Assembly (NCBI RefSeq): GCF_015330125.1
Contig: NZ_JADDXR010000002.1
Span: 2,306,685-2,370,684, forward strand
Reading direction: 5' to 3'
From: Zobellia nedashkovskayae
Lineage (GTDB): Bacteria; Bacteroidota; Bacteroidia; Flavobacteriales; Flavobacteriaceae
DNA: 64,000 nucleotides
Shown here: piece after piece, positions 1-64,000 of the stretch
Numbering within the stretch: position 1 is the first letter of the stretch
How the letters are laid out: every line of letters begins with the position of its first letter
Translations under genes and position numbers: made by a program
The notes under the pieces: model-generated
What the model saw: only the letters and a program-made list of their open reading frames with translations
What the model was told of the DNA's origin: nothing
Database searches by the model: none

Positions 1-74
1 TCTTTTCTTCGGACCTGTCCCATTATTATGTCATACCTAGGCCCAAGTGCCCTGGTATTTAAGATATTAAAGAT
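1..74 (+). other. Probable 23S-5S rRNA spacer
   Basis: These bases precede the 5S rRNA directly, contain no reading frame of note and do not resemble 5S. The position implies the spacer after a 23S rRNA gene lying outside the window. Whether the last bases of 23S are included cannot be decided from this fragment. Confidence 0.5.
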
Positions 75-183
75 TTAGGTGGCCATGGCGGCGGGGCCCA
101 CCCCTTTCCATTCCGAACAGGGAAGTTAAGCCCGCTAGCGCCGATGGTACTGCCAACAGGTGGGAGAGTAGGAAGCCGCCTTA
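75..183 (+). rRNA. rrf: 5S ribosomal RNA
   Basis: The segment has the conserved 5S core: CCATTCCGAACAG, GAAGTTAAGCCC, GCGCCGATGGTACTGC and GGTGGGAGAGTAGG in the right order and spacing. Helix I forms between about 77-83 and 175-181. The length of about 109 nt is normal for Bacteroidota. A perfect intrinsic terminator follows within 10 nt, so this is the last gene of an rRNA operon read on the + strand. The ends are set by helix pairing and may be off by one or two bases. Confidence 0.95.
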
Positions 184-188
184 CTTCG

Positions 189-227
189 AGGTCCCGATCA
201 GTTCATTCTGATCGGGACCTTTTTTTT
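189..227 (+). terminator. Intrinsic terminator of the rRNA operon
   Basis: A perfect 13-bp stem (189-201 with 208-220) with a 6-nt loop is followed by a run of eight T. It lies 5 nt after the 5S rRNA. Confidence 0.93.
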
Positions 228-673
228 ATCCCAAATCCAGTCCCTGCTACTGGGCCAATTATTTCCCTTATCTATCCTAGGTTCTTGCTTAGTTACATCT
301 ATAAGAAAAACCTTTTTTTGATTTATATTCAGCACAGTATTGTTAATGGTGGTGTTGTTATAAGTGAAGCTAAATATCTACTCCACAAAAGCTCCGGGAA
401 TGTATATGTATCAAGTAATCAATTTAAAAGGTAATTTTCTCTATTTCAATTTTCTTGTTTCGGTTTAAGGTGTTTTTCATTGTGATATCTATATGGGTTT
501 TCTATTGGTTATCTTGTCTTTGTATTAAAATTTGTAACACACGTTAACTTGTTATTGTATGTGGTCTAAATGATAAAGGTGAGGGTTGTTATGTTTTATA
601 TGGATTTATTCAGGTATATTTTTCTACCAATCAATTCTCACGAAGATGTTATGAGTACTGTTGCAGTCATGTC
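228..673. other. Intergenic region, no gene seen
   Basis: About 450 bp of AT-rich DNA separate the rRNA terminator from the terminator of the opposing SusCD operon. The short open frames here run into the 5S gene or across the SusD terminator, lack coding character and are not called. No clear promoter or repeat was seen. Confidence 0.6.
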
Positions 674-710
674 AAAAAAAAAATACCCCTTGGCCAGTAC
701 CAAGGGGTAT
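674..710 (-). terminator. Terminator of the susC-susD operon
   Basis: A perfect 11-bp stem (683-693 with 700-710) has a 6-nt loop. A ten-base A run on the + strand (674-683) becomes a T tract on the - strand. It lies about 50 nt past the susD stop codon. Confidence 0.9.
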
Positions 711-759
711 TATCACTATCAACTAACTACTAAAGAAAAACCTTTAAAATCTGGACTAA

Positions 760-2268
760 CTAGTAACCCGCATTTTGTGTTAGATTAGGATTGTTTTGCA
801 TCTCTGACGTAGGAATCGGGAACAAAAGTTCTCTTTCTGTTAAGGCCTTATTGGGTAAATATGAGAAGTTATGACCTACGAAGTCTTCAAGTTGGTTTGT
901 CTCAGGGTTATAAGCTTTTCTCCATCTAGCCATATCATACCAGGTCTTATTTTCAAAACTTAACTCATGAATTCTTTCTATACGTACCGCATCTCTAAAA
1001 TTATCTTGGGATAAACCGGCTAAATCTGGAACTTCAGCACGTTGTCTTATTTCATTAACCGCACTGTATGCATCTGCAGAGGGTGCACCTTCTGCTTCAT
1101 TTGCTGCTTCTGCATACATTAATAATACATCAGAATATCTATAAATACACCAGTTTAAATCGGATTGGGCACTGTCTTCATTTGCTTGTATATCAAAATG
1201 CTTGAATATATAAGGTGCTCCTAGATTGACACTGTCAGTTCTATCTGCTTCTAGTGAATAACTTGTGAAATAGAATTGCTTTTCTTCTGCTCTTTTATCA
1301 TCTACTTCATATGAATTTGCAAACTCATTAGTAGAGAATATGCCACCTGTTTGGGCGGAGTAAGCAGAGATTCCTAAGTTATAGGGTAATATAGCGGGTT
1401 GCCAATTGGCTGATTGAATGTTGGCGGCAAATTGAGTCATGAAGATATATTCACCAGTATTTTTGGTTGCAGGATCATGTAAATCATCATATGAATCGAA
1501 TATGGTGTATTGAGCAGAATCTATTACTTCTTTTGCCTTGTTAGCCGCAAGTTGGAAGTTTTCCGTTTTTTGAAGTGGGTAACCTGCTGATGTCAAATAT
1601 ACATCTGCCAATAAAGTTTTTACTGCTCCCAAAGAAACTCTACCAGATTCATCTCTCCATGGCAAACTAGAGTTTTCTGCTTCTGTAAGATCACTTATTA
1701 TTAGATCATAAACTGCCTCAGCGGTAGCTTGCTCTGGATATAATTGTTCGGACGCTAAATCCACTGAATTGGTTATAATAGGAATATTGCCGAACATACG
1801 TATCAAACCAAAATAATAGTAAGCTCTAAAGAATTTGGCTTCAGCTAGGTAATTTTGCTTTTCGGTCTCATCCATATTTATTTCAGGTATTTTCTCAATG
1901 GCCAAATTAGCTCTTGATATACCTGTGTAATATTCGTTCCAATAACTACTACCATATCCGTTGTCTGAATTATTGATTAAATCTTTTACCAAGTAAATAT
2001 TGGTAGCCTGACCTAATGAAGTATTTGCTAAACCTGTTGCAAATTCAAGCATTAACCACGTTCCACCTCCAAAACCACTATTTGTAATTGGTACTAGAGG
2101 TTCATAGATTCCATTTACTGCACTTTCAGCATGTTCTGCCTTTGTAAAATAAGTGTCGGTAGTAAAGTTAGATTCGTCTTCTTCATCTAAAAAGTCACTA
2201 CAGGAAGATGTAAGCGATACAGCGGTCAGGACCACTATAGTTCTTATAAAGTTTTTATAGGTTTTCAT
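760..2268 (-). CDS. SusD/RagB-family nutrient-binding outer-membrane lipoprotein
   Basis: 502 residues. The N-terminus is a lipoprotein signal with Cys23 in the box LTSSC, followed by SDFLDEEDES, the usual start of a mature SusD protein. The body has SusD/RagB features: a helical TPR-like region with AEAKFFRAYYYFGL near residue 145, and a C-terminal stretch containing RYSDVLLMYAEAANE and IRIERIHELSFEN-like motifs. The family forms the surface lid of a SusCD complex, binding oligosaccharide or another large nutrient for the partner SusC channel. It lies 21 bp downstream of susC in one operon ending at the terminator near 674-710. The ligand cannot be read from the sequence, and no glycoside hydrolase is adjacent. 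Confidence 0.93.
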   Translation of the reverse strand: MKTYKNFIRTIVVLTAVSLTSSCSDFLDEEDESNFTTDTYFTKAEHAESAVNGIYEPLVPITNSGFGGGTWLMLEFATGLANTSLGQATNIYLVKDLINNSDNGYGSSYWNEYYTGISRANLAIEKIPEINMDETEKQNYLAEAKFFRAYYYFGLIRMFGNIPIITNSVDLASEQLYPEQATAEAVYDLIISDLTEAENSSLPWRDESGRVSLGAVKTLLADVYLTSAGYPLQKTENFQLAANKAKEVIDSAQYTIFDSYDDLHDPATKNTGEYIFMTQFAANIQSANWQPAILPYNLGISAYSAQTGGIFSTNEFANSYEVDDKRAEEKQFYFTSYSLEADRTDSVNLGAPYIFKHFDIQANEDSAQSDLNWCIYRYSDVLLMYAEAANEAEGAPSADAYSAVNEIRQRAEVPDLAGLSQDNFRDAVRIERIHELSFENKTWYDMARWRKAYNPETNQLEDFVGHNFSYLPNKALTERELLFPIPTSEMQNNPNLTQNAGY

Positions 2269-2289
2269 TTTTTTATCTTTTTAATATTA

Positions 2290-5200
2290 TTACAATCCAA
2301 CATTAAGCCCTATCATGAATGTACGTGGTCTTGGATAATCGTATAGTGAATATCCTTGGTCGAATGCCTGTGATCCATTAGAACTTTCAGGGTCATATCC
2401 GGGATACTTTGTTGATACAAAAAAGTTCTGTACCGAGGTGTATAATCTTAAGCGCTTTAAGTGCAAACGTTCTGTAAGTTCAGGTTCAAAAACATAAGAA
2501 AGCATTAAGTTTCTGCCTCTAATAAAAGAAGCATCTTTTAACTTTCCAGAATCATTGTTCGTGTCATAACCCGCAGCAATAGGCCTTATTTGAGCAATAT
2601 CCGTATCTTGATTGTCCGGTGTCCAAGCGTTTAAAACTGTTGAGAAGCTGTTAGCTATAGTTTGCCGATCTTCTGCGGAATGTTCATCACGGTACATAAT
2701 ACTATTGCCATATTGAAATTGTAGGTCTACCAAAAGTTCTAGGTTACCATATCTAAATGTGTTGGAAAAAGTTCCAAACCCATCAGGTATACCTTTTCCT
2801 AGAATAGCTCTGTCATCACTATTAATAGCCCCATCATCATTTAGGTCTCTATATTTTATATCACCAGGAAGTCTATCGTAGATGGCTGCTTCAGCAGCTT
2901 CGTCTGTATTCCAAGTACCCTCATCAATATAGCCGAAAAAGGTCCCTACTGGTTCACCTTCACGAATGAGTGTGGATCCCAAGAAAATATCAGAACCTCC
3001 TGATAGTGCAACTACTTTATTTTTATTGATGGAAATATTAAAATTTGAATCCCATCCAAAAACTTCGTTATCTATGTTGGTAGTGTTCAAGGTGATTTCA
3101 ATTCCTTTATTTTCCATGCTCCCCACATTTTGGTATACATTTGTAAATCCACTAGTTGAAGGAACAGGGGCGTCAAGGAGCATATCCGTAGTTAATTTAC
3201 GATAGGCATCAATTTCTAGAGAAATACGATTATTAAAAAGGCCTAATTCAAGCCCGGCATCTACTTGCTCTGTTTTTTCCCATCTCAAATCAGGGTTGGC
3301 CATACGCTGTGGAATACTATAAGAAGCACGATCACCAGCAAATATAACGGTACCACTTTCGAGTCCCGCTAAGTATCTATATGCAGGAATTTCAGAGTTA
3401 CCCGTAGCACCGTAACTTGCTCTTACTTTTAGGTTAGAGATAGTTTCACTTTGAGATAAAAAATCTTCATTAGAAACTCTCCATGCCAATGCTGCGGATG
3501 GGAAAAAGGCAAATTGATTTTCAGGACCAAATTTTGAAGAACCATCAGCTCTACCTGTTATGGTTAATAAATATTTGTTCTGATGGTTGTAATTTACACG
3601 TCCAAAATAAGAATTTAATCCGTAGGCAATACTACTAGAGGTAGGTGTTTGGGGACTAGAACCGGCGGCAAGATTGTTAAAACTATAAAAATCATCTGCA
3701 AATCCTCTAGTTTCTGCCTTTGACTTGAATTCATCTATATGTTGCCAGGACAACCCCACCATGGCGGTCAATGAATTTTCATTTTCAAAATCTTTACTAT
3801 ACGTCAGATAGTTTTCAAATTGCCACGAATTGTAACGGCCGTTTTCCACATAGGCATTACCGTCTGGTTGGGCAATATATCGTAAATCTTTACCCCCATA
3901 GTAATCGTTTCTTTGATTTATTACATTAGCTCCAAGTGTTGTACGCAGCTGTAAGTTTTTATGTAAAGAAATATTACTATAAAAATTACCTATAAGCGAT
4001 TGTGTTTTAAGAAAATATCTTCTGTCATTAGCAACCGCAACAGGGCTTCCGCCACCTTCCATGCCAGGATAGTCTAAATTGGAGCCCCAACTGCCATCTT
4101 CATATGTAACCGGAATTATAGGAAGTGCTTCATACACCTGTCTCATTGTTGTGATACCACCACCTCCAAGTTGGTCTACTTGCTTTTCATTTTGGTCGTT
4201 ATATCCTAAACTACCACCAACTCTTAGCCAATCCGTAATATCGGAATCCATAGTAAACCTAGCCGAATATCGCTTTAGCCATGATTCTACAATTAGTCCT
4301 TGCTCATCACGGAAACCCATAAAAAGACCATAATTGCCTTTCTGAGTGCCTCCTGTAAAAGATAGTTGATGATTCTGTGTGTAGGAGGTTCTTATGGCTT
4401 CATCTTGCCAATCCGTATCATATAGTGGATTACCTTCTGAGTCAAAAAGTCTAGGGTCTGTTCTCTTTAGTGTAGGGTCTGTATATCTTCCACCAGCCCA
4501 TCCTTCAGGGTCAAATTTCTCTGCATTTGCATATGCTGTCTCCTCAACTTGAAGAAATTCTTCTGAGTTTAGTAAATTAAGTTTTTTTGGTAGCGTTCCT
4601 ATACTAAAATCTACATCGTAATTAAGACGGCCTCCGCCATTTGTTGTACCCCTTTTTGTACTTACTAAAATAACCCCATTTGCGCCTCTTGCTCCATAAA
4701 TTGCTGTTGCCGAAGCATCTTTTAAAACTTCTATAGATTCAATGTCATTAGGGTTCATGTAGTCAATTGGTGTACTACCGTTTGGTAAGCTAGCAGCACT
4801 AAGAATAACACCATCAATTACGTATAGCGGTGTGTTAGCAATACTTACCGAAGTATTACCACGAATTCTTACCACAGTTCTACCTCCGGGTCTTCCTGAT
4901 CCAGAAGTTATGTTGACACCGGAAACCTTACCTGCAATGGCTTGATTCATTGAAGCTGCTGGCCTTTCTGCCAGTTCTTCCGCTTTTACCGAACCTACTG
5001 CGCCGGTTAAATCGCTTTTCTTTTGAGAACCGTAACCAATAAGAACTACTTCGTCTAAAGCTGAAGCATTTTCCTCAAGGCTAACGGTAATATTGTCCTG
5101 ACCATTAACGGAAATTTCTTTTGGTGAATAGCCGATATAGGAGACAAGCAGCACCGCATCTTGGCTACTTACTTCAATAGAAAAATTACCGTCAAAATCT

Positions 5201-5460
5201 GTTGTCACGCCATTTGTTGTACCTTTTTCAATAATACTGGCACCAGGTAGCGGTTGATTGTCTTGGTCATTTATAGTACCTGTAATCACATTGTTTTGTG
5301 TCTTCGGAAGCGTATACCGAACTGCGTTGTTTTTGTTAGCATAACCATCGATACTATTGACAGAGATGCTTGCTCCAAAAGCGGTTTGGAGACATACAAT
5401 TTGAAAACCTAATAAGAAGCAAACGTGTTTGATCTTAAAAGATGATGAGAGTGAAATCAT
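2290..5460 (-). CDS. SusC/RagA-family TonB-linked outer-membrane receptor
   Basis: 1056 residues. After a signal sequence (about 1-30) comes a carboxypeptidase-regulatory-like domain (about 56-135; motifs GTINDQDNQPLPGA, DFDGNF, SYIGY). Next are the plug (DEVVLIGYGSQKKSDLTGAV; RIRGNTS; PLYVIDGV; IEVLKDASATAIYGARGANGVI) and a long beta-barrel ending in an aromatic-rich strand. No STN signalling domain is evident, so direct anti-sigma coupling is unlikely. Transport would be energised by TonB-ExbBD; a candidate set is encoded at 23.9-26.0 kb. It is the first gene of the operon with susD. A TACATTTG -7 box lies 47 nt upstream of the start. The substrate is unknown. Confidence 0.95.
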   Translation of the reverse strand: MISLSSSFKIKHVCFLLGFQIVCLQTAFGASISVNSIDGYANKNNAVRYTLPKTQNNVITGTINDQDNQPLPGASIIEKGTTNGVTTDFDGNFSIEVSSQDAVLLVSYIGYSPKEISVNGQDNITVSLEENASALDEVVLIGYGSQKKSDLTGAVGSVKAEELAERPAASMNQAIAGKVSGVNITSGSGRPGGRTVVRIRGNTSVSIANTPLYVIDGVILSAASLPNGSTPIDYMNPNDIESIEVLKDASATAIYGARGANGVILVSTKRGTTNGGGRLNYDVDFSIGTLPKKLNLLNSEEFLQVEETAYANAEKFDPEGWAGGRYTDPTLKRTDPRLFDSEGNPLYDTDWQDEAIRTSYTQNHQLSFTGGTQKGNYGLFMGFRDEQGLIVESWLKRYSARFTMDSDITDWLRVGGSLGYNDQNEKQVDQLGGGGITTMRQVYEALPIIPVTYEDGSWGSNLDYPGMEGGGSPVAVANDRRYFLKTQSLIGNFYSNISLHKNLQLRTTLGANVINQRNDYYGGKDLRYIAQPDGNAYVENGRYNSWQFENYLTYSKDFENENSLTAMVGLSWQHIDEFKSKAETRGFADDFYSFNNLAAGSSPQTPTSSSIAYGLNSYFGRVNYNHQNKYLLTITGRADGSSKFGPENQFAFFPSAALAWRVSNEDFLSQSETISNLKVRASYGATGNSEIPAYRYLAGLESGTVIFAGDRASYSIPQRMANPDLRWEKTEQVDAGLELGLFNNRISLEIDAYRKLTTDMLLDAPVPSTSGFTNVYQNVGSMENKGIEITLNTTNIDNEVFGWDSNFNISINKNKVVALSGGSDIFLGSTLIREGEPVGTFFGYIDEGTWNTDEAAEAAIYDRLPGDIKYRDLNDDGAINSDDRAILGKGIPDGFGTFSNTFRYGNLELLVDLQFQYGNSIMYRDEHSAEDRQTIANSFSTVLNAWTPDNQDTDIAQIRPIAAGYDTNNDSGKLKDASFIRGRNLMLSYVFEPELTERLHLKRLRLYTSVQNFFVSTKYPGYDPESSNGSQAFDQGYSLYDYPRPRTFMIGLNVGL

Positions 5461-5506
5461 AGTTTAATTGTTTAGGTTGATGAATCAGTTAAGGGGGATT
5501 TGGTCT

Positions 5507-5514
5507 CAAATGTA
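5507..5514 (-). promoter_or_regulatory. -7 box for the susC-susD operon
   Basis: On the - strand this reads TACATTTG, an exact match to the Bacteroidota TAnnTTTG -7 element. It would give a 5' leader of about 40 nt. No clear -33 TTTG is present. Confidence 0.5.
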
Positions 5515-5958
5515 ATTGAATGAAGGAAGCGATGACACCTATTAATTTGCAATTAGTGGTATTTTTTTGACATATTTTGGTAATTCCGTATTATGTGATA
5601 TATCTTTTTAGGAATTAATCATTTGTTAAATTAATATTTTGAGAATCTGAGAAATGGTATTTAAGTTTTGAAGTCATTTCACTACTTCATATGTGAGCTT
5701 TTATGATATTTATGACATCTTTTTTATATGAATAAACAGAGAGAAGGGGGGATTCTTGTGTTGTAATAATCTTTAAAAATTGACTTGCGTTAGTATTGAA
5801 TATTAAATTGAGAAGTCATCGAAATGATTATGCTATTGATGTAGGAATGAAGATTTTGTTGATTTTTTAATGAGATAAAATAGTAGGAATTTTACTAAAA
5901 TCTAGAAAAGTCCTGTTTTGAAGAATTGCTGAAATATATTTGCGATTGTGCGGTAAAT
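5515..5958. other. Intergenic region upstream of susC
   Basis: About 440 bp of very AT-rich DNA lie between the susC promoter and the terminator of the next - strand gene. It has no credible reading frame and no strong inverted repeat. It may hold regulator sites for the SusCD operon, but none could be picked out. Confidence 0.5.
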
Positions 5959-5996
5959 AAAAAAGGGGCATTCAAATGAATGTCCCCTTTTTTAAT
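5957..5996 (-). terminator. Terminator of the SGNH/PVC-type cytochrome gene
   Basis: A stem of GGGGCATTC pairs with GAATG-T-CCCC (one bulged base), flanked by A6 and T6 tracts. It can therefore work in both directions. It lies 25 nt past the stop of the - strand gene. Confidence 0.85.
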
Positions 5997-6020
5997 AATG
6001 GTAGAATGGTATTTGTTTAA

Positions 6021-9000
6021 TTATTTCATAGGATGTTCCAGAAGTAATTCTTCTGGAGAATAGAAACCTTCCTTATCTTTTATTTTTTCACGAACTTCTT
6101 TTACTTTCTCTGGAGAAATGGCAGATGCTTTGTTTCCAAAAGTATTCCTAACGTAAGTTAGTACAGCTGCAGTTTCTTCCTCATTTAGTAATTTCCCGAA
6201 TGGCGTCATAGGTACTTGACCAGGGTATTTTTTTCCTTTAACCTCAATAGGTCCCATGATTCCTTTTGTAGTTAATTTTATTAATCGTTCTTCACTACCG
6301 GTTACCCATTTAGAACCCGCTAAAGGTGGAAATCCGGAAGCAGTAAGTCCTTGCCCATCTGGTTGATGGCATGTGGCGCAATAGCCGTCACGCTCGTAAA
6401 TTTCTTGTCCTGCCATTAAAAGCTCCAAATCTTTTCCCTTTAGGTCAGTTTCAATTACGTCTTTAGGTTTTTCACCAGCTCTATGGCCATTTAAATGTGC
6501 CAGCGCTGCCTCGTAAGGACGTTCCATCCATTTGTCAAGTCCTTTTTTTCCTGCTTCAGTAATAATAGGAATACCAATATCCTTGCCTAATCTAGATGCA
6601 GCTACTAATGCTTCAAGACGCACTCTAGGGTTATCATCTTTTGCGGCTTGCATTAACAAGTCTGCTTGATTGTCAATTTGGTGACCGTTATATCTCAGTA
6701 CTTCAACCGCCGCAGTACGAGCCCTGAAGTCTTTTGCCTGAAGTAATTGGGTTAATAAATCTTTGTCTATTTTGTTTAATCCCCAAGTAACCCAAAGGCC
6801 TTCCAATAAATTATGCTCATAATTCGCATCGTTTTTATCTAAATTCGCAACCCATGGTTTTAACTTAGCTAAAACTTCATCTGCATCCCGTGCACGTAAT
6901 TCTCTTTTAGTACGGTAACGAGTTCTGTACTCAGGAAGTTTTAAATTCTCTAGTAATTCTTCAATAGTTGCGTCGGCAACTTTTGCAGGTTTAACTAATG
7001 GTCTAGAAGGGTATGTAACTCTATATATTCTTCCATGAACATGATCTCTTAGCGGGTCACGTGCGTTGTGTTGCATATGACCGATCAAAACATTGCTCCA
7101 ATCTAAAAAGTAGAGTGAACCATCAGGTGCAAATTCCATATCTACTGGTCTGAAGTTTTTATCATCCGAGAAAATAAGGTCCTGTCTGTGCTCACTTAGG
7201 TAACCCGCAGTTTTTGGATCATCCACCATTTTATGTTGTTTTGTCCCTCTAAACCCTATGGTGTTATTGATAAGCATATCACCTTGAACATTGTCTGGGA
7301 AATGGCTGCTAGAAACAAATTCCAACCCTGAAGTAGGACGTACTAGGTGATCTTTTTCAATTAAATTTTCTGGGATTGGTGAGCTAACACCATAACGCGG
7401 AATAATAGTACCTGGCATCATCCAAGTAGCCGCAGGTCCGGAAGTATGCTCAAAGAAAGGCTGTCCCCATTCATCAAAAGCAATACCCCATGGATTTGGG
7501 ATAGCAAGTTGTGCCGTACGTTCTAAGTGATGTCTTTGTGGGCTATATCTATAAAATCCACCATTTGTACCTCTTATACTACCATAAGCGGTTTCTACAT
7601 TAGAATGAAGAAAAGTGCCTTCTCCCATATAGATTGCTCCTGATGGGTCTGTAGTAAAAGCACTAATTGCATGATGGGTGTCGTGATCATCAAACCCGCT
7701 TAAGATAATTTCTTTTTTATCGGCTTTATCATCACCATCGGTATCTTTCAACAGTATTAAGTTGTTTCCCTGAGACATATAAACTCCTTCTGGAGCAAAC
7801 TCAAAACCAATAGTAAGGTGTAAACCGTCTGCAAAAACAGTTTGTTTATCAGCTTTATAGTCACCATCTGTATCTTCAAAAATCAGAAGCTTGTCATTTG
7901 GTTTGCTATCACCGGCCTTATAATGAGGGTAACTTGGCATTACTGCAACCCATAACCTTCCTTTATTGTCGAAAGACATTTGAACGGGATTTGCCAAATC
8001 AGGAAATTGCTCCTCTGAAGCAAAGAGCTCTACTTTATAACCAGGAGCTGTTTTAATTTGTGCAAGGGCTTCTTCACCATATAAGTATTCAGGGTTTCCG
8101 TTCTTTACACTTTCTTTATAGTTTGTTTCTACTTCTGGAAGTTTTTTAGTTTTTGCATCTGCAGCCACTAAATCCATTTCTTTACCATGATTTGCCTCCC
8201 ATATAGCAGTATCTCGTATAGCGGTCATTTCACGAATTTTGGCAATTTCAAAAGGGTAGTTATCTGGTCCAAAAGGATCGTAGCGTCTTCCGTAAACGTG
8301 AACACTGTTAGGTATCTTAAAATCATTTAGCCAAAACCAGTTTTTTTCTGTAACGGCATCGTGTACGAGTTGGCGGTTGGTTTCGTCAGTTTGCTTACTT
8401 CCAAAAATATCATCGGCCAATAACTTCCCGAATTTTTTGTAACCTGAATCTGTTAGTTGAAATCCATCTTGCGTAAGGTCTTGATCTTCGGTTTCGTACC
8501 ATTTTTTAGAAGCATCAAAAGCATCTACGAAGAGAACGCCTTCTTCATTAGCTACTTCTTTCATTGCCTCAGTATAGAGCGCCAAGTTTTTGTTTTCCTG
8601 AGTACCATCTGGTAAATCCATCTTATTAGATAGATTTTCAAAGGCAATTGGAGAAACAATTGCTAATTGCGGTGGTGCAATACCATTATACTTTGTATTT
8701 ATAGTATGTTTGATAAATGCACGAAGCTCTTCTTTGTAATTTTCAAGACCTTCTTGACCTTCAAAAGACTCTATATAACCAAAAAAGGCAACGATAATAT
8801 CCGGTTTTAAGCTTGTAATCCATTCATCTGGAGTAGGAAAGTGACCTACACTACCTGACTGATGTCCTTTATCATCTTCAATAAAATGTATTTTACTTCC
8901 TGAATCGTGCTCGAATTTATCAGCGCCGGGAAAAGCCCACGGTGACTTTCGTGCAGCATGAGGTCTAAACGCCGGAGTGTTTCCGCCATCTGCCATATTT

Positions 9001-9221
9001 CTGATAAATAGGGAATCATTAGGGAACCTTAGTTGCATCTCTGTTTCAAAGTGACCAAATTCCATCATCCTAGAGCCTAAATTGTTTCCAACTAAAACAA
9101 TGCGGGAATTTTTTCCTACGGTTAAGGTTTTGTTTTCTTTTTCGCTACATGCTATAAAGCACATTGCGACGGCACAAGTCAGGATGAGCTTTCCTAGGCC
9201 GATTTTATTAATGATTTTCAT
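6021..9221 (-). CDS. Lipoprotein fusing an SGNH-like domain, a PVC-type beta-propeller, HEAT-like repeats and cytochrome c
   Basis: 1066 residues. A lipoprotein signal leads to a Cys at about residue 25 (CFIACSEKE). Residues about 38-270 form an SGNH/GDSL-hydrolase-like fold (LVGNNLGSRM, NMADGGNT, FFGYIESF, TQDGFQLTDSGY). A PVC-type 'membrane-bound dehydrogenase' propeller follows (GYKVELFASEEQFPDLANP; DNKGRLWVAVMPSYPH; FEDTDGDYKADK; DMEFAPDGSLYFLDW). Then come helical HEAT-like repeats and a C-terminal cytochrome c with CATCH at 948-952 and a later Met in VPMTPFG. It is probably periplasmic and passes electrons from a sugar-type oxidation to a cytochrome acceptor. The SGNH active-site positions look replaced (see findings). 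The gene is monocistronic, with its own terminator, facing an AraC regulator. Confidence 0.85.
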   Translation of the reverse strand: MKIINKIGLGKLILTCAVAMCFIACSEKENKTLTVGKNSRIVLVGNNLGSRMMEFGHFETEMQLRFPNDSLFIRNMADGGNTPAFRPHAARKSPWAFPGADKFEHDSGSKIHFIEDDKGHQSGSVGHFPTPDEWITSLKPDIIVAFFGYIESFEGQEGLENYKEELRAFIKHTINTKYNGIAPPQLAIVSPIAFENLSNKMDLPDGTQENKNLALYTEAMKEVANEEGVLFVDAFDASKKWYETEDQDLTQDGFQLTDSGYKKFGKLLADDIFGSKQTDETNRQLVHDAVTEKNWFWLNDFKIPNSVHVYGRRYDPFGPDNYPFEIAKIREMTAIRDTAIWEANHGKEMDLVAADAKTKKLPEVETNYKESVKNGNPEYLYGEEALAQIKTAPGYKVELFASEEQFPDLANPVQMSFDNKGRLWVAVMPSYPHYKAGDSKPNDKLLIFEDTDGDYKADKQTVFADGLHLTIGFEFAPEGVYMSQGNNLILLKDTDGDDKADKKEIILSGFDDHDTHHAISAFTTDPSGAIYMGEGTFLHSNVETAYGSIRGTNGGFYRYSPQRHHLERTAQLAIPNPWGIAFDEWGQPFFEHTSGPAATWMMPGTIIPRYGVSSPIPENLIEKDHLVRPTSGLEFVSSSHFPDNVQGDMLINNTIGFRGTKQHKMVDDPKTAGYLSEHRQDLIFSDDKNFRPVDMEFAPDGSLYFLDWSNVLIGHMQHNARDPLRDHVHGRIYRVTYPSRPLVKPAKVADATIEELLENLKLPEYRTRYRTKRELRARDADEVLAKLKPWVANLDKNDANYEHNLLEGLWVTWGLNKIDKDLLTQLLQAKDFRARTAAVEVLRYNGHQIDNQADLLMQAAKDDNPRVRLEALVAASRLGKDIGIPIITEAGKKGLDKWMERPYEAALAHLNGHRAGEKPKDVIETDLKGKDLELLMAGQEIYERDGYCATCHQPDGQGLTASGFPPLAGSKWVTGSEERLIKLTTKGIMGPIEVKGKKYPGQVPMTPFGKLLNEEETAAVLTYVRNTFGNKASAISPEKVKEVREKIKDKEGFYSPEELLLEHPMK

Positions 9222-9524
9222 AATATGTAGAATGATTTGTTTTAAGCAAAGAGTTGATATTGGTTTAGTTTTAGGTATTATTTTAATTGAATTGCTTAAA
9301 ATTAATAAGTTTAAGTTATTATTGTACTTTTTACACTTGTTAATATCGGAATTTGTATTTAAAATAGTTGAACTATTTTCAAAAAATTATCAAATAAATT
9401 AGAATGTTAGTGTGAGTGTAGACAAAACTATGATAGATTTTGAATTAATTTATCCTGTATCTTATTAAAAGTCGGTACTTTTTTATCTTATATTGATGTT
9501 TAAATGAATTATTAAAGAAAATTT
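9222..9524. other. Divergent intergenic region
   Basis: 303 bp separate the divergent cytochrome-fusion gene and the AraC gene, so promoters for both must lie here. The DNA is strongly AT-rich. No exact TAnnTTTG element was found on either strand and no convincing operator repeat stands out. Confidence 0.5.
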
Positions 9525-10406
9525 ATGAGTGCTCCTAGTATTGAAAAGACATTGACGCCTAAGGAAACTTTTATTTACAAAGACCTTATTGGTCCTTTTT
9601 TTAACCCCAATTGGCACTTTCATCCTGAGTTCCAGATTTCATATATCATGGAGGGTGAGGGAACTCGTTTTATTGGTGACCATGTGCATAATTTTAAGAA
9701 GGGTGATTTGGTTATGACAGGCCCCAACCTACCGCATCTATGGCGAAACGATAATGCTTATTTTAAGAAAGACAGCGGGTTGTCTACTAGAGGATTAGTG
9801 ATTTACTTTGATCATGTACTATTAAGTGAGCCACTTCTTGAGATGGAGGAGTTTTATAAAATAAATAAACTTGTAGCAAATTCCTTAAGAGGAATAGAGT
9901 TTCATGGAGAAACAAGGGAGATGATAATTAAGTTTCTTTTAGAGCTTGATCAGAAAAAAGGCTTCAAGCGAATTCTAAAACTTCTGGAAATTTTAGATAC
10001 GTTAGCCAATAGTAAAGAATATACAATATTGGCCAGTCCAAATTATATGAATGCGTTTAAAGGAGGCGATGCCGAAAAAATGCGCAAAGTATATGATTAT
10101 GTAATCACGAATTTTAAGACCAGTATATCTTTAGATGAGGCCGCCGGTTTGTTAAATATGACCACCACATCATTCTGTAGATATTTTAAACCAAGGGCCA
10201 ATAAGACCTTTACACGCTTTGTTAATGAGATACGCATTGGGCATGCAAGGAAATTGCTTTTAGAGGATAATTTTAATATTTCGCAAATAAGTTATGAATG
10301 TGGATATAACGCATTGTCTAATTTCAATAGGCAGTTTAAATCTATTACAGAGATGTGTCCGCTTGAATATCGCAAGTTATTTTTAAACATTCAAAAACCA
10401 GTATAA
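9525..10406 (+). CDS. AraC-family regulator with an N-terminal cupin sensor domain
   Basis: 293 residues. The N-terminal part (about 15-110) is a cupin-like ligand-binding domain: NPNWHFHPEFQISYIMEG and GDHVHNFKKGDLVMTGPNLPHLW show the usual His-rich cupin blocks. The C-terminal about 100 residues are a double helix-turn-helix AraC domain (SISLDEAAGLLNMTTTSFCRYFK; NISQISYECGYNALSNFNRQFK). It lies between the cytochrome-fusion gene (divergent) and the isomerase and ThuA genes (same strand). That makes it a likely local regulator responding to a small sugar-like ligand, an inference from position only. The start is the first ATG after an AT-rich leader. Confidence 0.9.
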   Translation: MSAPSIEKTLTPKETFIYKDLIGPFFNPNWHFHPEFQISYIMEGEGTRFIGDHVHNFKKGDLVMTGPNLPHLWRNDNAYFKKDSGLSTRGLVIYFDHVLLSEPLLEMEEFYKINKLVANSLRGIEFHGETREMIIKFLLELDQKKGFKRILKLLEILDTLANSKEYTILASPNYMNAFKGGDAEKMRKVYDYVITNFKTSISLDEAAGLLNMTTTSFCRYFKPRANKTFTRFVNEIRIGHARKLLLEDNFNISQISYECGYNALSNFNRQFKSITEMCPLEYRKLFLNIQKPV

Positions 10407-10498
10407 CAGGACAAAATTGAACAGTGTGTAACATTTAAAAAGAAAAAAAAGTACCAGTCTTTAAGAAGATATAGGAATTTTCAAGTTTCATTTAGTCC

Positions 10499-10506
10499 TA
10501 AATTTG
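10499..10506 (+). promoter_or_regulatory. -7 box upstream of the isomerase gene
   Basis: TAAATTTG matches the TAnnTTTG consensus exactly and lies 104 nt before the isomerase start codon. No TTTG is found at the -33 position, so it may need an activator such as the adjacent AraC protein (inference). Confidence 0.45.
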
Positions 10507-10610
10507 TTCGCTGACCGAAATTTTAAGTCGAAAAACTGAATATATAGGACGACAGATTTAAATTTTACCTGAGGAAATTTTACGCCAGATTTTTAACTAA
10601 CCATTATATA

Positions 10611-11456
10611 ATGAAAATAGGAATGAATATGTTGCTTTGGACGAATCACGTCACCGAGCAGCACTTTGGTATTGTAGATGATTTAAAAAAAACCGGGTAT
10701 GACGGTATTGAACTCTTCTTTGGAGAGGGCAGTAAAAAATATTATTCAGAATTAGGTAATCATTTTTCCGGTATAAATATGGGGGTTACTGGAGTAGCAT
10801 CCCTATCGGCCGATCAAAATATAGCTAGTCCAGATAAGAAAGTCAGGGAAGCTGGTTTAGAACGCTTAAAATGGTCAATTGATATGGGAGCGGCTGCTAA
10901 TGCAGAAGTCTTATGCGGACCTTTTCATTCCACCTTTGCTTTATTTACACGAAAACCACCAACCTTAGAGGAAAAGAAGTGGAGTAATGAGATGTTGTTT
11001 AAAGCTGCTGAATATGCCAAAGGAGCCAATATTATCCTTACTCCAGAAGCTGTAAATAGATTTGAGTGTTATCTATATAATACTATGGCAGATTTAGGTG
11101 ATATGGTCAAGGAAGTAAACCATCCAAATTTGGGTGCTATGTTTGATACGCATCATGCGAATATTGAGGAAAAAAGTCAATCTGGTGCTATTAGAACCAT
11201 AGCTCCTTATTTGAAACATGTGCACATAAGTGAAAATGATAGAGGAACACCGGGTAGGGGACAAGTAAATTGGCCAGATGTTTTCTCCGCTTTAAATGAT
11301 ATTAAGTACAAAGGATGGGTTACTATTGAAGCTTTTAGCACAACCATACCAGAGTTTGCAAATGCTATTAATGTTTGGCGTAACTACTCTCCGGTAGAAG
11401 AAGTATATACAGAAGGATTTAAGCTCATATCCGAAGGCATAGGAATTACCAAATAA
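10611..11456 (+). CDS. Sugar isomerase/epimerase-like TIM-barrel protein
   Basis: 281 residues of the xylose-isomerase-like TIM-barrel superfamily. MKIGMNMLLWT opens the first strand. Candidate metal and substrate ligands are PEAVNRFE (Glu), MFDTHHAN (Asp, His), KHVHISENDRGTPGRG (His) and WVTIEAF (Glu). The GTPGRG and FDTHHAN motifs resemble D-tagatose/D-psicose 3-epimerases and hydroxypyruvate-isomerase relatives rather than true xylose isomerase. It is cytoplasmic with no signal sequence. It precedes the ThuA-like lipoprotein by about 20 bp, so the two probably share a transcript. The exact substrate cannot be assigned. Confidence 0.82.
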   Translation: MKIGMNMLLWTNHVTEQHFGIVDDLKKTGYDGIELFFGEGSKKYYSELGNHFSGINMGVTGVASLSADQNIASPDKKVREAGLERLKWSIDMGAAANAEVLCGPFHSTFALFTRKPPTLEEKKWSNEMLFKAAEYAKGANIILTPEAVNRFECYLYNTMADLGDMVKEVNHPNLGAMFDTHHANIEEKSQSGAIRTIAPYLKHVHISENDRGTPGRGQVNWPDVFSALNDIKYKGWVTIEAFSTTIPEFANAINVWRNYSPVEEVYTEGFKLISEGIGITK

Positions 11457-11477
11457 GCATCTCTAAACTTGAACAGA

Positions 11478-12599
11478 ATGAAAAATGTATTACCAATCGT
11501 AATTTGTCTAATTTTATTTGCGTGTAAAGAGCAGAAAAATACAAGTACTAAAGAACCTGAAATGGCTCAAGAGGTGAATTCTCCCAAAAAATGGCTAACC
11601 TTTGAGGGTGCCGATGAAAATGCAAAACATATTGTAATGATTTCGGGAGATGAGGAGTACCGTTCAGAAGAAGCTTTACCGCAACTGGCAAAAATTTTAT
11701 CTAAACATCATGGTTTTAAATGTACCGTTCTTTTTGCTCAAGAAGAGGATAAGCCAGGCATTGTAAACGCGAATTATGGTAAAAATATACCAGGTTTGGA
11801 AGCTTTGACTTCGGCAGATATGATGGTGGTTTTCACACGGTTCCGTGCACTTCCAGATAATCAAATGAAATATATAGATGATTATCTAAAATCCGGTAAA
11901 CCGGTTATGGGATTAAGAACGGCAACTCATGGTTTCAATTTCCCAGAAGATTCTGATTCGCAATACGCACATTATAGTTTCAATTATAAGGGAGATAAGA
12001 CCGAATGGGATGGTGGTTTTGGTCGCTTAGTACTTGGTGAAACTTGGATAAATCATCACGGGCACCACAAACATCAAAGTACTAAAGGTATGGTTGCTAT
12101 AGGGGCAAATACTACGGGTATCACTAATGGAATTTCTGATGGGGACGTCTGGGGAGCTAGTGATGTATATGGCGTTACACTTCCACTTCCGGGTGATTCA
12201 CAGCCTATAATTTTAGGGCAAGTGATGAATAGAAAAGGAGAATATGACGAAAGTGATGTTTTCTACGGAATGAGACCTACGGATGATGAAATTGCAACAA
12301 CAAATAAAGATGGTGAAAATTTGGGTGATGAATTAATGCCAGTTACTTGGGTAAAGAGCTATCAACTACCAGGTGGTGTAAAAGGAAAAGCATTTACATC
12401 TACTGTAGGTGCTGCTAATGATCTATTAATAGAAGGTACAAGAAGATTATTGGTCAATGGCATATTCTGGGGACTTGACTTACAAATTCCAGAAAAGGCA
12501 GACGTTACTATAGTAGGTGATTATAATCCTACCAAATTTGAATTTAGAAAAGCTGAGTACTGGCCAGCAAAACAGGTTAGTGTTGAGAGTTTTGAGTAG
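11478..12599 (+). CDS. ThuA-like-domain lipoprotein
   Basis: 373 residues. The start is taken at the ATG of MKNVLPIVICLILFACKEQ because it gives a clean lipoprotein signal with lipid-anchored Cys at about residue 17. An in-frame TTG nine bases upstream would spoil the signal. The body has the class I amidotransferase-like ThuA fold: HIVMISGDEEYRSEEALP, ADMMVVFTRFRALPDNQM, GKPVMGLRTATHGF, WINHHGHHKHQS. ThuA-like proteins are linked to disaccharide use, including 3-keto-sugar pathways in some bacteria, but the catalytic role is poorly defined. It ends the small + strand unit with the isomerase and converges on the transporter gene 8 bp away. Confidence 0.82.
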   Translation: MKNVLPIVICLILFACKEQKNTSTKEPEMAQEVNSPKKWLTFEGADENAKHIVMISGDEEYRSEEALPQLAKILSKHHGFKCTVLFAQEEDKPGIVNANYGKNIPGLEALTSADMMVVFTRFRALPDNQMKYIDDYLKSGKPVMGLRTATHGFNFPEDSDSQYAHYSFNYKGDKTEWDGGFGRLVLGETWINHHGHHKHQSTKGMVAIGANTTGITNGISDGDVWGASDVYGVTLPLPGDSQPIILGQVMNRKGEYDESDVFYGMRPTDDEIATTNKDGENLGDELMPVTWVKSYQLPGGVKGKAFTSTVGAANDLLIEGTRRLLVNGIFWGLDLQIPEKADVTIVGDYNPTKFEFRKAEYWPAKQVSVESFE

Positions 12600-12607
12600 G
12601 CTTATAT

Positions 12608-13465
12608 TTATTTAAAAGTATATCTTTTATCGCGGGCTTTGTAAGCAACATTCATTACGAGGCCTGTGATTATTAAAAGTATACCCACTAAACTCCAGAT
12701 GGTGTATACTTCGCCCAACCACATAAATCCGATGAGTCCCGTGAATAATACTTCTAAATATTTAAAGGGAGCTACAAGGTTGTTAGAGGCTATTTGAAAG
12801 GCTTTTGTCATATATAGTTGCCCTATGAATCCGAAGAATCCTAGTGTGGATAGGAACAACCAATCAATACCAACCGGAGTTTGCCAATAAGGAATAGCGA
12901 AAACACCACCGAATATAGTGGCGGTAAACATGAAGTAATTTACGATTACAATAGGGTGGTCACTCTTTCCTATTTTACTGATGATAATATATACCAGTCC
13001 GCTAAGAAGTGCAGCTCCAAACACTAAAAGAAGCCCTGTATTATCAAGGTTGGAGTCAAGGCCTTTCAAGGTTAAAACACCTATAAATGAAATTATAAAG
13101 AATAGCCATTGCACAGGTTTTATTTTCTCCTTCAATAGATATATGGCAAAAATGGCCGAAAAAATAGGAGCCAAATAACGCAATGAAACAGCTGTACCAG
13201 CAGATAGATATTTTAATGACATAAAGAAAAGAGTCATTGAGCTGGTGCCTACAATTGCACGAAGTACCAATAGTTTTTTATTGTTTCCTAAAACGGGAAT
13301 TTTCAGTCGTTTTAGGATAGCCATGGTAAGTATAAAAGAACCGAAACCTCTAAAAAAAACAATTTGATAAACGCTATAGTGCTGTAATTGTTTTACGGCA
13401 ACATTCATTAGGGTGAATGCCAAAGCACTAATTATCATGTAAAAGAGAACTTTTTTAATGTTCAT
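12608..13465 (-). CDS. EamA/DMT-family transporter
   Basis: 285 residues with about ten hydrophobic segments in the duplicated EamA pattern. The first repeat begins FYMIISALAFTLMNVAVKQL; the second, near residue 150, carries GAALLSGLVYIIISKIG. The C-terminal motif APFKYLEVLFTGLIGFMWLGE is typical of drug/metabolite transporters of the RhaT/YdcZ type. It sits in the inner membrane. The substrate is unknown; the superfamily exports amino acids and metabolites. It stands alone between the ThuA gene (convergent) and the gltBD terminator. Confidence 0.88.
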   Translation of the reverse strand: MNIKKVLFYMIISALAFTLMNVAVKQLQHYSVYQIVFFRGFGSFILTMAILKRLKIPVLGNNKKLLVLRAIVGTSSMTLFFMSLKYLSAGTAVSLRYLAPIFSAIFAIYLLKEKIKPVQWLFFIISFIGVLTLKGLDSNLDNTGLLLVFGAALLSGLVYIIISKIGKSDHPIVIVNYFMFTATIFGGVFAIPYWQTPVGIDWLFLSTLGFFGFIGQLYMTKAFQIASNNLVAPFKYLEVLFTGLIGFMWLGEVYTIWSLVGILLIITGLVMNVAYKARDKRYTFK

Positions 13466-13508
13466 AATAGGAAACCTGTATGGCTTTTACTACGGGGATG
13501 TACTGGAT

Positions 13509-13541
13509 AAAAAAATCCAACCCAATACTATTGGGTTGGAT
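13509..13541 (-). terminator. Terminator of the gltB-gltD operon
   Basis: A perfect 12-bp stem (13515-13526 with 13530-13541) with a 3-nt loop is followed on the - strand by a T tract (A7 on the + strand). It lies 35 nt past the gltD stop codon. Confidence 0.9.
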
Positions 13542-13575
13542 CATATAAATTATTGTCTATAAAACTAACCCTAGG

Positions 13576-15042
13576 TTATACCCTTGGTAAATCTCCTTCG
13601 CCTTTTAAAGGTAGAGCAGATTCTCCCATTAGATACTTATCTACATGATAAGCGGCTTGACGACCTTCTGAAATAGCCCAAACAATTAGTGATTGACCAC
13701 GTCTTTGGTCACCCGCAGCAAATATCCCTGGTACATTGGTCTTATAATCTTCTTCGCTAGCTTTGATATTAGTTCTTGCATCTGCTTCAATGCCTAATTG
13801 CTCAGCAATCGTCATTTCGGAACCAGTAAATCCTAATGCTAAAAGAGCTAGTTCACATTTCCATTCTTTCTCCGTGCCAGGAACTTCTTTTAGTTGTGGT
13901 CGTTGTCCTGGTGTTTTAATCCATTCCACTTCAGAAGTAACTAGTCCGGTAAGATTACCATCTTTATCCCCTAAGAATTTTTTGGTAGATATGCTGAAAA
14001 AACGTTCGGCACCTTCCTTGTGAGAAGTACTCGTTTTTAAACGCATAGGCCAAAAAGGCCAAGGCTGTCCTTCGGGTCTTTCAGTAGTGGACATAGGCAT
14101 AATCTCAAAGTTTGAAACGGAAGTTGCTCCGTGTCTAATTGAAGTACCTATGCAGTCAGAACCAGTATCACCTCCACCAATAACAACAACATCTTTGCCA
14201 GTGGCCATTATTTCATTTTCAAAGGTTTTAACACCATCTACTCTGCGGTTGTTTTGTGGTAAGAAATCCATAGCCTGTACAACACCTTTTAGGTCTGCAC
14301 CTTCAATAGGTAGATTTCTGCGAACAGTAGCGCCTCCTGAAAGTACTACGGCATCAAAATCATTCTGAAGTTGTTCGCCAGAAATGTCTTTTCCCACATT
14401 AACTCCACATTTAAACTCAATACCTTCTTCTTCAAGAACCTTAAGTCTACGGTCTATGACATTTTTTTCCATCTTAAAGTCGGGAATACCATAACGTAAT
14501 AATCCGCCTGGTTTTTCGTCTCTTTCAAAAACAGTAACATGGTGTCCAGCACGGTTTAGTTGTTGTGCGGCAGCAAGACCTGCAGGCCCACTACCTACTA
14601 CAGCTACTTTTTTGTCCGTTCTCTTACCTGGTGGTTCAGCAACTATCCATCCTTTTTTAAAGGCGGTTTCTACAATATTCTTCTCAATATTCTCTATAGT
14701 AACTGGGTCTTCATTGATTCCCAAAACACAAGCCTCTTCGCACGGTGCCGGACAAAGTCTGCCGGTAAATTCCGGGAAGTTGTTCGTTGAGTGCAAAATT
14801 GTAGCTGCTTTTTCCCATTTTCCGCGGTATACCGCATCATTAAAGTCTGGAATCAAGTTACCTAATGGACAACCACTATGGCAAAAAGGAATGCCACAGT
14901 CCATACATCTTGCACCTTGATCTTTAAGTTCTGGCTCATTCAATGGAACGGTGAACTCATGATAACTTTTTACGCGTTCTTCAACAGGCGCGTATGATTC
15001 TACTTTTCTATCGAATTCCAAAAATCCTGTAATCTTTCCCAT
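13576..15042 (-). CDS. gltD: Glutamate synthase small subunit
   Basis: 488 residues, the usual length for GltD. The N-terminal cysteine cluster CMDCGIPFCHSGCPLG binds Fe-S centres. VAVVGSGPAGLAAAQQLNRAG is split by the FAD GxGxxG fold, and VVVIGGGDTGSDCIG is the NADPH-binding fold. The C-terminus has GIFAAGDQRRGQSLIVWAI. The subunit passes electrons from NADPH to GltB, where 2-oxoglutarate and glutamine are converted to two glutamates. It follows gltB with a 9-bp gap in the same operon, which ends at the hairpin near 13509-13541. Confidence 0.97.
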   Translation of the reverse strand: MGKITGFLEFDRKVESYAPVEERVKSYHEFTVPLNEPELKDQGARCMDCGIPFCHSGCPLGNLIPDFNDAVYRGKWEKAATILHSTNNFPEFTGRLCPAPCEEACVLGINEDPVTIENIEKNIVETAFKKGWIVAEPPGKRTDKKVAVVGSGPAGLAAAQQLNRAGHHVTVFERDEKPGGLLRYGIPDFKMEKNVIDRRLKVLEEEGIEFKCGVNVGKDISGEQLQNDFDAVVLSGGATVRRNLPIEGADLKGVVQAMDFLPQNNRRVDGVKTFENEIMATGKDVVVIGGGDTGSDCIGTSIRHGATSVSNFEIMPMSTTERPEGQPWPFWPMRLKTSTSHKEGAERFFSISTKKFLGDKDGNLTGLVTSEVEWIKTPGQRPQLKEVPGTEKEWKCELALLALGFTGSEMTIAEQLGIEADARTNIKASEEDYKTNVPGIFAAGDQRRGQSLIVWAISEGRQAAYHVDKYLMGESALPLKGEGDLPRV

Positions 15043-15051
15043 TTCTCGATT

Positions 15052-18000
15052 TTAAATAGTTTCTAATTTTTCTCTTTCCATACGTAGTAATGCCTGTTTG
15101 TATTCTTCAGGTAAGACCTTGATAAATTTAGGTAGGCAATCTTCCCATTTCTCTAAAATACGCTGTGCTAGCGGACTCAAAGTAGAGTTATAGTGACTTT
15201 CTATTAAATCTTTCAATTCTTTAATGTCATTATCTTCAGTAACCTCCAATAAATTTAGGTCAGTGTTGTTACATTTCTTCTTAAAGGTGCCATTCTGGTC
15301 ATATATGAAGGCTATTCCACCACTCATACCTGCTCCAAAGTTTCTTCCTACCTCTCCAAGAATTACGGCAACACCTCCGGTCATGTATTCACAACCATGA
15401 TCACCAATACCTTCTACTACCGCTTTGGCACCTGAGTTACGAACGCAGAAACGTTCACCTGCCCTACCATTTATATAAGCGCGTCCAGCCGTTGCTCCAT
15501 AGAGGGTAACGTTACCGGTAATTACGTTGTCTTCCGGTACAATGGTACATTTTTCAGGAACCTTAATAACCAATTTAGCACCAGATAATCCTTTGCCAAG
15601 GTAATCGTTGGTATTTCCGTTAACGGTCATTGTTAAACCTCTAGTTGCAAAAGCACCAAAGCTTTGTCCTGCGGAACCTGTAAAATTTAATCTCAAAGTG
15701 TTTATTGGTAACCCTTGTGCACCGTATACTTTGGAAATTTCATTACTGATAATCGCTCCAACAGCTCTATCCGTATTTTTAATAGGAAATTCTAACGTTA
15801 GTTTTTCTTTTCTAAATAAAGATGGATTTGCCTTTGCGATAATTTCAAATTCTATTGACTTATCAATATCGTGTGTCTGTTGCTGTGTGTTGTAAAACTT
15901 GGTTCCTGCCGGTACATCAACCTGATATAAAATCGGAGTTAAATCGATTCCTGCAGATTTATAATGATCAATTGCTTTCTTACGGTCTAATTTCTGAACC
16001 TGACCAACCATTTCGTTGATAGTTCTGAAACCTAACTGCGCCATGATCTCACGTAATTCTTGTGCTACAAAATACATGTAGTTAACAACGTGTTCCGGCT
16101 TGCCAGCAAATTTCTTACGTAGTTCTGGGTTTTGTGTGGCGATACCTACTGGGCAGGTATTTAAATGACAAACCCGCATCATAATACAACCTGATGCAAC
16201 AAGTGGAGCCGTTGCAAAACCAAACTCTTCCGCACCTAGTAAACAGGCTACAGCAACGTCACGACCAGTTTTAAGCTGACCGTCACATTCAAGAACTATC
16301 CTATTTCTAAGGTCGTTCATGACCAAAGTCTGCTGTGCTTCCGCAATACCAAGTTCCCAAGGTAGACCAGCATGTTTTAATGATGTTAATGGAGAAGCTC
16401 CAGTACCTCCGTCAAATCCGGAAATAAGAACAACATCTGCTTTTGCTTTAGAAACCCCAGCGGCAACAGTACCTACACCAACCTCGGAAACCAGTTTCAC
16501 GTTTATACGCGCTTCTCTGTTAGCCGATTTTAAATCGTATATCAATTGCGAAAGATCTTCAATTGAGTAAATATCGTGATGTGGTGGAGGTGAAATCAAT
16601 CCTACATAAGGAGTGGAGTTTCTAGTTTTAGCAATGGATGGGTTAACCTTTGGACCAGGTAGTTGACCACCTTCGCCTGGTTTAGCACCCTGTGCCATCT
16701 TAATTTGTATTTCTTTTGCATTGGTCAAATAATCGGAAGTTACACCGAAACGACCTGAGGCAACTTGTTTTATAGCACTGTTCCTCCAATCACCTGTGGC
16801 ATTTTTGTAGAAACGCTCAGCATCTTCTCCGCCTTCACCAGAATTACTTTTTCCGCCAATACGGTTCATGGCAATAGCCAAATTTTCGTGAGCTTCTTTA
16901 CTAATAGATCCGTAAGACATTGCTCCGGTCTTGAAACGTTTTACGATTTCCGTCCACGGTTCTACATCTTCTAAAGGAATAGGGTCATAGTTAGAGAATT
17001 CAAACAATCCACGAATAGTCATCAAGTTTTTAGACTGTTCGTTCACCATTTGAGCGTACTCTTTGTAGGTGTCATTTTCGTTACCACGTACAGCTTTCTG
17101 TAATTTGGCTACAGTTAACGGGTTGAACATATGTTTTTCTCCATCACGTCTCCAGCGGTATTCTCCACCAATTTCGAGATCTAGATTAGCCGCAATTTCT
17201 TGTGTGCTGAACGCTTTCTTATGGCGCTTGGCTACTTCTTTTTCAATTTGATACAAACCTATACCTTGAATACGTGTAGGTGTGTTTGGTAGATATTTTT
17301 CTACTACTTTGGTGTTGATGCCAATACACTCAAAAAGTTGAGAACCTCGGTAAGAATTCAAAGTAGAAATACCAATTTTGTTCATTACCTTAAGAATACC
17401 TGTTCCAACAGCTTTGTTATAATTCTTAATGGCTTCTTCAGCAGTGAAATCGGTAATATTGTTTTCTTCTATTTGTTCACCAATAATTTCGTTTACCAAG
17501 TACGGATTAATAGCACTGGCGCCAAAACCGAACAGTAGACAGAAGTGGTGTACTTCTCTAGGTTCAGCAGATTCTATTATGATACTTAGTTTATTACGTT
17601 TGCCTAGGCGCTGAAGGCCACTGTTTACGTAAGAGCATGCTAAAAGCGCAGGTATTGGCGCCATCGTTTCGCTTACGCTTCTATCTGATAAAATAATAAT
17701 ATTAGCATCCTGATCAATAGCTTTGGAAGCTTGGTCTAAAACAGACTCTAATGCATCTTCTATTCCATTATGGCCTCTTTCTATTTCGTATAGCATAGGA
17801 ATGGAAACCACTTTGTAATCTGGACTAGCGTCGTAATTTTTGATTTTATCTAAATCTTCTTTGGATATAACCGGATTCTGAATCTTCAGTTTACGACAAT
17901 GTAATTCAGAGAATTCGAATATATTATGATCACTACCTAAAGTAAGACTGATATCAGTAATCAATTCTTCACGAATACCATCCAACGGAGGGTTGGTAAC

Positions 18001-19560
18001 CTGTGCGAATAACTGTTGGAAATAATTGTAAATCAGCTGTGGACGCTCAGAAAGCACCGCAATTGGTGTATCCGAGCCCATAGAGCCAATTGGCTCCTTG
18101 GCAGTTTTACCCATTGGAAGGATAATAGTATTGATATCCTCTAGGGTATAACCAAAAACAGATTTACGTTTTTCAAGAGAAGCTTCGCCTAAAAATAACG
18201 GACAATCATTATAAGGTATATTCTTTAAGTGAACTAGGTTATTGTCTAACCATTTTTTATATGGATGGCGAGCGGCAATCTCTTCTTTAATTTCTTCGTC
18301 ATTTATGATGCGGCCTTCCTCCATATTTACCAAGAACATTTTTCCTGGCTCAAGTCTTCCATGAAACTCTACGTTTTCAGGAGCGATGTCTAGTACACCA
18401 GTTTCCGATGACATGATTACATAATCATTTTTGGTAACTGTGTATCTAGATGGGCGTAGACCATTACGGTCAAGTACTGCTCCAATATAGTTTCCATCGG
18501 TAAAAGGTACGGATGCTGGACCATCCCACGGTTCCATCATACATGAATGATACTCGTAGAAAGCTCTTTTAGCTTCCGACATATCTGGGTTTTTCTCCCA
18601 TGCTTCTGGTATCAATACCATCATTACTTCAGGTAGAGACCTTCCTGTCATCAATAAAAGTTCTACAACCATGTCCATAGTGGCAGAATCTGATTTTCCG
18701 GGAAGTATAATAGGCAAGATCTTTTTTATTTCATCTCCAAACCAATCACTTTTCAATAATTCTTCTCGTGAGCGCATTCTTGATACGTTACCACGAAGTG
18801 TGTTTATCTCACCATTGTGGCACATGTAGCGAAAAGGTTGTGCCAAATCCCAAGTAGGGAAGGTGTTAGTGGAAAAACGTTGGTGAACCAATGATAAACG
18901 GGTTACCACACGAGGATCCATTAGGTCTTTATAATATAGGCTGATGTCTTTAGGCATCAAAAGCCCTTTAAATATGATAATTTTTGTAGAAAGACTAGGT
19001 ACATAAAAGAACTGGCTTTCCGAAAGTTTTGAATTTATTACCGCATGCTCCGTGACTTTTCTTGCGATAAACAATTTAAGGTTGAAATTAAAATAGTCTT
19101 GCTCAGGATTTTCCTTAGCAATGAAAATCTGCTTTACAAAAGGCTCGGTTTCCATAGCAACACGGCCAGGAATAGATCTGTTTACCGGAACATCTCTCCA
19201 TCCTAATAAATTTAAGCCTTGTTTCTTTATGTTTTCTTCAAAAGTAGAAATACAGAAATCACGCTGATTATCTTTTTGTGGTAAGAATATGTTACCTACT
19301 GCATACTCACCTGGTTCAGGAAGTTCAAAATCACAAACCGCTTTAAAGAAATCATGTGGTACATCTATAAGGATACCCGCACCATCACCAGTCTTTCCAT
19401 CAGAACTTACCGCTCCACGGTGCTCTAATTTATCTAGTATCTCTAGTGCTTTATGGATGATATCATTAGACTTCTTTCCTTTAAGGCTACAGATAAAACC
19501 TGCGCCACAGTTGTCATGTTCAAATTCCGGTAGGTACAACCCTTGCTTCTTCAACGTCAT
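15052..19560 (-). CDS. gltB: Glutamate synthase large subunit
   Basis: 1502 residues, full length. A short propeptide of 17 residues ends at DN, followed by CGAGFICSLKG, where Cys18 is the expected N-terminal nucleophile of the glutaminase domain after processing. The synthase domain has SGEGGEDAERF, GAKPGEGGQLPGPKV, PPPHHDIYSIEDL and VLISGFDGGTGASP. The Fe-S/FMN region has CIMMRVCHLNTCPVGIATQ, and the C-terminal beta-helix has GxxG repeats (TGGVAVILGEVGRNFGAGMSGG). It makes glutamate from 2-oxoglutarate and glutamine nitrogen together with gltD. A -7 box lies only 17 nt before the start codon, so the leader is short. Confidence 0.97.
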   Translation of the reverse strand: MTLKKQGLYLPEFEHDNCGAGFICSLKGKKSNDIIHKALEILDKLEHRGAVSSDGKTGDGAGILIDVPHDFFKAVCDFELPEPGEYAVGNIFLPQKDNQRDFCISTFEENIKKQGLNLLGWRDVPVNRSIPGRVAMETEPFVKQIFIAKENPEQDYFNFNLKLFIARKVTEHAVINSKLSESQFFYVPSLSTKIIIFKGLLMPKDISLYYKDLMDPRVVTRLSLVHQRFSTNTFPTWDLAQPFRYMCHNGEINTLRGNVSRMRSREELLKSDWFGDEIKKILPIILPGKSDSATMDMVVELLLMTGRSLPEVMMVLIPEAWEKNPDMSEAKRAFYEYHSCMMEPWDGPASVPFTDGNYIGAVLDRNGLRPSRYTVTKNDYVIMSSETGVLDIAPENVEFHGRLEPGKMFLVNMEEGRIINDEEIKEEIAARHPYKKWLDNNLVHLKNIPYNDCPLFLGEASLEKRKSVFGYTLEDINTIILPMGKTAKEPIGSMGSDTPIAVLSERPQLIYNYFQQLFAQVTNPPLDGIREELITDISLTLGSDHNIFEFSELHCRKLKIQNPVISKEDLDKIKNYDASPDYKVVSIPMLYEIERGHNGIEDALESVLDQASKAIDQDANIIILSDRSVSETMAPIPALLACSYVNSGLQRLGKRNKLSIIIESAEPREVHHFCLLFGFGASAINPYLVNEIIGEQIEENNITDFTAEEAIKNYNKAVGTGILKVMNKIGISTLNSYRGSQLFECIGINTKVVEKYLPNTPTRIQGIGLYQIEKEVAKRHKKAFSTQEIAANLDLEIGGEYRWRRDGEKHMFNPLTVAKLQKAVRGNENDTYKEYAQMVNEQSKNLMTIRGLFEFSNYDPIPLEDVEPWTEIVKRFKTGAMSYGSISKEAHENLAIAMNRIGGKSNSGEGGEDAERFYKNATGDWRNSAIKQVASGRFGVTSDYLTNAKEIQIKMAQGAKPGEGGQLPGPKVNPSIAKTRNSTPYVGLISPPPHHDIYSIEDLSQLIYDLKSANREARINVKLVSEVGVGTVAAGVSKAKADVVLISGFDGGTGASPLTSLKHAGLPWELGIAEAQQTLVMNDLRNRIVLECDGQLKTGRDVAVACLLGAEEFGFATAPLVASGCIMMRVCHLNTCPVGIATQNPELRKKFAGKPEHVVNYMYFVAQELREIMAQLGFRTINEMVGQVQKLDRKKAIDHYKSAGIDLTPILYQVDVPAGTKFYNTQQQTHDIDKSIEFEIIAKANPSLFRKEKLTLEFPIKNTDRAVGAIISNEISKVYGAQGLPINTLRLNFTGSAGQSFGAFATRGLTMTVNGNTNDYLGKGLSGAKLVIKVPEKCTIVPEDNVITGNVTLYGATAGRAYINGRAGERFCVRNSGAKAVVEGIGDHGCEYMTGGVAVILGEVGRNFGAGMSGGIAFIYDQNGTFKKKCNNTDLNLLEVTEDNDIKELKDLIESHYNSTLSPLAQRILEKWEDCLPKFIKVLPEEYKQALLRMEREKLETI

Positions 19561-19577
19561 AAATTGTGGTATTTATT

Positions 19578-19585
19578 CAAAAATA
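19578..19585 (-). promoter_or_regulatory. -7 box for gltB
   Basis: On the - strand this reads TATTTTTG, an exact TAnnTTTG match, 17 nt from the gltB ATG. It implies a leader of roughly 10 nt. No -33 element is evident. Confidence 0.45.
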
Positions 19586-19629
19586 GCATTTCTGATGAAT
19601 AATTAGCAGTCATTCTTTTCAAATCAAAT

Positions 19630-19660
19630 AAAAATTCAACGTTTAGAATAAAACGTTGAA
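19630..19660 (-). terminator. Terminator upstream of gltB, probably ending the acyl-CoA dehydrogenase transcript
   Basis: A perfect 10-bp stem (19635-19644 with 19651-19660) with a 6-nt loop is followed on the - strand by five T. It stands about 215 nt past the acyl-CoA dehydrogenase stop and about 45 nt before the gltB promoter, so it insulates the two genes. Confidence 0.78.
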
Positions 19661-19874
19661 AAATATTCAGATATGATTTTTATGCGAGCTAAATTTATCA
19701 GAATGGTAAAATTAGGACATTCAACAGACCTGTGAAAGGTTTTTTGAGGGGGTATTTGTTATATTTCTTCAATTTTGAAGTTAACCCCCTCTGTTTTGAA
19801 TGGTGTTGTGCTGTTTAGCCTTGTTTTGACTGAAAACGTGATACATTTAACGGGGGTTAACCCCTTATAGAATT
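19661..19874. other. Long 3' region with repeated G/C runs
   Basis: No gene is seen between the acyl-CoA dehydrogenase stop and the hairpin at 19630-19660. The stretch contains GAGGGGGT (19746-19753), its inverted copy ACCCCCTC (19784-19791) and the palindrome GGGGTTAACCCC (19853-19864). GTTAACCCC occurs twice in direct orientation. Such G/C blocks are rare in the flanking AT-rich DNA. Confidence 0.6.
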
Positions 19875-21017
19875 TTATTCTTTTAAAATACTTCTTGATA
19901 TTACGATTTTTTGAATTTCAGAAGTCCCTTCATAAATCTGTGTTATTTTGGCGTCTCTCATTAGCCTTTCTACATGGTAATCCTTAACAAAACCATTGCC
20001 TCCGTGAATCTGTACCGCTTCAATAGTAGTGTCCATTGCAACTTGCGAAGCATAAAGTTTGGCAATTGCACCAGATAAATCATAATTCATCCCTTGATCT
20101 TTTTCCCAAGCAGATTTGTAAACTAAGTTACGTGCGGCTTCAATTTGGACATGCATATCTGCAAGTTTAAAAGCTATGGCTTGGTGATTGGATATTTCTG
20201 TGCCAAAAGCTTTTCTTTCTTTTGAATATTTCAGAGCCATTTCATAAGCACCTGCTGCAATACCCAGAGCTTGGGCGGCAATGCCTATTCGTCCACCGGC
20301 TAGGGTTTTCATAGCGAACTTAAAGCCAAAACCATCTTCGCCGATCCTATTCTCTTTGGGAACCTTAACATCATTAAAGTTAAGGGAGTGGGTATCGCTT
20401 CCGCGGATGCCCAATTTATTTTCTTTGGGTCCTATTTCAAATCCGGGCATTCCTTTCTCCACGATAAGGGCATTAATGCCCTTATGTCCCTTTTCTCTAT
20501 CCGTTTGGGCTATTACTATATAGGTGCTAGCCGTACCGCCATTTGTAATCCAGTTTTTAGTGCCGTTCAATACATAATGGTCTCCTTTGTCTATAGCAGT
20601 CGTTTTTTGCGAAGTCGCATCACTTCCCGCTTCAGGTTCAGAAAGGCAGAATGCCCCAATAACTTCTCCAGAAGCCAAGGGTGCTAAGTATTTTTGCTTT
20701 TGTTCTTCATTTCCAAAAGCCTCCAGGCCCCAACAAACAAGTGAGTTGTTCACAGAAACTACAACTGATGCCGAAGCGTCAATTTTTGAGAGTTCTTCCA
20801 TGGCAATAACATAAGATAGGGTGTCCATACCGCTACCATTATATTTTGGGTCCGTCATCATTCCCAAAAAACCAAGTTCACCTAGCTTCTTGATTTGTTC
20901 AGTTGGGAATTTTTGAGCTTCGTCTCTTTCAATAACGCCGGGCAGCAATTCGTTTTGAGCAAAATCGCGCGCAGCCTGTCTAATCATTAAATGTTCTTCC
21001 GATAATGAGAAATCCAT
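19875..21017 (-). CDS. Acyl-CoA dehydrogenase (short/branched-chain type)
   Basis: 380 residues from the start MDFSLSEEHLMIRQAARDFA. A longer frame with 20 extra residues exists, but its start lies upstream of an exact -7 box (21047-21054), so the shorter start is chosen. Motifs: GAFCLSEPEAGSDA and NGTKNWITNGGTA bind FAD and substrate; RKAFGTEISNHQAIAFKLADM is typical of the C-terminal helical domain; the catalytic Glu lies in IYEGTSEIQKIVISR. It oxidises an acyl-CoA to the 2,3-enoyl-CoA and hands electrons to the ETF encoded at 60-62 kb (inference). Chain-length preference cannot be fixed by eye. Confidence 0.94.
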   Translation of the reverse strand: MDFSLSEEHLMIRQAARDFAQNELLPGVIERDEAQKFPTEQIKKLGELGFLGMMTDPKYNGSGMDTLSYVIAMEELSKIDASASVVVSVNNSLVCWGLEAFGNEEQKQKYLAPLASGEVIGAFCLSEPEAGSDATSQKTTAIDKGDHYVLNGTKNWITNGGTASTYIVIAQTDREKGHKGINALIVEKGMPGFEIGPKENKLGIRGSDTHSLNFNDVKVPKENRIGEDGFGFKFAMKTLAGGRIGIAAQALGIAAGAYEMALKYSKERKAFGTEISNHQAIAFKLADMHVQIEAARNLVYKSAWEKDQGMNYDLSGAIAKLYASQVAMDTTIEAVQIHGGNGFVKDYHVERLMRDAKITQIYEGTSEIQKIVISRSILKE

Positions 21018-21046
21018 AATTTTTACGTCTTTTTTTTGAGCTTCTA

Positions 21047-21054
21047 CAAATATA
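21047..21054 (-). promoter_or_regulatory. -7 box for the acyl-CoA dehydrogenase gene
   Basis: Reads TATATTTG on the - strand, matching TAnnTTTG. It lies 29 nt before the chosen ATG at 21017 and inside the longer alternative frame, which supports the shorter start. Confidence 0.55.
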
Positions 21055-21132
21055 AGCTTCTGTAATAAATTTGACACCTAGCATTGGAAGCAATTTTTTT
21101 TAAAAATTAATCATTCATAAGCTGTCAAAAAC

Positions 21133-21162
21133 TTTGTATCCCAAGCCAAATTTTTATATTTG
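21133..21162 (+). promoter_or_regulatory. Promoter of the Glu/Leu/Phe/Val dehydrogenase operon
   Basis: A -33 TTTG (21133-21136) and a -7 TATATTTG (21155-21162) are separated by 18 bp, a full Bacteroidota promoter. Transcription would start near 21168, giving a leader of about 125 nt that holds the nested inverted repeats described in the next entry. Confidence 0.7.
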
Positions 21163-21178
21163 TTGAATTGGTTTACCG

Positions 21179-21287
21179 AATTGATTTAAACGCAAGATTA
21201 TGACACAGCAGTAACGCCGTTTTGGCGTAGAGAAAGAGAAGTTTTCAGAGAAGCGGAATTGGAGTCATAATGTTATTTAAATCAATT
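21179..21287 (+). ncRNA. Candidate structured leader RNA upstream of the dehydrogenase gene
   Basis: Two perfect inverted repeats are nested. P1 pairs 21179-21190 with 21276-21287 (12 bp). P2 pairs 21197-21204 with 21264-21271 (8 bp). A 5-bp hairpin, ACGCC with GGCGT around a GTTTT loop (21214-21228), lies inside, together with a purine-rich strand at about 21228-21256. The structure fills almost the whole predicted leader, and its 3' strand ends 4 nt before the ATG at 21292. This arrangement suits a translational or processing control element. I do not recognise a known riboswitch class. It could instead be a pair of DNA-level operator repeats. Confidence 0.5.
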
Positions 21288-21291
21288 AAAA

Positions 21292-22524
21292 ATGAAAGAG
21301 TTATTACAAGTATATGAGGATAAGGCGCCTGAAATTGTCTTTAATTGGAAAGATAGTGAGACCGAAGCCGAAGGGTGGACAGTTATAAATTCCCTTAGAG
21401 GTGGAGCGGCAGGAGGTGGCACTAGAATGAGAGAAGGGTTGGATATGAATGAAGTGCTTTCTCTGGCAAAAACCATGGAAGTTAAGTTTACGGTTTCGGG
21501 TCCGCCAATAGGTGGTGCCAAATCAGGAATAAACTTCGATCCTAATGATCCAAGAAAAAAAGGAGTGCTTGAGCGCTGGTACCATGCGGTATCGCCATTA
21601 TTGAAAAGTTACTATGGTACGGGTGGAGATCTCAATGTAGATGAGATTCACGAAGTTATTCCTATTACTGAAGATGCCGGTGTTTGGCATCCTCAAGAAG
21701 GAGTTTTTAACGGGCATTTTAAACCGAGCGAAGCAGACAAGATAAACAGAATTGGACAATTGCGTCTTGGGGTAATCAAAGCTTTGGAGAATACTAATTA
21801 TTCTCCTGAAGTTTCAAGAAAGTATACTGTTGCTGATATGATTACAGGTTATGGCGTTGCTGAGGCTGTAAAACACTATTATGACGTTTACGGTGGTAGT
21901 GTTGTCGGAAAAAGAGCGGTAGTCCAGGGTTTTGGAAACGTAGGTAGTGCCGCTGCTTACTATTTAGCCCAAATGGGAGCTAAAATAGTAGGTATTATTG
22001 ATAGAGCTGGAGGCGTAATCAAAGAAGAAGGATTTTCTTTTGACGAAATAAAAACCTTCTTTCTTAATAAAGATGGGAATAATCTAATCGCGAGTGCAGA
22101 TGAAATGATCCCCTTTAAGGAAATTAATGAACGTATATGGTCTTTGCAAACAGAAATTTTCGCACCTTGTGCTGCATCTCGCTTGGTAACTAAAGATCAG
22201 ATTAGTAGTTTGATCGATACAGGTTTGGAAGTTATTTCATGCGGGGCCAATGTGCCTTTTGCAGATAAAGAAATTTTCTTTGGACCTATAATGGAATATA
22301 CGGATGGTAAGGTTAGCCTAATTCCAGATTTTATTTCCAATTGCGGGATGGCCCGTGTTTTTGCTTACTTCATGGAAAAAAGAGTAGGTATTGACGATGA
22401 GCTTATCTTTAGTGACACTTCGGAGACCATCCGAAAAGCTATTTTGAATATTTATAAACAAAACCCCTCGAAAGAGAATATCAGCCAAACGGCATTTGAA
22501 ATTGCATTGAAACAACTAATATAA
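21292..22524 (+). CDS. Glu/Leu/Phe/Val-family amino-acid dehydrogenase
   Basis: 410 residues. The N-terminal catalytic domain has LRGGAAGGGTRMREGLD and GPPIGGAKSGINFDP with the substrate-binding Lys; GTGGDLNVDEIHEVIP carries the catalytic Asp region. The Rossmann domain has VVQGFGNVGSAAAYYLAQMGA and IFAPCAASRLV. It reversibly deaminates an amino acid, glutamate or a branched-chain one, to the 2-oxo acid with NAD(P). The family name is certain but the substrate is not. It is first in a tight array with nhaD (11-bp gap), exbB, exbD, tonB and folC, behind a full promoter and a long structured leader. Confidence 0.92.
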   Translation: MKELLQVYEDKAPEIVFNWKDSETEAEGWTVINSLRGGAAGGGTRMREGLDMNEVLSLAKTMEVKFTVSGPPIGGAKSGINFDPNDPRKKGVLERWYHAVSPLLKSYYGTGGDLNVDEIHEVIPITEDAGVWHPQEGVFNGHFKPSEADKINRIGQLRLGVIKALENTNYSPEVSRKYTVADMITGYGVAEAVKHYYDVYGGSVVGKRAVVQGFGNVGSAAAYYLAQMGAKIVGIIDRAGGVIKEEGFSFDEIKTFFLNKDGNNLIASADEMIPFKEINERIWSLQTEIFAPCAASRLVTKDQISSLIDTGLEVISCGANVPFADKEIFFGPIMEYTDGKVSLIPDFISNCGMARVFAYFMEKRVGIDDELIFSDTSETIRKAILNIYKQNPSKENISQTAFEIALKQLI

Positions 22525-22535
22525 ATAGAACGAGT

Positions 22536-23873
22536 ATGGAGACCATTATTATCATTGTATTTCTCGCAGGATATCTTGCGATTACCCTAGAGCATAACCT
22601 CAAAATAGATAAGCTGATTCCGGCTTTAGCCATGATGGCCATCCTTTGGGCTATTATAGCCCTTACCCACATGGATGTTTTTGAAGTCAATACCGAGCTC
22701 AGGGAGCTTGAGCCGACACATATTGATGAGATCTTACTCCATCATTTAGGTAAAACCGCAGAAATACTAGTCTTTCTACTGGGGGCGATGACCATTGTGG
22801 AAATCATTGATTATTTTGATGGATTTGCAACTATTAAAGGGTTTATACGAACTAAGAGCAAACGAAAACTTTTATGGTTATTTTCTATATTGGCCTTTAT
22901 TCTTTCGGCTATAATTGACAACTTAACTGCTACTATCGTCTTGATTACGATATTACAAAAAGTGATAAAAGATAGGGATACGCGTTTATGGTTTGCGGGT
23001 ATGATTATCATTACCGCCAATGCTGGTGGTGCATGGTCGCCAATTGGTGATGTTACTACTACCATGTTATGGATTGCAAACAAAGTTTCTGCACTACAAT
23101 TAGTAGAGCACGTTCTTATACCATCAATAGTTTGTATGGTGGTTCCGGTATTGATAGCAAGTAGGTTTAAGGCTTTTACTGGTACTCTTGATAGTGATAT
23201 AGAAGCTTTGGAGGAGCCTAAATCTAAATATGGCGCAACAATGTTGTATTTGGGCTTGAGTGCAATTGTCTTTGTTCCGTTCTTTAAAACAGTTACGCAT
23301 TTGCCACCTTACGTTGGTATGATGCTTTCTTTAGCGGTTGTAGCGACATTTGCTGAAATATATAGTAATTCAAAATTCAGTTTATCAAATGTTGAAGGTG
23401 AAGGTGATGATACGGTAGGTCATCACAGTCCGGTACACGCTTCATTATCTAAAATTGAACTTCCAAGTATTTTATTCTTCTTGGGTATATTATTAGCGGT
23501 TGCTGCTTTAGAGTCCTTAGGTATGCTGTTTCACTATGCAGAGGCTCTGAACGAAGCTATTCCTAACACAGACATTGTTGTTATGTTATTTGGTATTGGC
23601 TCTGCTGTTATTGATAATGTACCTTTAGTTGCGGCAAGTTTGGGAATGTTCTCAGAACCATTAGATAATCCATTGTGGCACTTCATTGCATATTCAGCTG
23701 GTACAGGTGGTAGTATGTTAATTATTGGGTCTGCTGCAGGTGTTGTTGCTATGGGTATGGAAAAAATTGATTTTTTCTGGTATCTAAAGAAAATTTCATG
23801 GTTGGCGTTGATCGGTTTTGTTTCAGGAGCGGTTACTTTTATTTTATTAAGAGATTTTGTGTTGAACGCATAA
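22536..23873 (+). CDS. nhaD: NhaD-type sodium:proton antiporter
   Basis: 445 residues with about eleven membrane segments. Features of the NhaD branch of the ion-transporter superfamily are seen: LIPALAMMAILWAIIALTH near the N-terminus, ILSAIIDNLTATIVLITILQK with the conserved Asp-Asn pair, ITANAGGAWSPIGDVTTTMLW, and a second re-entrant motif IGSAVIDNVPLVAASLGMF. It expels Na+ in exchange for H+ at the inner membrane, as expected for a marine bacterium. It lies 11 bp after the dehydrogenase stop and 51 bp before exbB, so co-transcription is likely. Confidence 0.93.
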   Translation: METIIIIVFLAGYLAITLEHNLKIDKLIPALAMMAILWAIIALTHMDVFEVNTELRELEPTHIDEILLHHLGKTAEILVFLLGAMTIVEIIDYFDGFATIKGFIRTKSKRKLLWLFSILAFILSAIIDNLTATIVLITILQKVIKDRDTRLWFAGMIIITANAGGAWSPIGDVTTTMLWIANKVSALQLVEHVLIPSIVCMVVPVLIASRFKAFTGTLDSDIEALEEPKSKYGATMLYLGLSAIVFVPFFKTVTHLPPYVGMMLSLAVVATFAEIYSNSKFSLSNVEGEGDDTVGHHSPVHASLSKIELPSILFFLGILLAVAALESLGMLFHYAEALNEAIPNTDIVVMLFGIGSAVIDNVPLVAASLGMFSEPLDNPLWHFIAYSAGTGGSMLIIGSAAGVVAMGMEKIDFFWYLKKISWLALIGFVSGAVTFILLRDFVLNA

Positions 23874-23924
23874 TTTAATCGACAAAATACCGTTATAGAG
23901 GCAACTCTAATACCTAAGAATTCT

Positions 23925-24617
23925 ATGATGTTATTTCAAGATATGGCGCAAGATCCTGCAGCTGCGGATGTTATGTCAGAAGAGAAGACACTTTCTGTAA
24001 TCGATTTGATATTCAATGGCGGTACAGGAAGTGTACTCATTATATCGGTGCTTTTTATTATGCTGTTTGTGGCACTCTATATTTACTTTGAGCGCATATT
24101 TGCTATTAAAGCGGCCTCGAAGATAGACGGTAATTTCATGAACCAGATTCGTGATTACGTAACCAATGGTAATTTAGATGCTGCAAAATTGCTTTGCGCG
24201 CAGACGGATTCACCCGTAGCGAGATTGACAGAAAAAGGAGTTTCCCGAATAGGGAAGCCTTTGGATGACATTAATACCGCAATTGAAAATGCTGGAACCT
24301 TAGAGGTTTATAAACTTGAGAAAAACGTAAGTATTTTGGCAACTGTTGCCGGTGCTGCGCCAATGATTGGGTTTTTAGGGACTGTAATTGGTATGATTTT
24401 GGCATTTCACGAAATGGCAACCAGTGGTGGTCAAGCTGAAATGGGCTCATTGGCATCTGGTATTTATACTGCAATGACAACTACCGTTGCCGGATTGATA
24501 GTTGGTATTATAGCTTATATAGGATATAATCACTTGGTGAATAGAACCGATAAAGTGGTTCATAAAATGGAGGCTAATGCCGTAGATTTCTTAGACTTGT
24601 TGAACGAACCTTTATAA
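23925..24617 (+). CDS. exbB: MotA/TolQ/ExbB proton-channel family protein
   Basis: 230 residues. Three membrane segments: about 36-56 (TGSVLIISVLFIMLFVALYIYF), about 135-155 and about 178-200. The conserved core has LATVAGAAPMIGFLGTVIGMI and IYTAMTTTVAGLIVGIIAYI, with the pore-lining Thr residues. With ExbD it converts the proton gradient into motion of a TonB protein at the inner membrane. Two start ATGs are adjacent (23925 and 23928) and cannot be told apart. It is followed by exbD after 10 bp and by tonB; with three genes in that order the ExbB call is favoured over TolQ. Confidence 0.92.
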   Translation: MMLFQDMAQDPAAADVMSEEKTLSVIDLIFNGGTGSVLIISVLFIMLFVALYIYFERIFAIKAASKIDGNFMNQIRDYVTNGNLDAAKLLCAQTDSPVARLTEKGVSRIGKPLDDINTAIENAGTLEVYKLEKNVSILATVAGAAPMIGFLGTVIGMILAFHEMATSGGQAEMGSLASGIYTAMTTTVAGLIVGIIAYIGYNHLVNRTDKVVHKMEANAVDFLDLLNEPL

Positions 24618-24627
24618 TTCTCGAGAC

Positions 24628-25014
24628 ATGAAATTAAAGGGAAGAAACAAGGTTAGTCCAGATTTTAGCATGTCTTCAATGACAGATATCGTATTTCTGT
24701 TATTGATATTTTTCATGCTTACCGCAAACTCTCCTAATGCGTTGGATTTATTACTTCCAAAAGCAAAAGGTAAGTCTACGAATACACAAAACGTATCTGT
24801 AAGTATAGATAAGAATTTACAGTATTACGTAAATAACGAGAAGATTAACGGAGAATACATAGAAATTGAACTTAAAAAGGCACTAGAAGGACAAGATAAA
24901 CCCACTATTATTTTAAGGGCAGAAGAAAGCGTTGCCATCAAAGAAGCGGTGAACGTTATGGATATTGCCAACAGAAATAGTTATAAGGTAATCTTGGCTG
25001 TGCGACCCAATTAA
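24628..25014 (+). CDS. exbD: ExbD/TolR-family biopolymer transport protein
   Basis: 128 residues: a short cytoplasmic start (MKLKGRNKVSPDFSMSSMTD), one membrane helix (IVFLLLIFFMLTAN) preceded by the conserved Asp of MTD, and a periplasmic domain. This is the expected size and layout of ExbD/TolR. It forms the ion channel with ExbB. The stop codon overlaps the tonB ATG by one base, so translation of the two is probably coupled. Confidence 0.93.
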   Translation: MKLKGRNKVSPDFSMSSMTDIVFLLLIFFMLTANSPNALDLLLPKAKGKSTNTQNVSVSIDKNLQYYVNNEKINGEYIEIELKKALEGQDKPTIILRAEESVAIKEAVNVMDIANRNSYKVILAVRPN

Positions 25015-25955
25015 TGTCATTCCTAGACACGAGACACAAAAAAAAATCATTTACACTTACTACATTTCTACTAAGTGTACTCTTGCTTGTATTATTCTAT
25101 ATAGGCCTTACTTATATGGACCCACCTATCGAAAATGGAATTTCCGTTAATTTCGGTACAACTGAATTTGGTAATGGAAAGGTACAGCCTAAAGAGAAGA
25201 TTCGTTCAGAACCTTTGGATACACCACCCGTTGAGCCTTCAAAGCAAGAAGAAGTTGTAGAAGAGATAGAGGAGGTTGCAGAAGATGTACCTGAGGAAGT
25301 CGTTGCTAAAGAAGCTCCAGCGGAAAAGGTATTGACGCAAGAGAACGAAGAATCCATCAAAATTAAAAAGGCAGAGGAAGCTAAGAAAAAAGCGGAGGAT
25401 GTTCAGAAGGCTGCTAAGAAAAAGGCGGAAGACGCTCAGAAAAAAGCAAAGGCCGAAGCTGCTAAAAAAGCACAAGAGAAAAAAGCTGCAGAAGATAAAG
25501 CGCGTAAAGAACAAGAAGCGAAAAAGAAAAAGCTTGATGCCCTTATTGGTGGTATCAGTAAATCTGATGGTAATGCATCAGGCAGTGAAGGTGACGATAA
25601 TAGAGCAGGAGATAAAGGACAACCTGATGGTGACCCTTATGCAACCAGTTATTATGGAAGTCCGGGTTCTGGCAGCGGAACTGGCGGTTACGGACTAAAC
25701 GGCCGTTCTTTGGTTGGTAAAGGTCAAGTTAAACAACAATGTAACGAAGAGGGTAGAGTAGTGGTGAAAATCATTGTGGACCGGAATGGAAATGTTGTAA
25801 GTGCCACGCCAGGCGTTAAAGGAACTACTAATAATAGTCCTTGCTTATTGGATCCTGCAAAGAAAACAGCTATGAAGCACAAATGGAATCTAGATTCCAA
25901 TGCACCAAGTCAGCAAGTAGGTTTTGTGGTAGTCAACTTTAAATTGGGAGAGTGA
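25014..25955 (+). CDS. tonB: TonB-like energy transducer
   Basis: 313 residues. One N-terminal membrane helix (about 14-34) is followed by a Pro/Glu/Val-rich stretch and a Lys/Ala/Glu-rich coiled-coil spacer (about 105-180). A Gly/Ser-rich linker (GSPGSGSGTGGYG) leads to a C-terminal TonB domain of about 90 residues (VVVKIIVDRNGNVVSATPG; VGFVVVNFKLGE). It transfers energy from ExbBD to outer-membrane receptors such as the SusC protein here. Two cysteines in the C-terminal domain (CNEEGR, SPCLLD) could form a disulfide. The last four bases overlap folC. Confidence 0.92.
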   Translation: MSFLDTRHKKKSFTLTTFLLSVLLLVLFYIGLTYMDPPIENGISVNFGTTEFGNGKVQPKEKIRSEPLDTPPVEPSKQEEVVEEIEEVAEDVPEEVVAKEAPAEKVLTQENEESIKIKKAEEAKKKAEDVQKAAKKKAEDAQKKAKAEAAKKAQEKKAAEDKARKEQEAKKKKLDALIGGISKSDGNASGSEGDDNRAGDKGQPDGDPYATSYYGSPGSGSGTGGYGLNGRSLVGKGQVKQQCNEEGRVVVKIIVDRNGNVVSATPGVKGTTNNSPCLLDPAKKTAMKHKWNLDSNAPSQQVGFVVVNFKLGE

Positions 25956-27163
25956 CCTATCAGGAAACTTTAGATTGGATGTTTACACAACTTCCAATGT
26001 ATCAGCAAAAAGGAAAGCAAGCCTATAATGCCAAACTTGATGGTATTCGCAACTTCGCAAACTATTTAGGTAATCCAGAAAATAAATTCAAAAGCATCCA
26101 TGTTGGTGGCACCAATGGCAAAGGTTCTAGCAGTCATATGTTGGCATCCATTCTTCAAGAAGCGGGTTATAAAGTTGGTTTATATACATCACCGCATCTA
26201 AAAGATTTTAGAGAGCGTATCCGTGTAAATGGCAATTGCGTAGATGAAAACTTTGTGATTGAATTTATAGCAAATAATCAATCTTTTTTTGAAAATCATC
26301 ATCTATCTTTTTTTGAAATGACCGTAGGTATGGCCTTCGATTATTTTGCTGAGGAAAAGGTTGATATAGCCATTGTTGAGGTTGGATTAGGAGGAAGGTT
26401 GGATTCTACCAATATTATAACACCAGAAGTAAACCTTATTACTAACATAGGTTTTGATCATGTAGATATGTTAGGTGATACGTTACCTAAGATTGCTTTT
26501 GAGAAAGCGGGAATTATTAAAGAAGGTGTGCCAGTAGTGGTAAGCGAGTTTCTGGCGGAGACTGCAGAAACTTTTCAAGATGTTGCTCAATCAAAAAATG
26601 CAAAGCTTATTTATGCCGAACAAGAAATTGATGAGGTGTATGAAACTTCGCTTTTAGGTGTATATCAAGAAAAGAATGTAAAAGGAGTAATGGCTGTTAT
26701 AGAACAGCTCAGTGGTTTTACCATAACTAATGACCAATTACGTTCTGGACTTCTTAAAGTAGTACAAAACACAGGTTTAATGGGAAGGTGGCAGCAACTA
26801 AAAACTGCCCCAACGGTTATTTGTGATACCGCACATAACAAAGAAGGTCTCTCTATTGTTATAAATCAGGTAAAGCAGCAAAAATTTAGAAAATTATTTA
26901 TAGTCCTTGGTTTTGTAAAAGGCAAAGACCTAAATACCATATTACAATTGTTTCCGAAAGACGCAGAATACTACTTTACATCTCCAGAAATTTCACGTGG
27001 ATTAGAAGTTAATGAGTTGGTAGACAGGGCTAAAGAATTTGGGCTGGTTGGTAAAAGCTTTACGGCTGTTAAGGCTGCTTATAGCAGTGCTTTGGCAGAT
27101 GCTGGACCTGAGGACTTCATCTTTGTTGGAGGTAGTACGTTCACTGTTTCAGAAGTTATTTAA
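25952..27163 (+). CDS. folC: Folylpolyglutamate synthase / dihydrofolate synthase
   Basis: 403 residues. A GTG start overlaps the tonB stop in the sequence GTGA, giving a 4-base overlap and implying coupled translation. The Mur-ligase-like ATP site is VGGTNGKGSSSHML; further motifs are GLYTSPHLKDFRERI, VGLGGRLDSTN and NIGFDHVDMLGDTL. The C-terminal domain has ICDTAHNKEG. It adds glutamate to dihydropteroate and folates in the cytoplasm. Its place at the end of the dehydrogenase-nhaD-exbBD-tonB array is probably positional rather than functional, although glutamate is its co-substrate. Confidence 0.94.
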   Translation: MTYQETLDWMFTQLPMYQQKGKQAYNAKLDGIRNFANYLGNPENKFKSIHVGGTNGKGSSSHMLASILQEAGYKVGLYTSPHLKDFRERIRVNGNCVDENFVIEFIANNQSFFENHHLSFFEMTVGMAFDYFAEEKVDIAIVEVGLGGRLDSTNIITPEVNLITNIGFDHVDMLGDTLPKIAFEKAGIIKEGVPVVVSEFLAETAETFQDVAQSKNAKLIYAEQEIDEVYETSLLGVYQEKNVKGVMAVIEQLSGFTITNDQLRSGLLKVVQNTGLMGRWQQLKTAPTVICDTAHNKEGLSIVINQVKQQKFRKLFIVLGFVKGKDLNTILQLFPKDAEYYFTSPEISRGLEVNELVDRAKEFGLVGKSFTAVKAAYSSALADAGPEDFIFVGGSTFTVSEVI

Positions 27164-27180
27164 TTTTTTTTCTTTTTTCT

Positions 27181-27210
27181 TTTGAGAACTCAAAAAGAGT
27201 CTTATATTTG
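27181..27210 (+). promoter_or_regulatory. Promoter of tRNA-Val(TAC)
   Basis: A TTTG (27181-27184) and a TATATTTG -7 box (27203-27210) are spaced by 18 bp. The predicted start falls just before the tRNA at 27222. Confidence 0.7.
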
Positions 27211-27221
27211 CACACCTTTTA

Positions 27222-27299
27222 GGGCAATTAGCTCAGTTGGTTCAGAGCACCTCGTTTACACCGAGGGGGTCGGGGGTTCGAATCCCTCATTGCCCACCA
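27222..27299 (+). tRNA. tRNA-Val (anticodon TAC)
   Basis: A full cloverleaf is visible. The acceptor GGGCAAT pairs perfectly with ATTGCCC; the D arm is GCTC/GAGC; the anticodon arm CCTCG/CGAGG closes a TTTACAC loop with TAC; the T arm has the TTCGAAT loop. The 3' ACCA is encoded. Confidence 0.96.
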
Positions 27300-27300
27300 T

Positions 27301-27336
27301 AATCCTCAAGCATTAAAATGTTTGAGGATTTTTTCA
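27301..27336 (+). terminator. Terminator of tRNA-Val(TAC)
   Basis: AATCCTCAA and CATT pair with AATG and TTGAGGATT around one mismatch, followed by a T run. It begins 2 nt after the tRNA. Confidence 0.85.
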
Positions 27337-27381
27337 TTTTTGGACGTTTTTAGTCCGCTAATATCAATGCTGATGTTTCAT

Positions 27382-27420
27382 AAAAAAAATCTCATCTAAT
27401 TCAATTAGATGAGATTTTTT
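27382..27420 (-). terminator. Terminator of the DUF2231/cytochrome gene
   Basis: A perfect 17-bp stem including A/T tails (27384-27400 with 27404-27420) has a 3-nt loop. A and T tracts on both sides allow termination in both directions. It sits 24 nt past the stop of the - strand gene. Confidence 0.85.
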
Positions 27421-27443
27421 AGTTTCAAAGGTTATTGCGTTAT

Positions 27444-28814
27444 CTAGCCTTTTCCGATTACAATTTTTAGCTTCTCGCTATTCTCTTGTATATTTTTGGC
27501 CGTTTTGGCACTTACACCTGTTTGCCATAAATAAACACGCTTAAGGCTGCTTATTTTTTCTATATCGGGTAGGCAGGCATCAGTTACTTTGGTACCATAT
27601 AAATTAAGTGCTTCTAAATGCTTCAATTTGGATAAATGAGCCACTCCTTTATCCGATATTTCTGTTTTTTCTAATTGTAGACGGGTAAGATTAGAAAACT
27701 GTGAAACACTAGAAAGCCATTCATCTGTAACATTACTATTGGCAAGAGATAGCCATGTAATATATTCTTTTATTTTTTCAAGTTCAGATAGTTTTTCTTT
27801 GGTCAGATCGGAGCCAGAGTATTTGATGTCTAATAATGAGTTTTCAGGACCCAATGTTTTAACTTCAAAACCTTGTTGCACCAGACTTGATAGTTGGGTG
27901 CTGTCCAATTTTTGAAGTTGTACTGTTTCGTACCAGGCTTTGGGATTGGTGTCTAAACCATAGCGCCTAAGTAAAACGGGTTTTATATTTTCCGTTATTT
28001 TTAAGCTGGTAAGTGCCCCTTCAAAAAGAGCACCTTGTTCAATCCACCATTCCACAGTTTTAATCTCATCGTAGGTGAGGGCATTGTTGGTGGGGGGCAT
28101 GAATTTAATATTCTTTGGTGGGAGCGTAATCCTTCTGAACAGCTCACTTTCTTCCGTACTTCCTGCTACAATAACATTTTCACTATCACCGCCCATTCGT
28201 AAAGAATCCAGATGGCTCATATTAAGTCCGCCTCTTTTGATTTCATCATTATGACAACCAACGCATTTAGCCTCAAAAATTGGTGCTACCAAATTGGCAT
28301 ACACCAGAACGGAATCAGGGTTAGCAAACTTTGGAAGAGCGTCTTTGTTTTCCGTGCTGCCTAATAGTTTTTGAATGGGAGCAGGAGCATATTCCGTTAA
28401 ATAAGTTTCACCGTGTGTCAAATTCCCACCCTTGTGGCCTTCAATAAACAACATAGCTAATAAGAGGATGTTAAAGCCGTGCTGTAGTTTAATGGGGAAA
28501 GCCTTTGGTTTACTTTTTAAATACCACCCTATGAATGCAACGACAACAAGGGCTATGCCAAGCCATCTATGTGAAAATAGATACTCTTCTTCGTAGAGGC
28601 CTGTTTCGCCCAAGAACCAACCTGTAACAGCAGCTCCCGCGGCACACAATGCTCCTAATAACCAGGCTATAGGAATTAATTTGCTTTTAACCTTGGTTTT
28701 TTTGAGGCTTTCGTACCATTCTAATGCAATGGCTAGAAAGAGAAAGCCAATGGGCATGTGTACAAAGAGGGGATGAAAACGACCTATAAATGTTGTGAAT
28801 TCTAGTGCAATCAT
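27444..28814 (-). CDS. DUF2231 membrane domain fused to a planctomycete-type cytochrome c and leucine-rich repeats
   Basis: 456 residues. Residues about 1-135 hold four membrane helices of a DUF2231-like domain (HPLFVHMPIGFLFLAIALEW). Residues about 165-260 are a planctomycete-type cytochrome c domain with CVGCH at 184-188 and the following pattern GGLNMSHLDSLRMGG, PPKNIKFMPPT, IKTVEWWIEQGA. The C-terminal about 100 residues form short leucine-rich repeats (LTRLQLEKTEISDKGVAHLSKL; LEALNLYGTKVTD). The heme domain should face the periplasm. The role is unknown; it is not next to other respiratory genes. Confidence 0.82.
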   Translation of the reverse strand: MIALEFTTFIGRFHPLFVHMPIGFLFLAIALEWYESLKKTKVKSKLIPIAWLLGALCAAGAAVTGWFLGETGLYEEEYLFSHRWLGIALVVVAFIGWYLKSKPKAFPIKLQHGFNILLLAMLFIEGHKGGNLTHGETYLTEYAPAPIQKLLGSTENKDALPKFANPDSVLVYANLVAPIFEAKCVGCHNDEIKRGGLNMSHLDSLRMGGDSENVIVAGSTEESELFRRITLPPKNIKFMPPTNNALTYDEIKTVEWWIEQGALFEGALTSLKITENIKPVLLRRYGLDTNPKAWYETVQLQKLDSTQLSSLVQQGFEVKTLGPENSLLDIKYSGSDLTKEKLSELEKIKEYITWLSLANSNVTDEWLSSVSQFSNLTRLQLEKTEISDKGVAHLSKLKHLEALNLYGTKVTDACLPDIEKISSLKRVYLWQTGVSAKTAKNIQENSEKLKIVIGKG

Positions 28815-29238
28815 ATTTGTTAGTTCTAATCTTACTATTTCAGTTGGTAATAGATTGATTTCAATTAATCTTTTTCTTTGTTTAAGAGCGGGTGGTAGAA
28901 GCTATACAGTTAACTTTTATGCAATTGTTTAGTAATCTATTTATGAAACTTAGTAAATCTAATGCGATTAGTGCAAAATACATATTCCTGATGTTAGCAA
29001 TAGGGTAACAAATGGTCAAAATATGCAATGTTCAGTTTTTGTGCATCTAATAAATTATTTAATTGGTAGATTATTTTTGGAATAAACTATTAGTGTTACT
29101 GTGAATAAAATAGTTTTAGAAAATTTCTTTAGGTTTGATTAAGTTGATAAGCCATTGACCATAAGTGCTGAAAGATTAGGAAGTGGGTTGAAGGCATGAA
29201 GTCATTCAATTAATGTTTTCTTAATCCGAAATTAATTT
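28815..29238. other. Intergenic region, no gene seen
   Basis: About 420 bp of AT-rich DNA lie upstream of the DUF2231 gene and the tRNA-Val(GAC) promoter. No open frame with coding character, no clear promoter for the - strand gene and no strong inverted repeat were found. Confidence 0.55.
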
Positions 29239-29246
29239 TACCTTTG
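29239..29246 (+). promoter_or_regulatory. -7 box of tRNA-Val(GAC)
   Basis: TACCTTTG matches TAnnTTTG and lies 13 nt before the tRNA. No -33 TTTG was seen. Confidence 0.5.
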
Positions 29247-29259
29247 GCCTTCTATTTAA

Positions 29260-29334
29260 GGGTCATTAGCTCAGTTGGTTTAGAGCGCTGCCTTGACAGG
29301 GCAGAGGTCACTGGTTCGAATCCAGTATGTCCCA
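29260..29334 (+). tRNA. tRNA-Val (anticodon GAC)
   Basis: A cloverleaf with D arm GCTC/GAGC, anticodon arm CTGCC/GGCAG closing TTGACAG (anticodon GAC), and T arm ACTGG/CCAGT with TTCGAAT. The acceptor strand GGGTCAT faces ATGTCCC, which leaves a T-T mismatch at pair 4-69. CCA is not encoded (the end reads ACAT). It is probably functional, but the mismatch is unusual. Confidence 0.88.
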
Positions 29335-29527
29335 CATAAGTTCACTTTCTTACAAATTTCCAAGATTCGCATTTTGTCTTCGCGAATAGTATAGTTATAT
29401 GTTTTAGTATGGTTACAAGTGTAAAACCTTTTCTTTTTTGAGGAATAAATAAATATTTACACTTTTTTTAGTGACTTTTTAACTTAAGTAGTTTCCTACT
29501 AGGTATATAACCCGTTAATTACTAACT

Positions 29528-29704
29528 GTGTTTAATCCATTTATTCTACTTTTAATTATTAGTTTGATCATCTTCTTGGTCATAGTGTTATTTGTAATAC
29601 CTTCTGTATTAACATCTAAAAAATATATCAAGGAAGGTAAAAGTTCTTCACGATCACGAAGAAAGGTTAAATTGAGAAAAAATGTAAAAGAACGATTAGA
29701 TTAG
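29528..29704 (+). CDS. Small single-pass membrane protein, unknown function
   Basis: A 58-codon frame starting with GTG and ending with TAG. The predicted product begins VFNPFILLLIISLIIFLVIVL, giving one strong membrane helix over residues about 4-28, followed by a very basic tail (SRSRRKVKLRKN). That layout resembles real small membrane proteins, and the frame is uninterrupted in AT-rich DNA where stops are frequent. No ribosome-binding sequence stands out, which is normal in Bacteroidota. The function is unknown. A second small membrane protein follows at 29883. Confidence 0.45.
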   Translation: MFNPFILLLIISLIIFLVIVLFVIPSVLTSKKYIKEGKSSSRSRRKVKLRKNVKERLD

Positions 29705-29882
29705 TATCTGTCTGTTCCAATGGTATTTTTTATGGCCTTTTCAGTTTTATCTAGCTTCAATAGTAGTCCTTACTTTTGATTGATTTTCTAAATTTTATCT
29801 ATCGTATTTGTAGAAGTATATTATTTGATGTGACTTTTTAATAAATGTTGGGTCTAAATATATACACTAACTAAATTACTAT

Positions 29883-30179
29883 ATGATGAATGATCTTGTT
29901 TTTGTTTTTTTCAGTATAAGTATTGCCATATTCCTATTGGGTATGGTAGTAATGTTACCAAATATCCTTTTTTCACCAAATGCTGTGACTAAAGATATAA
30001 AGCCAATAGGTTTTGCGGATGATTCTGTGATCAATGAGGCAAAATCCTTGGGTCTTGCGGATGAGGCTGCGGCCAAGGAAAGAAAAGCTTTAAGTCTTGA
30101 GAATGAAAAGGCGCGGCAAAAAAGAATGCAAAAGATAGAAAAAACCTATCGCAGAAGACATGAAAAATTGAATGTTTAA
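29883..30179 (+). CDS. Small membrane-anchored protein with charged C-terminal helix
   Basis: 98 residues. One N-terminal membrane helix (about 5-27, FVFFSISIAIFLLGMVVML) is followed by a linker and a long charged helical tail (ADEAAAKERKALSLENEKAR; KRMQKIEKTYRRRHEK). Two ATGs are adjacent at 29883 and 29886. The composition argues for a real gene, but I recognise no family. It lies 260 bp before the sigma factor on the same strand, with a weak hairpin (30226-30239) and T run between them. Function unknown. Confidence 0.6.
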   Translation: MMNDLVFVFFSISIAIFLLGMVVMLPNILFSPNAVTKDIKPIGFADDSVINEAKSLGLADEAAAKERKALSLENEKARQKRMQKIEKTYRRRHEKLNV

Positions 30180-30225
30180 TTTTTATTTCAAATTAAGAGT
30201 CGGTTTTTAATATCTATTTAATGTT

Positions 30226-30243
30226 AAGGCAAATGCCTTTTTT
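30226..30243 (+). terminator. Weak terminator after the small membrane protein
   Basis: AAGGC pairs with GCCTT around a 4-nt loop, and six T follow. The stem is short, so confidence is limited. Confidence 0.5.
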
Positions 30244-30342
30244 AGACGTTCTTTGAAATATGTAGCAAACATGTATTTGTATCAATAAGAAGTCTCGCCA
30301 ATTACTTTTCAATTTTGAGGGTAATTCTTGATGGTATATTTT

Positions 30343-30350
30343 TACCTTTG
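30343..30350 (+). promoter_or_regulatory. -7 box for the sigma-factor operon
   Basis: TACCTTTG matches TAnnTTTG and lies about 90 nt before the sigma-factor start. A possible -33 TTG at 30315-30317 has a long 25-bp spacing. Confidence 0.45.
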
Positions 30351-30440
30351 CATGTCGTTGATAAGTCTGTTAAGATTCATGAAAAGATTTTTTATCTATT
30401 TATGGACCGCAATTAAGTAACAAGCAACCTATACCAAATA

Positions 30441-31013
30441 TTGGAAACAGAAGTAGTACCGGAGTCAATGTCGGATGAAGAGCTCGTGCGAAAAATAGCC
30501 AGGCATAATAATGCCATGCTGTTTGCCGTGCTTTACGATAGGTATGCTCAAAGGGTATATAATAAATGTTACAGTTTTTCCAATTCACAAGCAGAAGCTC
30601 AAGATCTGACGCAAGATGTTTTTTTGATGCTTTTTGTAAAACTGTCAAGTTTTAAGGGAAAATCAAAATTCTCTACCTGGGTATACGCATTCACCTATAA
30701 TTTTTGTGTGAATTATGTAAACAGGAATAAACAGAGGTTAATGAGCGATAAGTCGGATTCTATTTCCGAATCCACAAAGCCTATGGCAGTTGTGGATGAC
30801 GATGCGGAAATAGCGAATATGCGTTCGGAAAAACTTAAAAAAGCCTTGGAATTAATTGATCCCGAGGACAAAAAAATATTGCTTTTAAAATATCAAGACG
30901 ATATATCGATAAAAGAACTGACCTCAATTTTAGATGTTGGTGAAAGTGCCGTAAAAATGCGGCTGAAACGAGCTAAGTCACGTATAGTGGAAGCTTATAA
31001 TAAAATACCATAA
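30441..31013 (+). CDS. ECF-type RNA polymerase sigma factor
   Basis: 190 residues if the TTG at 30441 is used; an ATG at 30468 would give 181. Region 2 is clear: FAVLYDRYAQRVYNKCYSF, SQAEAQDLTQDVFLMLF and FSTWVYAFTYNFCVNYVNR. Region 4 is the helix-turn-helix LIDPEDKKILLLKYQDD with LTSILDVGESAVKMRLKRAKSRI. It directs RNA polymerase to a specific promoter set. Five bases separate it from a 61-residue protein, followed by an mscS gene, so the three may form a membrane-stress unit. No classic anti-sigma factor with a membrane helix is adjacent. Confidence 0.9.
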   Translation: METEVVPESMSDEELVRKIARHNNAMLFAVLYDRYAQRVYNKCYSFSNSQAEAQDLTQDVFLMLFVKLSSFKGKSKFSTWVYAFTYNFCVNYVNRNKQRLMSDKSDSISESTKPMAVVDDDAEIANMRSEKLKKALELIDPEDKKILLLKYQDDISIKELTSILDVGESAVKMRLKRAKSRIVEAYNKIP

Positions 31014-31018
31014 CGTCT

Positions 31019-31204
31019 ATGGAAAAGAAAAACCCATTTAAGGAAATGGAAGACTCGCTACATGAGGTTCCTCCCCATTTGAAAAAGAAGGTTATGGATG
31101 ATATAGCTTCGGCTAAACTTGTTATGGACATGGCCAACCTGTTCACATGTAACTATAAGTCTGCAATAGAAGATATATTCAAAACTAACCCCGACATTAT
31201 TTAA
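31019..31204 (+). CDS. Small protein following the sigma factor
   Basis: 61 residues, acidic and helical, with no membrane segment or signal: MEKKNPFKEMEDSLHEVPP, then LKKKVMDDIASAKLVMDMANLF. The start lies 5 bp after the sigma-factor stop, so translation is very likely coupled. It could modulate the sigma factor, as small cytoplasmic partners do elsewhere, but no anti-sigma motif (such as HxxxCxxC) is present. One Cys (FTCNYK) is the only notable residue. The function is unknown. Confidence 0.75.
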   Translation: MEKKNPFKEMEDSLHEVPPHLKKKVMDDIASAKLVMDMANLFTCNYKSAIEDIFKTNPDII

Positions 31205-31224
31205 CGCGTAACATCTAAGAGAAC

Positions 31225-32049
31225 ATGGATAAAGTTTCAGAGTGGCAAGATTTAGCTTTTAATACCTTAACCTCAATCATAAGTGATATAGCTTCTGCAT
31301 TGCCTAATATTATAGGTGCAATAGTGATTTTGCTAATTGGTTGGGCCATTAGTAAGATAGTGCGTTTTGTTTTGAAGAAGGTATTTAAAATTGCACAACT
31401 AAGTAAGCTTTCGGATAAAATCAATGAAGCTAAGTTGTTTGGCGATAGTAATGTTAAGATTGATATTGAAAAAGTTTTACTGCAATTTGTAAAGTACATT
31501 CTTTTATTGGTCTTCATAATCGTTGCTGCAGATATTGTAGAGTTGACCATCATATCGCAGGAGATTGCTAACCTATTACGTTACTTGCCTATTTTGCTTA
31601 GCGCTATGGTCATTCTAATGATCGGATTGTATGCTGCTAAACTTATAAAATCTGCCTTAAAAAGTGTCTTTGACTCTATGGGTTTTGGAGGGGGTAAGCT
31701 CGTTAGTAGTATAGTTTTTTACATCATTATAATTTTCGTGACAATTACCGCACTAAACCAAGCGGGTATAGATACTTCTATGTTCACTAGTAATTTTACC
31801 CTTATCCTAGGGGCATTCTTATTAGCCTTTGCTTTAGGACTAGGTCTTGGGTCTAGAAATGTGGTAGAGAGTTTGTTGAAGACTTTTTATGCAAGAAAAA
31901 ATTATGCCGTTGGCGATAAAGTTAAGTTTGTTGATATAGAGGGCACTATTGAAGCAATAGATAATATAAGTGTAACTTTAAATACAAAAGAAGGTAAGCT
32001 AATTGTTCCTATAAAGGAAATTGTAGAAAACAGAGTTAAGTTAGGATAG
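31225..32049 (+). CDS. MscS-family mechanosensitive channel
   Basis: 274 residues. Membrane helices near 22-45, 90-115, 130-150 and 163-185 precede a conserved pore helix rich in Gly and Ala (LGAFLLAFALGLGLGSRNVVESLL). The beta domain follows (YAVGDKVKFVDIEGTIEAI; NTKEGKLIVPIKEIVENRV). It releases solutes when membrane tension rises. It ends the sigma-small protein unit (20-bp gap), with its own terminator at 32073-32105. Confidence 0.9.
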   Translation: MDKVSEWQDLAFNTLTSIISDIASALPNIIGAIVILLIGWAISKIVRFVLKKVFKIAQLSKLSDKINEAKLFGDSNVKIDIEKVLLQFVKYILLLVFIIVAADIVELTIISQEIANLLRYLPILLSAMVILMIGLYAAKLIKSALKSVFDSMGFGGGKLVSSIVFYIIIIFVTITALNQAGIDTSMFTSNFTLILGAFLLAFALGLGLGSRNVVESLLKTFYARKNYAVGDKVKFVDIEGTIEAIDNISVTLNTKEGKLIVPIKEIVENRVKLG

Positions 32050-32072
32050 TATTTTAAATAAATAGATAGTTG

Positions 32073-32105
32073 GGGCGGTGCTTTAGGGAGTGCCGCCCTT
32101 TCTTG
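32073..32105 (+). terminator. Terminator after the mscS gene
   Basis: GGGCGGTGC (32073-32081) pairs with GTGCCGCCC (32090-32098), two G-T pairs included, and a T-rich run follows. It lies between the convergent mscS and murF genes. Confidence 0.8.
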
Positions 32106-32115
32106 TTTAAGACAA

Positions 32116-33393
32116 TTAGATAATATCTAAAATTCGTTCTAGAGCCATACCTCGCGATCCCTTTATAAGTATAAGACTTTCTGAATTTAGCTGATTGTCA
32201 TTGAGGAAATTTTTAAGCTCTTCAAACGAATTGTATTTCTTAAGATTTGTGTCAACACGGTTAAAGTTTTCGCCCACTAGTACTACCTCATCAAATTTTA
32301 GCTTTGTAGCTAAATTAGCTATGTTCTGGTGTTCTATAGGAGCAATACTTCCTAATTCGAACATATCTCCCAGAAATGCAATTTTGTGATTTCCTTCCAT
32401 TTGGGAAAAGTTTTCAAGAGCGGCTTTCATGCTTGTGGGGTTGGCATTATAAGCATCAAGTATAATCTGGTGTTTGTTACGCCTAATAATCTGTGAACGG
32501 TTATTGGTAGGGGAGTAGCTTTCTATGGCTTCCTTAATTTTATCTATAGGAACATTAAAATATTTACCCATAAGAATAGCTGCGGCACAGTTTGTAAAGT
32601 TGTAGCTACCTATCAATTGCGATTCTATGTCATTATCTTCAAAACCTACTTTTACAAAAGGGTTTGCCCCTAAAAACTCTATTTTATAGAAATCTTTTTT
32701 ATCAGTACTAAAGCCGTATTTTTTAATGTACCCTCCCAGCTTTTGAAGTTGGATAGGGTCGTCTGCATTCATGAAAATATGCTTATCGTTTTTAATGAGA
32801 AAATCATAGAGTTCACTCTTGCCTTTAATAACGCCTTCCTCACTTCCAAAACCTTCAATGTGGGCTTTTCCAAAATTTGTAATGTATCCAAAATCTGGTT
32901 GCGCTAAACTGCATAGAAACTCAATTTCCTTTTGATGGTTAGCACCCATTTCCACAATAGCAATTTCGGTGTCTTCTTTTATAGAGAGTAGGGTGAGGGG
33001 GACGCCAATATGATTGTTGAGGTTGCCTTTCGTGGCAACGGTTCGGTACTTTTTTGATAGTACCGCGTTAATTAGTTCCTTGGTAGTGGTTTTGCCGTTG
33101 CTTCCGGTTAATCCAATGACTTTAGCATTGGAATGATTTCTGTGGAAGAAAGCCAGCTCTTGAAGTGCCTTCAATACATCATCAACTAAAATATGTTTAT
33201 CAGACTCTGCATATTCTTTTTCATCAATAACGGCATATGCGGCGCCATTTTTTAATGCTACGGATGCATATTTGTTTCCATTAAAGTTTTCTCCCTTTAA
33301 GGCAAAGAAAATACTATTCTCTTTTATTTTTCTAGTATCAGTACATATTTCAGGGAACTGTAAAAAGATACTATGCAATTGCGCTGTTTTCAT
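32116..33393 (-). CDS. murF: UDP-MurNAc-tripeptide--D-Ala-D-Ala ligase
   Basis: 425 residues from MKTAQLHSIFLQFPEI. A frame beginning 10 codons earlier starts inside the gldJ terminator and is rejected. The N-terminal substrate domain has TDTRKIKENSIFFALKGENFNG; the ATP loop is IGLTGSNGKTTTKELI; the central domain has EMGANHQKEIEFL and NFGKAHIEGFGS; the C-terminal domain has ILDAYNANPTSMKAAL and FLGDMFELG. It adds the D-Ala-D-Ala dipeptide in peptidoglycan precursor synthesis. It follows gldJ on the same strand, with an intrinsic terminator between them. Confidence 0.95.
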   Translation of the reverse strand: MKTAQLHSIFLQFPEICTDTRKIKENSIFFALKGENFNGNKYASVALKNGAAYAVIDEKEYAESDKHILVDDVLKALQELAFFHRNHSNAKVIGLTGSNGKTTTKELINAVLSKKYRTVATKGNLNNHIGVPLTLLSIKEDTEIAIVEMGANHQKEIEFLCSLAQPDFGYITNFGKAHIEGFGSEEGVIKGKSELYDFLIKNDKHIFMNADDPIQLQKLGGYIKKYGFSTDKKDFYKIEFLGANPFVKVGFEDNDIESQLIGSYNFTNCAAAILMGKYFNVPIDKIKEAIESYSPTNNRSQIIRRNKHQIILDAYNANPTSMKAALENFSQMEGNHKIAFLGDMFELGSIAPIEHQNIANLATKLKFDEVVLVGENFNRVDTNLKKYNSFEELKNFLNDNQLNSESLILIKGSRGMALERILDII

Positions 33394-33403
33394 AAAGTAA
33401 AAG

Positions 33404-33439
33404 TATAAAAAAAGTCCCGGCATAATGTACCGGGACTTT
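33404..33439 (-). terminator. Terminator between gldJ and murF
   Basis: A perfect 10-bp stem (33411-33420 with 33430-33439) with a 9-nt loop is followed on the - strand by seven T. It ends the gldJ transcript before murF, although read-through may still supply murF. Confidence 0.88.
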
Positions 33440-33463
33440 CTAGAAAATTATATTTTTAAGAGC

Positions 33464-35134
33464 TTATCTTACTTTTTTGCCTCTTGGTGTTTTGTTTTTA
33501 GTTTTAGACTTAGAACCAACTCTAGACATTGCACATCTGAAACCAACATAGTCGGTAGCCATATATTGTGGCATATATCTTCTTTGTGCTGGATCTAACC
33601 AATATGCTCTATCTCTCCATGAACCACCTTTGTAAACCCTTACTTCATCATTTATTAAGGTTGATCTGTTGTTTGAGTGGTCATACTGGCGTATTAATTT
33701 CCCAGCTGAATCACGTTCAACACTGTGCTTTGGTGAGTTGTACATTTTTTTGCTGTCCTCTTGCTCCTCATCATCATCGCTAAATTGATCAAAGAATCTA
33801 GACGAACCTGCATCACCATCACGGTAACCTCTGTTGTCACTTGAAGAGAAGTTTGTTCTTAAATACGTTTCTTCTTCATCAACAGGTACCATTTTAATTT
33901 CTCCAGGAAGATTCATGGCAACTATTTTACCGTTTGGTAGGGTATCATACATTACAGAATCTCTAAGAATGTTTACCTTTCCATCTTCGCCAATTGCAGT
34001 TTTCATATAAATGTTACCACGGTAGTAGTTGAAATCACTTACTTCATCATCTACTATAGGTCTGTAAACATCAGCAACCCATTCAGCAACGTTACCGGCC
34101 ATATCATAAAGACCAAGATCATTAGGCTTGTAAGACATTACTTGAGCAGTAATATCGGCACCATCATCAGACCATCCAGCAATTCCGCCGTAATCTCCTT
34201 TACCTTGCTTAAAGTTTGCTAACTGATCACCTCTACCTACACGTTGTCCGTTTCTGGTGTAATCACCATCCCATGGATATTTTTTTCTACCTCTATAATT
34301 GTTATATTCACGAGTACCTTGGTTTGCTTGTGCGGCATATTCCCATTCAGTCTCTGTAGGTAGTCTGTATTCTGGCATAATTACACCGCTACTTCTTTTT
34401 GCAAATGTATTTACGCTGTCTTTTTTTGCTTTACCCTGTAAAGAATCTATTTGACCATTATAAACAGATTCAGGTCTATTAAGGTAAGCTTGCGTACTGA
34501 AAGTACCTTGAACGTCACCTTGGGCAGCTTTGTACTTTGCATCTTCTGCTAAATAACCTTCTCTCTCTAGCATAACTTCGTTTACACGGTCTGTACGCCA
34601 TTCGGCAAATTGCGTTGCTTGAACCCAGTTAATACCAACCACAGGATATTCTGCGTAAGCAGGATGTCTTAAATAGTTGTTGGTCATGGTTTCGTTGAAC
34701 CCTAAACGGTTTCTCCATACCAATGTATCTGGCAAAGCACCTTTGTAAATATTTGTATATTTTGGGTCTTCTGGAGGGTAAACACTCTTTAAATAATCAA
34801 GGTACTCTAAGTACATAACGTTAGTTACCTCAGTCTCGTCCATGTAAAAGGACTGAACATGTTGCGATGTTGGAGTGTTGTTCCAATCGTGCATAACATC
34901 ATCTTGTACTTTACCTTTGGTGAAAGTACCACCTTCAACAAATACAAGACCTGGAGCAGTTTCTTGTTCTTTAAAATCCGTATTGTATTGAAAACCACCT
35001 TCTTTGGCATTTATTTTCCAACCTGTGGCTCTCGACACATCTTTGGAAGAACCGGATTTCTTACAGCTGGTAACTGTAAAACCTCCTGCTAGTACTGCAC
35101 AAGAAAGTACAACTTTGATAAACTGTTTTTTCAT
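33464..35134 (-). CDS. gldJ: Gliding motility lipoprotein GldJ
   Basis: 556 residues. A lipoprotein signal gives Cys24 (FTVTSCKKSG). The rest is a sulfatase-modifying-factor (FGE-like) fold: FVEGGTFTKGKVQDD, FYMDETEVTNVMYLEYLDYL, PVVGINWVQATQFAEWR, RLPTETEWEYAAQ, MAGNVAEWVADVYRP and a C-terminal GGSWRDRAYWLD with GFRCAMS. GldJ is needed for gliding and for type IX secretion in flavobacteria, as a component on the periplasmic face of the outer membrane linked to the motility track. The murF neighbour matches the order in related genomes. porV is divergent 465 bp away, without the porU gene usually expected there. Confidence 0.93.
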   Translation of the reverse strand: MKKQFIKVVLSCAVLAGGFTVTSCKKSGSSKDVSRATGWKINAKEGGFQYNTDFKEQETAPGLVFVEGGTFTKGKVQDDVMHDWNNTPTSQHVQSFYMDETEVTNVMYLEYLDYLKSVYPPEDPKYTNIYKGALPDTLVWRNRLGFNETMTNNYLRHPAYAEYPVVGINWVQATQFAEWRTDRVNEVMLEREGYLAEDAKYKAAQGDVQGTFSTQAYLNRPESVYNGQIDSLQGKAKKDSVNTFAKRSSGVIMPEYRLPTETEWEYAAQANQGTREYNNYRGRKKYPWDGDYTRNGQRVGRGDQLANFKQGKGDYGGIAGWSDDGADITAQVMSYKPNDLGLYDMAGNVAEWVADVYRPIVDDEVSDFNYYRGNIYMKTAIGEDGKVNILRDSVMYDTLPNGKIVAMNLPGEIKMVPVDEEETYLRTNFSSSDNRGYRDGDAGSSRFFDQFSDDDEEQEDSKKMYNSPKHSVERDSAGKLIRQYDHSNNRSTLINDEVRVYKGGSWRDRAYWLDPAQRRYMPQYMATDYVGFRCAMSRVGSKSKTKNKTPRGKKVR

Positions 35135-35599
35135 AATTAGGACTTGAGTTCAAATAGTACCACTGCTAAAATGGTAGCGCAGTTGGTTATTTTATTTTGA
35201 TTAATTTTTAGTATCACTTTCGGCATATAAAACGATGTTTTGCACATAATATTTTATTTGCCAAAAATTATTTTGTCAAACAGGAGCTATTGTGTTTTTA
35301 AATAACCTAAGCCGCCTTAAAAATCATAACGGTACAAATAGCTTTATAGTATGGGCACATGTATTTCTTTTGCTTAAAAAAATGTGTGCCGAACCTAATA
35401 TTTTTTTAGGAATGCGAAATTACAAAAGATGTACGTACTTTGTACACCGATTTTAATTTGAAACGAAAATTTAAAAATATTGTATTTCTTATGCAAGATA
35501 TTCCTTAAATGGCCGTTTACATGTAATACATCTAATATTTTTTTAGATGGTAGCACTATATTGTAATATTTGACCGACTAAATTTAGCTCTATTAAAAA
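35135..35599. other. Divergent gldJ-porV intergenic region
   Basis: 465 bp of AT-rich DNA contain the promoters of both genes. A near match to the -7 box (TAATATTTG, one extra base) lies about 30 nt before porV. No frame longer than a few codons, and no trace of a C25-peptidase (porU) coding sequence, was seen on either strand. Confidence 0.55.
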
Positions 35600-36751
35600 A
35601 TGAAAAAACTTTCAATACTCGTTTTGCTTGTGCTTGCAGGTAAAATATCGGCCCAAGAAATAGGTGATCGGGTGATTACCACTGCAGTTCCTTTTCTGAA
35701 TATAACGGCAGATGCCAGAGCAGCAGGTATGGGTGACTTAGGTGTAGCCACTTCAACAGATGCATATTCGCAACAATGGAACCCTGCAAAATTTGCGTTT
35801 GCAGAACGTAAAATGGGTATTGGTATGGGGTATACGCCTTATTTGAGTAATTCTATTTCGGGTATTGGTCTTTTAAATGCTAGTTATTTTAATAAAATTG
35901 ACGACCAGAGCGCTTTCGCTGTTAGTCTACGGTACTTTACTTTGGGAGATATAGAGCTAAGACAGACTTTTGATGATATCGGAACAATAGTAAAGCCTAA
36001 TGAATTGTCTTTTGACGGGTCATATTCGTTAAAATTGAGCCCTACGTTTTCAATGGCTGTAGGTGGTAGGTATATCAGGTCTAACCTGAAATTCCAGAAT
36101 GATACTAATGTAGATTCTAAGCCTGGGAGTACTTTCGCAGTTGATGTGGCCGGATTTTATCGTTCAAGAGAGATAGCTTATAATACGTTTGATGGCCGTT
36201 GGAGAGCAGGTTTCAATATTTCAAATTTAGGTGGTAAGATAGCTTATGATGAAAATGGACAAGACAACTTTATTCCAACTAATTTAAAGTTTGGTTTTGG
36301 TTTCGATTTTATTCTTGACCAAGATAACGTTATCGGTTTAACTTCTGAATTCAATAAACTGTTGGTTCCAACACCTCAGGATTTTAATGGTGACGGTGAA
36401 TTAAATTCTGTTGATAACGACGAATACCAAAGCATTGGCTTTTTAAGCGGAGTTTTTAAATCTTTTGGAGATGCTCCTGATGGTTTTAGCGAAGAGCTAA
36501 AAGAAATGACATGGGCTTTAGGTGCAGAATACACATATCAAGATGCTTTTATGTTCCGTACGGGCTATTTTAATGAAAGCGATGTAAAAGGGTTTAGAAA
36601 GTATTTTACCATGGGTGCAGGATTTAAATTTAAATCTGCGCAGATAGATTTGTCTTATTTATTCTCTACATCTAAAATTACCAATCCAGTAGAAAATTCA
36701 CTTCGTTTCTCTTTGACCTTTAATTTAGGGGATGAATTCTATAATGATTAA
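35600..36751 (+). CDS. porV: Type IX secretion outer-membrane protein PorV (LptO)
   Basis: 383 residues. The signal peptide ends near residue 18 (VLAGKISAQE). The mature protein is a FadL-like beta-barrel beginning GDRVITTAVPFLNITADARAAGMGDLGVATSTD, typical of PorV, and ending with an aromatic strand (NSLRFSLTFNLGDEF). An insertion with DFNGDGELNSVDNDE could bind Ca2+. PorV carries cargo proteins from the Sov translocon to the PorU sortase. It precedes cdd and is followed by a perfect palindromic terminator. Confidence 0.94.
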   Translation: MKKLSILVLLVLAGKISAQEIGDRVITTAVPFLNITADARAAGMGDLGVATSTDAYSQQWNPAKFAFAERKMGIGMGYTPYLSNSISGIGLLNASYFNKIDDQSAFAVSLRYFTLGDIELRQTFDDIGTIVKPNELSFDGSYSLKLSPTFSMAVGGRYIRSNLKFQNDTNVDSKPGSTFAVDVAGFYRSREIAYNTFDGRWRAGFNISNLGGKIAYDENGQDNFIPTNLKFGFGFDFILDQDNVIGLTSEFNKLLVPTPQDFNGDGELNSVDNDEYQSIGFLSGVFKSFGDAPDGFSEELKEMTWALGAEYTYQDAFMFRTGYFNESDVKGFRKYFTMGAGFKFKSAQIDLSYLFSTSKITNPVENSLRFSLTFNLGDEFYND

Positions 36752-36766
36752 GAAATTAATAAATTT

Positions 36767-36806
36767 AAAATAAGAAAACCTGCCGTACGGCAGGTTTTCT
36801 TATTTT
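36767..36806. terminator. Perfect 40-bp palindrome acting as porV terminator
   Basis: The 20 bases at 36767-36786 are the exact reverse complement of 36787-36806. As RNA it gives a GC-rich core (CCTGCC with GGCAGG) flanked by A-rich and T-rich arms, so it can terminate from either side. It starts 15 nt after the porV stop. Confidence 0.82.
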
Positions 36807-36826
36807 AGGGCCTCACTAAATGAAGT

Positions 36827-37309
36827 ATGCAAAAAAAGAACATAACTTTTGAATTGACCATTTTTGATTCTATTGAAGAACTTTCAAAAGAAGATGGCGC
36901 ATTAATGTTAGATGCTATTGCGGCTAGGAAGAATGCCTACGCTCCATATTCTAATTTTCAAGTAGGAGCGGCAGTGCTTCTAGAAAATGGCGAGGTTGTT
37001 ATTGGTAATAATCAAGAAAATGCATCATACCCTTCAGGTCTTTGTGCTGAAAGGGTAGCAATTTTCTATGCAGGAGCTAAATATCCTGGCGTGGCTTTTA
37101 AAGCTATTGCTATTACGGCTACATCTGTAAATTATCAATTAACTGATCCAGCAGCACCTTGCGGTAACTGCAGGCAAGCTATTTCTGAATACGAAGTCAA
37201 GCAAAAAAAGCCCATAGCATTAATGATGATGGGCGAAAAAGGAAAAGTCTTTAAATGTAATTCTATGGCCGATATTCTGCCTCTAGGCTTCGATAGTTCC
37301 TTTTTGTAA
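36827..37309 (+). CDS. cdd: Cytidine deaminase
   Basis: 160 residues. The zinc-site motifs are SGLCAERVA (Cys ligand with the catalytic Glu) and PCGNCRQAI (two Cys ligands), the pattern of tetrameric deaminases. YAPYSNFQVGAAVL lies before the first site and NQENASYPSG binds the nucleoside. It converts cytidine and deoxycytidine to uridine forms. It lies between porV and pdhA on the + strand, a conserved order in this group. Confidence 0.95.
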   Translation: MQKKNITFELTIFDSIEELSKEDGALMLDAIAARKNAYAPYSNFQVGAAVLLENGEVVIGNNQENASYPSGLCAERVAIFYAGAKYPGVAFKAIAITATSVNYQLTDPAAPCGNCRQAISEYEVKQKKPIALMMMGEKGKVFKCNSMADILPLGFDSSFL

Positions 37310-37383
37310 CAGTTCTTGGTAACCTTAGGATAAATTCTAACAAACCTTTTACATCTATTTTTTTCAACTATTAATTTAATATG

Positions 37384-37391
37384 TATTTTTG
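37384..37391 (+). promoter_or_regulatory. -7 box for pdhA
   Basis: TATTTTTG matches TAnnTTTG and lies 75 nt before the pdhA start. It implies that pdhA-pdhC is transcribed separately from cdd. Confidence 0.5.
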
Positions 37392-37466
37392 CCTTTCTGG
37401 TCCGTTCCGTGAAATAAAGTGGAATTGTCAGGATGTTGTAACCAAGAATCCAAATTATTAGCATCA

Positions 37467-38462
37467 ATGAAAAAAATAACTAAAGAAGTATATCTGCAAT
37501 GGTATGAAGATATGATGTTCTGGCGTAAGTTCGAAGACAAGCTTGCACAGGTATACATTCAACAAAAAGTTAGAGGTTTTTTACACTTGTATAATGGTCA
37601 AGAAGCGGTTTTGGCTGGTTCGTTGCATGCAATGGACTTAACTAAGGACCGTATGATTACGGCTTATAGGAATCACGTGCAACCCATTGGTATGGGTGTG
37701 GATCCTAAAAGAGTAATGGCAGAATTATATGGTAAGGTTACAGGTACCTCTCAAGGTATGGGAGGATCAATGCATATTTTCTCTAAAGAGCACCGTTTTC
37801 ACGGAGGTCATGGTATCGTAGGGGGGCAAATTCCTTTAGGCGCTGGTATGGCTTTTGGAGATAAATACGCTGGTAGAGATAATGTTACCTTATGTTATAT
37901 GGGTGATGGAGCTGTACGTCAAGGTGCGTTTCATGAAGCATTGAACTTAGCTATGCTTTGGCAACTTCCAGTTGTATTCATTTGTGAAAACAACGGTTAT
38001 GCCATGGGTACTTCAGTAGAAAGAACATCGTATTCTACAGAAATTTGGAAACTAGGTTTGGGTTATGAGATGCCATGTGGTCCTGTTGACGGTATGGATC
38101 CTGTTACCGTAGCTCAGGAAGTTAGTAAAGCTGTGGATAGAGCACGCTCTGGAGGTGGACCAACTTTTCTTGAAATGAAAACATACAGATATAGAGGTCA
38201 CTCTATGTCAGATGCGCAGCATTATAGAACTAAGGATGAGGTAAAGGAATATCAGAAGATAGATCCTATTACTCAAGTGCTCGATATTATTAAAGAGAAT
38301 AATTACGCATCCGAAGAAGATATAAAGGCAATAGACAAAAAGGTTAAAGAGTTGGTTTTAGAATGTGAGAAATTCGCAGACGAATCTGACTACCCACCAG
38401 TACAGCAATTGTACGATATGGTCTATGAGCAAGAAGATTTTCCATTTGTAGAACATAAATAA
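37467..38462 (+). CDS. pdhA: Pyruvate dehydrogenase E1 component, alpha subunit
   Basis: 331 residues from MKKITKEVYLQWYEDM; a frame 16 codons longer adds a Cys-rich stretch that does not belong to the family. The thiamine-diphosphate motif is GDGAVRQGAFHEALNLAMLWQLPVVF-like, beginning at CYMGDGAVRQ and ending in CENNGYAMGTS. MGGSMHIFS, GGHGIVGGQIPLG and TYRYRGHSMSD (phosphorylation-loop region) confirm the assignment. It decarboxylates pyruvate together with E1 beta, whose gene is about 24 kb away (62052-63029). pdhC follows after 9 bp. Confidence 0.96.
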   Translation: MKKITKEVYLQWYEDMMFWRKFEDKLAQVYIQQKVRGFLHLYNGQEAVLAGSLHAMDLTKDRMITAYRNHVQPIGMGVDPKRVMAELYGKVTGTSQGMGGSMHIFSKEHRFHGGHGIVGGQIPLGAGMAFGDKYAGRDNVTLCYMGDGAVRQGAFHEALNLAMLWQLPVVFICENNGYAMGTSVERTSYSTEIWKLGLGYEMPCGPVDGMDPVTVAQEVSKAVDRARSGGGPTFLEMKTYRYRGHSMSDAQHYRTKDEVKEYQKIDPITQVLDIIKENNYASEEDIKAIDKKVKELVLECEKFADESDYPPVQQLYDMVYEQEDFPFVEHK

Positions 38463-38471
38463 TTAGCTAAA

Positions 38472-40097
38472 ATGGCAGAAGTAATAAACATGCCCCGCTT
38501 GAGCGATACCATGGAAGAAGGTACCGTAGCCAAATGGTTGAAAAACGTTGGTGACAAAGTAGAGGAAGGCGATATACTTGCAGAAATAGAGACGGATAAA
38601 GCCACAATGGAATTTGAGTCTTTCTATGAAGGTACTTTGTTGCATATTGGTATTGCAGAAGGAGACGGAGCCCCGGTAGATTCTTTGTTAGCTATTATTG
38701 GCGAAGAAGGAGAGGATATTTCATCACTTTTAAATGGTAGTGCAAGTACTTCGGAAGATGAAGATACTGAGGAAGCTAGTGAGCCAGAGAGTAATAGTTC
38801 TGAAAGTTCCGATGATGCTTCTGCAGAAGTTCCTGAAGGTGTTGAAATCGTAAAGATGCCACGCCTTAGTGATACTATGGAAGAAGGTACTGTTGCTGCT
38901 TGGTTGAAGAAAGTTGGTGATACGGTAGAAGAAGGTGATATTTTAGCTGAAATTGAAACAGATAAAGCTACAATGGAATTTGAATCTTTCTATACAGGTA
39001 CCCTATTATATATAGGTATTCAAGAGGGAGAATCTTCTCCGGTTGATGCTGTATTGGCCGTTATAGGACCTGCAGGCACAGATGTTGATGCTGTGCTTAA
39101 TGCTAAGCCGTCTTCTGGTGCAAAAGCAGCGTCTTCAGATGCTAAGAAAGAAGAGCCTAAGAAAGAAGCTGCCAAAGATACTTCGGCGTCAAAACCGGTA
39201 AACGATGGTCAGCGTATTTTTGTTTCTCCTCTAGCTAAGAAAATTGCTAAAGAAAAAGGCATTGATTTATCTAGCGTTAAAGGTTCTGGGGATAACGGAA
39301 GAATCGTTAGAAAAGATGTAGAAGGTTATACGCCTGCTGCAACTGCTCAGGCTCCAAAAGCTGCTGTTCAAGCCGCTGCACCTGTAAGTGCTCCGGTAAT
39401 TTTACCAGTAGGAGAAGAAAGCTCGGAAGAGGTGAAGAATTCGCAAATGCGTAAAGTCATAGCGAAAAGATTGTCAGAGTCTAAGTTTAGCGCACCTCAT
39501 TATTATCTTACTATAGAGGTAGATATGAGTGATGCTATGACTTCTAGAAAGCAGATCAACGCATTGCCAGATACAAAGGTTTCTTTTAACGATATGGTTG
39601 TGAAAGCCTGTGCTATGGCACTGAAAAAGCACCCACAAGTTAATACTACTTGGAACGGGGATACTACACGTTATAACCATCATGTACATGTTGGTGTTGC
39701 TGTAGCGGTAGACGAAGGTCTTGTTGTTCCTGTATTGAAATTTACAGAGCAATTGAGTTTGACTCAGATTGGTTCAGCCGTTAAGGATTTGGCCGGTCGT
39801 GCTAGAAACAAAAAATTGACTCCAGCAGAAATGGATGGAAGTACGTTTACGGTTTCTAACTTGGGTATGTTTGGTATTACAGAGTTTACTTCAATTATCA
39901 ATCAGCCTAACTCGGCAATTCTGTCTGTAGGTGCTATAGTTCAAAAACCAGTGGTTAGAGAAGGTCAAATTGTTGTGGGTAACACAATGAAAGTAACTTT
40001 GGCATGTGACCATAGAACGGTTGATGGTGCTACGGCAGCTCAATTTTTATCTACATTACGTGCGTATTTGGAAAACCCGGTAACTATGCTGGCTTAA
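38472..40097 (+). CDS. pdhC: Pyruvate dehydrogenase E2 (dihydrolipoamide acetyltransferase)
   Basis: 541 residues with two lipoyl domains (about 2-80 and 125-203). Lipoyl lysines are Lys43 and Lys166 in identical ETDKATMEFESFY contexts. Acidic Ser-rich and Ala/Lys-rich linkers separate them. A peripheral-subunit-binding domain (about 249-285, VSPLAKKIAKEKGIDL) and a catalytic core (about 320-541) follow; the core ends with the active-site motif DHRTVDG at 513-519. It transfers the acetyl group to CoA and forms the core of the complex. It forms a two-gene unit with pdhA and ends at the hairpin at 40120-40154. Confidence 0.97.
   Translation: MAEVINMPRLSDTMEEGTVAKWLKNVGDKVEEGDILAEIETDKATMEFESFYEGTLLHIGIAEGDGAPVDSLLAIIGEEGEDISSLLNGSASTSEDEDTEEASEPESNSSESSDDASAEVPEGVEIVKMPRLSDTMEEGTVAAWLKKVGDTVEEGDILAEIETDKATMEFESFYTGTLLYIGIQEGESSPVDAVLAVIGPAGTDVDAVLNAKPSSGAKAASSDAKKEEPKKEAAKDTSASKPVNDGQRIFVSPLAKKIAKEKGIDLSSVKGSGDNGRIVRKDVEGYTPAATAQAPKAAVQAAAPVSAPVILPVGEESSEEVKNSQMRKVIAKRLSESKFSAPHYYLTIEVDMSDAMTSRKQINALPDTKVSFNDMVVKACAMALKKHPQVNTTWNGDTTRYNHHVHVGVAVAVDEGLVVPVLKFTEQLSLTQIGSAVKDLAGRARNKKLTPAEMDGSTFTVSNLGMFGITEFTSIINQPNSAILSVGAIVQKPVVREGQIVVGNTMKVTLACDHRTVDGATAAQFLSTLRAYLENPVTMLA
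38475..39080 (+). repeat. Tandem lipoyl-domain duplication inside pdhC
   Basis: 38475-38711 and 38844-39080 encode two lipoyl domains that are very similar in protein and largely so in DNA, especially around the lipoyl-lysine segment. This is an internal duplication of the E2 gene. Confidence 0.85.
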
Positions 40098-40119
40098 ACA
40101 GATCGCAAACTATTATAAT

Positions 40120-40154
40120 AAAGGCATCTCGGTTATTTCGGGATGCCTTTTTTT
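40120..40154 (+). terminator. Terminator of pdhA-pdhC
   Basis: A 12-bp stem (40120-40131 with 40139-40150, one T-G pair) with a 7-nt loop is followed by seven T. It begins 22 nt after the pdhC stop. Confidence 0.88.
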
Positions 40155-40187
40155 ATTTCTAAATTGTACCTTAAAATTATAACACCT

Positions 40188-41237
40188 ATGAAAAAGTCTT
40201 TTCTGTTTTTAGCCGGTATGTTGGTCCTATCATGCGGTTCTTCAAAAATTGATGAATCGGTAACCCTTCAAAGTGAAGAAGCGGTAAAATTTGATCGCAG
40301 TTTAATGGAAGTACCCAAGAAGGCAGATGATCTTAGTGGTATAGATAGTGCGATAAGTACGTCGCAAAATCAATTTTGTAGTGCAGAAAAAGTAGGTGCT
40401 ATCATGAGCTTTTTAGCTTCAGATGAACTGCGAGGTAGAGATACTGGTAGTGAAGGGATAGAAAAGGCGGCGGAGTTTATAGAAAATATTTTTTCAAAGA
40501 ATAATTTAAAGCCATATTTTGAAACGTATAGAGATAACCTTGCTGACTATGAAAAACCTGCATTCAATGTAGTAGGCGTGGTTGAGGGTAATGACCCTGA
40601 ATTAAAAAATGAGTTTGTAATCATTGGTGCTCACTATGATCACATAGGTCTGATTGCAGAGGAGAATGGAGATAAGATAGCTAATGGCGCAAATGATAAT
40701 GCCACAGGTACAACCACCGTATTAGAGCTGGCACGTTATTTTGGTGAAGCAAAAACCAACAAACGTAGTATGATGTTCGTGCTTTTTACGGCTGAAGAAA
40801 AAGGATTACTCGGTTCAAAACATTTGGCGCAAAAACTTAAAGAGGAAAATCTTAATCTCTATGCGATGATTAACTATGAAATGGTAGGTGTTCCATTGGT
40901 CGGTAAAGATTATTTGGCGTATTTGACAGGCTTTGAAGAATCGAACATGGCTGATGTAGCAAATAGCTATTCAGATGACACCTATGCAGGTTTCCTTCCA
41001 AAAGCAAAAGAGTTTAATCTTTTCAAAAGGTCTGATAATTATCCTTTTCATGAAGCTTTTGGTGTGCCGTCTCAGACTTTTAGTACGTTTGACTTCACGA
41101 ACTTTAATCACTATCATAAAGTAGGTGATGAGCTTTCAGAAATGGATTTTGGACATATGGCCAATTTAATAAATAAGAGTATCCCAGTAATTGAGGGAGT
41201 TGTTAATGCACCAACCAAAGAAATTAAATATAACTAA
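40188..41237 (+). CDS. M28-family zinc metallopeptidase lipoprotein
   Basis: 349 residues from MKKSFLFLAGMLVLSC, with lipobox Cys16. A longer frame starts within the upstream terminator and is rejected. M28 zinc-site motifs are VIIGAHYDHIG, NGANDNATGTTTVLEL, VLFTAEEKGLLGS and the late HYHKVGDE. The catalytic Glu lies in AEE. It is an exopeptidase anchored in the envelope. Its stop overlaps the following SDR start codon by one base, so the two are translated together. Confidence 0.92.
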   Translation: MKKSFLFLAGMLVLSCGSSKIDESVTLQSEEAVKFDRSLMEVPKKADDLSGIDSAISTSQNQFCSAEKVGAIMSFLASDELRGRDTGSEGIEKAAEFIENIFSKNNLKPYFETYRDNLADYEKPAFNVVGVVEGNDPELKNEFVIIGAHYDHIGLIAEENGDKIANGANDNATGTTTVLELARYFGEAKTNKRSMMFVLFTAEEKGLLGSKHLAQKLKEENLNLYAMINYEMVGVPLVGKDYLAYLTGFEESNMADVANSYSDDTYAGFLPKAKEFNLFKRSDNYPFHEAFGVPSQTFSTFDFTNFNHYHKVGDELSEMDFGHMANLINKSIPVIEGVVNAPTKEIKYN

Positions 41238-41917
41238 TGGCAAATGTTATCATAACGGGGTCAAGCAGAGGTATAGGTTTTGAACTAGCCCAATTGTTTG
41301 CTAATGACGGTCATAAAGTTTTGGCTTTATCGCGTAACGACAAACCTATTTCCGAATTAGGCCACAAGAATATTTTCAGTTTTCCTTTTGATCTTGGCAA
41401 TCCTTCTGATTTTAAGAAGATGGAAGATTTTGTTGATGAAAATTTTAAAACCGTAGACTTGCTTATTAATAATGCAGGAAGGTTATTGAACAAACCTTTT
41501 CTAGAAACTATAGTTGAGGAGTTCGAGGCCGTTTATAAAGTAAACGTATTTGGGGTTGCGGAAATGACAAGAAGAGTTACTCCTAAAATGCCTAAAGATG
41601 GGCATGTCATAACTATTAGTTCTATGGGCGGGGTTCAAGGTAGCGTTAAGTTTCCTGGCCTGTCTGCTTACAGTTCTAGTAAAGGAGCTGTTATTACACT
41701 AACAGAACTTTGGGCGGAAGAATTCAAAGAAACCGGACCTTCATTTAACGTGTTGGCATTAGGGGCGGTACAGACCGAGATGTTAGAAGAAGCGTTCCCG
41801 GGTTATGAAGCCCCGACTACTGCTTTGCAAATGGCTCAATATATCAAAAACTTTGCGCTAACGGGGCATCAGTTTTACAACGGCAAACTTCTGCAGGTTA
41901 GCAATAGTACGCCATAG
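41237..41917 (+). CDS. Short-chain dehydrogenase/reductase
   Basis: 226 residues. The NAD(P)-binding motif is ITGSSRGIGFELA, NNAG is at LLINNAGRL, the catalytic Ser lies in TISSMGG and Tyr-Lys in YSSSKGA. It is a classical SDR of unknown substrate. It overlaps the M28 peptidase gene by one base and converges on the EutBC fusion gene two bases away. Its link with the peptidase is positional only. Confidence 0.92.
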   Translation: MANVIITGSSRGIGFELAQLFANDGHKVLALSRNDKPISELGHKNIFSFPFDLGNPSDFKKMEDFVDENFKTVDLLINNAGRLLNKPFLETIVEEFEAVYKVNVFGVAEMTRRVTPKMPKDGHVITISSMGGVQGSVKFPGLSAYSSSKGAVITLTELWAEEFKETGPSFNVLALGAVQTEMLEEAFPGYEAPTTALQMAQYIKNFALTGHQFYNGKLLQVSNSTP

Positions 41918-41919
41918 TA

Positions 41920-44235
41920 TTATATAACAGTAAACATTCTATCTAAAATGGTCTTAGTTTGTTTTGCTGCAATTTTAGGTGTCAATGAAGTGTCTGATAT
42001 GCCTGAAACTACCTTTGATATATTGTGGTCTACAGTGCCACTATTCGTCCAAGTGCTAGTTGGAGCTGTAGTTAGGTAGGCTGAAAAATTATGGTGTCCA
42101 GAACCGGGTCTTTCTCCTATAATATGCACAATACCTTTACTTTCCGAGGTGTTTCTTTTTCCAAAAAGTATTTCTCCGCAAGCGTACCCTGCACGTACTC
42201 TGCCATGTTTAATTACAATGTTCTTTGAGCTCACCGAGTATCCACTATTTTTTAAAGTAGTTTTTAAGCTATCGATATATGGTATAAGATGACCGTCATC
42301 CATCAGTGCTCTTGGGTTAAGGCCATCAGATATTATGAATTGAATATCGGGTATTTGTTCAGCCCACGAAATGCGAAGATTTTCAAGTCGTCTAATAGCG
42401 GTTTCAGCTAAGATTTCGCCAGATTCTGGATGGTAAACATAATCTTTCCTATCTGTTGAGTTCGTCGTTATAGCTATTGCTTCTGGTACGGTTGCCATAA
42501 AGTCAGGGGTTATCTCTGTCCATAAACTTATTTTGGCATCCTCATAGAGTAACCTTACTTCTCTCTCTAGTTCAGGTTCAAGATCGTAAATATTCTTTCC
42601 ATACCCTTCGGCTAACGGAATACCCCGTTGTCGTATGTTGTGCATTGTAGTTTTTCCCTCATCGTAGATATCCAACATGCTTCGCTTGTCTCCCTTAGCT
42701 TTGCAATATTTGTAGAAAACCCAAAGTGGATCTCCAAAATGCTTGGTAGGTTTGTTGTTTGAATCTATTATTTCAATTTCTTTAAAAAAGTCCCACATGG
42801 CATCATTTACTTTATAGCCAAACTGTTCACGTATGCGAATATGGTCAGAGAAAGAAGTTGTAAGGTAGCTTAACATAGGGTCGTTCTTTGTGGGCAATGC
42901 CATCAAATAAGCTGGATTGGCAGGCATAATTTGTGAGATACACCAATCTAAATCTTCAAGGCTAACATCCATATGTAATGTTGAGCAAATGTCCAAACCA
43001 ATGGTGAGACCATGAAGTTTACCCATGACCGTATCTTCAAGACAACATCGAACTAACTGTTCTTTTGTCTTGAAAACCTCAGGTCCTATAAACCCAGCTA
43101 CATCATTTACAAGAAACCAAGGAGTGTCTTCTTTAGGTTTGCTATTTTTGACCTGAGCTTTTAATGCTCTTATGAATCCGTATTTACGTGCTTCGTGCAA
43201 CACCATGTCAAAACCTTTTCCATGGCCATTCGTGAAATCTGCTCCTTGTCCGGTTTCGGCATATAGTCCAAATTGTTTAGTTCGATTTGCGACATGTTGT
43301 TGCATTTTTTCAATACTAACGTCAAAAGTGGTGTTAGCATCTACAGTACCTGCTAGACTTTGAAACCAAATGCCCGTGGTACCAGGGTATAGTTTTTCTA
43401 CTTCTGCTTGAACGTCTATATGAGATAGTACGCAATTAGGTAATGTTTCTTCAAGTTTAAAAACACTTAAAACTTCATATAAGGTCTTTTCGATGTTTGC
43501 AACCGATTCTATTTCACTTGATACTGGGTTGGTGCCTAATACTAGGTCACCTACACCATAAGACCATGCGTCAAATACTTGCCAGAGAATGTCTTCTTCG
43601 TTATCGGTAGGTGAGTTTGGTTGAATTCGAGCACTCAAGTAGCCTTTGCTTCCAATGTTACTTTTTGGCAGAGGGTTAAATACCTTTTGACCAACCTGTA
43701 TCAGCTCTTCGTTGGTCATTAATTTTACTAAGCAGCCGATAATGTCACTTTGAAGTGCTGGCATTATTCTTTTAATTTCACTTTCAGATTTTTTTAAGAT
43801 GAATGATTTTAATTGGTTCATTGTAAAGTTATCGACTTTGCGATTTCTTTCTGTAGATGAACCGATTATATCCGTAATGCCATCTTGATAGACCGATATA
43901 TCATTTAGCTCATTAATTTTTGTATTGCCAAGTAAAGTTTTTGCTCTCATTCGAGAAATTGAGTCAGCGGCCGCTACACCTAAACTTAAGTCTCCTTCTT
44001 TGAACTCATTAGCGGCTCCTATAATTTGTCTATGCAATGTGATGTTATAATCACCGTTTAGACGCTTTATATATTCAAAAATAGATTCACCTTTATGTAC
44101 TTCTGAAAGCGTTACACTTATGTTTGGTGTTACTGAAGTAAGTTGGCCATATAGTTGATTTTGACTTAAAAATGCTGCTGAAGCCCCGAGTAAACCCATT
44201 CTCGTTAAGAATTGCTTTCTGCTAATACTGCCCAT
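41920..44235 (-). CDS. Ethanolamine ammonia-lyase, EutB-EutC fusion with Tat-like leader
   Basis: 771 residues. Residues about 1-31 carry SRKQFLTRMGLLGASAAFL, a twin-arginine-like leader (RK variant). About 47-520 match EutB: SARIQPNSPTD (Arg203, Gln205), VLGTNPVSSE (Asn236), FQSLAGT, YAETGQGA (Glu327), GFIGPEVF (Phe382) and TIGLDIC (Asp415) keep the known active-site positions. About 605-771 match EutC: FIISDGLNPRAL, HGRVRAGYACGEILFGK and HIIGERPGSGH. The enzyme would split ethanolamine to ammonia and acetaldehyde with adenosylcobalamin. No eut shell, reactivase (eutA) or kinase gene is nearby. The start ATG and export are inferred. Confidence 0.88.
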   Translation of the reverse strand: MGSISRKQFLTRMGLLGASAAFLSQNQLYGQLTSVTPNISVTLSEVHKGESIFEYIKRLNGDYNITLHRQIIGAANEFKEGDLSLGVAAADSISRMRAKTLLGNTKINELNDISVYQDGITDIIGSSTERNRKVDNFTMNQLKSFILKKSESEIKRIMPALQSDIIGCLVKLMTNEELIQVGQKVFNPLPKSNIGSKGYLSARIQPNSPTDNEEDILWQVFDAWSYGVGDLVLGTNPVSSEIESVANIEKTLYEVLSVFKLEETLPNCVLSHIDVQAEVEKLYPGTTGIWFQSLAGTVDANTTFDVSIEKMQQHVANRTKQFGLYAETGQGADFTNGHGKGFDMVLHEARKYGFIRALKAQVKNSKPKEDTPWFLVNDVAGFIGPEVFKTKEQLVRCCLEDTVMGKLHGLTIGLDICSTLHMDVSLEDLDWCISQIMPANPAYLMALPTKNDPMLSYLTTSFSDHIRIREQFGYKVNDAMWDFFKEIEIIDSNNKPTKHFGDPLWVFYKYCKAKGDKRSMLDIYDEGKTTMHNIRQRGIPLAEGYGKNIYDLEPELEREVRLLYEDAKISLWTEITPDFMATVPEAIAITTNSTDRKDYVYHPESGEILAETAIRRLENLRISWAEQIPDIQFIISDGLNPRALMDDGHLIPYIDSLKTTLKNSGYSVSSKNIVIKHGRVRAGYACGEILFGKRNTSESKGIVHIIGERPGSGHHNFSAYLTTAPTSTWTNSGTVDHNISKVVSGISDTSLTPKIAAKQTKTILDRMFTVI

Positions 44236-44349
44236 ATACCTCTATCTTTAATGTTTAAACAATAGCCTTAATAGTAAGGTGAGTACTCTAAGTTAAATAT
44301 TTTTGACGAAGCCTTTCATTCACTTAACGATTTATTAATGAAGTTCCCT

Positions 44350-44357
44350 TATTTTTG
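44350..44357 (+). promoter_or_regulatory. -7 box for the SprT-like gene
   Basis: TATTTTTG matches TAnnTTTG. It ends only 6 nt before the GTG taken as the start and overlaps an upstream TTG, arguing against the TTG. The transcript could be nearly leaderless. Confidence 0.45.
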
Positions 44358-44363
44358 TCCGGA

Positions 44364-44966
44364 GTGAGAAGTGTGTTACAGAAATATCTCCCCGAAAGGG
44401 CTATAGGGTCATGTCTAGAGTTGATTCAGAAAACAGGTGTAAATCTGAAGGTGGTTAATGAAAGGGTTACACGCCATGGAGATTACCGTAGGATGCCTAA
44501 CGGAATGCATCAGATAACCGTAAATGCAAATCTCAATAAATATAGGTTTCTAATAACGCTAATACATGAAATTGCTCATTTGGTGGCTTTTGAAAAGTAT
44601 GGTAGAAGTATAAAACCGCATGGGGCAGAATGGAAGCAAATTTTTCAATATCTGATGTTGCCGTTCATTCGACCAGAAATATTTCCCACTCAATTGTTAC
44701 CCCTTTTGGCAAATCATTTTAAGAATCCAAAAGCAAGTAGTAGTACAGATGCCAGATTGTCAATAGCCCTGAAACATTTTGATGAACAACAAACAAATAG
44801 AACTTACGTTTTTGAAGTGCCGTTAGGTAGTATTTTTCGTATACACAACGGAAAATTATATAAAATGGGAAATAGAAGGGTAAAGCGGTATGAGTGTGTA
44901 GAAGTAGCTACCGGCCGTATGTATCTTTTTCAACCTAATGCTGAGGTTGAATTAGTTTTTGAATGA
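44364..44966 (+). CDS. SprT-like zinc metalloprotease-domain protein
   Basis: 200 residues from a GTG start. An in-frame TTG nine bases upstream falls in a -7 box, so the GTG is preferred. It begins VRSVLQKYLPERAI. The HEIAH zinc motif is followed by FEKYGRSIKPHGAEWKQIF, the SprT-like pattern. A C-terminal domain has FRIHNGKLYKMGNRRVKRYECVEV. Spartan/SprT relatives cleave DNA-crosslinked proteins in eukaryotes; the bacterial role is unclear. It is divergent from the EutBC gene, 128 bp away. Confidence 0.85.
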   Translation: MRSVLQKYLPERAIGSCLELIQKTGVNLKVVNERVTRHGDYRRMPNGMHQITVNANLNKYRFLITLIHEIAHLVAFEKYGRSIKPHGAEWKQIFQYLMLPFIRPEIFPTQLLPLLANHFKNPKASSSTDARLSIALKHFDEQQTNRTYVFEVPLGSIFRIHNGKLYKMGNRRVKRYECVEVATGRMYLFQPNAEVELVFE

Positions 44967-45062
44967 TGTTTGTAAGAAATAGTATTAAGAACAAGAAAAT
45001 AAGTAACTTTAAATAAGAACTAGGTAAGTCTCTTGACTTTCGGTTTTAATAGCAACTAAGAA

Positions 45063-46145
45063 ATGAAGAACAAAAATTATTACGCAGTTTTAATGGCCGG
45101 TGGTGTCGGTTCAAGATTTTGGCCAATTAGTACATCATCTTACCCAAAGCAGTTTCATGATATGTTGGGTACAGGAGATACCTTAATCCAGAAAACCTTT
45201 AAACGTCTTAATAAATTTGTGCCTACAGAGAACATTCTCATTTTAACCAATGAGCGTTACAATGATTTGGTTTTGGAGCAACTTCCGTTAGTAAAACAAG
45301 ACCAAGTAGTTCTTGAGCCAGCTATGCGGAATACGGCACCTTGTATTTTATACGCCGCATTGAAGATTCAAAAAATGAACGAAAATGGCGTTATGATTGT
45401 TGCGCCTAGTGATCACTGGATAGAGGATGAAGATGCTTTTGCCAGAGATGTTACTACTTGTTTTGAAAAATGTGAGAAAGAGGATGTTCTTTGTACTTTA
45501 GGTATCAAACCATCTTTTCCGAATACAGGTTTTGGGTATATAGAATATGAGAAGGAAAGTACAGAAGGTTTAAAGAAAGTAAATCAATTTAGAGAAAAGC
45601 CCGATTACGAAACAGCGAAGGAATTTTTAGCGCAAGGTAATTTTTTGTGGAACGCAGGAATCTTTATGTGGAGTGTTAAAACTATCGTGAATGCCTTTAA
45701 AAACTATCAACCTGAGCAGTATTCACTTTTTGAATCAGGTATGTCTTGTTACAATACTAGCGAAGAAAAAGGGTTTATAAAAGAGAACTATCCAAAAGCA
45801 GAGAATATTTCTATTGACTATGCGATTTTGGAAAATTCTAAATCCATTTTTGTGCTTCCCGCAACTTTTGATTGGAACGATTTGGGTACGTGGGGTTCTT
45901 TGTACGATAAATTGGATAAAGACGAAAACAATAATGCAATAGTAAATAGTAAGGTCATTACAGCAGACGCTTCCGGAAATATGATTAGGTCTCCAAAAGG
46001 TAAAGTTGTTGTTGTAGATGGTCTTAATGACTATATCATCGTAGACAAAGAAGAGGTACTCTTAATATATCCAAAATCCAAAGAACAGGATATTAAGAAA
46101 GTACTGGGAGAGGTTAAAGATGCATATGGAGATGAGTACGCATAA
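45063..46145 (+). CDS. manC: Mannose-1-phosphate guanylyltransferase
   Basis: 360 residues, the short form without a phosphomannose isomerase domain. The nucleotidyltransferase signature is LMAGGVGSRFWPISTSSYPKQF-like, starting at MAGGVGSRFWP. Further motifs are ILEPAMRNTAPC-like (EPAMRNTAPC), VAPSDHWI, FREKPDYETA, FLWNAGIFMW and ATFDWNDLGTWGSLY. It makes GDP-mannose from mannose-1-phosphate and GTP, feeding exopolysaccharide, fucose or LPS synthesis. It precedes the DUF389 gene by 9 bp. Confidence 0.94.
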   Translation: MKNKNYYAVLMAGGVGSRFWPISTSSYPKQFHDMLGTGDTLIQKTFKRLNKFVPTENILILTNERYNDLVLEQLPLVKQDQVVLEPAMRNTAPCILYAALKIQKMNENGVMIVAPSDHWIEDEDAFARDVTTCFEKCEKEDVLCTLGIKPSFPNTGFGYIEYEKESTEGLKKVNQFREKPDYETAKEFLAQGNFLWNAGIFMWSVKTIVNAFKNYQPEQYSLFESGMSCYNTSEEKGFIKENYPKAENISIDYAILENSKSIFVLPATFDWNDLGTWGSLYDKLDKDENNNAIVNSKVITADASGNMIRSPKGKVVVVDGLNDYIIVDKEEVLLIYPKSKEQDIKKVLGEVKDAYGDEYA

Positions 46146-46154
46146 AAGTACAAT

Positions 46155-47636
46155 ATGAGCGATAAACTGAATCAAGATAATATTACGCCCACCGAGGAAC
46201 CAACAGAGAGTCAAGAGGCCGTTAAGCAGGATGCTAAAGGTCTTTGGGAAAGCTTGCGAAGATTCATGCGTGAATTATTGGATATTCGTGAGAATACGGA
46301 TCAAGAGGCCACCAAGGAAGCTATAATTGCGGATATACCCTTTAAAGGGCATACATCGTGGATTTTGATTTGTTCTATTTTTATCGCATCAATTGGTTTA
46401 AATGCAAATTCTACGGCAGTAGTTATTGGTGCCATGTTAATCTCGCCACTAATGGGTCCTATTTTAGGTATAGGGATGTCTTTGGCCATTAATGATATTG
46501 ACACGTTAAGACGATCGCTAAAGAATTTTGCGGTTATGGTTGTGCTCAGCGTATTGACTGCATACCTGTTCTTTGAATTTTTCCCTATTCAAGATGAATC
46601 TTCAGAACTTCTTGCGCGTACTGCGCCGGATATTCGTGATGTGCTTATTGCCTTTTTTGGTGGTTTGGCACTGGTAATAGCAAGGGCAAAAAAAGGTACG
46701 ATAGCGAGTGTTATTTTTGGTGTGGCTATTGCTACGGCTTTAATGCCACCCCTTTGTACCGTGGGTTTTGGTCTGGCAATAGGTAATCCGGGTTACGCTA
46801 TTGGAGCTATGTATTTATTTACGATAAATACAATATTTATTGCTCTGGCAACTTTTTTGACCATCAAACTTTTGAAGTTTCCAATGGTGCGTTATGCTAA
46901 TTCTGCAAAGAGAAGGCGTATTGCACGTATTGCCTCTATTGTAGCTTTATTGGTAATGATACCTGCTGGAAGGACTTTCTACAAGGCTTTTCAAGAATCT
47001 ATGTTTAAAAAGCAGGCAAATGAGTTTGTAAACGAAACAATAGGTAGGTATAAATTTACGGATGGTGGAAGATATCTTGATAATTTTACCAGTATTAAGT
47101 ATAATAAGGGAGAAAAGCCAGTGATTGAATTGGTTTGTATGGGTAATGAAGTTATACCAGCAAATATAATTTCAACATGGAATACGATGTTGAAAGAAGA
47201 TGATGATTACAAACGTCTTACTAATACGGAACTCCACGTTATTCAAGGCTCACAGAATGAGCAAGTAGATCAATTAAAATATGTTAATGAGCTTTATGAA
47301 TCCCAGAAAAACCAATTGTCCAGTAAAGCGGAGAAAATAGCTTTCTTAGAAGCTGAGGTTACTCGTTTGCAAAAGAATGCTTCTCAACAAAAGCAAATAC
47401 CTTTTAAAGATATAAGCGCTGAGGCCAAGGCTAATTATGAGAATTTAGCCTCGTTGCAATATGATAATGCGGTAATTACCGATTTTAATAAGACGGATAC
47501 CCTAACTATTTTTGAAGTGAAATGGAAACAAGGTTTAGCTTCCAGTAAAATTGAATCAGAAAACAAGAGGGTTTACGAATGGTTAAAAGTACGATTGAAG
47601 GATACTACCATTCAATTGCGTGGAGCTTCTAAATAG
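46155..47636 (+). CDS. DUF389 membrane protein
   Basis: 493 residues. A hydrophilic start of about 65 residues is followed by about six membrane helices between 70 and 275, with DUF389 motifs NSTAVVIGAMLISPLMGPILG and LVIARAKKGTIASVIFGVAIATALMPPLCT. The long soluble C-terminal region (about 285-493) includes a short coiled coil (QKNQLSSKAEKIAFLEAEVTRLQ). The function is unknown. It follows manC closely and converges on mlaF 12 bp away. Confidence 0.88.
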   Translation: MSDKLNQDNITPTEEPTESQEAVKQDAKGLWESLRRFMRELLDIRENTDQEATKEAIIADIPFKGHTSWILICSIFIASIGLNANSTAVVIGAMLISPLMGPILGIGMSLAINDIDTLRRSLKNFAVMVVLSVLTAYLFFEFFPIQDESSELLARTAPDIRDVLIAFFGGLALVIARAKKGTIASVIFGVAIATALMPPLCTVGFGLAIGNPGYAIGAMYLFTINTIFIALATFLTIKLLKFPMVRYANSAKRRRIARIASIVALLVMIPAGRTFYKAFQESMFKKQANEFVNETIGRYKFTDGGRYLDNFTSIKYNKGEKPVIELVCMGNEVIPANIISTWNTMLKEDDDYKRLTNTELHVIQGSQNEQVDQLKYVNELYESQKNQLSSKAEKIAFLEAEVTRLQKNASQQKQIPFKDISAEAKANYENLASLQYDNAVITDFNKTDTLTIFEVKWKQGLASSKIESENKRVYEWLKVRLKDTTIQLRGASK

Positions 47637-47648
47637 GATGCGTAAGAT

Positions 47649-48416
47649 TTAATTTCTTTCCTCAATGTACATTTGACGTACTTTTTTAAAGAGATCAGAG
47701 GAATACACAAAATCGGTAACAGTCTCGTTATCGGTTTTGAATATCTCTTTATTAGTGCCTTCCCATGCTTTTAATCCATCCTTTAAGAAAAGAATTTTTT
47801 CACCTATTTCCATCACCGAGTTCATATCATGAGTGTTGATTATCGTGGTGATATTATATTCCTCCGTAATTTCTTTAATTAGGTTATCTATTACTATAGC
47901 CGTTTTGGGGTCAAGACCTGAGTTAGGTTCATCGCAAAAAAGATATTTTGGATTCATTACAATGGCACGCGCAATAGCAACACGCTTTTGCATTCCACCA
48001 GAAATTTCAGAAGGAAACTTATGATGTGCATCTACAAGATTTACCCGTTTTAGAACAAAATCCGCTCGGTCCTGCATTTCGGATTTAGACTGTTTCGTAA
48101 ACATCTCTAATGGGAATTTTACATTGCCTTCTACGGACATAGAATCAAACAAGGCGCTACCTTGGAAAACCATACCCATCTCCTGGCGTAAATCTCTTTT
48201 TTGCTCGTCAGTAAGTTCATTGTATATTTTTCCGTCGTAACTAATCGTACCTTCTTCAGGGGTGAAAAGACCCAAAAGACACTTCAGAAAAACGGTTTTA
48301 CCGGATCCACTTTGTCCAATGATTAAATTGGTCTTCCCTTTTTGAAAACTTGTTGTAACCCCTTTAAGAATATGGGCGTCATCAAAAGATTTGTGTATGT
48401 CGTTTACTTCTATCAT
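47649..48416 (-). CDS. ABC transporter ATP-binding protein, MlaF-like
   Basis: 255 residues from MIEVNDIHKSFDDAHIL; a longer frame runs back into the permease gene and is not used. Walker A is GQSGSGKT, the signature is SGGMQKRVAIAR, Walker B is YLFCDEPNSGLDP, and the switch His lies in INTHDMNSV. Its ATG overlaps the stop of the MlaE-like gene in ATGA. MlaF energises phospholipid movement between membranes in proteobacteria; the same role is likely here. No mlaD-like gene is adjacent within the window. Confidence 0.92.
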   Translation of the reverse strand: MIEVNDIHKSFDDAHILKGVTTSFQKGKTNLIIGQSGSGKTVFLKCLLGLFTPEEGTISYDGKIYNELTDEQKRDLRQEMGMVFQGSALFDSMSVEGNVKFPLEMFTKQSKSEMQDRADFVLKRVNLVDAHHKFPSEISGGMQKRVAIARAIVMNPKYLFCDEPNSGLDPKTAIVIDNLIKEITEEYNITTIINTHDMNSVMEIGEKILFLKDGLKAWEGTNKEIFKTDNETVTDFVYSSDLFKKVRQMYIEERN

Positions 48417-49153
48417 TGGCCTAATAAGAGTTGAGTGAGTATGTAGTTCGATACAATTATTACTACGCTCGTCCATACGAAAGCAGTTGTACTGGCCTTA
48501 CCCACTTCTAATGCCCCACCTTTCATATAAAAACCATGATAGGAAGGTACCGTAGCCAAAACAAATGCGAATATTAGAGTTTTTATAAAAGCATAGGTGA
48601 CTTGAAATGGGGAAAAATCTAATTGAAGGCCTTCAACAAAGTCGGCACTGGTAAGAAATCCACCAAAGACTCCTGCAATCCATCCTCCAGAAATACCAAC
48701 GAACATTGAGATGGCTATGGCAAACGGATAGAAAAGCATGGCAATAATCTTAGGAAAGACCAGGTAGTTGAGCGCATTTACACCCATCACATCTAGGGCG
48801 TCTATTTGTTCGGTCACACGCATTGATCCTATGCTTGAGGTAATGTAAGACCCCACTTTACCAGCCATGACGATGGACACAAAGGTTGGTGAAAATTCTA
48901 AAATCAATGATTGTCTAGCAGTAAAACCAATAAGATATTTTGGAATTATTGGGTTGGTAAGGTTCAAAGCGGTCTGTATTGTTATTACCGCTCCTATAAA
49001 GAACGAAATAAAAATAATGATACCCAGTGATCCAAAGATGAGTTCGTCTATTTCTTTCAAAATGAGCGCTTTCATAATGCGCCATTTTGTAGGTTTCTTA
49101 AAGACCTCTTTTATCATAATGGCATATCTGCCAATCGATGCTAGGTGTTTCAT
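48413..49153 (-). CDS. MlaE-like ABC transporter permease
   Basis: 246 residues from MKHLASIGRYAIMIKEVF. About five membrane helices are seen. MlaE motifs: GAVITIQTALNL, ILEFSPTFVSIVMAGKVGSYITSSIGSMRVTEQIDAL-like core around AGKVGSYIT and TEQIDALDVMG, and SYHGFYMKGGALEVGKASTTAFVWT at the end. A 12-codon N-terminal extension to 49189 is possible but less likely. It forms the membrane part of a lipid transporter with the overlapping ATPase gene. Confidence 0.92.
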   Translation of the reverse strand: MKHLASIGRYAIMIKEVFKKPTKWRIMKALILKEIDELIFGSLGIIIFISFFIGAVITIQTALNLTNPIIPKYLIGFTARQSLILEFSPTFVSIVMAGKVGSYITSSIGSMRVTEQIDALDVMGVNALNYLVFPKIIAMLFYPFAIAISMFVGISGGWIAGVFGGFLTSADFVEGLQLDFSPFQVTYAFIKTLIFAFVLATVPSYHGFYMKGGALEVGKASTTAFVWTSVVIIVSNYILTQLLLGQ

Positions 49154-49238
49154 GGGATGAAAATAGGTATATCCTAACAAAAATAGCAATAAAGGATTTC
49201 ATTTAACTTGCATTTTTAGTTTAAAAGGGGAATTTCTT

Positions 49239-49246
49239 TACTTTTG
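49239..49246 (+). promoter_or_regulatory. -7 box for pafA
   Basis: TACTTTTG matches TAnnTTTG and lies 19 nt before the pafA ATG, giving a leader of about 14 nt. Confidence 0.5.
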
Positions 49247-49265
49247 TTATCTCAACAAATCAACT

Positions 49266-50927
49266 ATGTGCAAGAATTATTTCATCTTATTTTTCTCAGT
49301 ATTTACAATCGCTTTTTTACCTTCCAATTCCTTCGGTCAGAAAAAATCTAAAGAACAAATTGAAGCACCTTTAAAAACCAATCCAAAACTGGTAGTTGGT
49401 ATAATTGTGGATCAAATGAGGTATGATTACATCACCCGTTTTTGGGATCAATATGGTGATGATGGGTTTAAACGTTTGGTGAACGAAGGATTTAACTGTA
49501 AGAACAATCATTATAACTATGCACCTACGAGTACTGGGCCTGGTCACACATCTGTATACACGGGTACAACGCCAGCCGTGCACGGTATAATTGGTAATGA
49601 TTGGTACGATAAAACTACGGAGACTGACGTGTACTGCGCCGGGGACCCTGCTTACAATTCGGTAGGAACTACTTCTGACGCGGGAAAAATGTCGCCTCAC
49701 AGAATGGCTGTAACCACTATAACGGACGAACTTAGATTGCATACGCAAATGAGGGGTAAAACTATTGCTATTGCTCTAAAAGATAGGGGAGCTATATTGC
49801 CTGGTGGTCATACGGCTAACGGAGCTTATTGGTTTAGTAATGGTTCGTGGATTACGAGTTCTTACTATATGGATAAATTGCCTAATTGGGTTGAAAAATT
49901 AAATACGGAAAAATCGTTCGATGTATATAAAAAGCCTTGGAAGACTTTGAAGAACCTAAAAGATTATGTTGAAAGTGGTGTTGATTATAATGCTTATGAA
50001 GGTTTGTTTAAAGGAGAGAAGTCTTCTGTTTTTCCTCATAACATACCAAAACTTTGGGACGAGAATGGAAAATACGAGATGCTAAAAGCAACACCTTTTG
50101 GTAATAGTATGACAGCAGATTTCGCTATAGTTGCATTGGAAGCTGAGCAGCTGGGTTCTGATGATATAACTGATTTCTTGGCAGTTAGTTTTTCTAGTAC
50201 AGATTACGTAGGTCATAAATTTGGTGTTAATTCTAAAGAAGTACAGGATACGTATTTACGATTAGATCAAGACTTGGAACGCCTCTTTAAAGAGTTGGAC
50301 CGTAAAGTAGGCAAAGGGGAGTATACGGTGTTTTTGACAGCAGATCATGCTGCAATAGATGTTCCTGCATATCTTAAGGATCAAAAAATACCCGCCGGTT
50401 ATATTGATTGGGAAAGTATGAAAGCTAATTTTACCCAGTTTTTGCAGTTTAATTATGGTACGACAGATATCGTTAAGAATTTTTCTAATTACCAATATTT
50501 CTTAGATCATAAAATCATTAAGAATTTAGATTTAAGTGTTCAAGAGGTTCAGGAAGCTATAGCTAAGGAACTGTTGACCTATAAAGGAATAGACCGGACA
50601 TATACAGCTTACCAAATGTGGCAGAATGATTATACACATGGTATTCCTTATATTCTTCAAAATGGCTATAACCAAAAACATTCAGGAGATGTATTGGTAG
50701 TATTATCTCCTGGTATTATTTCTTACCCTAAAACAGGTTCTACCCACGGTTCTCCACAGATTTATGATACACATGTTCCGTTGCTTTTTTATGGAGCGGG
50801 AATTAAACATGGAAGCACAGTAGAGAGAACTGAAATAGATGACGTAGCGCCTACGGTTTCCTCATTATTAGGAATTGCATTTCCAAGCGGTGCTACAGGA
50901 AGTCCTATAGTTCAGGTGCTAGAATAA
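49266..50927 (+). CDS. pafA: PafA-type alkaline phosphatase
   Basis: 553 residues with a signal peptide (about 1-24). The metal and nucleophile motifs are IIVDQMRYDY (Asp49), NYAPTSTGPGHTSVYTG (Thr90 as nucleophile), GIIGNDWYD (Asn111) and IALKDRGAILPGGH (Lys172, Arg174). Late metal ligands lie in FSSTDYVGHKFG and LTADHAAID, with a last His in STHGSPQIYD. These match the Ca- and Zn-type residues known for the Elizabethkingia enzyme. It is periplasmic and releases phosphate from organic esters. murI follows after 9 bp. PHO-type regulation cannot be seen. Confidence 0.93.
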   Translation: MCKNYFILFFSVFTIAFLPSNSFGQKKSKEQIEAPLKTNPKLVVGIIVDQMRYDYITRFWDQYGDDGFKRLVNEGFNCKNNHYNYAPTSTGPGHTSVYTGTTPAVHGIIGNDWYDKTTETDVYCAGDPAYNSVGTTSDAGKMSPHRMAVTTITDELRLHTQMRGKTIAIALKDRGAILPGGHTANGAYWFSNGSWITSSYYMDKLPNWVEKLNTEKSFDVYKKPWKTLKNLKDYVESGVDYNAYEGLFKGEKSSVFPHNIPKLWDENGKYEMLKATPFGNSMTADFAIVALEAEQLGSDDITDFLAVSFSSTDYVGHKFGVNSKEVQDTYLRLDQDLERLFKELDRKVGKGEYTVFLTADHAAIDVPAYLKDQKIPAGYIDWESMKANFTQFLQFNYGTTDIVKNFSNYQYFLDHKIIKNLDLSVQEVQEAIAKELLTYKGIDRTYTAYQMWQNDYTHGIPYILQNGYNQKHSGDVLVVLSPGIISYPKTGSTHGSPQIYDTHVPLLFYGAGIKHGSTVERTEIDDVAPTVSSLLGIAFPSGATGSPIVQVLE

Positions 50928-50936
50928 AAGATAACT

Positions 50937-51725
50937 ATGAGCAATCAACCAATAGGGGTTTTTGATTCTGGGGTAGGAGGGACTTCCATTTGGAAAGAAA
51001 TTCAAAAATTATTGCCCAATGAGAATACCATTTATTTGGCGGATAGTAAGAATGCACCTTATGGAGAGAAATCCCAAGAAGAGATTCTTCAACTGAGCAT
51101 TAAGAATACAGACCTTTTGTTAGAGAAGGGATGTAAGATTATAGTTGTTGCCTGTAATACGGCAACAACAAATGCTATTTCATATTTAAGGGCAAATTAC
51201 AATTTACCTTTTATAGGTATAGAGCCTGCAATTAAGCCGGCTGCATTACAATCTGAATCTAAGATAGTTGGTGTGCTGGCAACAAAGGGAACGCTTTCTA
51301 GTAGTCTTTTTAATAGTACTTCTGAAAACCATGCCAACGGTATTAAAATTATAGAGCAAGAAGGTACAGGTTTAGTTCCGCTAATAGAAAATGGTAAAGT
51401 GGACGCGGAAGAAACTAGAGAGCTTTTAAATACCTATGTAGCACCCATGCTTGATCAGGGCATGGATTGTTTGGTATTGGGCTGTACGCATTATCCGTAC
51501 TTAATTCCAACACTAAAAAGCATATTACCGGACCATGTAAAAATTATTGATTCAGGTGAGGCGGTAGCTAGACAGGTGAAAGCAATTTTAGAAAAAAATG
51601 ATATTCTAAATACTTCGGAAAAAATTGTAAGGCATCAGTTTTATACCAATGTAAGTCCAGAGGTATTACAAAATTTTGTAGAAGGTGTGGCTCAGAATAT
51701 CTCGGTAGGTCAACTAGATTTTTAG
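50937..51725 (+). CDS. murI: Glutamate racemase
   Basis: 262 residues. The motifs IGVFDSGVGGTSIWKEI, VVACNTATTNAISYLR (first catalytic Cys) and LVLGCTHYPYLIP (second catalytic Cys) are typical. It makes D-glutamate for peptidoglycan. It follows pafA closely. Its 3' end overlaps the convergent folA gene by 12 bp. Confidence 0.96.
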   Translation: MSNQPIGVFDSGVGGTSIWKEIQKLLPNENTIYLADSKNAPYGEKSQEEILQLSIKNTDLLLEKGCKIIVVACNTATTNAISYLRANYNLPFIGIEPAIKPAALQSESKIVGVLATKGTLSSSLFNSTSENHANGIKIIEQEGTGLVPLIENGKVDAEETRELLNTYVAPMLDQGMDCLVLGCTHYPYLIPTLKSILPDHVKIIDSGEAVARQVKAILEKNDILNTSEKIVRHQFYTNVSPEVLQNFVEGVAQNISVGQLDF

Positions 51726-52214
51726 ATAGGTCAGATACGTAAATGCGTATTTGTGTTTCTCATCTTTTGGGTGGTACTGCTCAGTAGCAAGTTCCCAGAT
51801 AGTTTCATCTATTTCTGGAAAAAAAGTATCGGCATCTTCAAAAGTGCCATGTACTCGGGTAAGTTCAATTTTATTGGCTAGCTCCATTCCTAATTTATAG
51901 ATTTCGCCTCCTCCTATGATAAAGGATAAGGGCTCATCTTTTACCAGTTCCAAAGCTTCCGATAGGGAGTGTACAACAATGCATGCGTCAAAATCCACAG
52001 TGTAGTTTTTATCCCGGGTTATAATCACATGCTTGCGATTGGGAAGTGGCTTAGGAAAACTCTCGTAGGTTTTTCTGCCCATAATAATGGTATGGCCTGA
52101 GGTAAGGCTTTTAAACCTTTTAAAGTCATCCGGTAAATGCCAAAGAAGGTCATTATCCTTACCAAGGGCATTATCTTCCGCCGCTGCTGCAATCATGGCT
52201 ATGATATTGTTCAT
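51714..52214 (-). CDS. folA: Dihydrofolate reductase
   Basis: 166 residues. The substrate and NADPH sites are IAAAAEDNALGKDNDLLWHLPDDFKRF (with the catalytic Asp of LPDD), TIIMGRKTYESFPKPLPNRKHVIITR and FIIGGGEIYKLGM. It makes tetrahydrofolate, which thymidylate synthase (56.9-57.8 kb) also needs. Its ATG overlaps the stop of the 2TM gene by 4 bp. Confidence 0.96.
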   Translation of the reverse strand: MNNIIAMIAAAAEDNALGKDNDLLWHLPDDFKRFKSLTSGHTIIMGRKTYESFPKPLPNRKHVIITRDKNYTVDFDACIVVHSLSEALELVKDEPLSFIIGGGEIYKLGMELANKIELTRVHGTFEDADTFFPEIDETIWELATEQYHPKDEKHKYAFTYLTYLKI

Positions 52215-52600
52215 GGTTCAATTTTTTTATTGATCTGAGCAAGCGGAAAATCGGTCTCTATTTCTTTTTGTATTTCTGAAATGCGTTTCTTTTGTTTGGC
52301 TACAAGTTTTTCACGTTGGGCGCGTTCCCAATCCTTACCCATAAATTTTTGGGTTACGAAAACATTAAAAGCATGAATAATAAATAAGAAGGCCCAGAAG
52401 GTTATACACCAAATAAACCAATCATAGGTGTCGCCATATTTTAGAATCTTATTAATTAGAATCATAAAGACACTACCAATAAGGAAGATGACAAAATGAA
52501 CGTATAGGCGCTTCTTTTGTTTGATACGTGTTTGGGCATTCTCGAGCATTTCGTGTTGCTCAAGCTCTACTTCAGACCGGTTTTTGTTTTTAGAGAACAT
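52211..52600 (-). CDS. 2TM-domain protein
   Basis: 129 residues from MFSKNKNRSEVELEQHEML. A basic helical start, then two membrane helices (about 33-53 and 66-87; VHFVIFLIGSVFMILI and FIWCITFWAFLFIIHAF) joined by a short periplasmic loop, then FMGKDWERAQ and a Lys-rich tail. This is the 2TM domain layout seen widely in flavobacteria. The function is unknown. It is followed by folA with a 4-bp overlap. A CAAAGATA motif upstream is a - strand -7 box. Confidence 0.88.
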   Translation of the reverse strand: MFSKNKNRSEVELEQHEMLENAQTRIKQKKRLYVHFVIFLIGSVFMILINKILKYGDTYDWFIWCITFWAFLFIIHAFNVFVTQKFMGKDWERAQREKLVAKQKKRISEIQKEIETDFPLAQINKKIEP

Positions 52601-52622
52601 ACGAATCGTTACCTTTAGACTA

Positions 52623-52630
52623 CAAAGATA
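52623..52630 (-). promoter_or_regulatory. -7 box for the 2TM-folA operon
   Basis: On the - strand this reads TATCTTTG, matching TAnnTTTG, 23 nt before the 2TM start codon. It supports the start at 52600 rather than the longer frame to 52636. Confidence 0.5.
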
Positions 52631-52658
52631 AGGCAATTGCCGACACAGAAAATACGAG

Positions 52659-53747
52659 ATGAAAAATACCCGAAAACACTTTCCTGTTCTAAGTCAGTAC
52701 ATATATGCAAATACTGCCTCGGCAGGATTACTTAGTGATGATTTAATGGAGTGGAGACAAGAGCATGACTTAGATTATTTAATAGGAGGTAGTAACTTTA
52801 GAAACAAAGTGGCCATGAAAACAGTTTCGGAAACTCGTGAAACTATAGCAAATTTTTTTGGTGCGAAAAAAGAGAACACATCCTTAGTTCAAAATTTCTC
52901 ACTTGGGTTGAATATGCTTCTGGAAGGATTGGATAGAAAACATAAAGTACTTTTAATGAAAGACGATTATCCGTCAGTGAACTGGTCTTTTGAATTTAGG
53001 GGTTTTGAAGTCTTTTATGTAGAATTGAATGAGAATTTAGAGGAGAACATTCTAGATACAATTAGGAAAGAGGATATATCAATATTGGCTTTAAGTTTAG
53101 TTCAGTGGACTAATGGATTTAAAATTAATATGAATTTTCTTACAAAAGTTAAGTCGGAATTTCCTAACTTGAAGATTATTGCAGACGGGACACAGTTCTG
53201 CGGTACTGAAGATTTTGATTTTGAAAGTTCACCTGTAGACATACTTGGAGCAAGTGCATACAAGTGGTTATTGTCTGGCTACGGAAATGGATTTATGATA
53301 TTTAAGGATGGAGTTGAGGAAGCATTTGACATACGTGTAATTGGTTTTAATGCTTCAAGACATGATTTAGGTGCTAGAGACAGGATACCATTTGCTAATC
53401 ATTTTGAGCCAGGGCATTTGGATACGTTAACTTTTGGGAGTTTAAAATTTTCTTTAGAGTATTTGAATACTTTAGGTAAACAACCAATTGAGGGGCAATT
53501 AAAAATACTCTCTAACAAGGCGCAACAAGAGTTTGGTCAATTGGATCTTTTGTCTAAGGTAATTGTTGGAAGGAAAGACCATAGTACCATATTTAATATT
53601 AAGGGAGATAACGCTCTTTTTCAAAAATTAACCGAGAACGGAGTCATCTGTTCGCAGCGTGGTGAGGGTATTAGATTTAGTTTTCATTTCTATAACACGG
53701 AAGAAGATATTAACGAGGTTGTAAAAATCTTAAGGACAGCAATATAG
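52659..53747 (+). CDS. Class V aminotransferase-fold PLP enzyme
   Basis: 362 residues. The PLP-binding lysine lies in DILGASAYKWLLSGYGNGF (SAYKW), preceded by ADGTQFCGTEDFD (Asp that binds the pyridine N). The N-terminus FPVLSQYIYANTASAGLLS is a common start in this group. The family includes desulfurases, aminotransferases and C-S lyases, so the reaction is open. It is divergent from the 2TM gene and lies 3 kb from egtBD; a role as EgtE-like lyase is conceivable but unproven. Confidence 0.85.
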   Translation: MKNTRKHFPVLSQYIYANTASAGLLSDDLMEWRQEHDLDYLIGGSNFRNKVAMKTVSETRETIANFFGAKKENTSLVQNFSLGLNMLLEGLDRKHKVLLMKDDYPSVNWSFEFRGFEVFYVELNENLEENILDTIRKEDISILALSLVQWTNGFKINMNFLTKVKSEFPNLKIIADGTQFCGTEDFDFESSPVDILGASAYKWLLSGYGNGFMIFKDGVEEAFDIRVIGFNASRHDLGARDRIPFANHFEPGHLDTLTFGSLKFSLEYLNTLGKQPIEGQLKILSNKAQQEFGQLDLLSKVIVGRKDHSTIFNIKGDNALFQKLTENGVICSQRGEGIRFSFHFYNTEEDINEVVKILRTAI

Positions 53748-53840
53748 AGCTTGATAAAGTAATGAATATAGACGCTTTTTTTACGTCTGTACACTATTTG
53801 TTAAGTGAATATTGCGAAAATGATAAAAATGCGTTAATCA

Positions 53841-53872
53841 TTGTATATGAGCATTTTAATATATTAGTTTTG
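53841..53872 (+). promoter_or_regulatory. Promoter of the small CBM48-domain gene
   Basis: TTG (53841-53843) and TAGTTTTG (53865-53872) are spaced by 21 bp, close to the Bacteroidota consensus. The leader would be about 40 nt. Confidence 0.55.
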
Positions 53873-53916
53873 CCTCTTAATTAAGTAACAAAAAAATCAA
53901 TTTAAAATAATACATA

Positions 53917-54216
53917 ATGGCAATTTCAAAACAGTATTTAAAAACAAAACCCGTTTGTAAAGTAACTTTTACGGTACCTGCGGAAGAAGCAACAAAAGTA
54001 GCAGTAGTAGGTGATTTCAACAATTGGAAAGCTAACAAAGCAAGTTCATTGAAGAAATTGAAAAATGGTAGTTTTAAAGGTGCCATGGAGCTTCCTAAAG
54101 AAACTTCTTTTGAATTTAAGTATATTATAGACGGAAATTACGTTAACGAGACAGAAGCTGATCGTTACCAGTGGAATGATTTTGCAGGCGGCGAAAATGC
54201 AGTTCTGGATCTATAA
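53917..54216 (+). CDS. Small glycogen-binding-type (CBM48/isoamylase early-set) protein
   Basis: 99 residues, made only of one immunoglobulin-like CBM48 fold: KPVCKVTFTVPAEEATKVAVVGDFNNW, then FKGAMELPKETSFEFKYIIDGNYVNE and WNDFAGGENAVL. The GDFNNW motif is the known glycogen-binding signature. There is no catalytic part, so it probably binds alpha-glucan or regulates an enzyme. It has its own promoter and terminator. Confidence 0.88.
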   Translation: MAISKQYLKTKPVCKVTFTVPAEEATKVAVVGDFNNWKANKASSLKKLKNGSFKGAMELPKETSFEFKYIIDGNYVNETEADRYQWNDFAGGENAVLDL

Positions 54217-54238
54217 TCTTTTCGTTAGATAAATATAG

Positions 54239-54273
54239 AAAGCCGGAACATGAAAATGCTCCGGCTTTTTTTA
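54239..54273 (+). terminator. Terminator of the CBM48-domain gene
   Basis: A GC-rich stem (54239-54251 with 54256-54268, one A-C mismatch) is followed by seven T. Confidence 0.85.
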
Positions 54274-54340
54274 TAATCAATCTAATCGTACAAACACATT
54301 ATTGAAATGTTTGTGTACCTTTTTTGATTAGTTTTATTTT

Positions 54341-54622
54341 TTATGCTTCTATGGTAACTCCTTTCCAGAAAGCAACACGTCCTTTAATGCCTTTGGCAAG
54401 CGGACTCACTTCTGGATAGTACCATGCTGCATCAGGGTTTTCTTTGCCGCCTACCGCTAAGGTATAATAATGGGCCTGGCCTTTCCATGGGCAAGTAGTA
54501 TGTGTTTCACTACTTTTGAAGTACTCTTTTTTGATGCTTTCAGCAGGGAAATAATGATTGTTTTCTACCACTACTGTTTCATCACTTTCGGCAATTACCG
54601 TATTGTTCCAAATTGCTTTCAT
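54341..54622 (-). CDS. DUF427 protein
   Basis: 93 residues, the whole DUF427 domain: WNNTVIAESDETVVVENNHYFP, CPWKGQAHYYTLAVGG, DAAWYYPEVSPLAKGIKGRVAFW. The function is unknown. It is the last gene of a - strand run thyA-egtB-egtD-DUF427, 68 bp after egtD, and may share the egt transcript. Confidence 0.9.
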   Translation of the reverse strand: MKAIWNNTVIAESDETVVVENNHYFPAESIKKEYFKSSETHTTCPWKGQAHYYTLAVGGKENPDAAWYYPEVSPLAKGIKGRVAFWKGVTIEA

Positions 54623-54690
54623 ATCAATAAATTATTAGCCAATTTTAAATATGGCTGATTCCTAACTGTATCTTGATCGGTTAGCTATTG

Positions 54691-55662
54691 TTATCTTTTT
54701 CTCAATACAAAATTCTTGTAGAACTTCTCTGTATCGCAAAATTCTGTTTCTATTTTTAGACCAGCTTCTTCTGCTAACCAAGCAACAACTGTATCATCGT
54801 ATTTTTGAGAAATTTCAGTGTGTATCGTTTCCCATTCTTTAAAATCTATTAGTACGTCTAACCTGTCAATGCTTACCGTATGATCTTCTTTGGATACTAA
54901 GTAGCTCTTTGCAGTACCGGTTTCTGGGTCATACACTTCCCAGTGAAGAAATTTATCCAAATCAAAATTACCGCCTAGTTCATGGTTAATTCGGGCTAAA
55001 ACATTTTTATTGAATGCTGCTGTAATACCGGTCTGGTCATTATAGGCGTCTAGTATAGTTTGCGGGTTTTTCTTCATATCAAAACCTATGAATAATAAAT
55101 CTTCATCTTGCATAAGTTCTTGAACATTTTTAAGAAAATCTATAGCTTGTTCATGAAGTAAATTTCCAATATTTGAACCTAAAAAAAGAATAACCTTCTT
55201 GGTTCCGTTTTCTGAATTTATTTCTTCCAAAGCTTCAAAATAAGTACCTTGTTGAGGTTCTACGGAAACATTTGGAAACTCTTTTTGCAGTGATTTTTCT
55301 AGGCCATTAAGTACATTCTGACTAATATCTATAGGTTGATATTTAAAATCGAAATTGTTTTCAGATAGGTGTTTTAGTAGAATTTTGGTCTTTTTTCCAT
55401 CACCTGCGCCCAATTCTATAAGTTTAAATTTAGGATTTCCAGAAGCAAAAAGCTCAGCTATTTCTGCTGTATGGTTCAAAAGAATATCGTATTCTTTTTG
55501 TGTTAGATAGTATTCTGGCATGTGCATGATATCCTGAAACAGCTTATCTCCCTTTTCATCATAAAAATATTTAGATGATAAATGTTTGGGAAAATCAGTC
55601 AGCCCAGCATGGACTTCTTCTTCAAATTGGGTTGTGAAAATTACTTTGGTTGATTTTTGCAT
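54691..55662 (-). CDS. egtD: L-histidine N-alpha-methyltransferase
   Basis: 323 residues. The EgtD N-terminus is LSSKYFYDEKGDKLFQDIMHMPEYYLTQKEYDIL-like, starting KYFYDEKGDKLF and MPEYYLTQKE. The SAM site is KLIELGAGDGKKTKIL. Further motifs are LFLGSNIGNL and FIGFDMKKN. It trimethylates histidine to hercynine, the first step to ergothioneine. It follows egtB by 49 bp on the same strand. Confidence 0.92.
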   Translation of the reverse strand: MQKSTKVIFTTQFEEEVHAGLTDFPKHLSSKYFYDEKGDKLFQDIMHMPEYYLTQKEYDILLNHTAEIAELFASGNPKFKLIELGAGDGKKTKILLKHLSENNFDFKYQPIDISQNVLNGLEKSLQKEFPNVSVEPQQGTYFEALEEINSENGTKKVILFLGSNIGNLLHEQAIDFLKNVQELMQDEDLLFIGFDMKKNPQTILDAYNDQTGITAAFNKNVLARINHELGGNFDLDKFLHWEVYDPETGTAKSYLVSKEDHTVSIDRLDVLIDFKEWETIHTEISQKYDDTVVAWLAEEAGLKIETEFCDTEKFYKNFVLRKR

Positions 55663-55711
55663 GCTGTTTAAGTCGGAAATTTTCAGAAAACTATACGTGT
55701 AGATATAAAAA

Positions 55712-56872
55712 TTATTTGGCCAATCGTAATCCAGTGTATTGCCATCTAAGACTAGTTTGAAAGAAATTACGATAGGAAGGTCTTGTATGGCGTATAGGAG
55801 TTGCGACAGACCCTCCGCGCAATACTTTCTGATTTACCATAAACTTTCCGTTGTATTCGCCAAGAGCTCCATCCGCTTTTTTATAGAAGGGATAGGGGAG
55901 GTAAGCGCTTTCAGTCCATTCCCAACGTTGTCCCCAAGAGAAATTAGTTTGGGCGGCTTCCCACTCAAATTCAGTGGCAAGACGGCATCCTTTCCATTGG
56001 GCAAAAGCAAATGCTTCAAAGTATGAAATGTGAGTCACAGGAGCTTCGGGTGTAACTTTTTGAAGTCCGTTTAGCGTGTAATTATGCCAAACTCCATCAA
56101 TTGAATGCCAATATAATGGAGCAGAAATTTGATTTTGATTCACCCAATCCCAACCTTCAGCGTGCCAGAGGTCAAACTTTTTATAGCCTCCAGCTTCAAT
56201 AAATTCAATGTATTCTTGATTGGTAATTAAGTTGCTCGAGATTTTAAATGGATGCAAATATACCTTGTGTCTTCCCAATTCATTATCATAACAGAACGCA
56301 TCAGAGTTATGACCAATTTCATAGATACCTTCATCCATAGAAATCCATTCTTGGGATTCAGTTTTAACGGAATGTTCCGTAAAGCTGTTAGAATAGACAG
56401 GAAGTAGCGGATTGTTACCTAGAATAAACTTAATGTCGGTTAAAAGTAATTCTTGGTGCTGCTTCTCATGATGTATGCCTATTTCTAATAGGTCATATAA
56501 TTCTTGACTTTGTGTTGTAGTGAATAGATTTTTAACGGCTTCAGTTACATGCGTGCGGTATGAATAAACACTTTCTACAGAAGGTCTAGATAGATTGCCT
56601 CGATCAGAACGTACCACGCGTTTGCCCACAGTTTCATAATAGCTGTTAAATACAAAGGAGAAATCTTCGTCAAAAATTATATAGTCCTTAAAATGGGGCT
56701 TAAGAATGAATTCTTCAAAAAACCAAGTTGTATGTCCTAGATGCCATTTTGGAGGAGAAACGTCTATAATAGGTTGCACTACATAGTCTTCGATTTCTAG
56801 AGGTTTACAAATGTTTTCTGTGTGTATACGGGTCTCTAAAAAAAAATCAACAAGGGAATCAGTCAAGGTCAT
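55712..56872 (-). CDS. egtB: EgtB-like ergothioneine sulfoxide synthase
   Basis: 386 residues. The N-terminal DinB-like domain holds the iron ligands His47 (HLGHTTWFF), His135 and His139 (HHEKQHQE). The C-terminal part (about 165-386) is a sulfatase-modifying-factor fold with ISMDEGIYEIGHNSD, ELGRHKVYLHPFKIS, PVTHISYFEAFAFAQWKGCRLATEFEWE, VLRGGSVATPIRHTRPSYRNFF and YTGLRLAK. It oxidatively joins a thiol donor to hercynine. Whether the donor is gamma-Glu-Cys or Cys cannot be told by eye. No EgtA or EgtC homologue is adjacent. Confidence 0.9.
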   Translation of the reverse strand: MTLTDSLVDFFLETRIHTENICKPLEIEDYVVQPIIDVSPPKWHLGHTTWFFEEFILKPHFKDYIIFDEDFSFVFNSYYETVGKRVVRSDRGNLSRPSVESVYSYRTHVTEAVKNLFTTTQSQELYDLLEIGIHHEKQHQELLLTDIKFILGNNPLLPVYSNSFTEHSVKTESQEWISMDEGIYEIGHNSDAFCYDNELGRHKVYLHPFKISSNLITNQEYIEFIEAGGYKKFDLWHAEGWDWVNQNQISAPLYWHSIDGVWHNYTLNGLQKVTPEAPVTHISYFEAFAFAQWKGCRLATEFEWEAAQTNFSWGQRWEWTESAYLPYPFYKKADGALGEYNGKFMVNQKVLRGGSVATPIRHTRPSYRNFFQTSLRWQYTGLRLAK

Positions 56873-56946
56873 AGCAAATCTAATATCCTATAAATATAAG
56901 GATTATAGAAAGTACGCAGTGGACTCAATAGTGTTTTTGGTGAACG

Positions 56947-57771
56947 CTATACGGCAACAGCTCCTTTAATATGTGGGTGAGGGTTATAATCTTCTAAACT
57001 GAAATCCTCAAAACTAAAATCGAAAATATCTTTTATTTTAGGGTTGATAACCATTTTGGGTAGCGGACGAGTTTCACGACTCAATTGCAATTCTACCTGT
57101 TCCATGTGGTTATTATAGATGTGGGCATCTCCAAAAGTGTGAATAAATTCACCAGCTTCATAACCACATACTTGTGCCATCATCATAGTGAATAAAGCGT
57201 ATGAGGCAATATTGAAAGGCACGCCTAAGAAGATATCCGCACTACGTTGGTAAAGTTGACATGAAAGCTTGCCATCGGACACATAGAACTGAAAAAAGGC
57301 ATGACATGGTGGAAGCGCAGCTTTACCATTGGCGACGTTTTCAGAGAATGATTTTGATGTATCGGGAAGTACGCTTGGGTTCCAAGCGGAAACTAACATA
57401 CGTCTACTATTAGGGTTGTTTTTTAATGATTCAATAACATCTTTGATCTGGTCAATTTCATCATTGTTCCAGTTACGCCATTGGTGGCCGTAAACAGGAC
57501 CCAAGTCTCCATTCTCATCTGCCCAGTCGTTCCAGATACGCACACCATTTTCTTGAAGGTATTTAATGTTCGTATCACCTTTCAAAAACCAAAGCAATTC
57601 ATAAACAATAGACTTCAGGTGTAACTTTTTGGTAGTTACCATAGGAAAACCTTCGCTTAGGTCAAAACGCATTTGATGTCCAAAAACGCTTAAAGTTCCT
57701 GTTCCTGTACGGTCTCCTTTTTGGTTTCCGTTATCTAGTACGTGCTTTAGTAAATCGTGGTATTGTTTCAT
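56947..57771 (-). CDS. thyA: Thymidylate synthase
   Basis: 274 residues. The active-site Cys lies in [13 protein letters not shown]. Other family motifs are [57 protein letters not shown] and [10 protein letters not shown]. It makes dTMP from dUMP using methylene-tetrahydrofolate. A -7 box lies directly before the ATG. It stands between the CNT transporter and egtB on one strand. Confidence 0.96.
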
Positions 57772-57778
57772 AGTGGGG

Positions 57779-57786
57779 CAAAAATA
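57779..57786 (-). promoter_or_regulatory. -7 box next to the thyA start codon
   Basis: On the - strand this reads TATTTTTG and ends 7 nt before the thyA ATG, so the mRNA would be nearly leaderless. Confidence 0.45.
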
Positions 57787-57878
57787 GAATTTTGTAGGTA
57801 AAAGCTCAAGGTCTACTTGTTGTAGTTATTAGAGATTTATTAACCAAAATAATCTCTGTTGAAATCAAGAGTACTGAT

Positions 57879-59327
57879 TTAACCTAAAATCATACCTGCA
57901 ATAGTAGCAGATAACAAGGAAGCGATAGAACCACCAAGAACTGCTTTAAGGCCAAATTCGGAAAGGGTTTTGCGTTGGCTAGGAGCTAATGAGCCAATGC
58001 CACCAATCTGTATGCCTATGGATGCAAAGTTTGCGAACCCGCAAAGCATATAGGTTGCCATAATTACAGATTTGTTATAGGAAAAACTTGCTCCAGTAGC
58101 CATGTCTTTTAGCTCGGCTAATTGGATGTAACCTACAAATTCACTAGCTACAAGCTTGATTCCCAAGAGTTGTCCCATGAGCATAATATCTTCGTTAGCA
58201 ACGCCAATAAGCCACATTAATGGAGCAAAGACAGTTCCTAGAATGGCCTCCAATGAAAATTTATCGTAAGACGTGTTGAGAGCTACCCATTGGTTAAGGG
58301 AAGTCAAATCACCAATCCAATCTAAAATTCCGTTTAACATGGCAATCATAGCCACGAAAACTAGAAGCATGGCCCCAACATTAACAGCTAATCTTAAACC
58401 TTCTGTCGTACCATTAGCAATAGCATCCAAGACATTTGAACCTATCTTTTCAGAAGATACGGCCACATCTGTATTTACTGCTTCTGTTTGTGGATATAAT
58501 ATTTTTGAAATTACAATGGCGCCTGGTGCGGCCATAACGGATGCCGCCAAAAGGTGTTTGGCAAATACCAACTGTAATACCTTGTCTTCTCCTCCTAAGA
58601 ACCCAATGTAGGCAGCTAAAACAGCGCCCGCAACGGTAGCCATTCCGCCTATCATCACTAGAAGAATTTCAGACTTGGTCATTTTTTCCAAGTAAGCTTT
58701 AATTAATAACGGTGCTTCGGTCTGTCCTAAAAAGATGTTTCCGGCAACAGATAGACTTTCCGCTCCAGAAATGCCCAGGGTTTTAGAAAGCATCCAAGCT
58801 AGAACTCTTACTACCTTTTGGATGATACCCAAATAAAATAGTAAAGAGGTAAGTGCGGAAAAGAAAATAATGGTAGGTAATACCTGAAAGGCAAAAATAT
58901 AACCGAATGTACCGGTGTCAACCACCAAACCTTCAAATAGAAATTTACTTCCTGCACGGGTAAAACCTAGAATACTGATGAAAACTTCACCAATGGATTC
59001 AAATACTCTTTGAATAAATGGAATTTTCAGTACGCCTATAGCAATCACCAATTGCAGTGTAAGGCCAATACCAACGGTTTTCCAGTTGATGGCTCTGCGA
59101 TTTGAACTGAATAAAAATGAAATGAGTAAAAGTACGGCCATACCTAATATACCGCGACCTAAGCTATTTAAGCTAAAGCCTGCATTAGGTTGTATGTGAT
59201 TGGTGTTTTGTGAAACTATATCATTTATAGCAGCCGTTTCTGCGGCCGGCACTGCAATCGCTTCTTGTGCTATGGATGGAAAAAAAATAAATAGGGCAAG
59301 TAGAACAATCCAAAGGTTGATTTTCAT
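57879..59327 (-). CDS. Concentrative nucleoside transporter (NupC/CNT family)
   Basis: 482 residues. An N-terminal signal-like helix and a short spacer are followed by the CNT core: GFTRAGSKFLFEGLVVDTGTFGYIFAFQVLPTIIFFSAL-like region around FGYIFAFQVLPTI, NIFLGQTEAPLLIKAYLEKMTKSEI, AAYIGFLGGEDK and MLCGFANFASIGIQIGGIGSLAP. It brings nucleosides into the cell with Na+ or H+. The neighbours thyA and cdd also handle pyrimidines. It lies 18 bp after the DUF151 gene. Confidence 0.93.
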   Translation of the reverse strand: MKINLWIVLLALFIFFPSIAQEAIAVPAAETAAINDIVSQNTNHIQPNAGFSLNSLGRGILGMAVLLLISFLFSSNRRAINWKTVGIGLTLQLVIAIGVLKIPFIQRVFESIGEVFISILGFTRAGSKFLFEGLVVDTGTFGYIFAFQVLPTIIFFSALTSLLFYLGIIQKVVRVLAWMLSKTLGISGAESLSVAGNIFLGQTEAPLLIKAYLEKMTKSEILLVMIGGMATVAGAVLAAYIGFLGGEDKVLQLVFAKHLLAASVMAAPGAIVISKILYPQTEAVNTDVAVSSEKIGSNVLDAIANGTTEGLRLAVNVGAMLLVFVAMIAMLNGILDWIGDLTSLNQWVALNTSYDKFSLEAILGTVFAPLMWLIGVANEDIMLMGQLLGIKLVASEFVGYIQLAELKDMATGASFSYNKSVIMATYMLCGFANFASIGIQIGGIGSLAPSQRKTLSEFGLKAVLGGSIASLLSATIAGMILG

Positions 59328-59345
59328 AGGGTACTTGCTTGTTTA

Positions 59346-59975
59346 TCAGTTTCTTTTGGAAATCTCGTCACGTAGCTTAGCCGCTTTTTCGTAATCTTCA
59401 TTGTTGACGGCTAGGTCTAATTCTTTGTGGAGCTCGTCAATAGAAAGTTCAGTGTAACCATCTGTCGCGCCAGATTCTATTTCTACGGTTTCGCCTTCTT
59501 GCAAAATTTCATCAACCACAATACTATCGTCAGTCTCTTCTTTGTCCTTGTCTTTTGACGAAAACTTAAGGAAAATCCCTGCTTTGTCCAAAATGGTCTT
59601 ATACGTGAAGATTGGAGCATTAAATCGAAGTGCTAATGCAATGGCATCACTCGTTCTAGCATCTATGATCTCTTCAATTTTATCGCGCTCACAAATGATA
59701 CTAGAGTAAAAAACACCGTCTACCAACTTGTGGATAATGACCTGTTTGATTACAATATCAAAGCGATCCGAAAAGTTTTTGAACAAATCGTGAGTCAAAG
59801 GCCTTGGCGGCTTTATTTCTTTCTCAAGTGCAATGGCAATGGACTGCGCTTCAAAAGCACCGATGACAATGGGTAGTTTACGATCGCCTTCCACTTCGTT
59901 AAGAATAAGAGCGTAAGCTCCATTCTGTGTTTGGCTATAGGAAATACCTTTTATTTTTAACCTGACTAAGCTCAT
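59346..59975 (-). CDS. DUF151 bifunctional-nuclease-family protein with C-terminal UVR motif
   Basis: 209 residues from MSLVRLKIKGISYSQTQNGAY. A frame 15 codons longer begins in the loop of the etfA terminator and is rejected. The DUF151 core is VEGDRKLPIVIGAFEAQSIAIALE, FKNFSDRFDI and DARTSDAIALALRFNAPIF. The last about 40 residues form a UvrB/C-type helical hairpin (LDLAVNNEDYEKAAKLRDEISKR). Plant and bacterial relatives have nuclease activity; the role here is uncertain. Confidence 0.9.
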   Translation of the reverse strand: MSLVRLKIKGISYSQTQNGAYALILNEVEGDRKLPIVIGAFEAQSIAIALEKEIKPPRPLTHDLFKNFSDRFDIVIKQVIIHKLVDGVFYSSIICERDKIEEIIDARTSDAIALALRFNAPIFTYKTILDKAGIFLKFSSKDKDKEETDDSIVVDEILQEGETVEIESGATDGYTELSIDELHKELDLAVNNEDYEKAAKLRDEISKRN

Positions 59976-59991
59976 AGAATCATTAAAATAC

Positions 59992-60037
59992 AAAAGGCTG
60001 TTTAAATACGGGCGAACCATACATTTAAACAGCCCTT
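59992..60037 (-). terminator. Terminator of etfB-etfA
   Basis: A perfect 12-bp stem (59996-60007 with 60023-60034) with a 15-nt loop is followed on the - strand by TTTTG. It lies 25 nt past the etfA stop. Confidence 0.78.
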
Positions 60038-60060
60038 TAATAAGCGCAAATTAACGAAAA

Positions 60061-61029
60061 TTAAGCGTTTTGCGCTTTAAATTCTTTTAATTTTTCAATG
60101 AGTTTAGGTACTACTTCAAAGGCATCGCCTACAATTCCATAGTCTGCAGCCTTGAAAAATGGGGCTTCGGGGTCAGAGTTGATAACTACTTTTGTTTTTG
60201 AAGAACTAACTCCTGCCAAATGCTGAATGGCACCTGAGATACCTATTGCTATATAAAGATTAGCCGCAACTGGCTTTCCTGTTTGTCCAACATGTTCTCC
60301 GTGAGGTCTCCATCCCATATCGGAAACTGGCTTGGAACAAGCTGTAGCTGCACCAAGAACTTCGGCAAGTTCTTCTATCATTCCCCAGTTTTCAGGTCCT
60401 TTTAGACCTCTTCCACCAGAAACTACGATATCTGCATCTGCAATAGTAACTTGACCGGCAACTTTATCTATTTCAATGGACTTCACCGAAAAATCAGCAT
60501 CACTTAAATCGGCGTTAAAAGCCTCAACTGCTGCAGTTGTTTGATTTTCCTTTAAGCCAAAAGAATTGTTAGAAACACCAATAATCTTAGTTTCCGTGGT
60601 AATTTCGGTATGCGCGAAACCTTTGTTACTAAAAGTGGTACGCTTTACGGTAAACGGTGAAGTGCTTTCTGGAGCGGCAACAACGTTTGGTACATAACCA
60701 GCTTTTAATTTAGCCGCCAGAATAGGAGCTAAAAATTTACTGTTCGTACTTGAACTTACTATAATTACCTGAATATTTTCATTTTTTGCCGCCTGTGCAA
60801 TGGTGTTAGCATAGGTAAGAGCATTAAATGTAGCTAATTTGTCATCTGTTACATTCAATACTTTAGAAACGCCATAAGTGCCTAGTTCATCGTTGCTAGT
60901 TGTATTAAAAGAAATTGCGGTAACTGATGAACCTAATTGGTCCGCTACTGCTTTGGCATATGATGCCACTTCAAAAGCACTTTTTTTGAGTTTTCCGTTT
61001 TCGGATTCTGTATATACTAATACTGACAT
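60061..61029 (-). CDS. etfA: Electron transfer flavoprotein, alpha subunit
   Basis: 322 residues. The C-terminal FAD-binding signature is VVSGGRGLKGPENWGMIEELAEVLGAATACSKPVSD-like, beginning VSGGRGLKGPENW. It continues with VGQTGKPVAANLYIAIGISGAIQHLAG and INSDPEAPFFKAADYGIVGD. It carries the FAD of the ETF dimer, which accepts electrons from acyl-CoA dehydrogenases such as the one at 20-21 kb. It follows etfB by 107 bp. Confidence 0.96.
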   Translation of the reverse strand: MSVLVYTESENGKLKKSAFEVASYAKAVADQLGSSVTAISFNTTSNDELGTYGVSKVLNVTDDKLATFNALTYANTIAQAAKNENIQVIIVSSSTNSKFLAPILAAKLKAGYVPNVVAAPESTSPFTVKRTTFSNKGFAHTEITTETKIIGVSNNSFGLKENQTTAAVEAFNADLSDADFSVKSIEIDKVAGQVTIADADIVVSGGRGLKGPENWGMIEELAEVLGAATACSKPVSDMGWRPHGEHVGQTGKPVAANLYIAIGISGAIQHLAGVSSSKTKVVINSDPEAPFFKAADYGIVGDAFEVVPKLIEKLKEFKAQNA

Positions 61030-61136
61030 TTGTGTATTGTTTTATTTTTTAGAGATAAAGCTTAACTGTATATGGTAGTTTCTTGTGATTTGGTTAAAGA
61101 CCCAGCATCTAGAAAACTGCAACCTATATATAGTAC

Positions 61137-61877
61137 CTAAATTACTTTGGCTTCATTGTGAAGTAATTCTACTAATTCTTCAGCTGAATTAACCAATTTA
61201 ACGCTTCCTTTGGCTACTGGCTTATCAAATTTAACGTCTTTAGTAGTAACTGTAGCGCCAACAGGCTCTATCACGGTAAGTGTCTTTTTTCTGGCCATCA
61301 TAATACCACGCATGTTGGGTATTTTAAGGTCGCTCTCTTGTACAAGTCCTTTTTGCCCTCCAATAACTAGGGGAAGTGAAGTTTGTACAGTTTCTTTTCC
61401 GCCATCTATTTCTCTTATAGCAGTAGCTGTAGTGCCTTCAACCTCAAGACTAATACAAGTATTTACAAAATTCATTTCTAAAAGAGTGGCCAAAATTCCT
61501 GGAACCATTCCTCCGTTATAATCAATACTTTCCCTACCAGCGATAATAAGGTCGTATGCACCGTCTTTAATTACGTTGGCCAATTGCTCGGCAACGAAAA
61601 AACCATCTGTTGGAACAGCGTTAATTCTAATGGCTTCATCTGCGCCAATGGCAAGTGCCTTACGCATTGTAGGTTCTACGCTAGCTTCGCCAACTGTAGC
61701 GATATGTACTGTAGCTCCTTGCTTTTCTTTAAACCACATGGCACGCGTTAAACCAAACTCATCGTTAGGGTTTATTACGAACTGTACACCATTGGTGTCA
61801 AACTTTGTATCGCCATCCGTAAAGTTAATTTTGGAGGTCGTGTCAGGAACATTACTTATGCAAACTAATATTTTCAT
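61137..61877 (-). CDS. etfB: Electron transfer flavoprotein, beta subunit
   Basis: 246 residues. Motifs: MKILVCISNVPDTTSKI, FVINPNDEFGLTRAM, AIGADEAIRI, LIIAGRESIDYNGGMVPGILA and DLKIPNMRGIMMARKKT. With EtfA it forms the electron carrier between acyl-CoA dehydrogenases and the quinone pool. Its promoter region holds a 28-bp perfect palindrome that overlaps the -7 box (61926-61933). Confidence 0.96.
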   Translation of the reverse strand: MKILVCISNVPDTTSKINFTDGDTKFDTNGVQFVINPNDEFGLTRAMWFKEKQGATVHIATVGEASVEPTMRKALAIGADEAIRINAVPTDGFFVAEQLANVIKDGAYDLIIAGRESIDYNGGMVPGILATLLEMNFVNTCISLEVEGTTATAIREIDGGKETVQTSLPLVIGGQKGLVQESDLKIPNMRGIMMARKKTLTVIEPVGATVTTKDVKFDKPVAKGSVKLVNSAEELVELLHNEAKVI

Positions 61878-61925
61878 GTCTATAAAGCTATTTATAATCT
61901 AGACGAAGATATGTAATCTTTTTCA

Positions 61926-61933
61926 AAAATACT
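61926..61933 (-). promoter_or_regulatory. -7 box for etfB-etfA
   Basis: Reads TATTTTTG on the - strand, an exact TAnnTTTG match, giving a leader of about 43 nt. It shares seven bases with the palindrome at 61927-61954. Confidence 0.6.
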
Positions 61934-61954
61934 ATGCATGCATAGTATTTTTTA
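61927..61954. promoter_or_regulatory. 28-bp perfect palindrome, candidate operator of etfBA
   Basis: 14 bases (61927-61940) are repeated exactly as reverse complement at 61941-61954, with core ACTATGCATGCATAGT. It covers the -7 to about -28 region of the etfB promoter and lies about 100 nt before the divergent pdhB. A dimeric TetR-, MarR- or GntR-type repressor is the likely binder. It lacks a loop and a GC-rich stem, so it is not a terminator. Confidence 0.65.
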
Positions 61955-62000
61955 TAACTTATTTTGATTCCTAGAGCCTATTATTTGACATATATTTTCC

Positions 62001-62008
62001 TATTTTTG
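62001..62008 (+). promoter_or_regulatory. -7 box for pdhB
   Basis: TATTTTTG matches TAnnTTTG and lies 43 nt before the pdhB start. A TTG at 61985-61987 is too close (13 bp) to be a normal -33 element. A small hairpin (TGCGTT/AACGCA, 62011-62025) would form at the mRNA 5' end. Confidence 0.5.
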
Positions 62009-62051
62009 CTTGCGTTTTTAACGCACATAATAAAAAGATACTCCATATAAT

Positions 62052-63029
62052 ATGAAGACACTACAATTTAGGGAAGCCATCGTTGAGGCGATGTCGGAAG
62101 AAATGAGAAAAGACGAGTCAGTTTACCTGATGGGAGAAGAGGTTGCCGAATACAATGGCGCTTATAAAGCTTCTAAAGGAATGCTAGATGAGTTTGGTGC
62201 CAAGCGTGTTATAGATACGCCTATTGCAGAATTAGGTTTTGCAGGTATAGGTATAGGATCTACAATGACTGGTTGTCGTCCGATAATAGAGTTTATGACT
62301 TTTAACTTTGCTTTGGTGGGTATCGATCAGATCATCAACAATGCAGCTAAAATCCGTCAAATGTCGGGTGGGCAGTTTCCTTGTCCTATTGTTTTTAGAG
62401 GTCCTACAGGTTCTGCAGGTCAGTTGGGTGCTACGCACTCACAAGCTTTTGAAAGCTGGTATGCTAACTGTCCAGGGCTAAAAGTTGTTGTTCCTTCCAA
62501 TCCTGCAGATGCAAAAGGATTGTTGAAAGCGGCTATTCGTGATAACGATCCTGTTATTTTTATGGAGTCCGAGCAGATGTACGGCGATAAAGGTGAAGTA
62601 CCTGAAGGAGATTATACAATTCCATTAGGTGTTGCAGATATCCGAAGAGAAGGTAGTGATGTTACTATCGTTTCTTTTGGTAAAATAATAAAAGAGGCCG
62701 ATAAAGCTGCTGATGAACTTCAAAAAGAAGGAATTAGCTGTGAAATTATTGACTTGCGAACCGTTAAGCCATTGGATTACGAAGCAATTTTAAAATCGGT
62801 TAAGAAAACAAATCGTTTAGTTATCTTAGAAGAAGCTTGGCCTTTTGGTAATGTTGCCTCTGAAATAACTTTCCATGTACAATCTCATGCTTTTGATTTT
62901 TTAGATGCACCTATACAGAAGATAAACACGGCAGATACACCTGCACCGTATTCTCCTGTTTTGTTGGCGGAATGGTTACCAAATCATACAGATGTGGTTA
63001 ACGCTGTTAAGAAAGTGATGTACAAATAG
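62052..63029 (+). CDS. pdhB: Pyruvate dehydrogenase E1 component, beta subunit
   Basis: 325 residues. Motifs: LQFREAIVEAMSEEM, VYLMGEEVAEYNGAYKASKGM, DTPIAELGFAGIGIGSTMTG, EFMTFNFALVGIDQIINNAAK, FRGPTGSAGQLGATHSQ and CEIIDLRTVKPLD. It pairs with E1 alpha encoded by pdhA at 37.5 kb; the two are unlinked here. It has its own promoter and ends at a strong hairpin (63057-63092). Confidence 0.96.
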   Translation: MKTLQFREAIVEAMSEEMRKDESVYLMGEEVAEYNGAYKASKGMLDEFGAKRVIDTPIAELGFAGIGIGSTMTGCRPIIEFMTFNFALVGIDQIINNAAKIRQMSGGQFPCPIVFRGPTGSAGQLGATHSQAFESWYANCPGLKVVVPSNPADAKGLLKAAIRDNDPVIFMESEQMYGDKGEVPEGDYTIPLGVADIRREGSDVTIVSFGKIIKEADKAADELQKEGISCEIIDLRTVKPLDYEAILKSVKKTNRLVILEEAWPFGNVASEITFHVQSHAFDFLDAPIQKINTADTPAPYSPVLLAEWLPNHTDVVNAVKKVMYK

Positions 63030-63056
63030 GTATATCAAATTTGTAAAGATACTTTT

Positions 63057-63092
63057 GCTTCGCCGACTTAGTGTCGGCGAAGCATTTTTTTT
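63057..63092 (+). terminator. Terminator of pdhB
   Basis: A perfect 11-bp GC-rich stem (63057-63067 with 63073-63083) with a 5-nt loop is followed by eight T. Confidence 0.93.
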
Positions 63093-63244
63093 AGTAGTTC
63101 GGTTCAATGTTTTTGGCTTAGATACATATTACTAGCAAGAAAATAGAAGCGAGCTTTAATTTTTATGTAAAAACAAACCAAGAATTACAATAAAATCTGT
63201 TCTGGTACATTATTTGTTTATATGGTACAGAGAAAATTTCTTAG

Positions 63245-64000
63245 ATGAAAAACCTTCTATTATTTGTTGTACTGCTTTTTTCTTTGGTTGCCAGCGCGCA
63301 AACCAAAGTAGGTGGTATTGTTATTGACGAAGATAACCAGCCGGTAGCTTTTGCCAATGTACTTTTTAAAGGTTCTTATGAAGGTACTATTACCGATGAT
63401 AATGGTAACTTTTATATGGAGTCAGAAGATGACCACCCCATCCTTCTTATTTCTTTTATAGGGTACGAGAGTGTAGAAATTCCGCTAACTACAAAAGTGA
63501 CCTATAAGATGAAGGTCGTAATGAAGGAGTCCTCTCAACAGTTAGATGAGGTAGTTCTTGTTGGAGGAAAGCAGTCTAAGAAAAATAATCCTGCAGTAGA
63601 TATACTGAGAAAAATATGGGCAAAAAAACGGGAGAACGGTCTACGGAAGTTTAACCAATATGCTTTTGAGAAGTATGAGAAGGTAGAATTTGACCTGAAT
63701 ACTATTGATAGCGCCCTAATGAAGAAAAAGATATTTAAGGGTCTTGAGTTTGTCTTTAAGGATTTAGATACTTCACGTATTACAGGAAAAACCTATTTAC
63801 CAATATTTTTGAACGAAACGTTCTCTAAAGTCTACGGAGATAATCGCCTTAATGAAGAGAAAGAAGAGATTCTAGGTAATAAAAACTCTGGTTTTGATAA
63901 CAATCAATCAATAATTGCTTTTGTTGCGGATCTGTATCAAGAGTATGATATCTATGATAATTACCTGAAGTTTTTTGATAAAAGTTTTACCAGTCCTTTG
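63245..64000 (+). CDS. DUF5686 / carboxypeptidase-regulatory-like outer-membrane protein (5' part)
   Basis: The frame is open from the ATG at 63245 to the window end (252 codons) and continues outside. A signal peptide (LFVVLLFSLVASAQ) is followed by a carboxypeptidase-regulatory-like domain (VGGIVIDEDNQPVAFANVLF, GTITDDNGNF, LISFIGYESVEIPL). After LDEVVLVGGKQSKKNNPAVDILRKIW comes the start of a DUF5686 region with NQYAFEKYEKVEFDL. It is an envelope protein of unknown function, common in flavobacteria. It is partial, cut by the window end. Confidence 0.88.
   Translation, partial: MKNLLLFVVLLFSLVASAQTKVGGIVIDEDNQPVAFANVLFKGSYEGTITDDNGNFYMESEDDHPILLISFIGYESVEIPLTTKVTYKMKVVMKESSQQLDEVVLVGGKQSKKNNPAVDILRKIWAKKRENGLRKFNQYAFEKYEKVEFDLNTIDSALMKKKIFKGLEFVFKDLDTSRITGKTYLPIFLNETFSKVYGDNRLNEEKEEILGNKNSGFDNNQSIIAFVADLYQEYDIYDNYLKFFDKSFTSPL

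Follow-up and report, generated by a model that had tools for sequence, protein, structure and literature searches.

A fused EutB-EutC protein with an intact active site and a leader in nearly all relatives: a probable exported ethanolamine ammonia-lyase

Gene, domains and active site

The window, by which we mean the whole stretch of 64,000 nucleotides analysed, carries on its minus strand a single frame in which a leader, a EutB part and a EutC part follow one another (Table 1). A preliminary description had claimed this 771-residue frame and its joining of the two subunits, and both claims stood: the frame is open on the minus strand, the first plus-strand frame across the same positions has 54 stops, and Pfam finds both the EutB domain (446.3 bits, E 1.5e-133, cut-off 25) and the EutC domain (110.5 bits, E 1.1e-31, cut-off 25.8). 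The structure prediction that the same description had proposed gave complete EutB and EutC folds in a single confident model, in which residues 1-3 and 14-37 fall under a pLDDT of 50. The protein passes the NCBI EutB subfamily model (578.5 bits, cut-off 554) but misses the NCBI EutC equivalog cut-off (76.6 against 230 bits), so that we class it as a divergent variant rather than an equivalog, and its fusion and leader are easily missed in annotation.

Table 1. Positions of the fused gene, its parts and neighbours in the window, and of genes discussed at related loci
Feature	Sequence	Coordinates	Strand	Description
Fused EutBC gene	window	41920..44235	minus	771 aa; leader, EutB and EutC in single frame
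N-terminal leader	window	44143..44235	minus	residues 1 to ~31; SRKQFL motif at 5-10; weakly hydrophobic stretch
EutB part	window	42742..44034	minus	residues 68-498
Active-site stretch R203, Q205, N236, E327, F382, D415	window	42991..43629	minus	kept in 48/48 members
Inter-domain segment between Pfam matches	window	42559..42741	minus	residues 499-559; predicted mostly helical
EutC part	window	41932..42558	minus	residues 560-768
Short-chain dehydrogenase	window	41237..41917	plus	neighbour outside the system, converging with EutBC gene
SprT-like protein	window	44355..44966	plus	neighbour outside the system, diverging from EutBC gene
TorF/Gcw_chp-like putative porin gene	L116	2948-3718		
TorF/Gcw_chp-like putative porin gene	L117	1781-2608		
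TorF/Gcw_chp-like putative porin gene	L126	566-1354		
TorF/Gcw_chp-like putative porin gene	L128	3496-4296		
TorF/Gcw_chp-like putative porin gene	L131	434-1348		
TorF/Gcw_chp-like putative porin gene	L135	460-1311		
TorF/Gcw_chp-like putative porin gene	L137	2232-3032		
TorF/Gcw_chp-like putative porin gene	L138	473-1276		
Leaderless fused EutBC gene	L113	4273-6483		with eutA
Leaderless fused EutBC gene	L114	6686-9025		with eutA
Leaderless fused EutBC gene	L115	2395-4722		with eutA

Relatives were collected by a scan of genome contigs with five flavobacterial members, which found 158 loci, 80 of which were kept. Most of these come from Bacteroidota, with others from Balneolota, Ignavibacteriota, Desulfobacterota, Riflebacteria, Planctomycetota and Myxococcota, and many are from MAGs. 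The main EutB tree included 47 of the 80 together with the window protein, and a very long branch with full support separates these 48 fused rows from the rest; the structure alignment covered 55 of the 80 plus the window protein. Within the window's family the fused form was found in 5 of 149 genomes, its own (G000) included, and separate subunits in one, and the only further member of its genus among the genomes searched had no EutBC form. Among 395 Bacteroidota-group genomes, EutB lies in a frame of 453-486 aa in 11 and in a fused frame in two. A second search, with a profile against 395 genomes of the phylum of G536, matched 36 genomes, 18 of which gave hits above 1000 bits; L139 and a fragment from G883, whose starts lie outside the sequence seen, were left out, and L121 and L065 are one and the same gene. 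In the open-licence literature, which limits the scope of this result, no phrase matched a EutB-EutC fusion, and no fused or exported ethanolamine ammonia-lyase was among the matches listed.

G000 has one copy of the fused gene, and both of its neighbours lie on the plus strand and are transcribed apart from it. Counts of promoter-like and terminator-like sites were inside the shuffle range. Across the 80 loci, common neighbours among the 30 largest clusters listed occur mainly within close relatives, in groups of at most four loci such as L008-L011, which have the same flanks as the window gene; a few larger clusters on that list resemble common families at mixed positions. The flank shared with L008-L011 includes a DUF389 membrane protein (46155-47636). 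Elsewhere in the window, and not adjoining the lyase gene, are genes of ammonia assimilation, namely a glutamate synthase large subunit with a small-subunit-like flavoprotein (13576-19560) and a Glu/Leu/Phe/Val dehydrogenase (21292-22524), as well as a membrane protein combining DUF2231 with a planctomycete-type cytochrome c domain (PSCyt1; 27444-28814), which is unusual in a flavobacterium.

We compared 48 members of the fused family and 13 other EutB proteins with E. coli EutB taken from the K-12 record. The six residues named in the preliminary description had been placed correctly: R203, Q205, N236, E327, F382 and D415 align with E. coli R160, Q162, N193, E287, F329 and D362, which we take to be the catalytic residues of EutB, and they are conserved in all 48 fused and all 13 other proteins. 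The equivalents of P194, S247, F258, V326, L402 and Y404 are likewise identical in both sets, and that of M392 is kept in 47 of the 48. The one EutB position checked that differs is S295, which is Thr in every fused member and Ser in the 13 others. Within EutC, R206, V207, E228, R229, P230, G231, G168 and L169 are kept in 48/48 and D167 in 47/48. Six positions, by comparison, are substituted in each of the 48 members (H99 to Y, R136 to H, R141 to E, S170 to N, D211 to Y and N261 to G), five of them invariant in 11/11 other EutC proteins and R141 in 10/11. These systematic EutC swaps, together with S295T in EutB, count against reading the protein as an exported lyase.

The leader and its variation across the family

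The N-terminus MGSISRKQFLTRMGLLGASAAFL is as first quoted, although the pair that had been taken for a twin arginine is R-K instead of R-R. Neither Tat model (TIGR01409, PF10518) matched the window protein at E<=1, and each matches 2 of 56 family members scanned. PMC7317946 describes a lysine in the twin-arginine pair as poorly tolerated, and given this and the RK motif, export of the window protein by Tat is likely rather than certain. TatC is present in G000 (218.3 bits). It was not found in two of the 17 genomes searched (G543 and G544), both of them MAGs with an exported copy bearing an RR leader; these MAGs may be incomplete.

We took a census of 81 N-termini, those of the window protein and the 80 loci, and a leader is present in 80. 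The S-R-[RK]-x-F-L motif is kept with either pair in 67 of these (RRx[FIL] in 26, RKx[FIL] in 41), whereas seven have a single or shifted arginine (for example SRDEFL, TRTDFL or SRNQFL), four of the seven with a lipobox Cys. Five (L065, L069, L072, L078 and L081) are Sec-like, a class assigned by eye and hydropathy; over 13 residues their hydropathy is 2.25-2.87, compared to 1.2 for the window leader. L049 is truncated by a contig end with a hydrophobic segment still visible, and L087, from a MAG, is the only member of the 81 without a leader, which counts against the export reading. Across the census, 36/81 have a Cys at the lipobox position that follows a G, A, S or N. Six of the 81 (L014, L015, L017, L025, L049 and L087) have no Met at the expected place, so that their starts are assumed; L025 has an ATG further along.

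All 18 hits above 1000 bits in the second search have a leader, 14 of them Sec-like and four RR (L132, L133, L134 and L136). No such leader was seen in the 13 other EutB proteins or the separate EutB of the second search, and separate EutB proteins in the phylum of G536 and in Bacteroidota start near the domain. Relatives lacking the leader, named at the outset as evidence against export, are therefore mostly absent (L087 among the 81, none of the 18), but a more distant leaderless fused copy does exist in G622, one of the second-search genomes. Mapped on the tree, the motif shows at least 10 changes of state, with RR and RK interchanging at least 5 times, and the lipobox Cys shows 13. A leader that is kept while its route keeps changing is the pattern expected from selection for export. 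Taken together, the conserved presence of a leader with a varying predicted route (RRxF, RKxF, lipoprotein-like or plain Sec) is the best evidence that these proteins are exported.

Partner genes, leaderless copies and cobalamin supply

The preliminary description had also noted that eut partner genes are missing, and this absence extends to the whole genome: G000 has no match to EutH, a BMC shell protein or the ethanolamine permease, and its one match to the EutA profile was rejected, since the protein is FtsA (TIGR01174, 370.6 bits). With BMC shell proteins, EutA and EutH all absent, G000 falls outside microcompartment-type ethanolamine utilisation. The value of a missing reactivase or microcompartment as a distinguishing trait did not survive comparison, however. 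Full-length EutA is found in only two of eight Bacteroidota genomes with separate EutBC; BMC shell proteins occur in two of 20 genomes, and six of those same eight lack them. In addition, A. baumannii EutBC is reported to be functional without EutA (PMC9426561). Reactivase absence is thus not distinctive, and we rejected the idea that a missing EutA signals something new.

Importers gave a different picture. The ethanolamine permease TIGR00908 passes its cut-off in four of 16 genomes (G245, G391, G395 and G535), in each of which it directly adjoins a separate EutB; weaker matches occur in G049, G144, G333 and others. EutH was found in 3 of 20 genomes (G208, G276 and G536). Counting EutH or an above-cut-off permease as an importer, 6/8 Bacteroidota genomes with separate EutBC have one compared to 0/6 with the exported form (G000, G011, G049, G108, G144 and G333), in a comparison not corrected for kinship. 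The traits that distinguish the exported form are its leader and the missing ethanolamine importer.

In Desulfobacterota, a porin-like gene encoding 257-305 aa lies directly upstream of eight exported genes on the same strand, at six of the 18 second-search loci and at two loci of G539 (L116 and L117). The encoded proteins match one another by BLAST in 28/28 pairs; three of the eight pass PF09694 (Gcw_chp; in NCBI, TorF putative porin), two match below the cut-off and three do not match. No such gene was seen near the Bacteroidota members checked.

Four genomes (G536, G539, G543 and G622) hold a second, leaderless fused EutBC and so permit a comparison within a genome. The leaderless copy adjoins eutA in three of the four, mostly with a transporter. 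In G536, eutH, eutA and a leaderless 736-aa fusion stand in a row (L113), and the leader-bearing copy lies at another locus (L118); in G539 the leaderless fusion is accompanied by eutA and an OpuA-like ABC system (L114), and there are two leader-bearing copies besides (L116 and L117); and in G543 eutA is next to the leaderless fusion (L115) with an MFS gene, a less close partner, adjoining on the opposite strand, the leader-bearing copy (L086) having RR and a lipobox. None of the leader-bearing copies in these three genomes is beside eutA or transporter partners. L113-L115 share with the window protein the joining of EutB and EutC in one chain, but lack a leader, adjoin eutA and are only 28-30% identical to exported members, compared to 62-72% to each other in the comparisons made; they make up a second type of fused EutBC. 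Their tree position was set aside as an argument for one or several fusions, since long branches meet there and the root was set on other EutB.

G622 differs, in that its leader-bearing copy (L123) is accompanied by a leaderless 723-aa fusion (L152:3105-5276) that is closer to exported members (36-39% identity) than L113-L115; in the 7.2 kb covered, the frames include neither eutA nor an importer. This copy may represent a stage that predates gain of the leader. The association of leaderless copies with partners therefore holds in three of four genomes, and the G622 case slightly lowers our confidence in the export reading, which we still consider probable. Three further leaderless fusions of 705-706 aa (L144, L145 and L146) have an N-terminus like that of ordinary EutB, and their fusion is perhaps a separate event. 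Since leaderless fused forms exist (L113-L115, L144-L146 and G622), fusion by itself is not distinctive and does not entail export, which weakens the notion that fusion means export.

With regard to the coenzyme, the genome search for B12 genes that had been suggested found a PduO-type adenosyltransferase in G000 (203.3 bits). No cobalamin riboswitch lies in the window, and riboswitch control of the EutBC gene was rejected: the sole cobalamin riboswitch of G000 (approximately L108:6679-6904, minus strand) is just upstream of a TonB receptor gene. The best model for this receptor is the B12 receptor, far below its cut-off (98.8 against 599.7), and nearby are a YncE-like beta-propeller lipoprotein, a frame resembling a periplasmic binding protein, and a FecCD permease. 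The segment L108:2794-6647, with the receptor, lipoprotein and binding-protein-like frame, resembles a surface corrinoid capture system. From the adenosyltransferase and the riboswitch-linked receptor locus we infer that adenosylcobalamin (AdoCbl) can probably be made inside the cell and that corrinoids probably reach the periplasm.

Predicted location, function and meaning

The protein is a EutB-EutC fusion with, as judged from sequence, an intact active site and a leader in nearly all relatives, and we consider it probable that it is exported to the cell envelope as a single-chain ethanolamine ammonia-lyase. The initial proposal of a stand-alone, possibly Tat-exported enzyme fits the computed evidence. 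In our best reading, in which activity, location and AdoCbl loading are what we infer, ammonia and acetaldehyde are freed from ethanolamine in the envelope without ethanolamine import. The leader would take the protein across the inner membrane, in the window organism most likely by Tat, as a folded cargo perhaps already holding AdoCbl from the PduO-type adenosyltransferase; in other lineages the same enzyme would be exported as a lipoprotein or by Sec, and fusion would let a single leader carry both subunits. Outside, AdoCbl-dependent cleavage of ethanolamine, one source of which would be the breakdown of phospholipids, would yield acetaldehyde and ammonia, and these would pass into the cell to serve as carbon and nitrogen. 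With the products rather than ethanolamine entering, an ethanolamine importer would be needless. Since Sec leaders would cross unfolded, relatives that have them would have to take up AdoCbl in the periplasm. Whether this amounts to a multi-phylum family of AdoCbl radical enzymes outside the cytoplasm, with a Sec branch loading periplasmic AdoCbl and a substrate that is not imported, seems to us evenly balanced.

The lysine of the RK pair, poorly tolerated by Tat according to PMC7317946, and the silence of both Tat models on the window protein raise the question of whether export occurs by Sec in the window organism too, as a soluble protein or lipoprotein, the SRK motif then being a vestige and the apo-protein acquiring its AdoCbl in the periplasm. 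The seven relatives with a single or shifted arginine, four of them with a lipobox Cys, and the one well-supported branch with Sec-like leaders would fit such a route. However, the window leader is weakly hydrophobic, as is typical of Tat, S-R-[RK]-x-F-L is kept in 67/81 with RR and RK interconverting repeatedly, and TatC is present in G000; we therefore regard Sec export here as somewhat unlikely. Retention in the cytoplasm, with the hydrophobic N-terminus anchoring the protein in the membrane or acting as some other targeting helix, gains from a cleavage site that is not clear-cut in the window protein, but lipobox cysteines in 36/81 and Sec-like leaders across a whole branch are sensible only with export, and G000 has neither BMC shell genes to which a helix could target nor an ethanolamine importer. 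We judge a cytoplasmic enzyme to be highly improbable.

A protein that is exported could still have diverged from ethanolamine ammonia-lyase, acting on another amino alcohol or binding cobamides in the envelope. Its identity to E. coli EutB of ~30%, the long branch on the EutB tree, the EutC score far under the NCBI equivalog cut-off, the six EutC swaps and S295T in EutB all point in this direction. The twelve EutB residues R160, Q162, N193, P194, S247, F258, E287, V326, F329, D362, L402 and Y404 are nevertheless identical in 48/48 members, which would be needless in a pure binder, and such a change of function appears improbable to us.

Known systems resemble this one in part. E. coli EutB and EutC (3abo, 5ysr) are two separate leaderless chains encoded beside eutA and microcompartment genes, in contrast with the window protein, which has ~30% identity to them and is fused, leader-bearing and alone. 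The reductive dehalogenase PceA is not known to be an AdoCbl radical enzyme. As a corrinoid enzyme that bears a Tat signal, it is a precedent for export of a cobamide protein, although it is unrelated to EutBC and its Tat signal is bound by a dedicated chaperone, PceT (PMC8905343). A. baumannii EutBC, likened here by description only, shares the lack of EutA and a microcompartment but is reported to have separate genes and a EutC without an N-terminal signal (PMC9426561).

New in this analysis are the breadth of the family, a leader retained through changes of route, the control that leaderless paralogues provide, the porin-like partner in a single phylum, and the finding that the absent importer, not the absent reactivase, is the telling gap. 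The existence of Tat-like and Sec-like branches, and of genomes with both leaderless and leader-bearing copies, makes the idea directly testable. To our knowledge, AdoCbl radical enzymes are treated as cytoplasmic. An exported family with a full active site would shift AdoCbl radical chemistry to the envelope; it would allow nitrogen to be scavenged from ethanolamine without an importer, and would pose the question of how, outside the cytoplasm, the enzyme is loaded with a coenzyme that is large and sensitive to light, and how that coenzyme is replaced.
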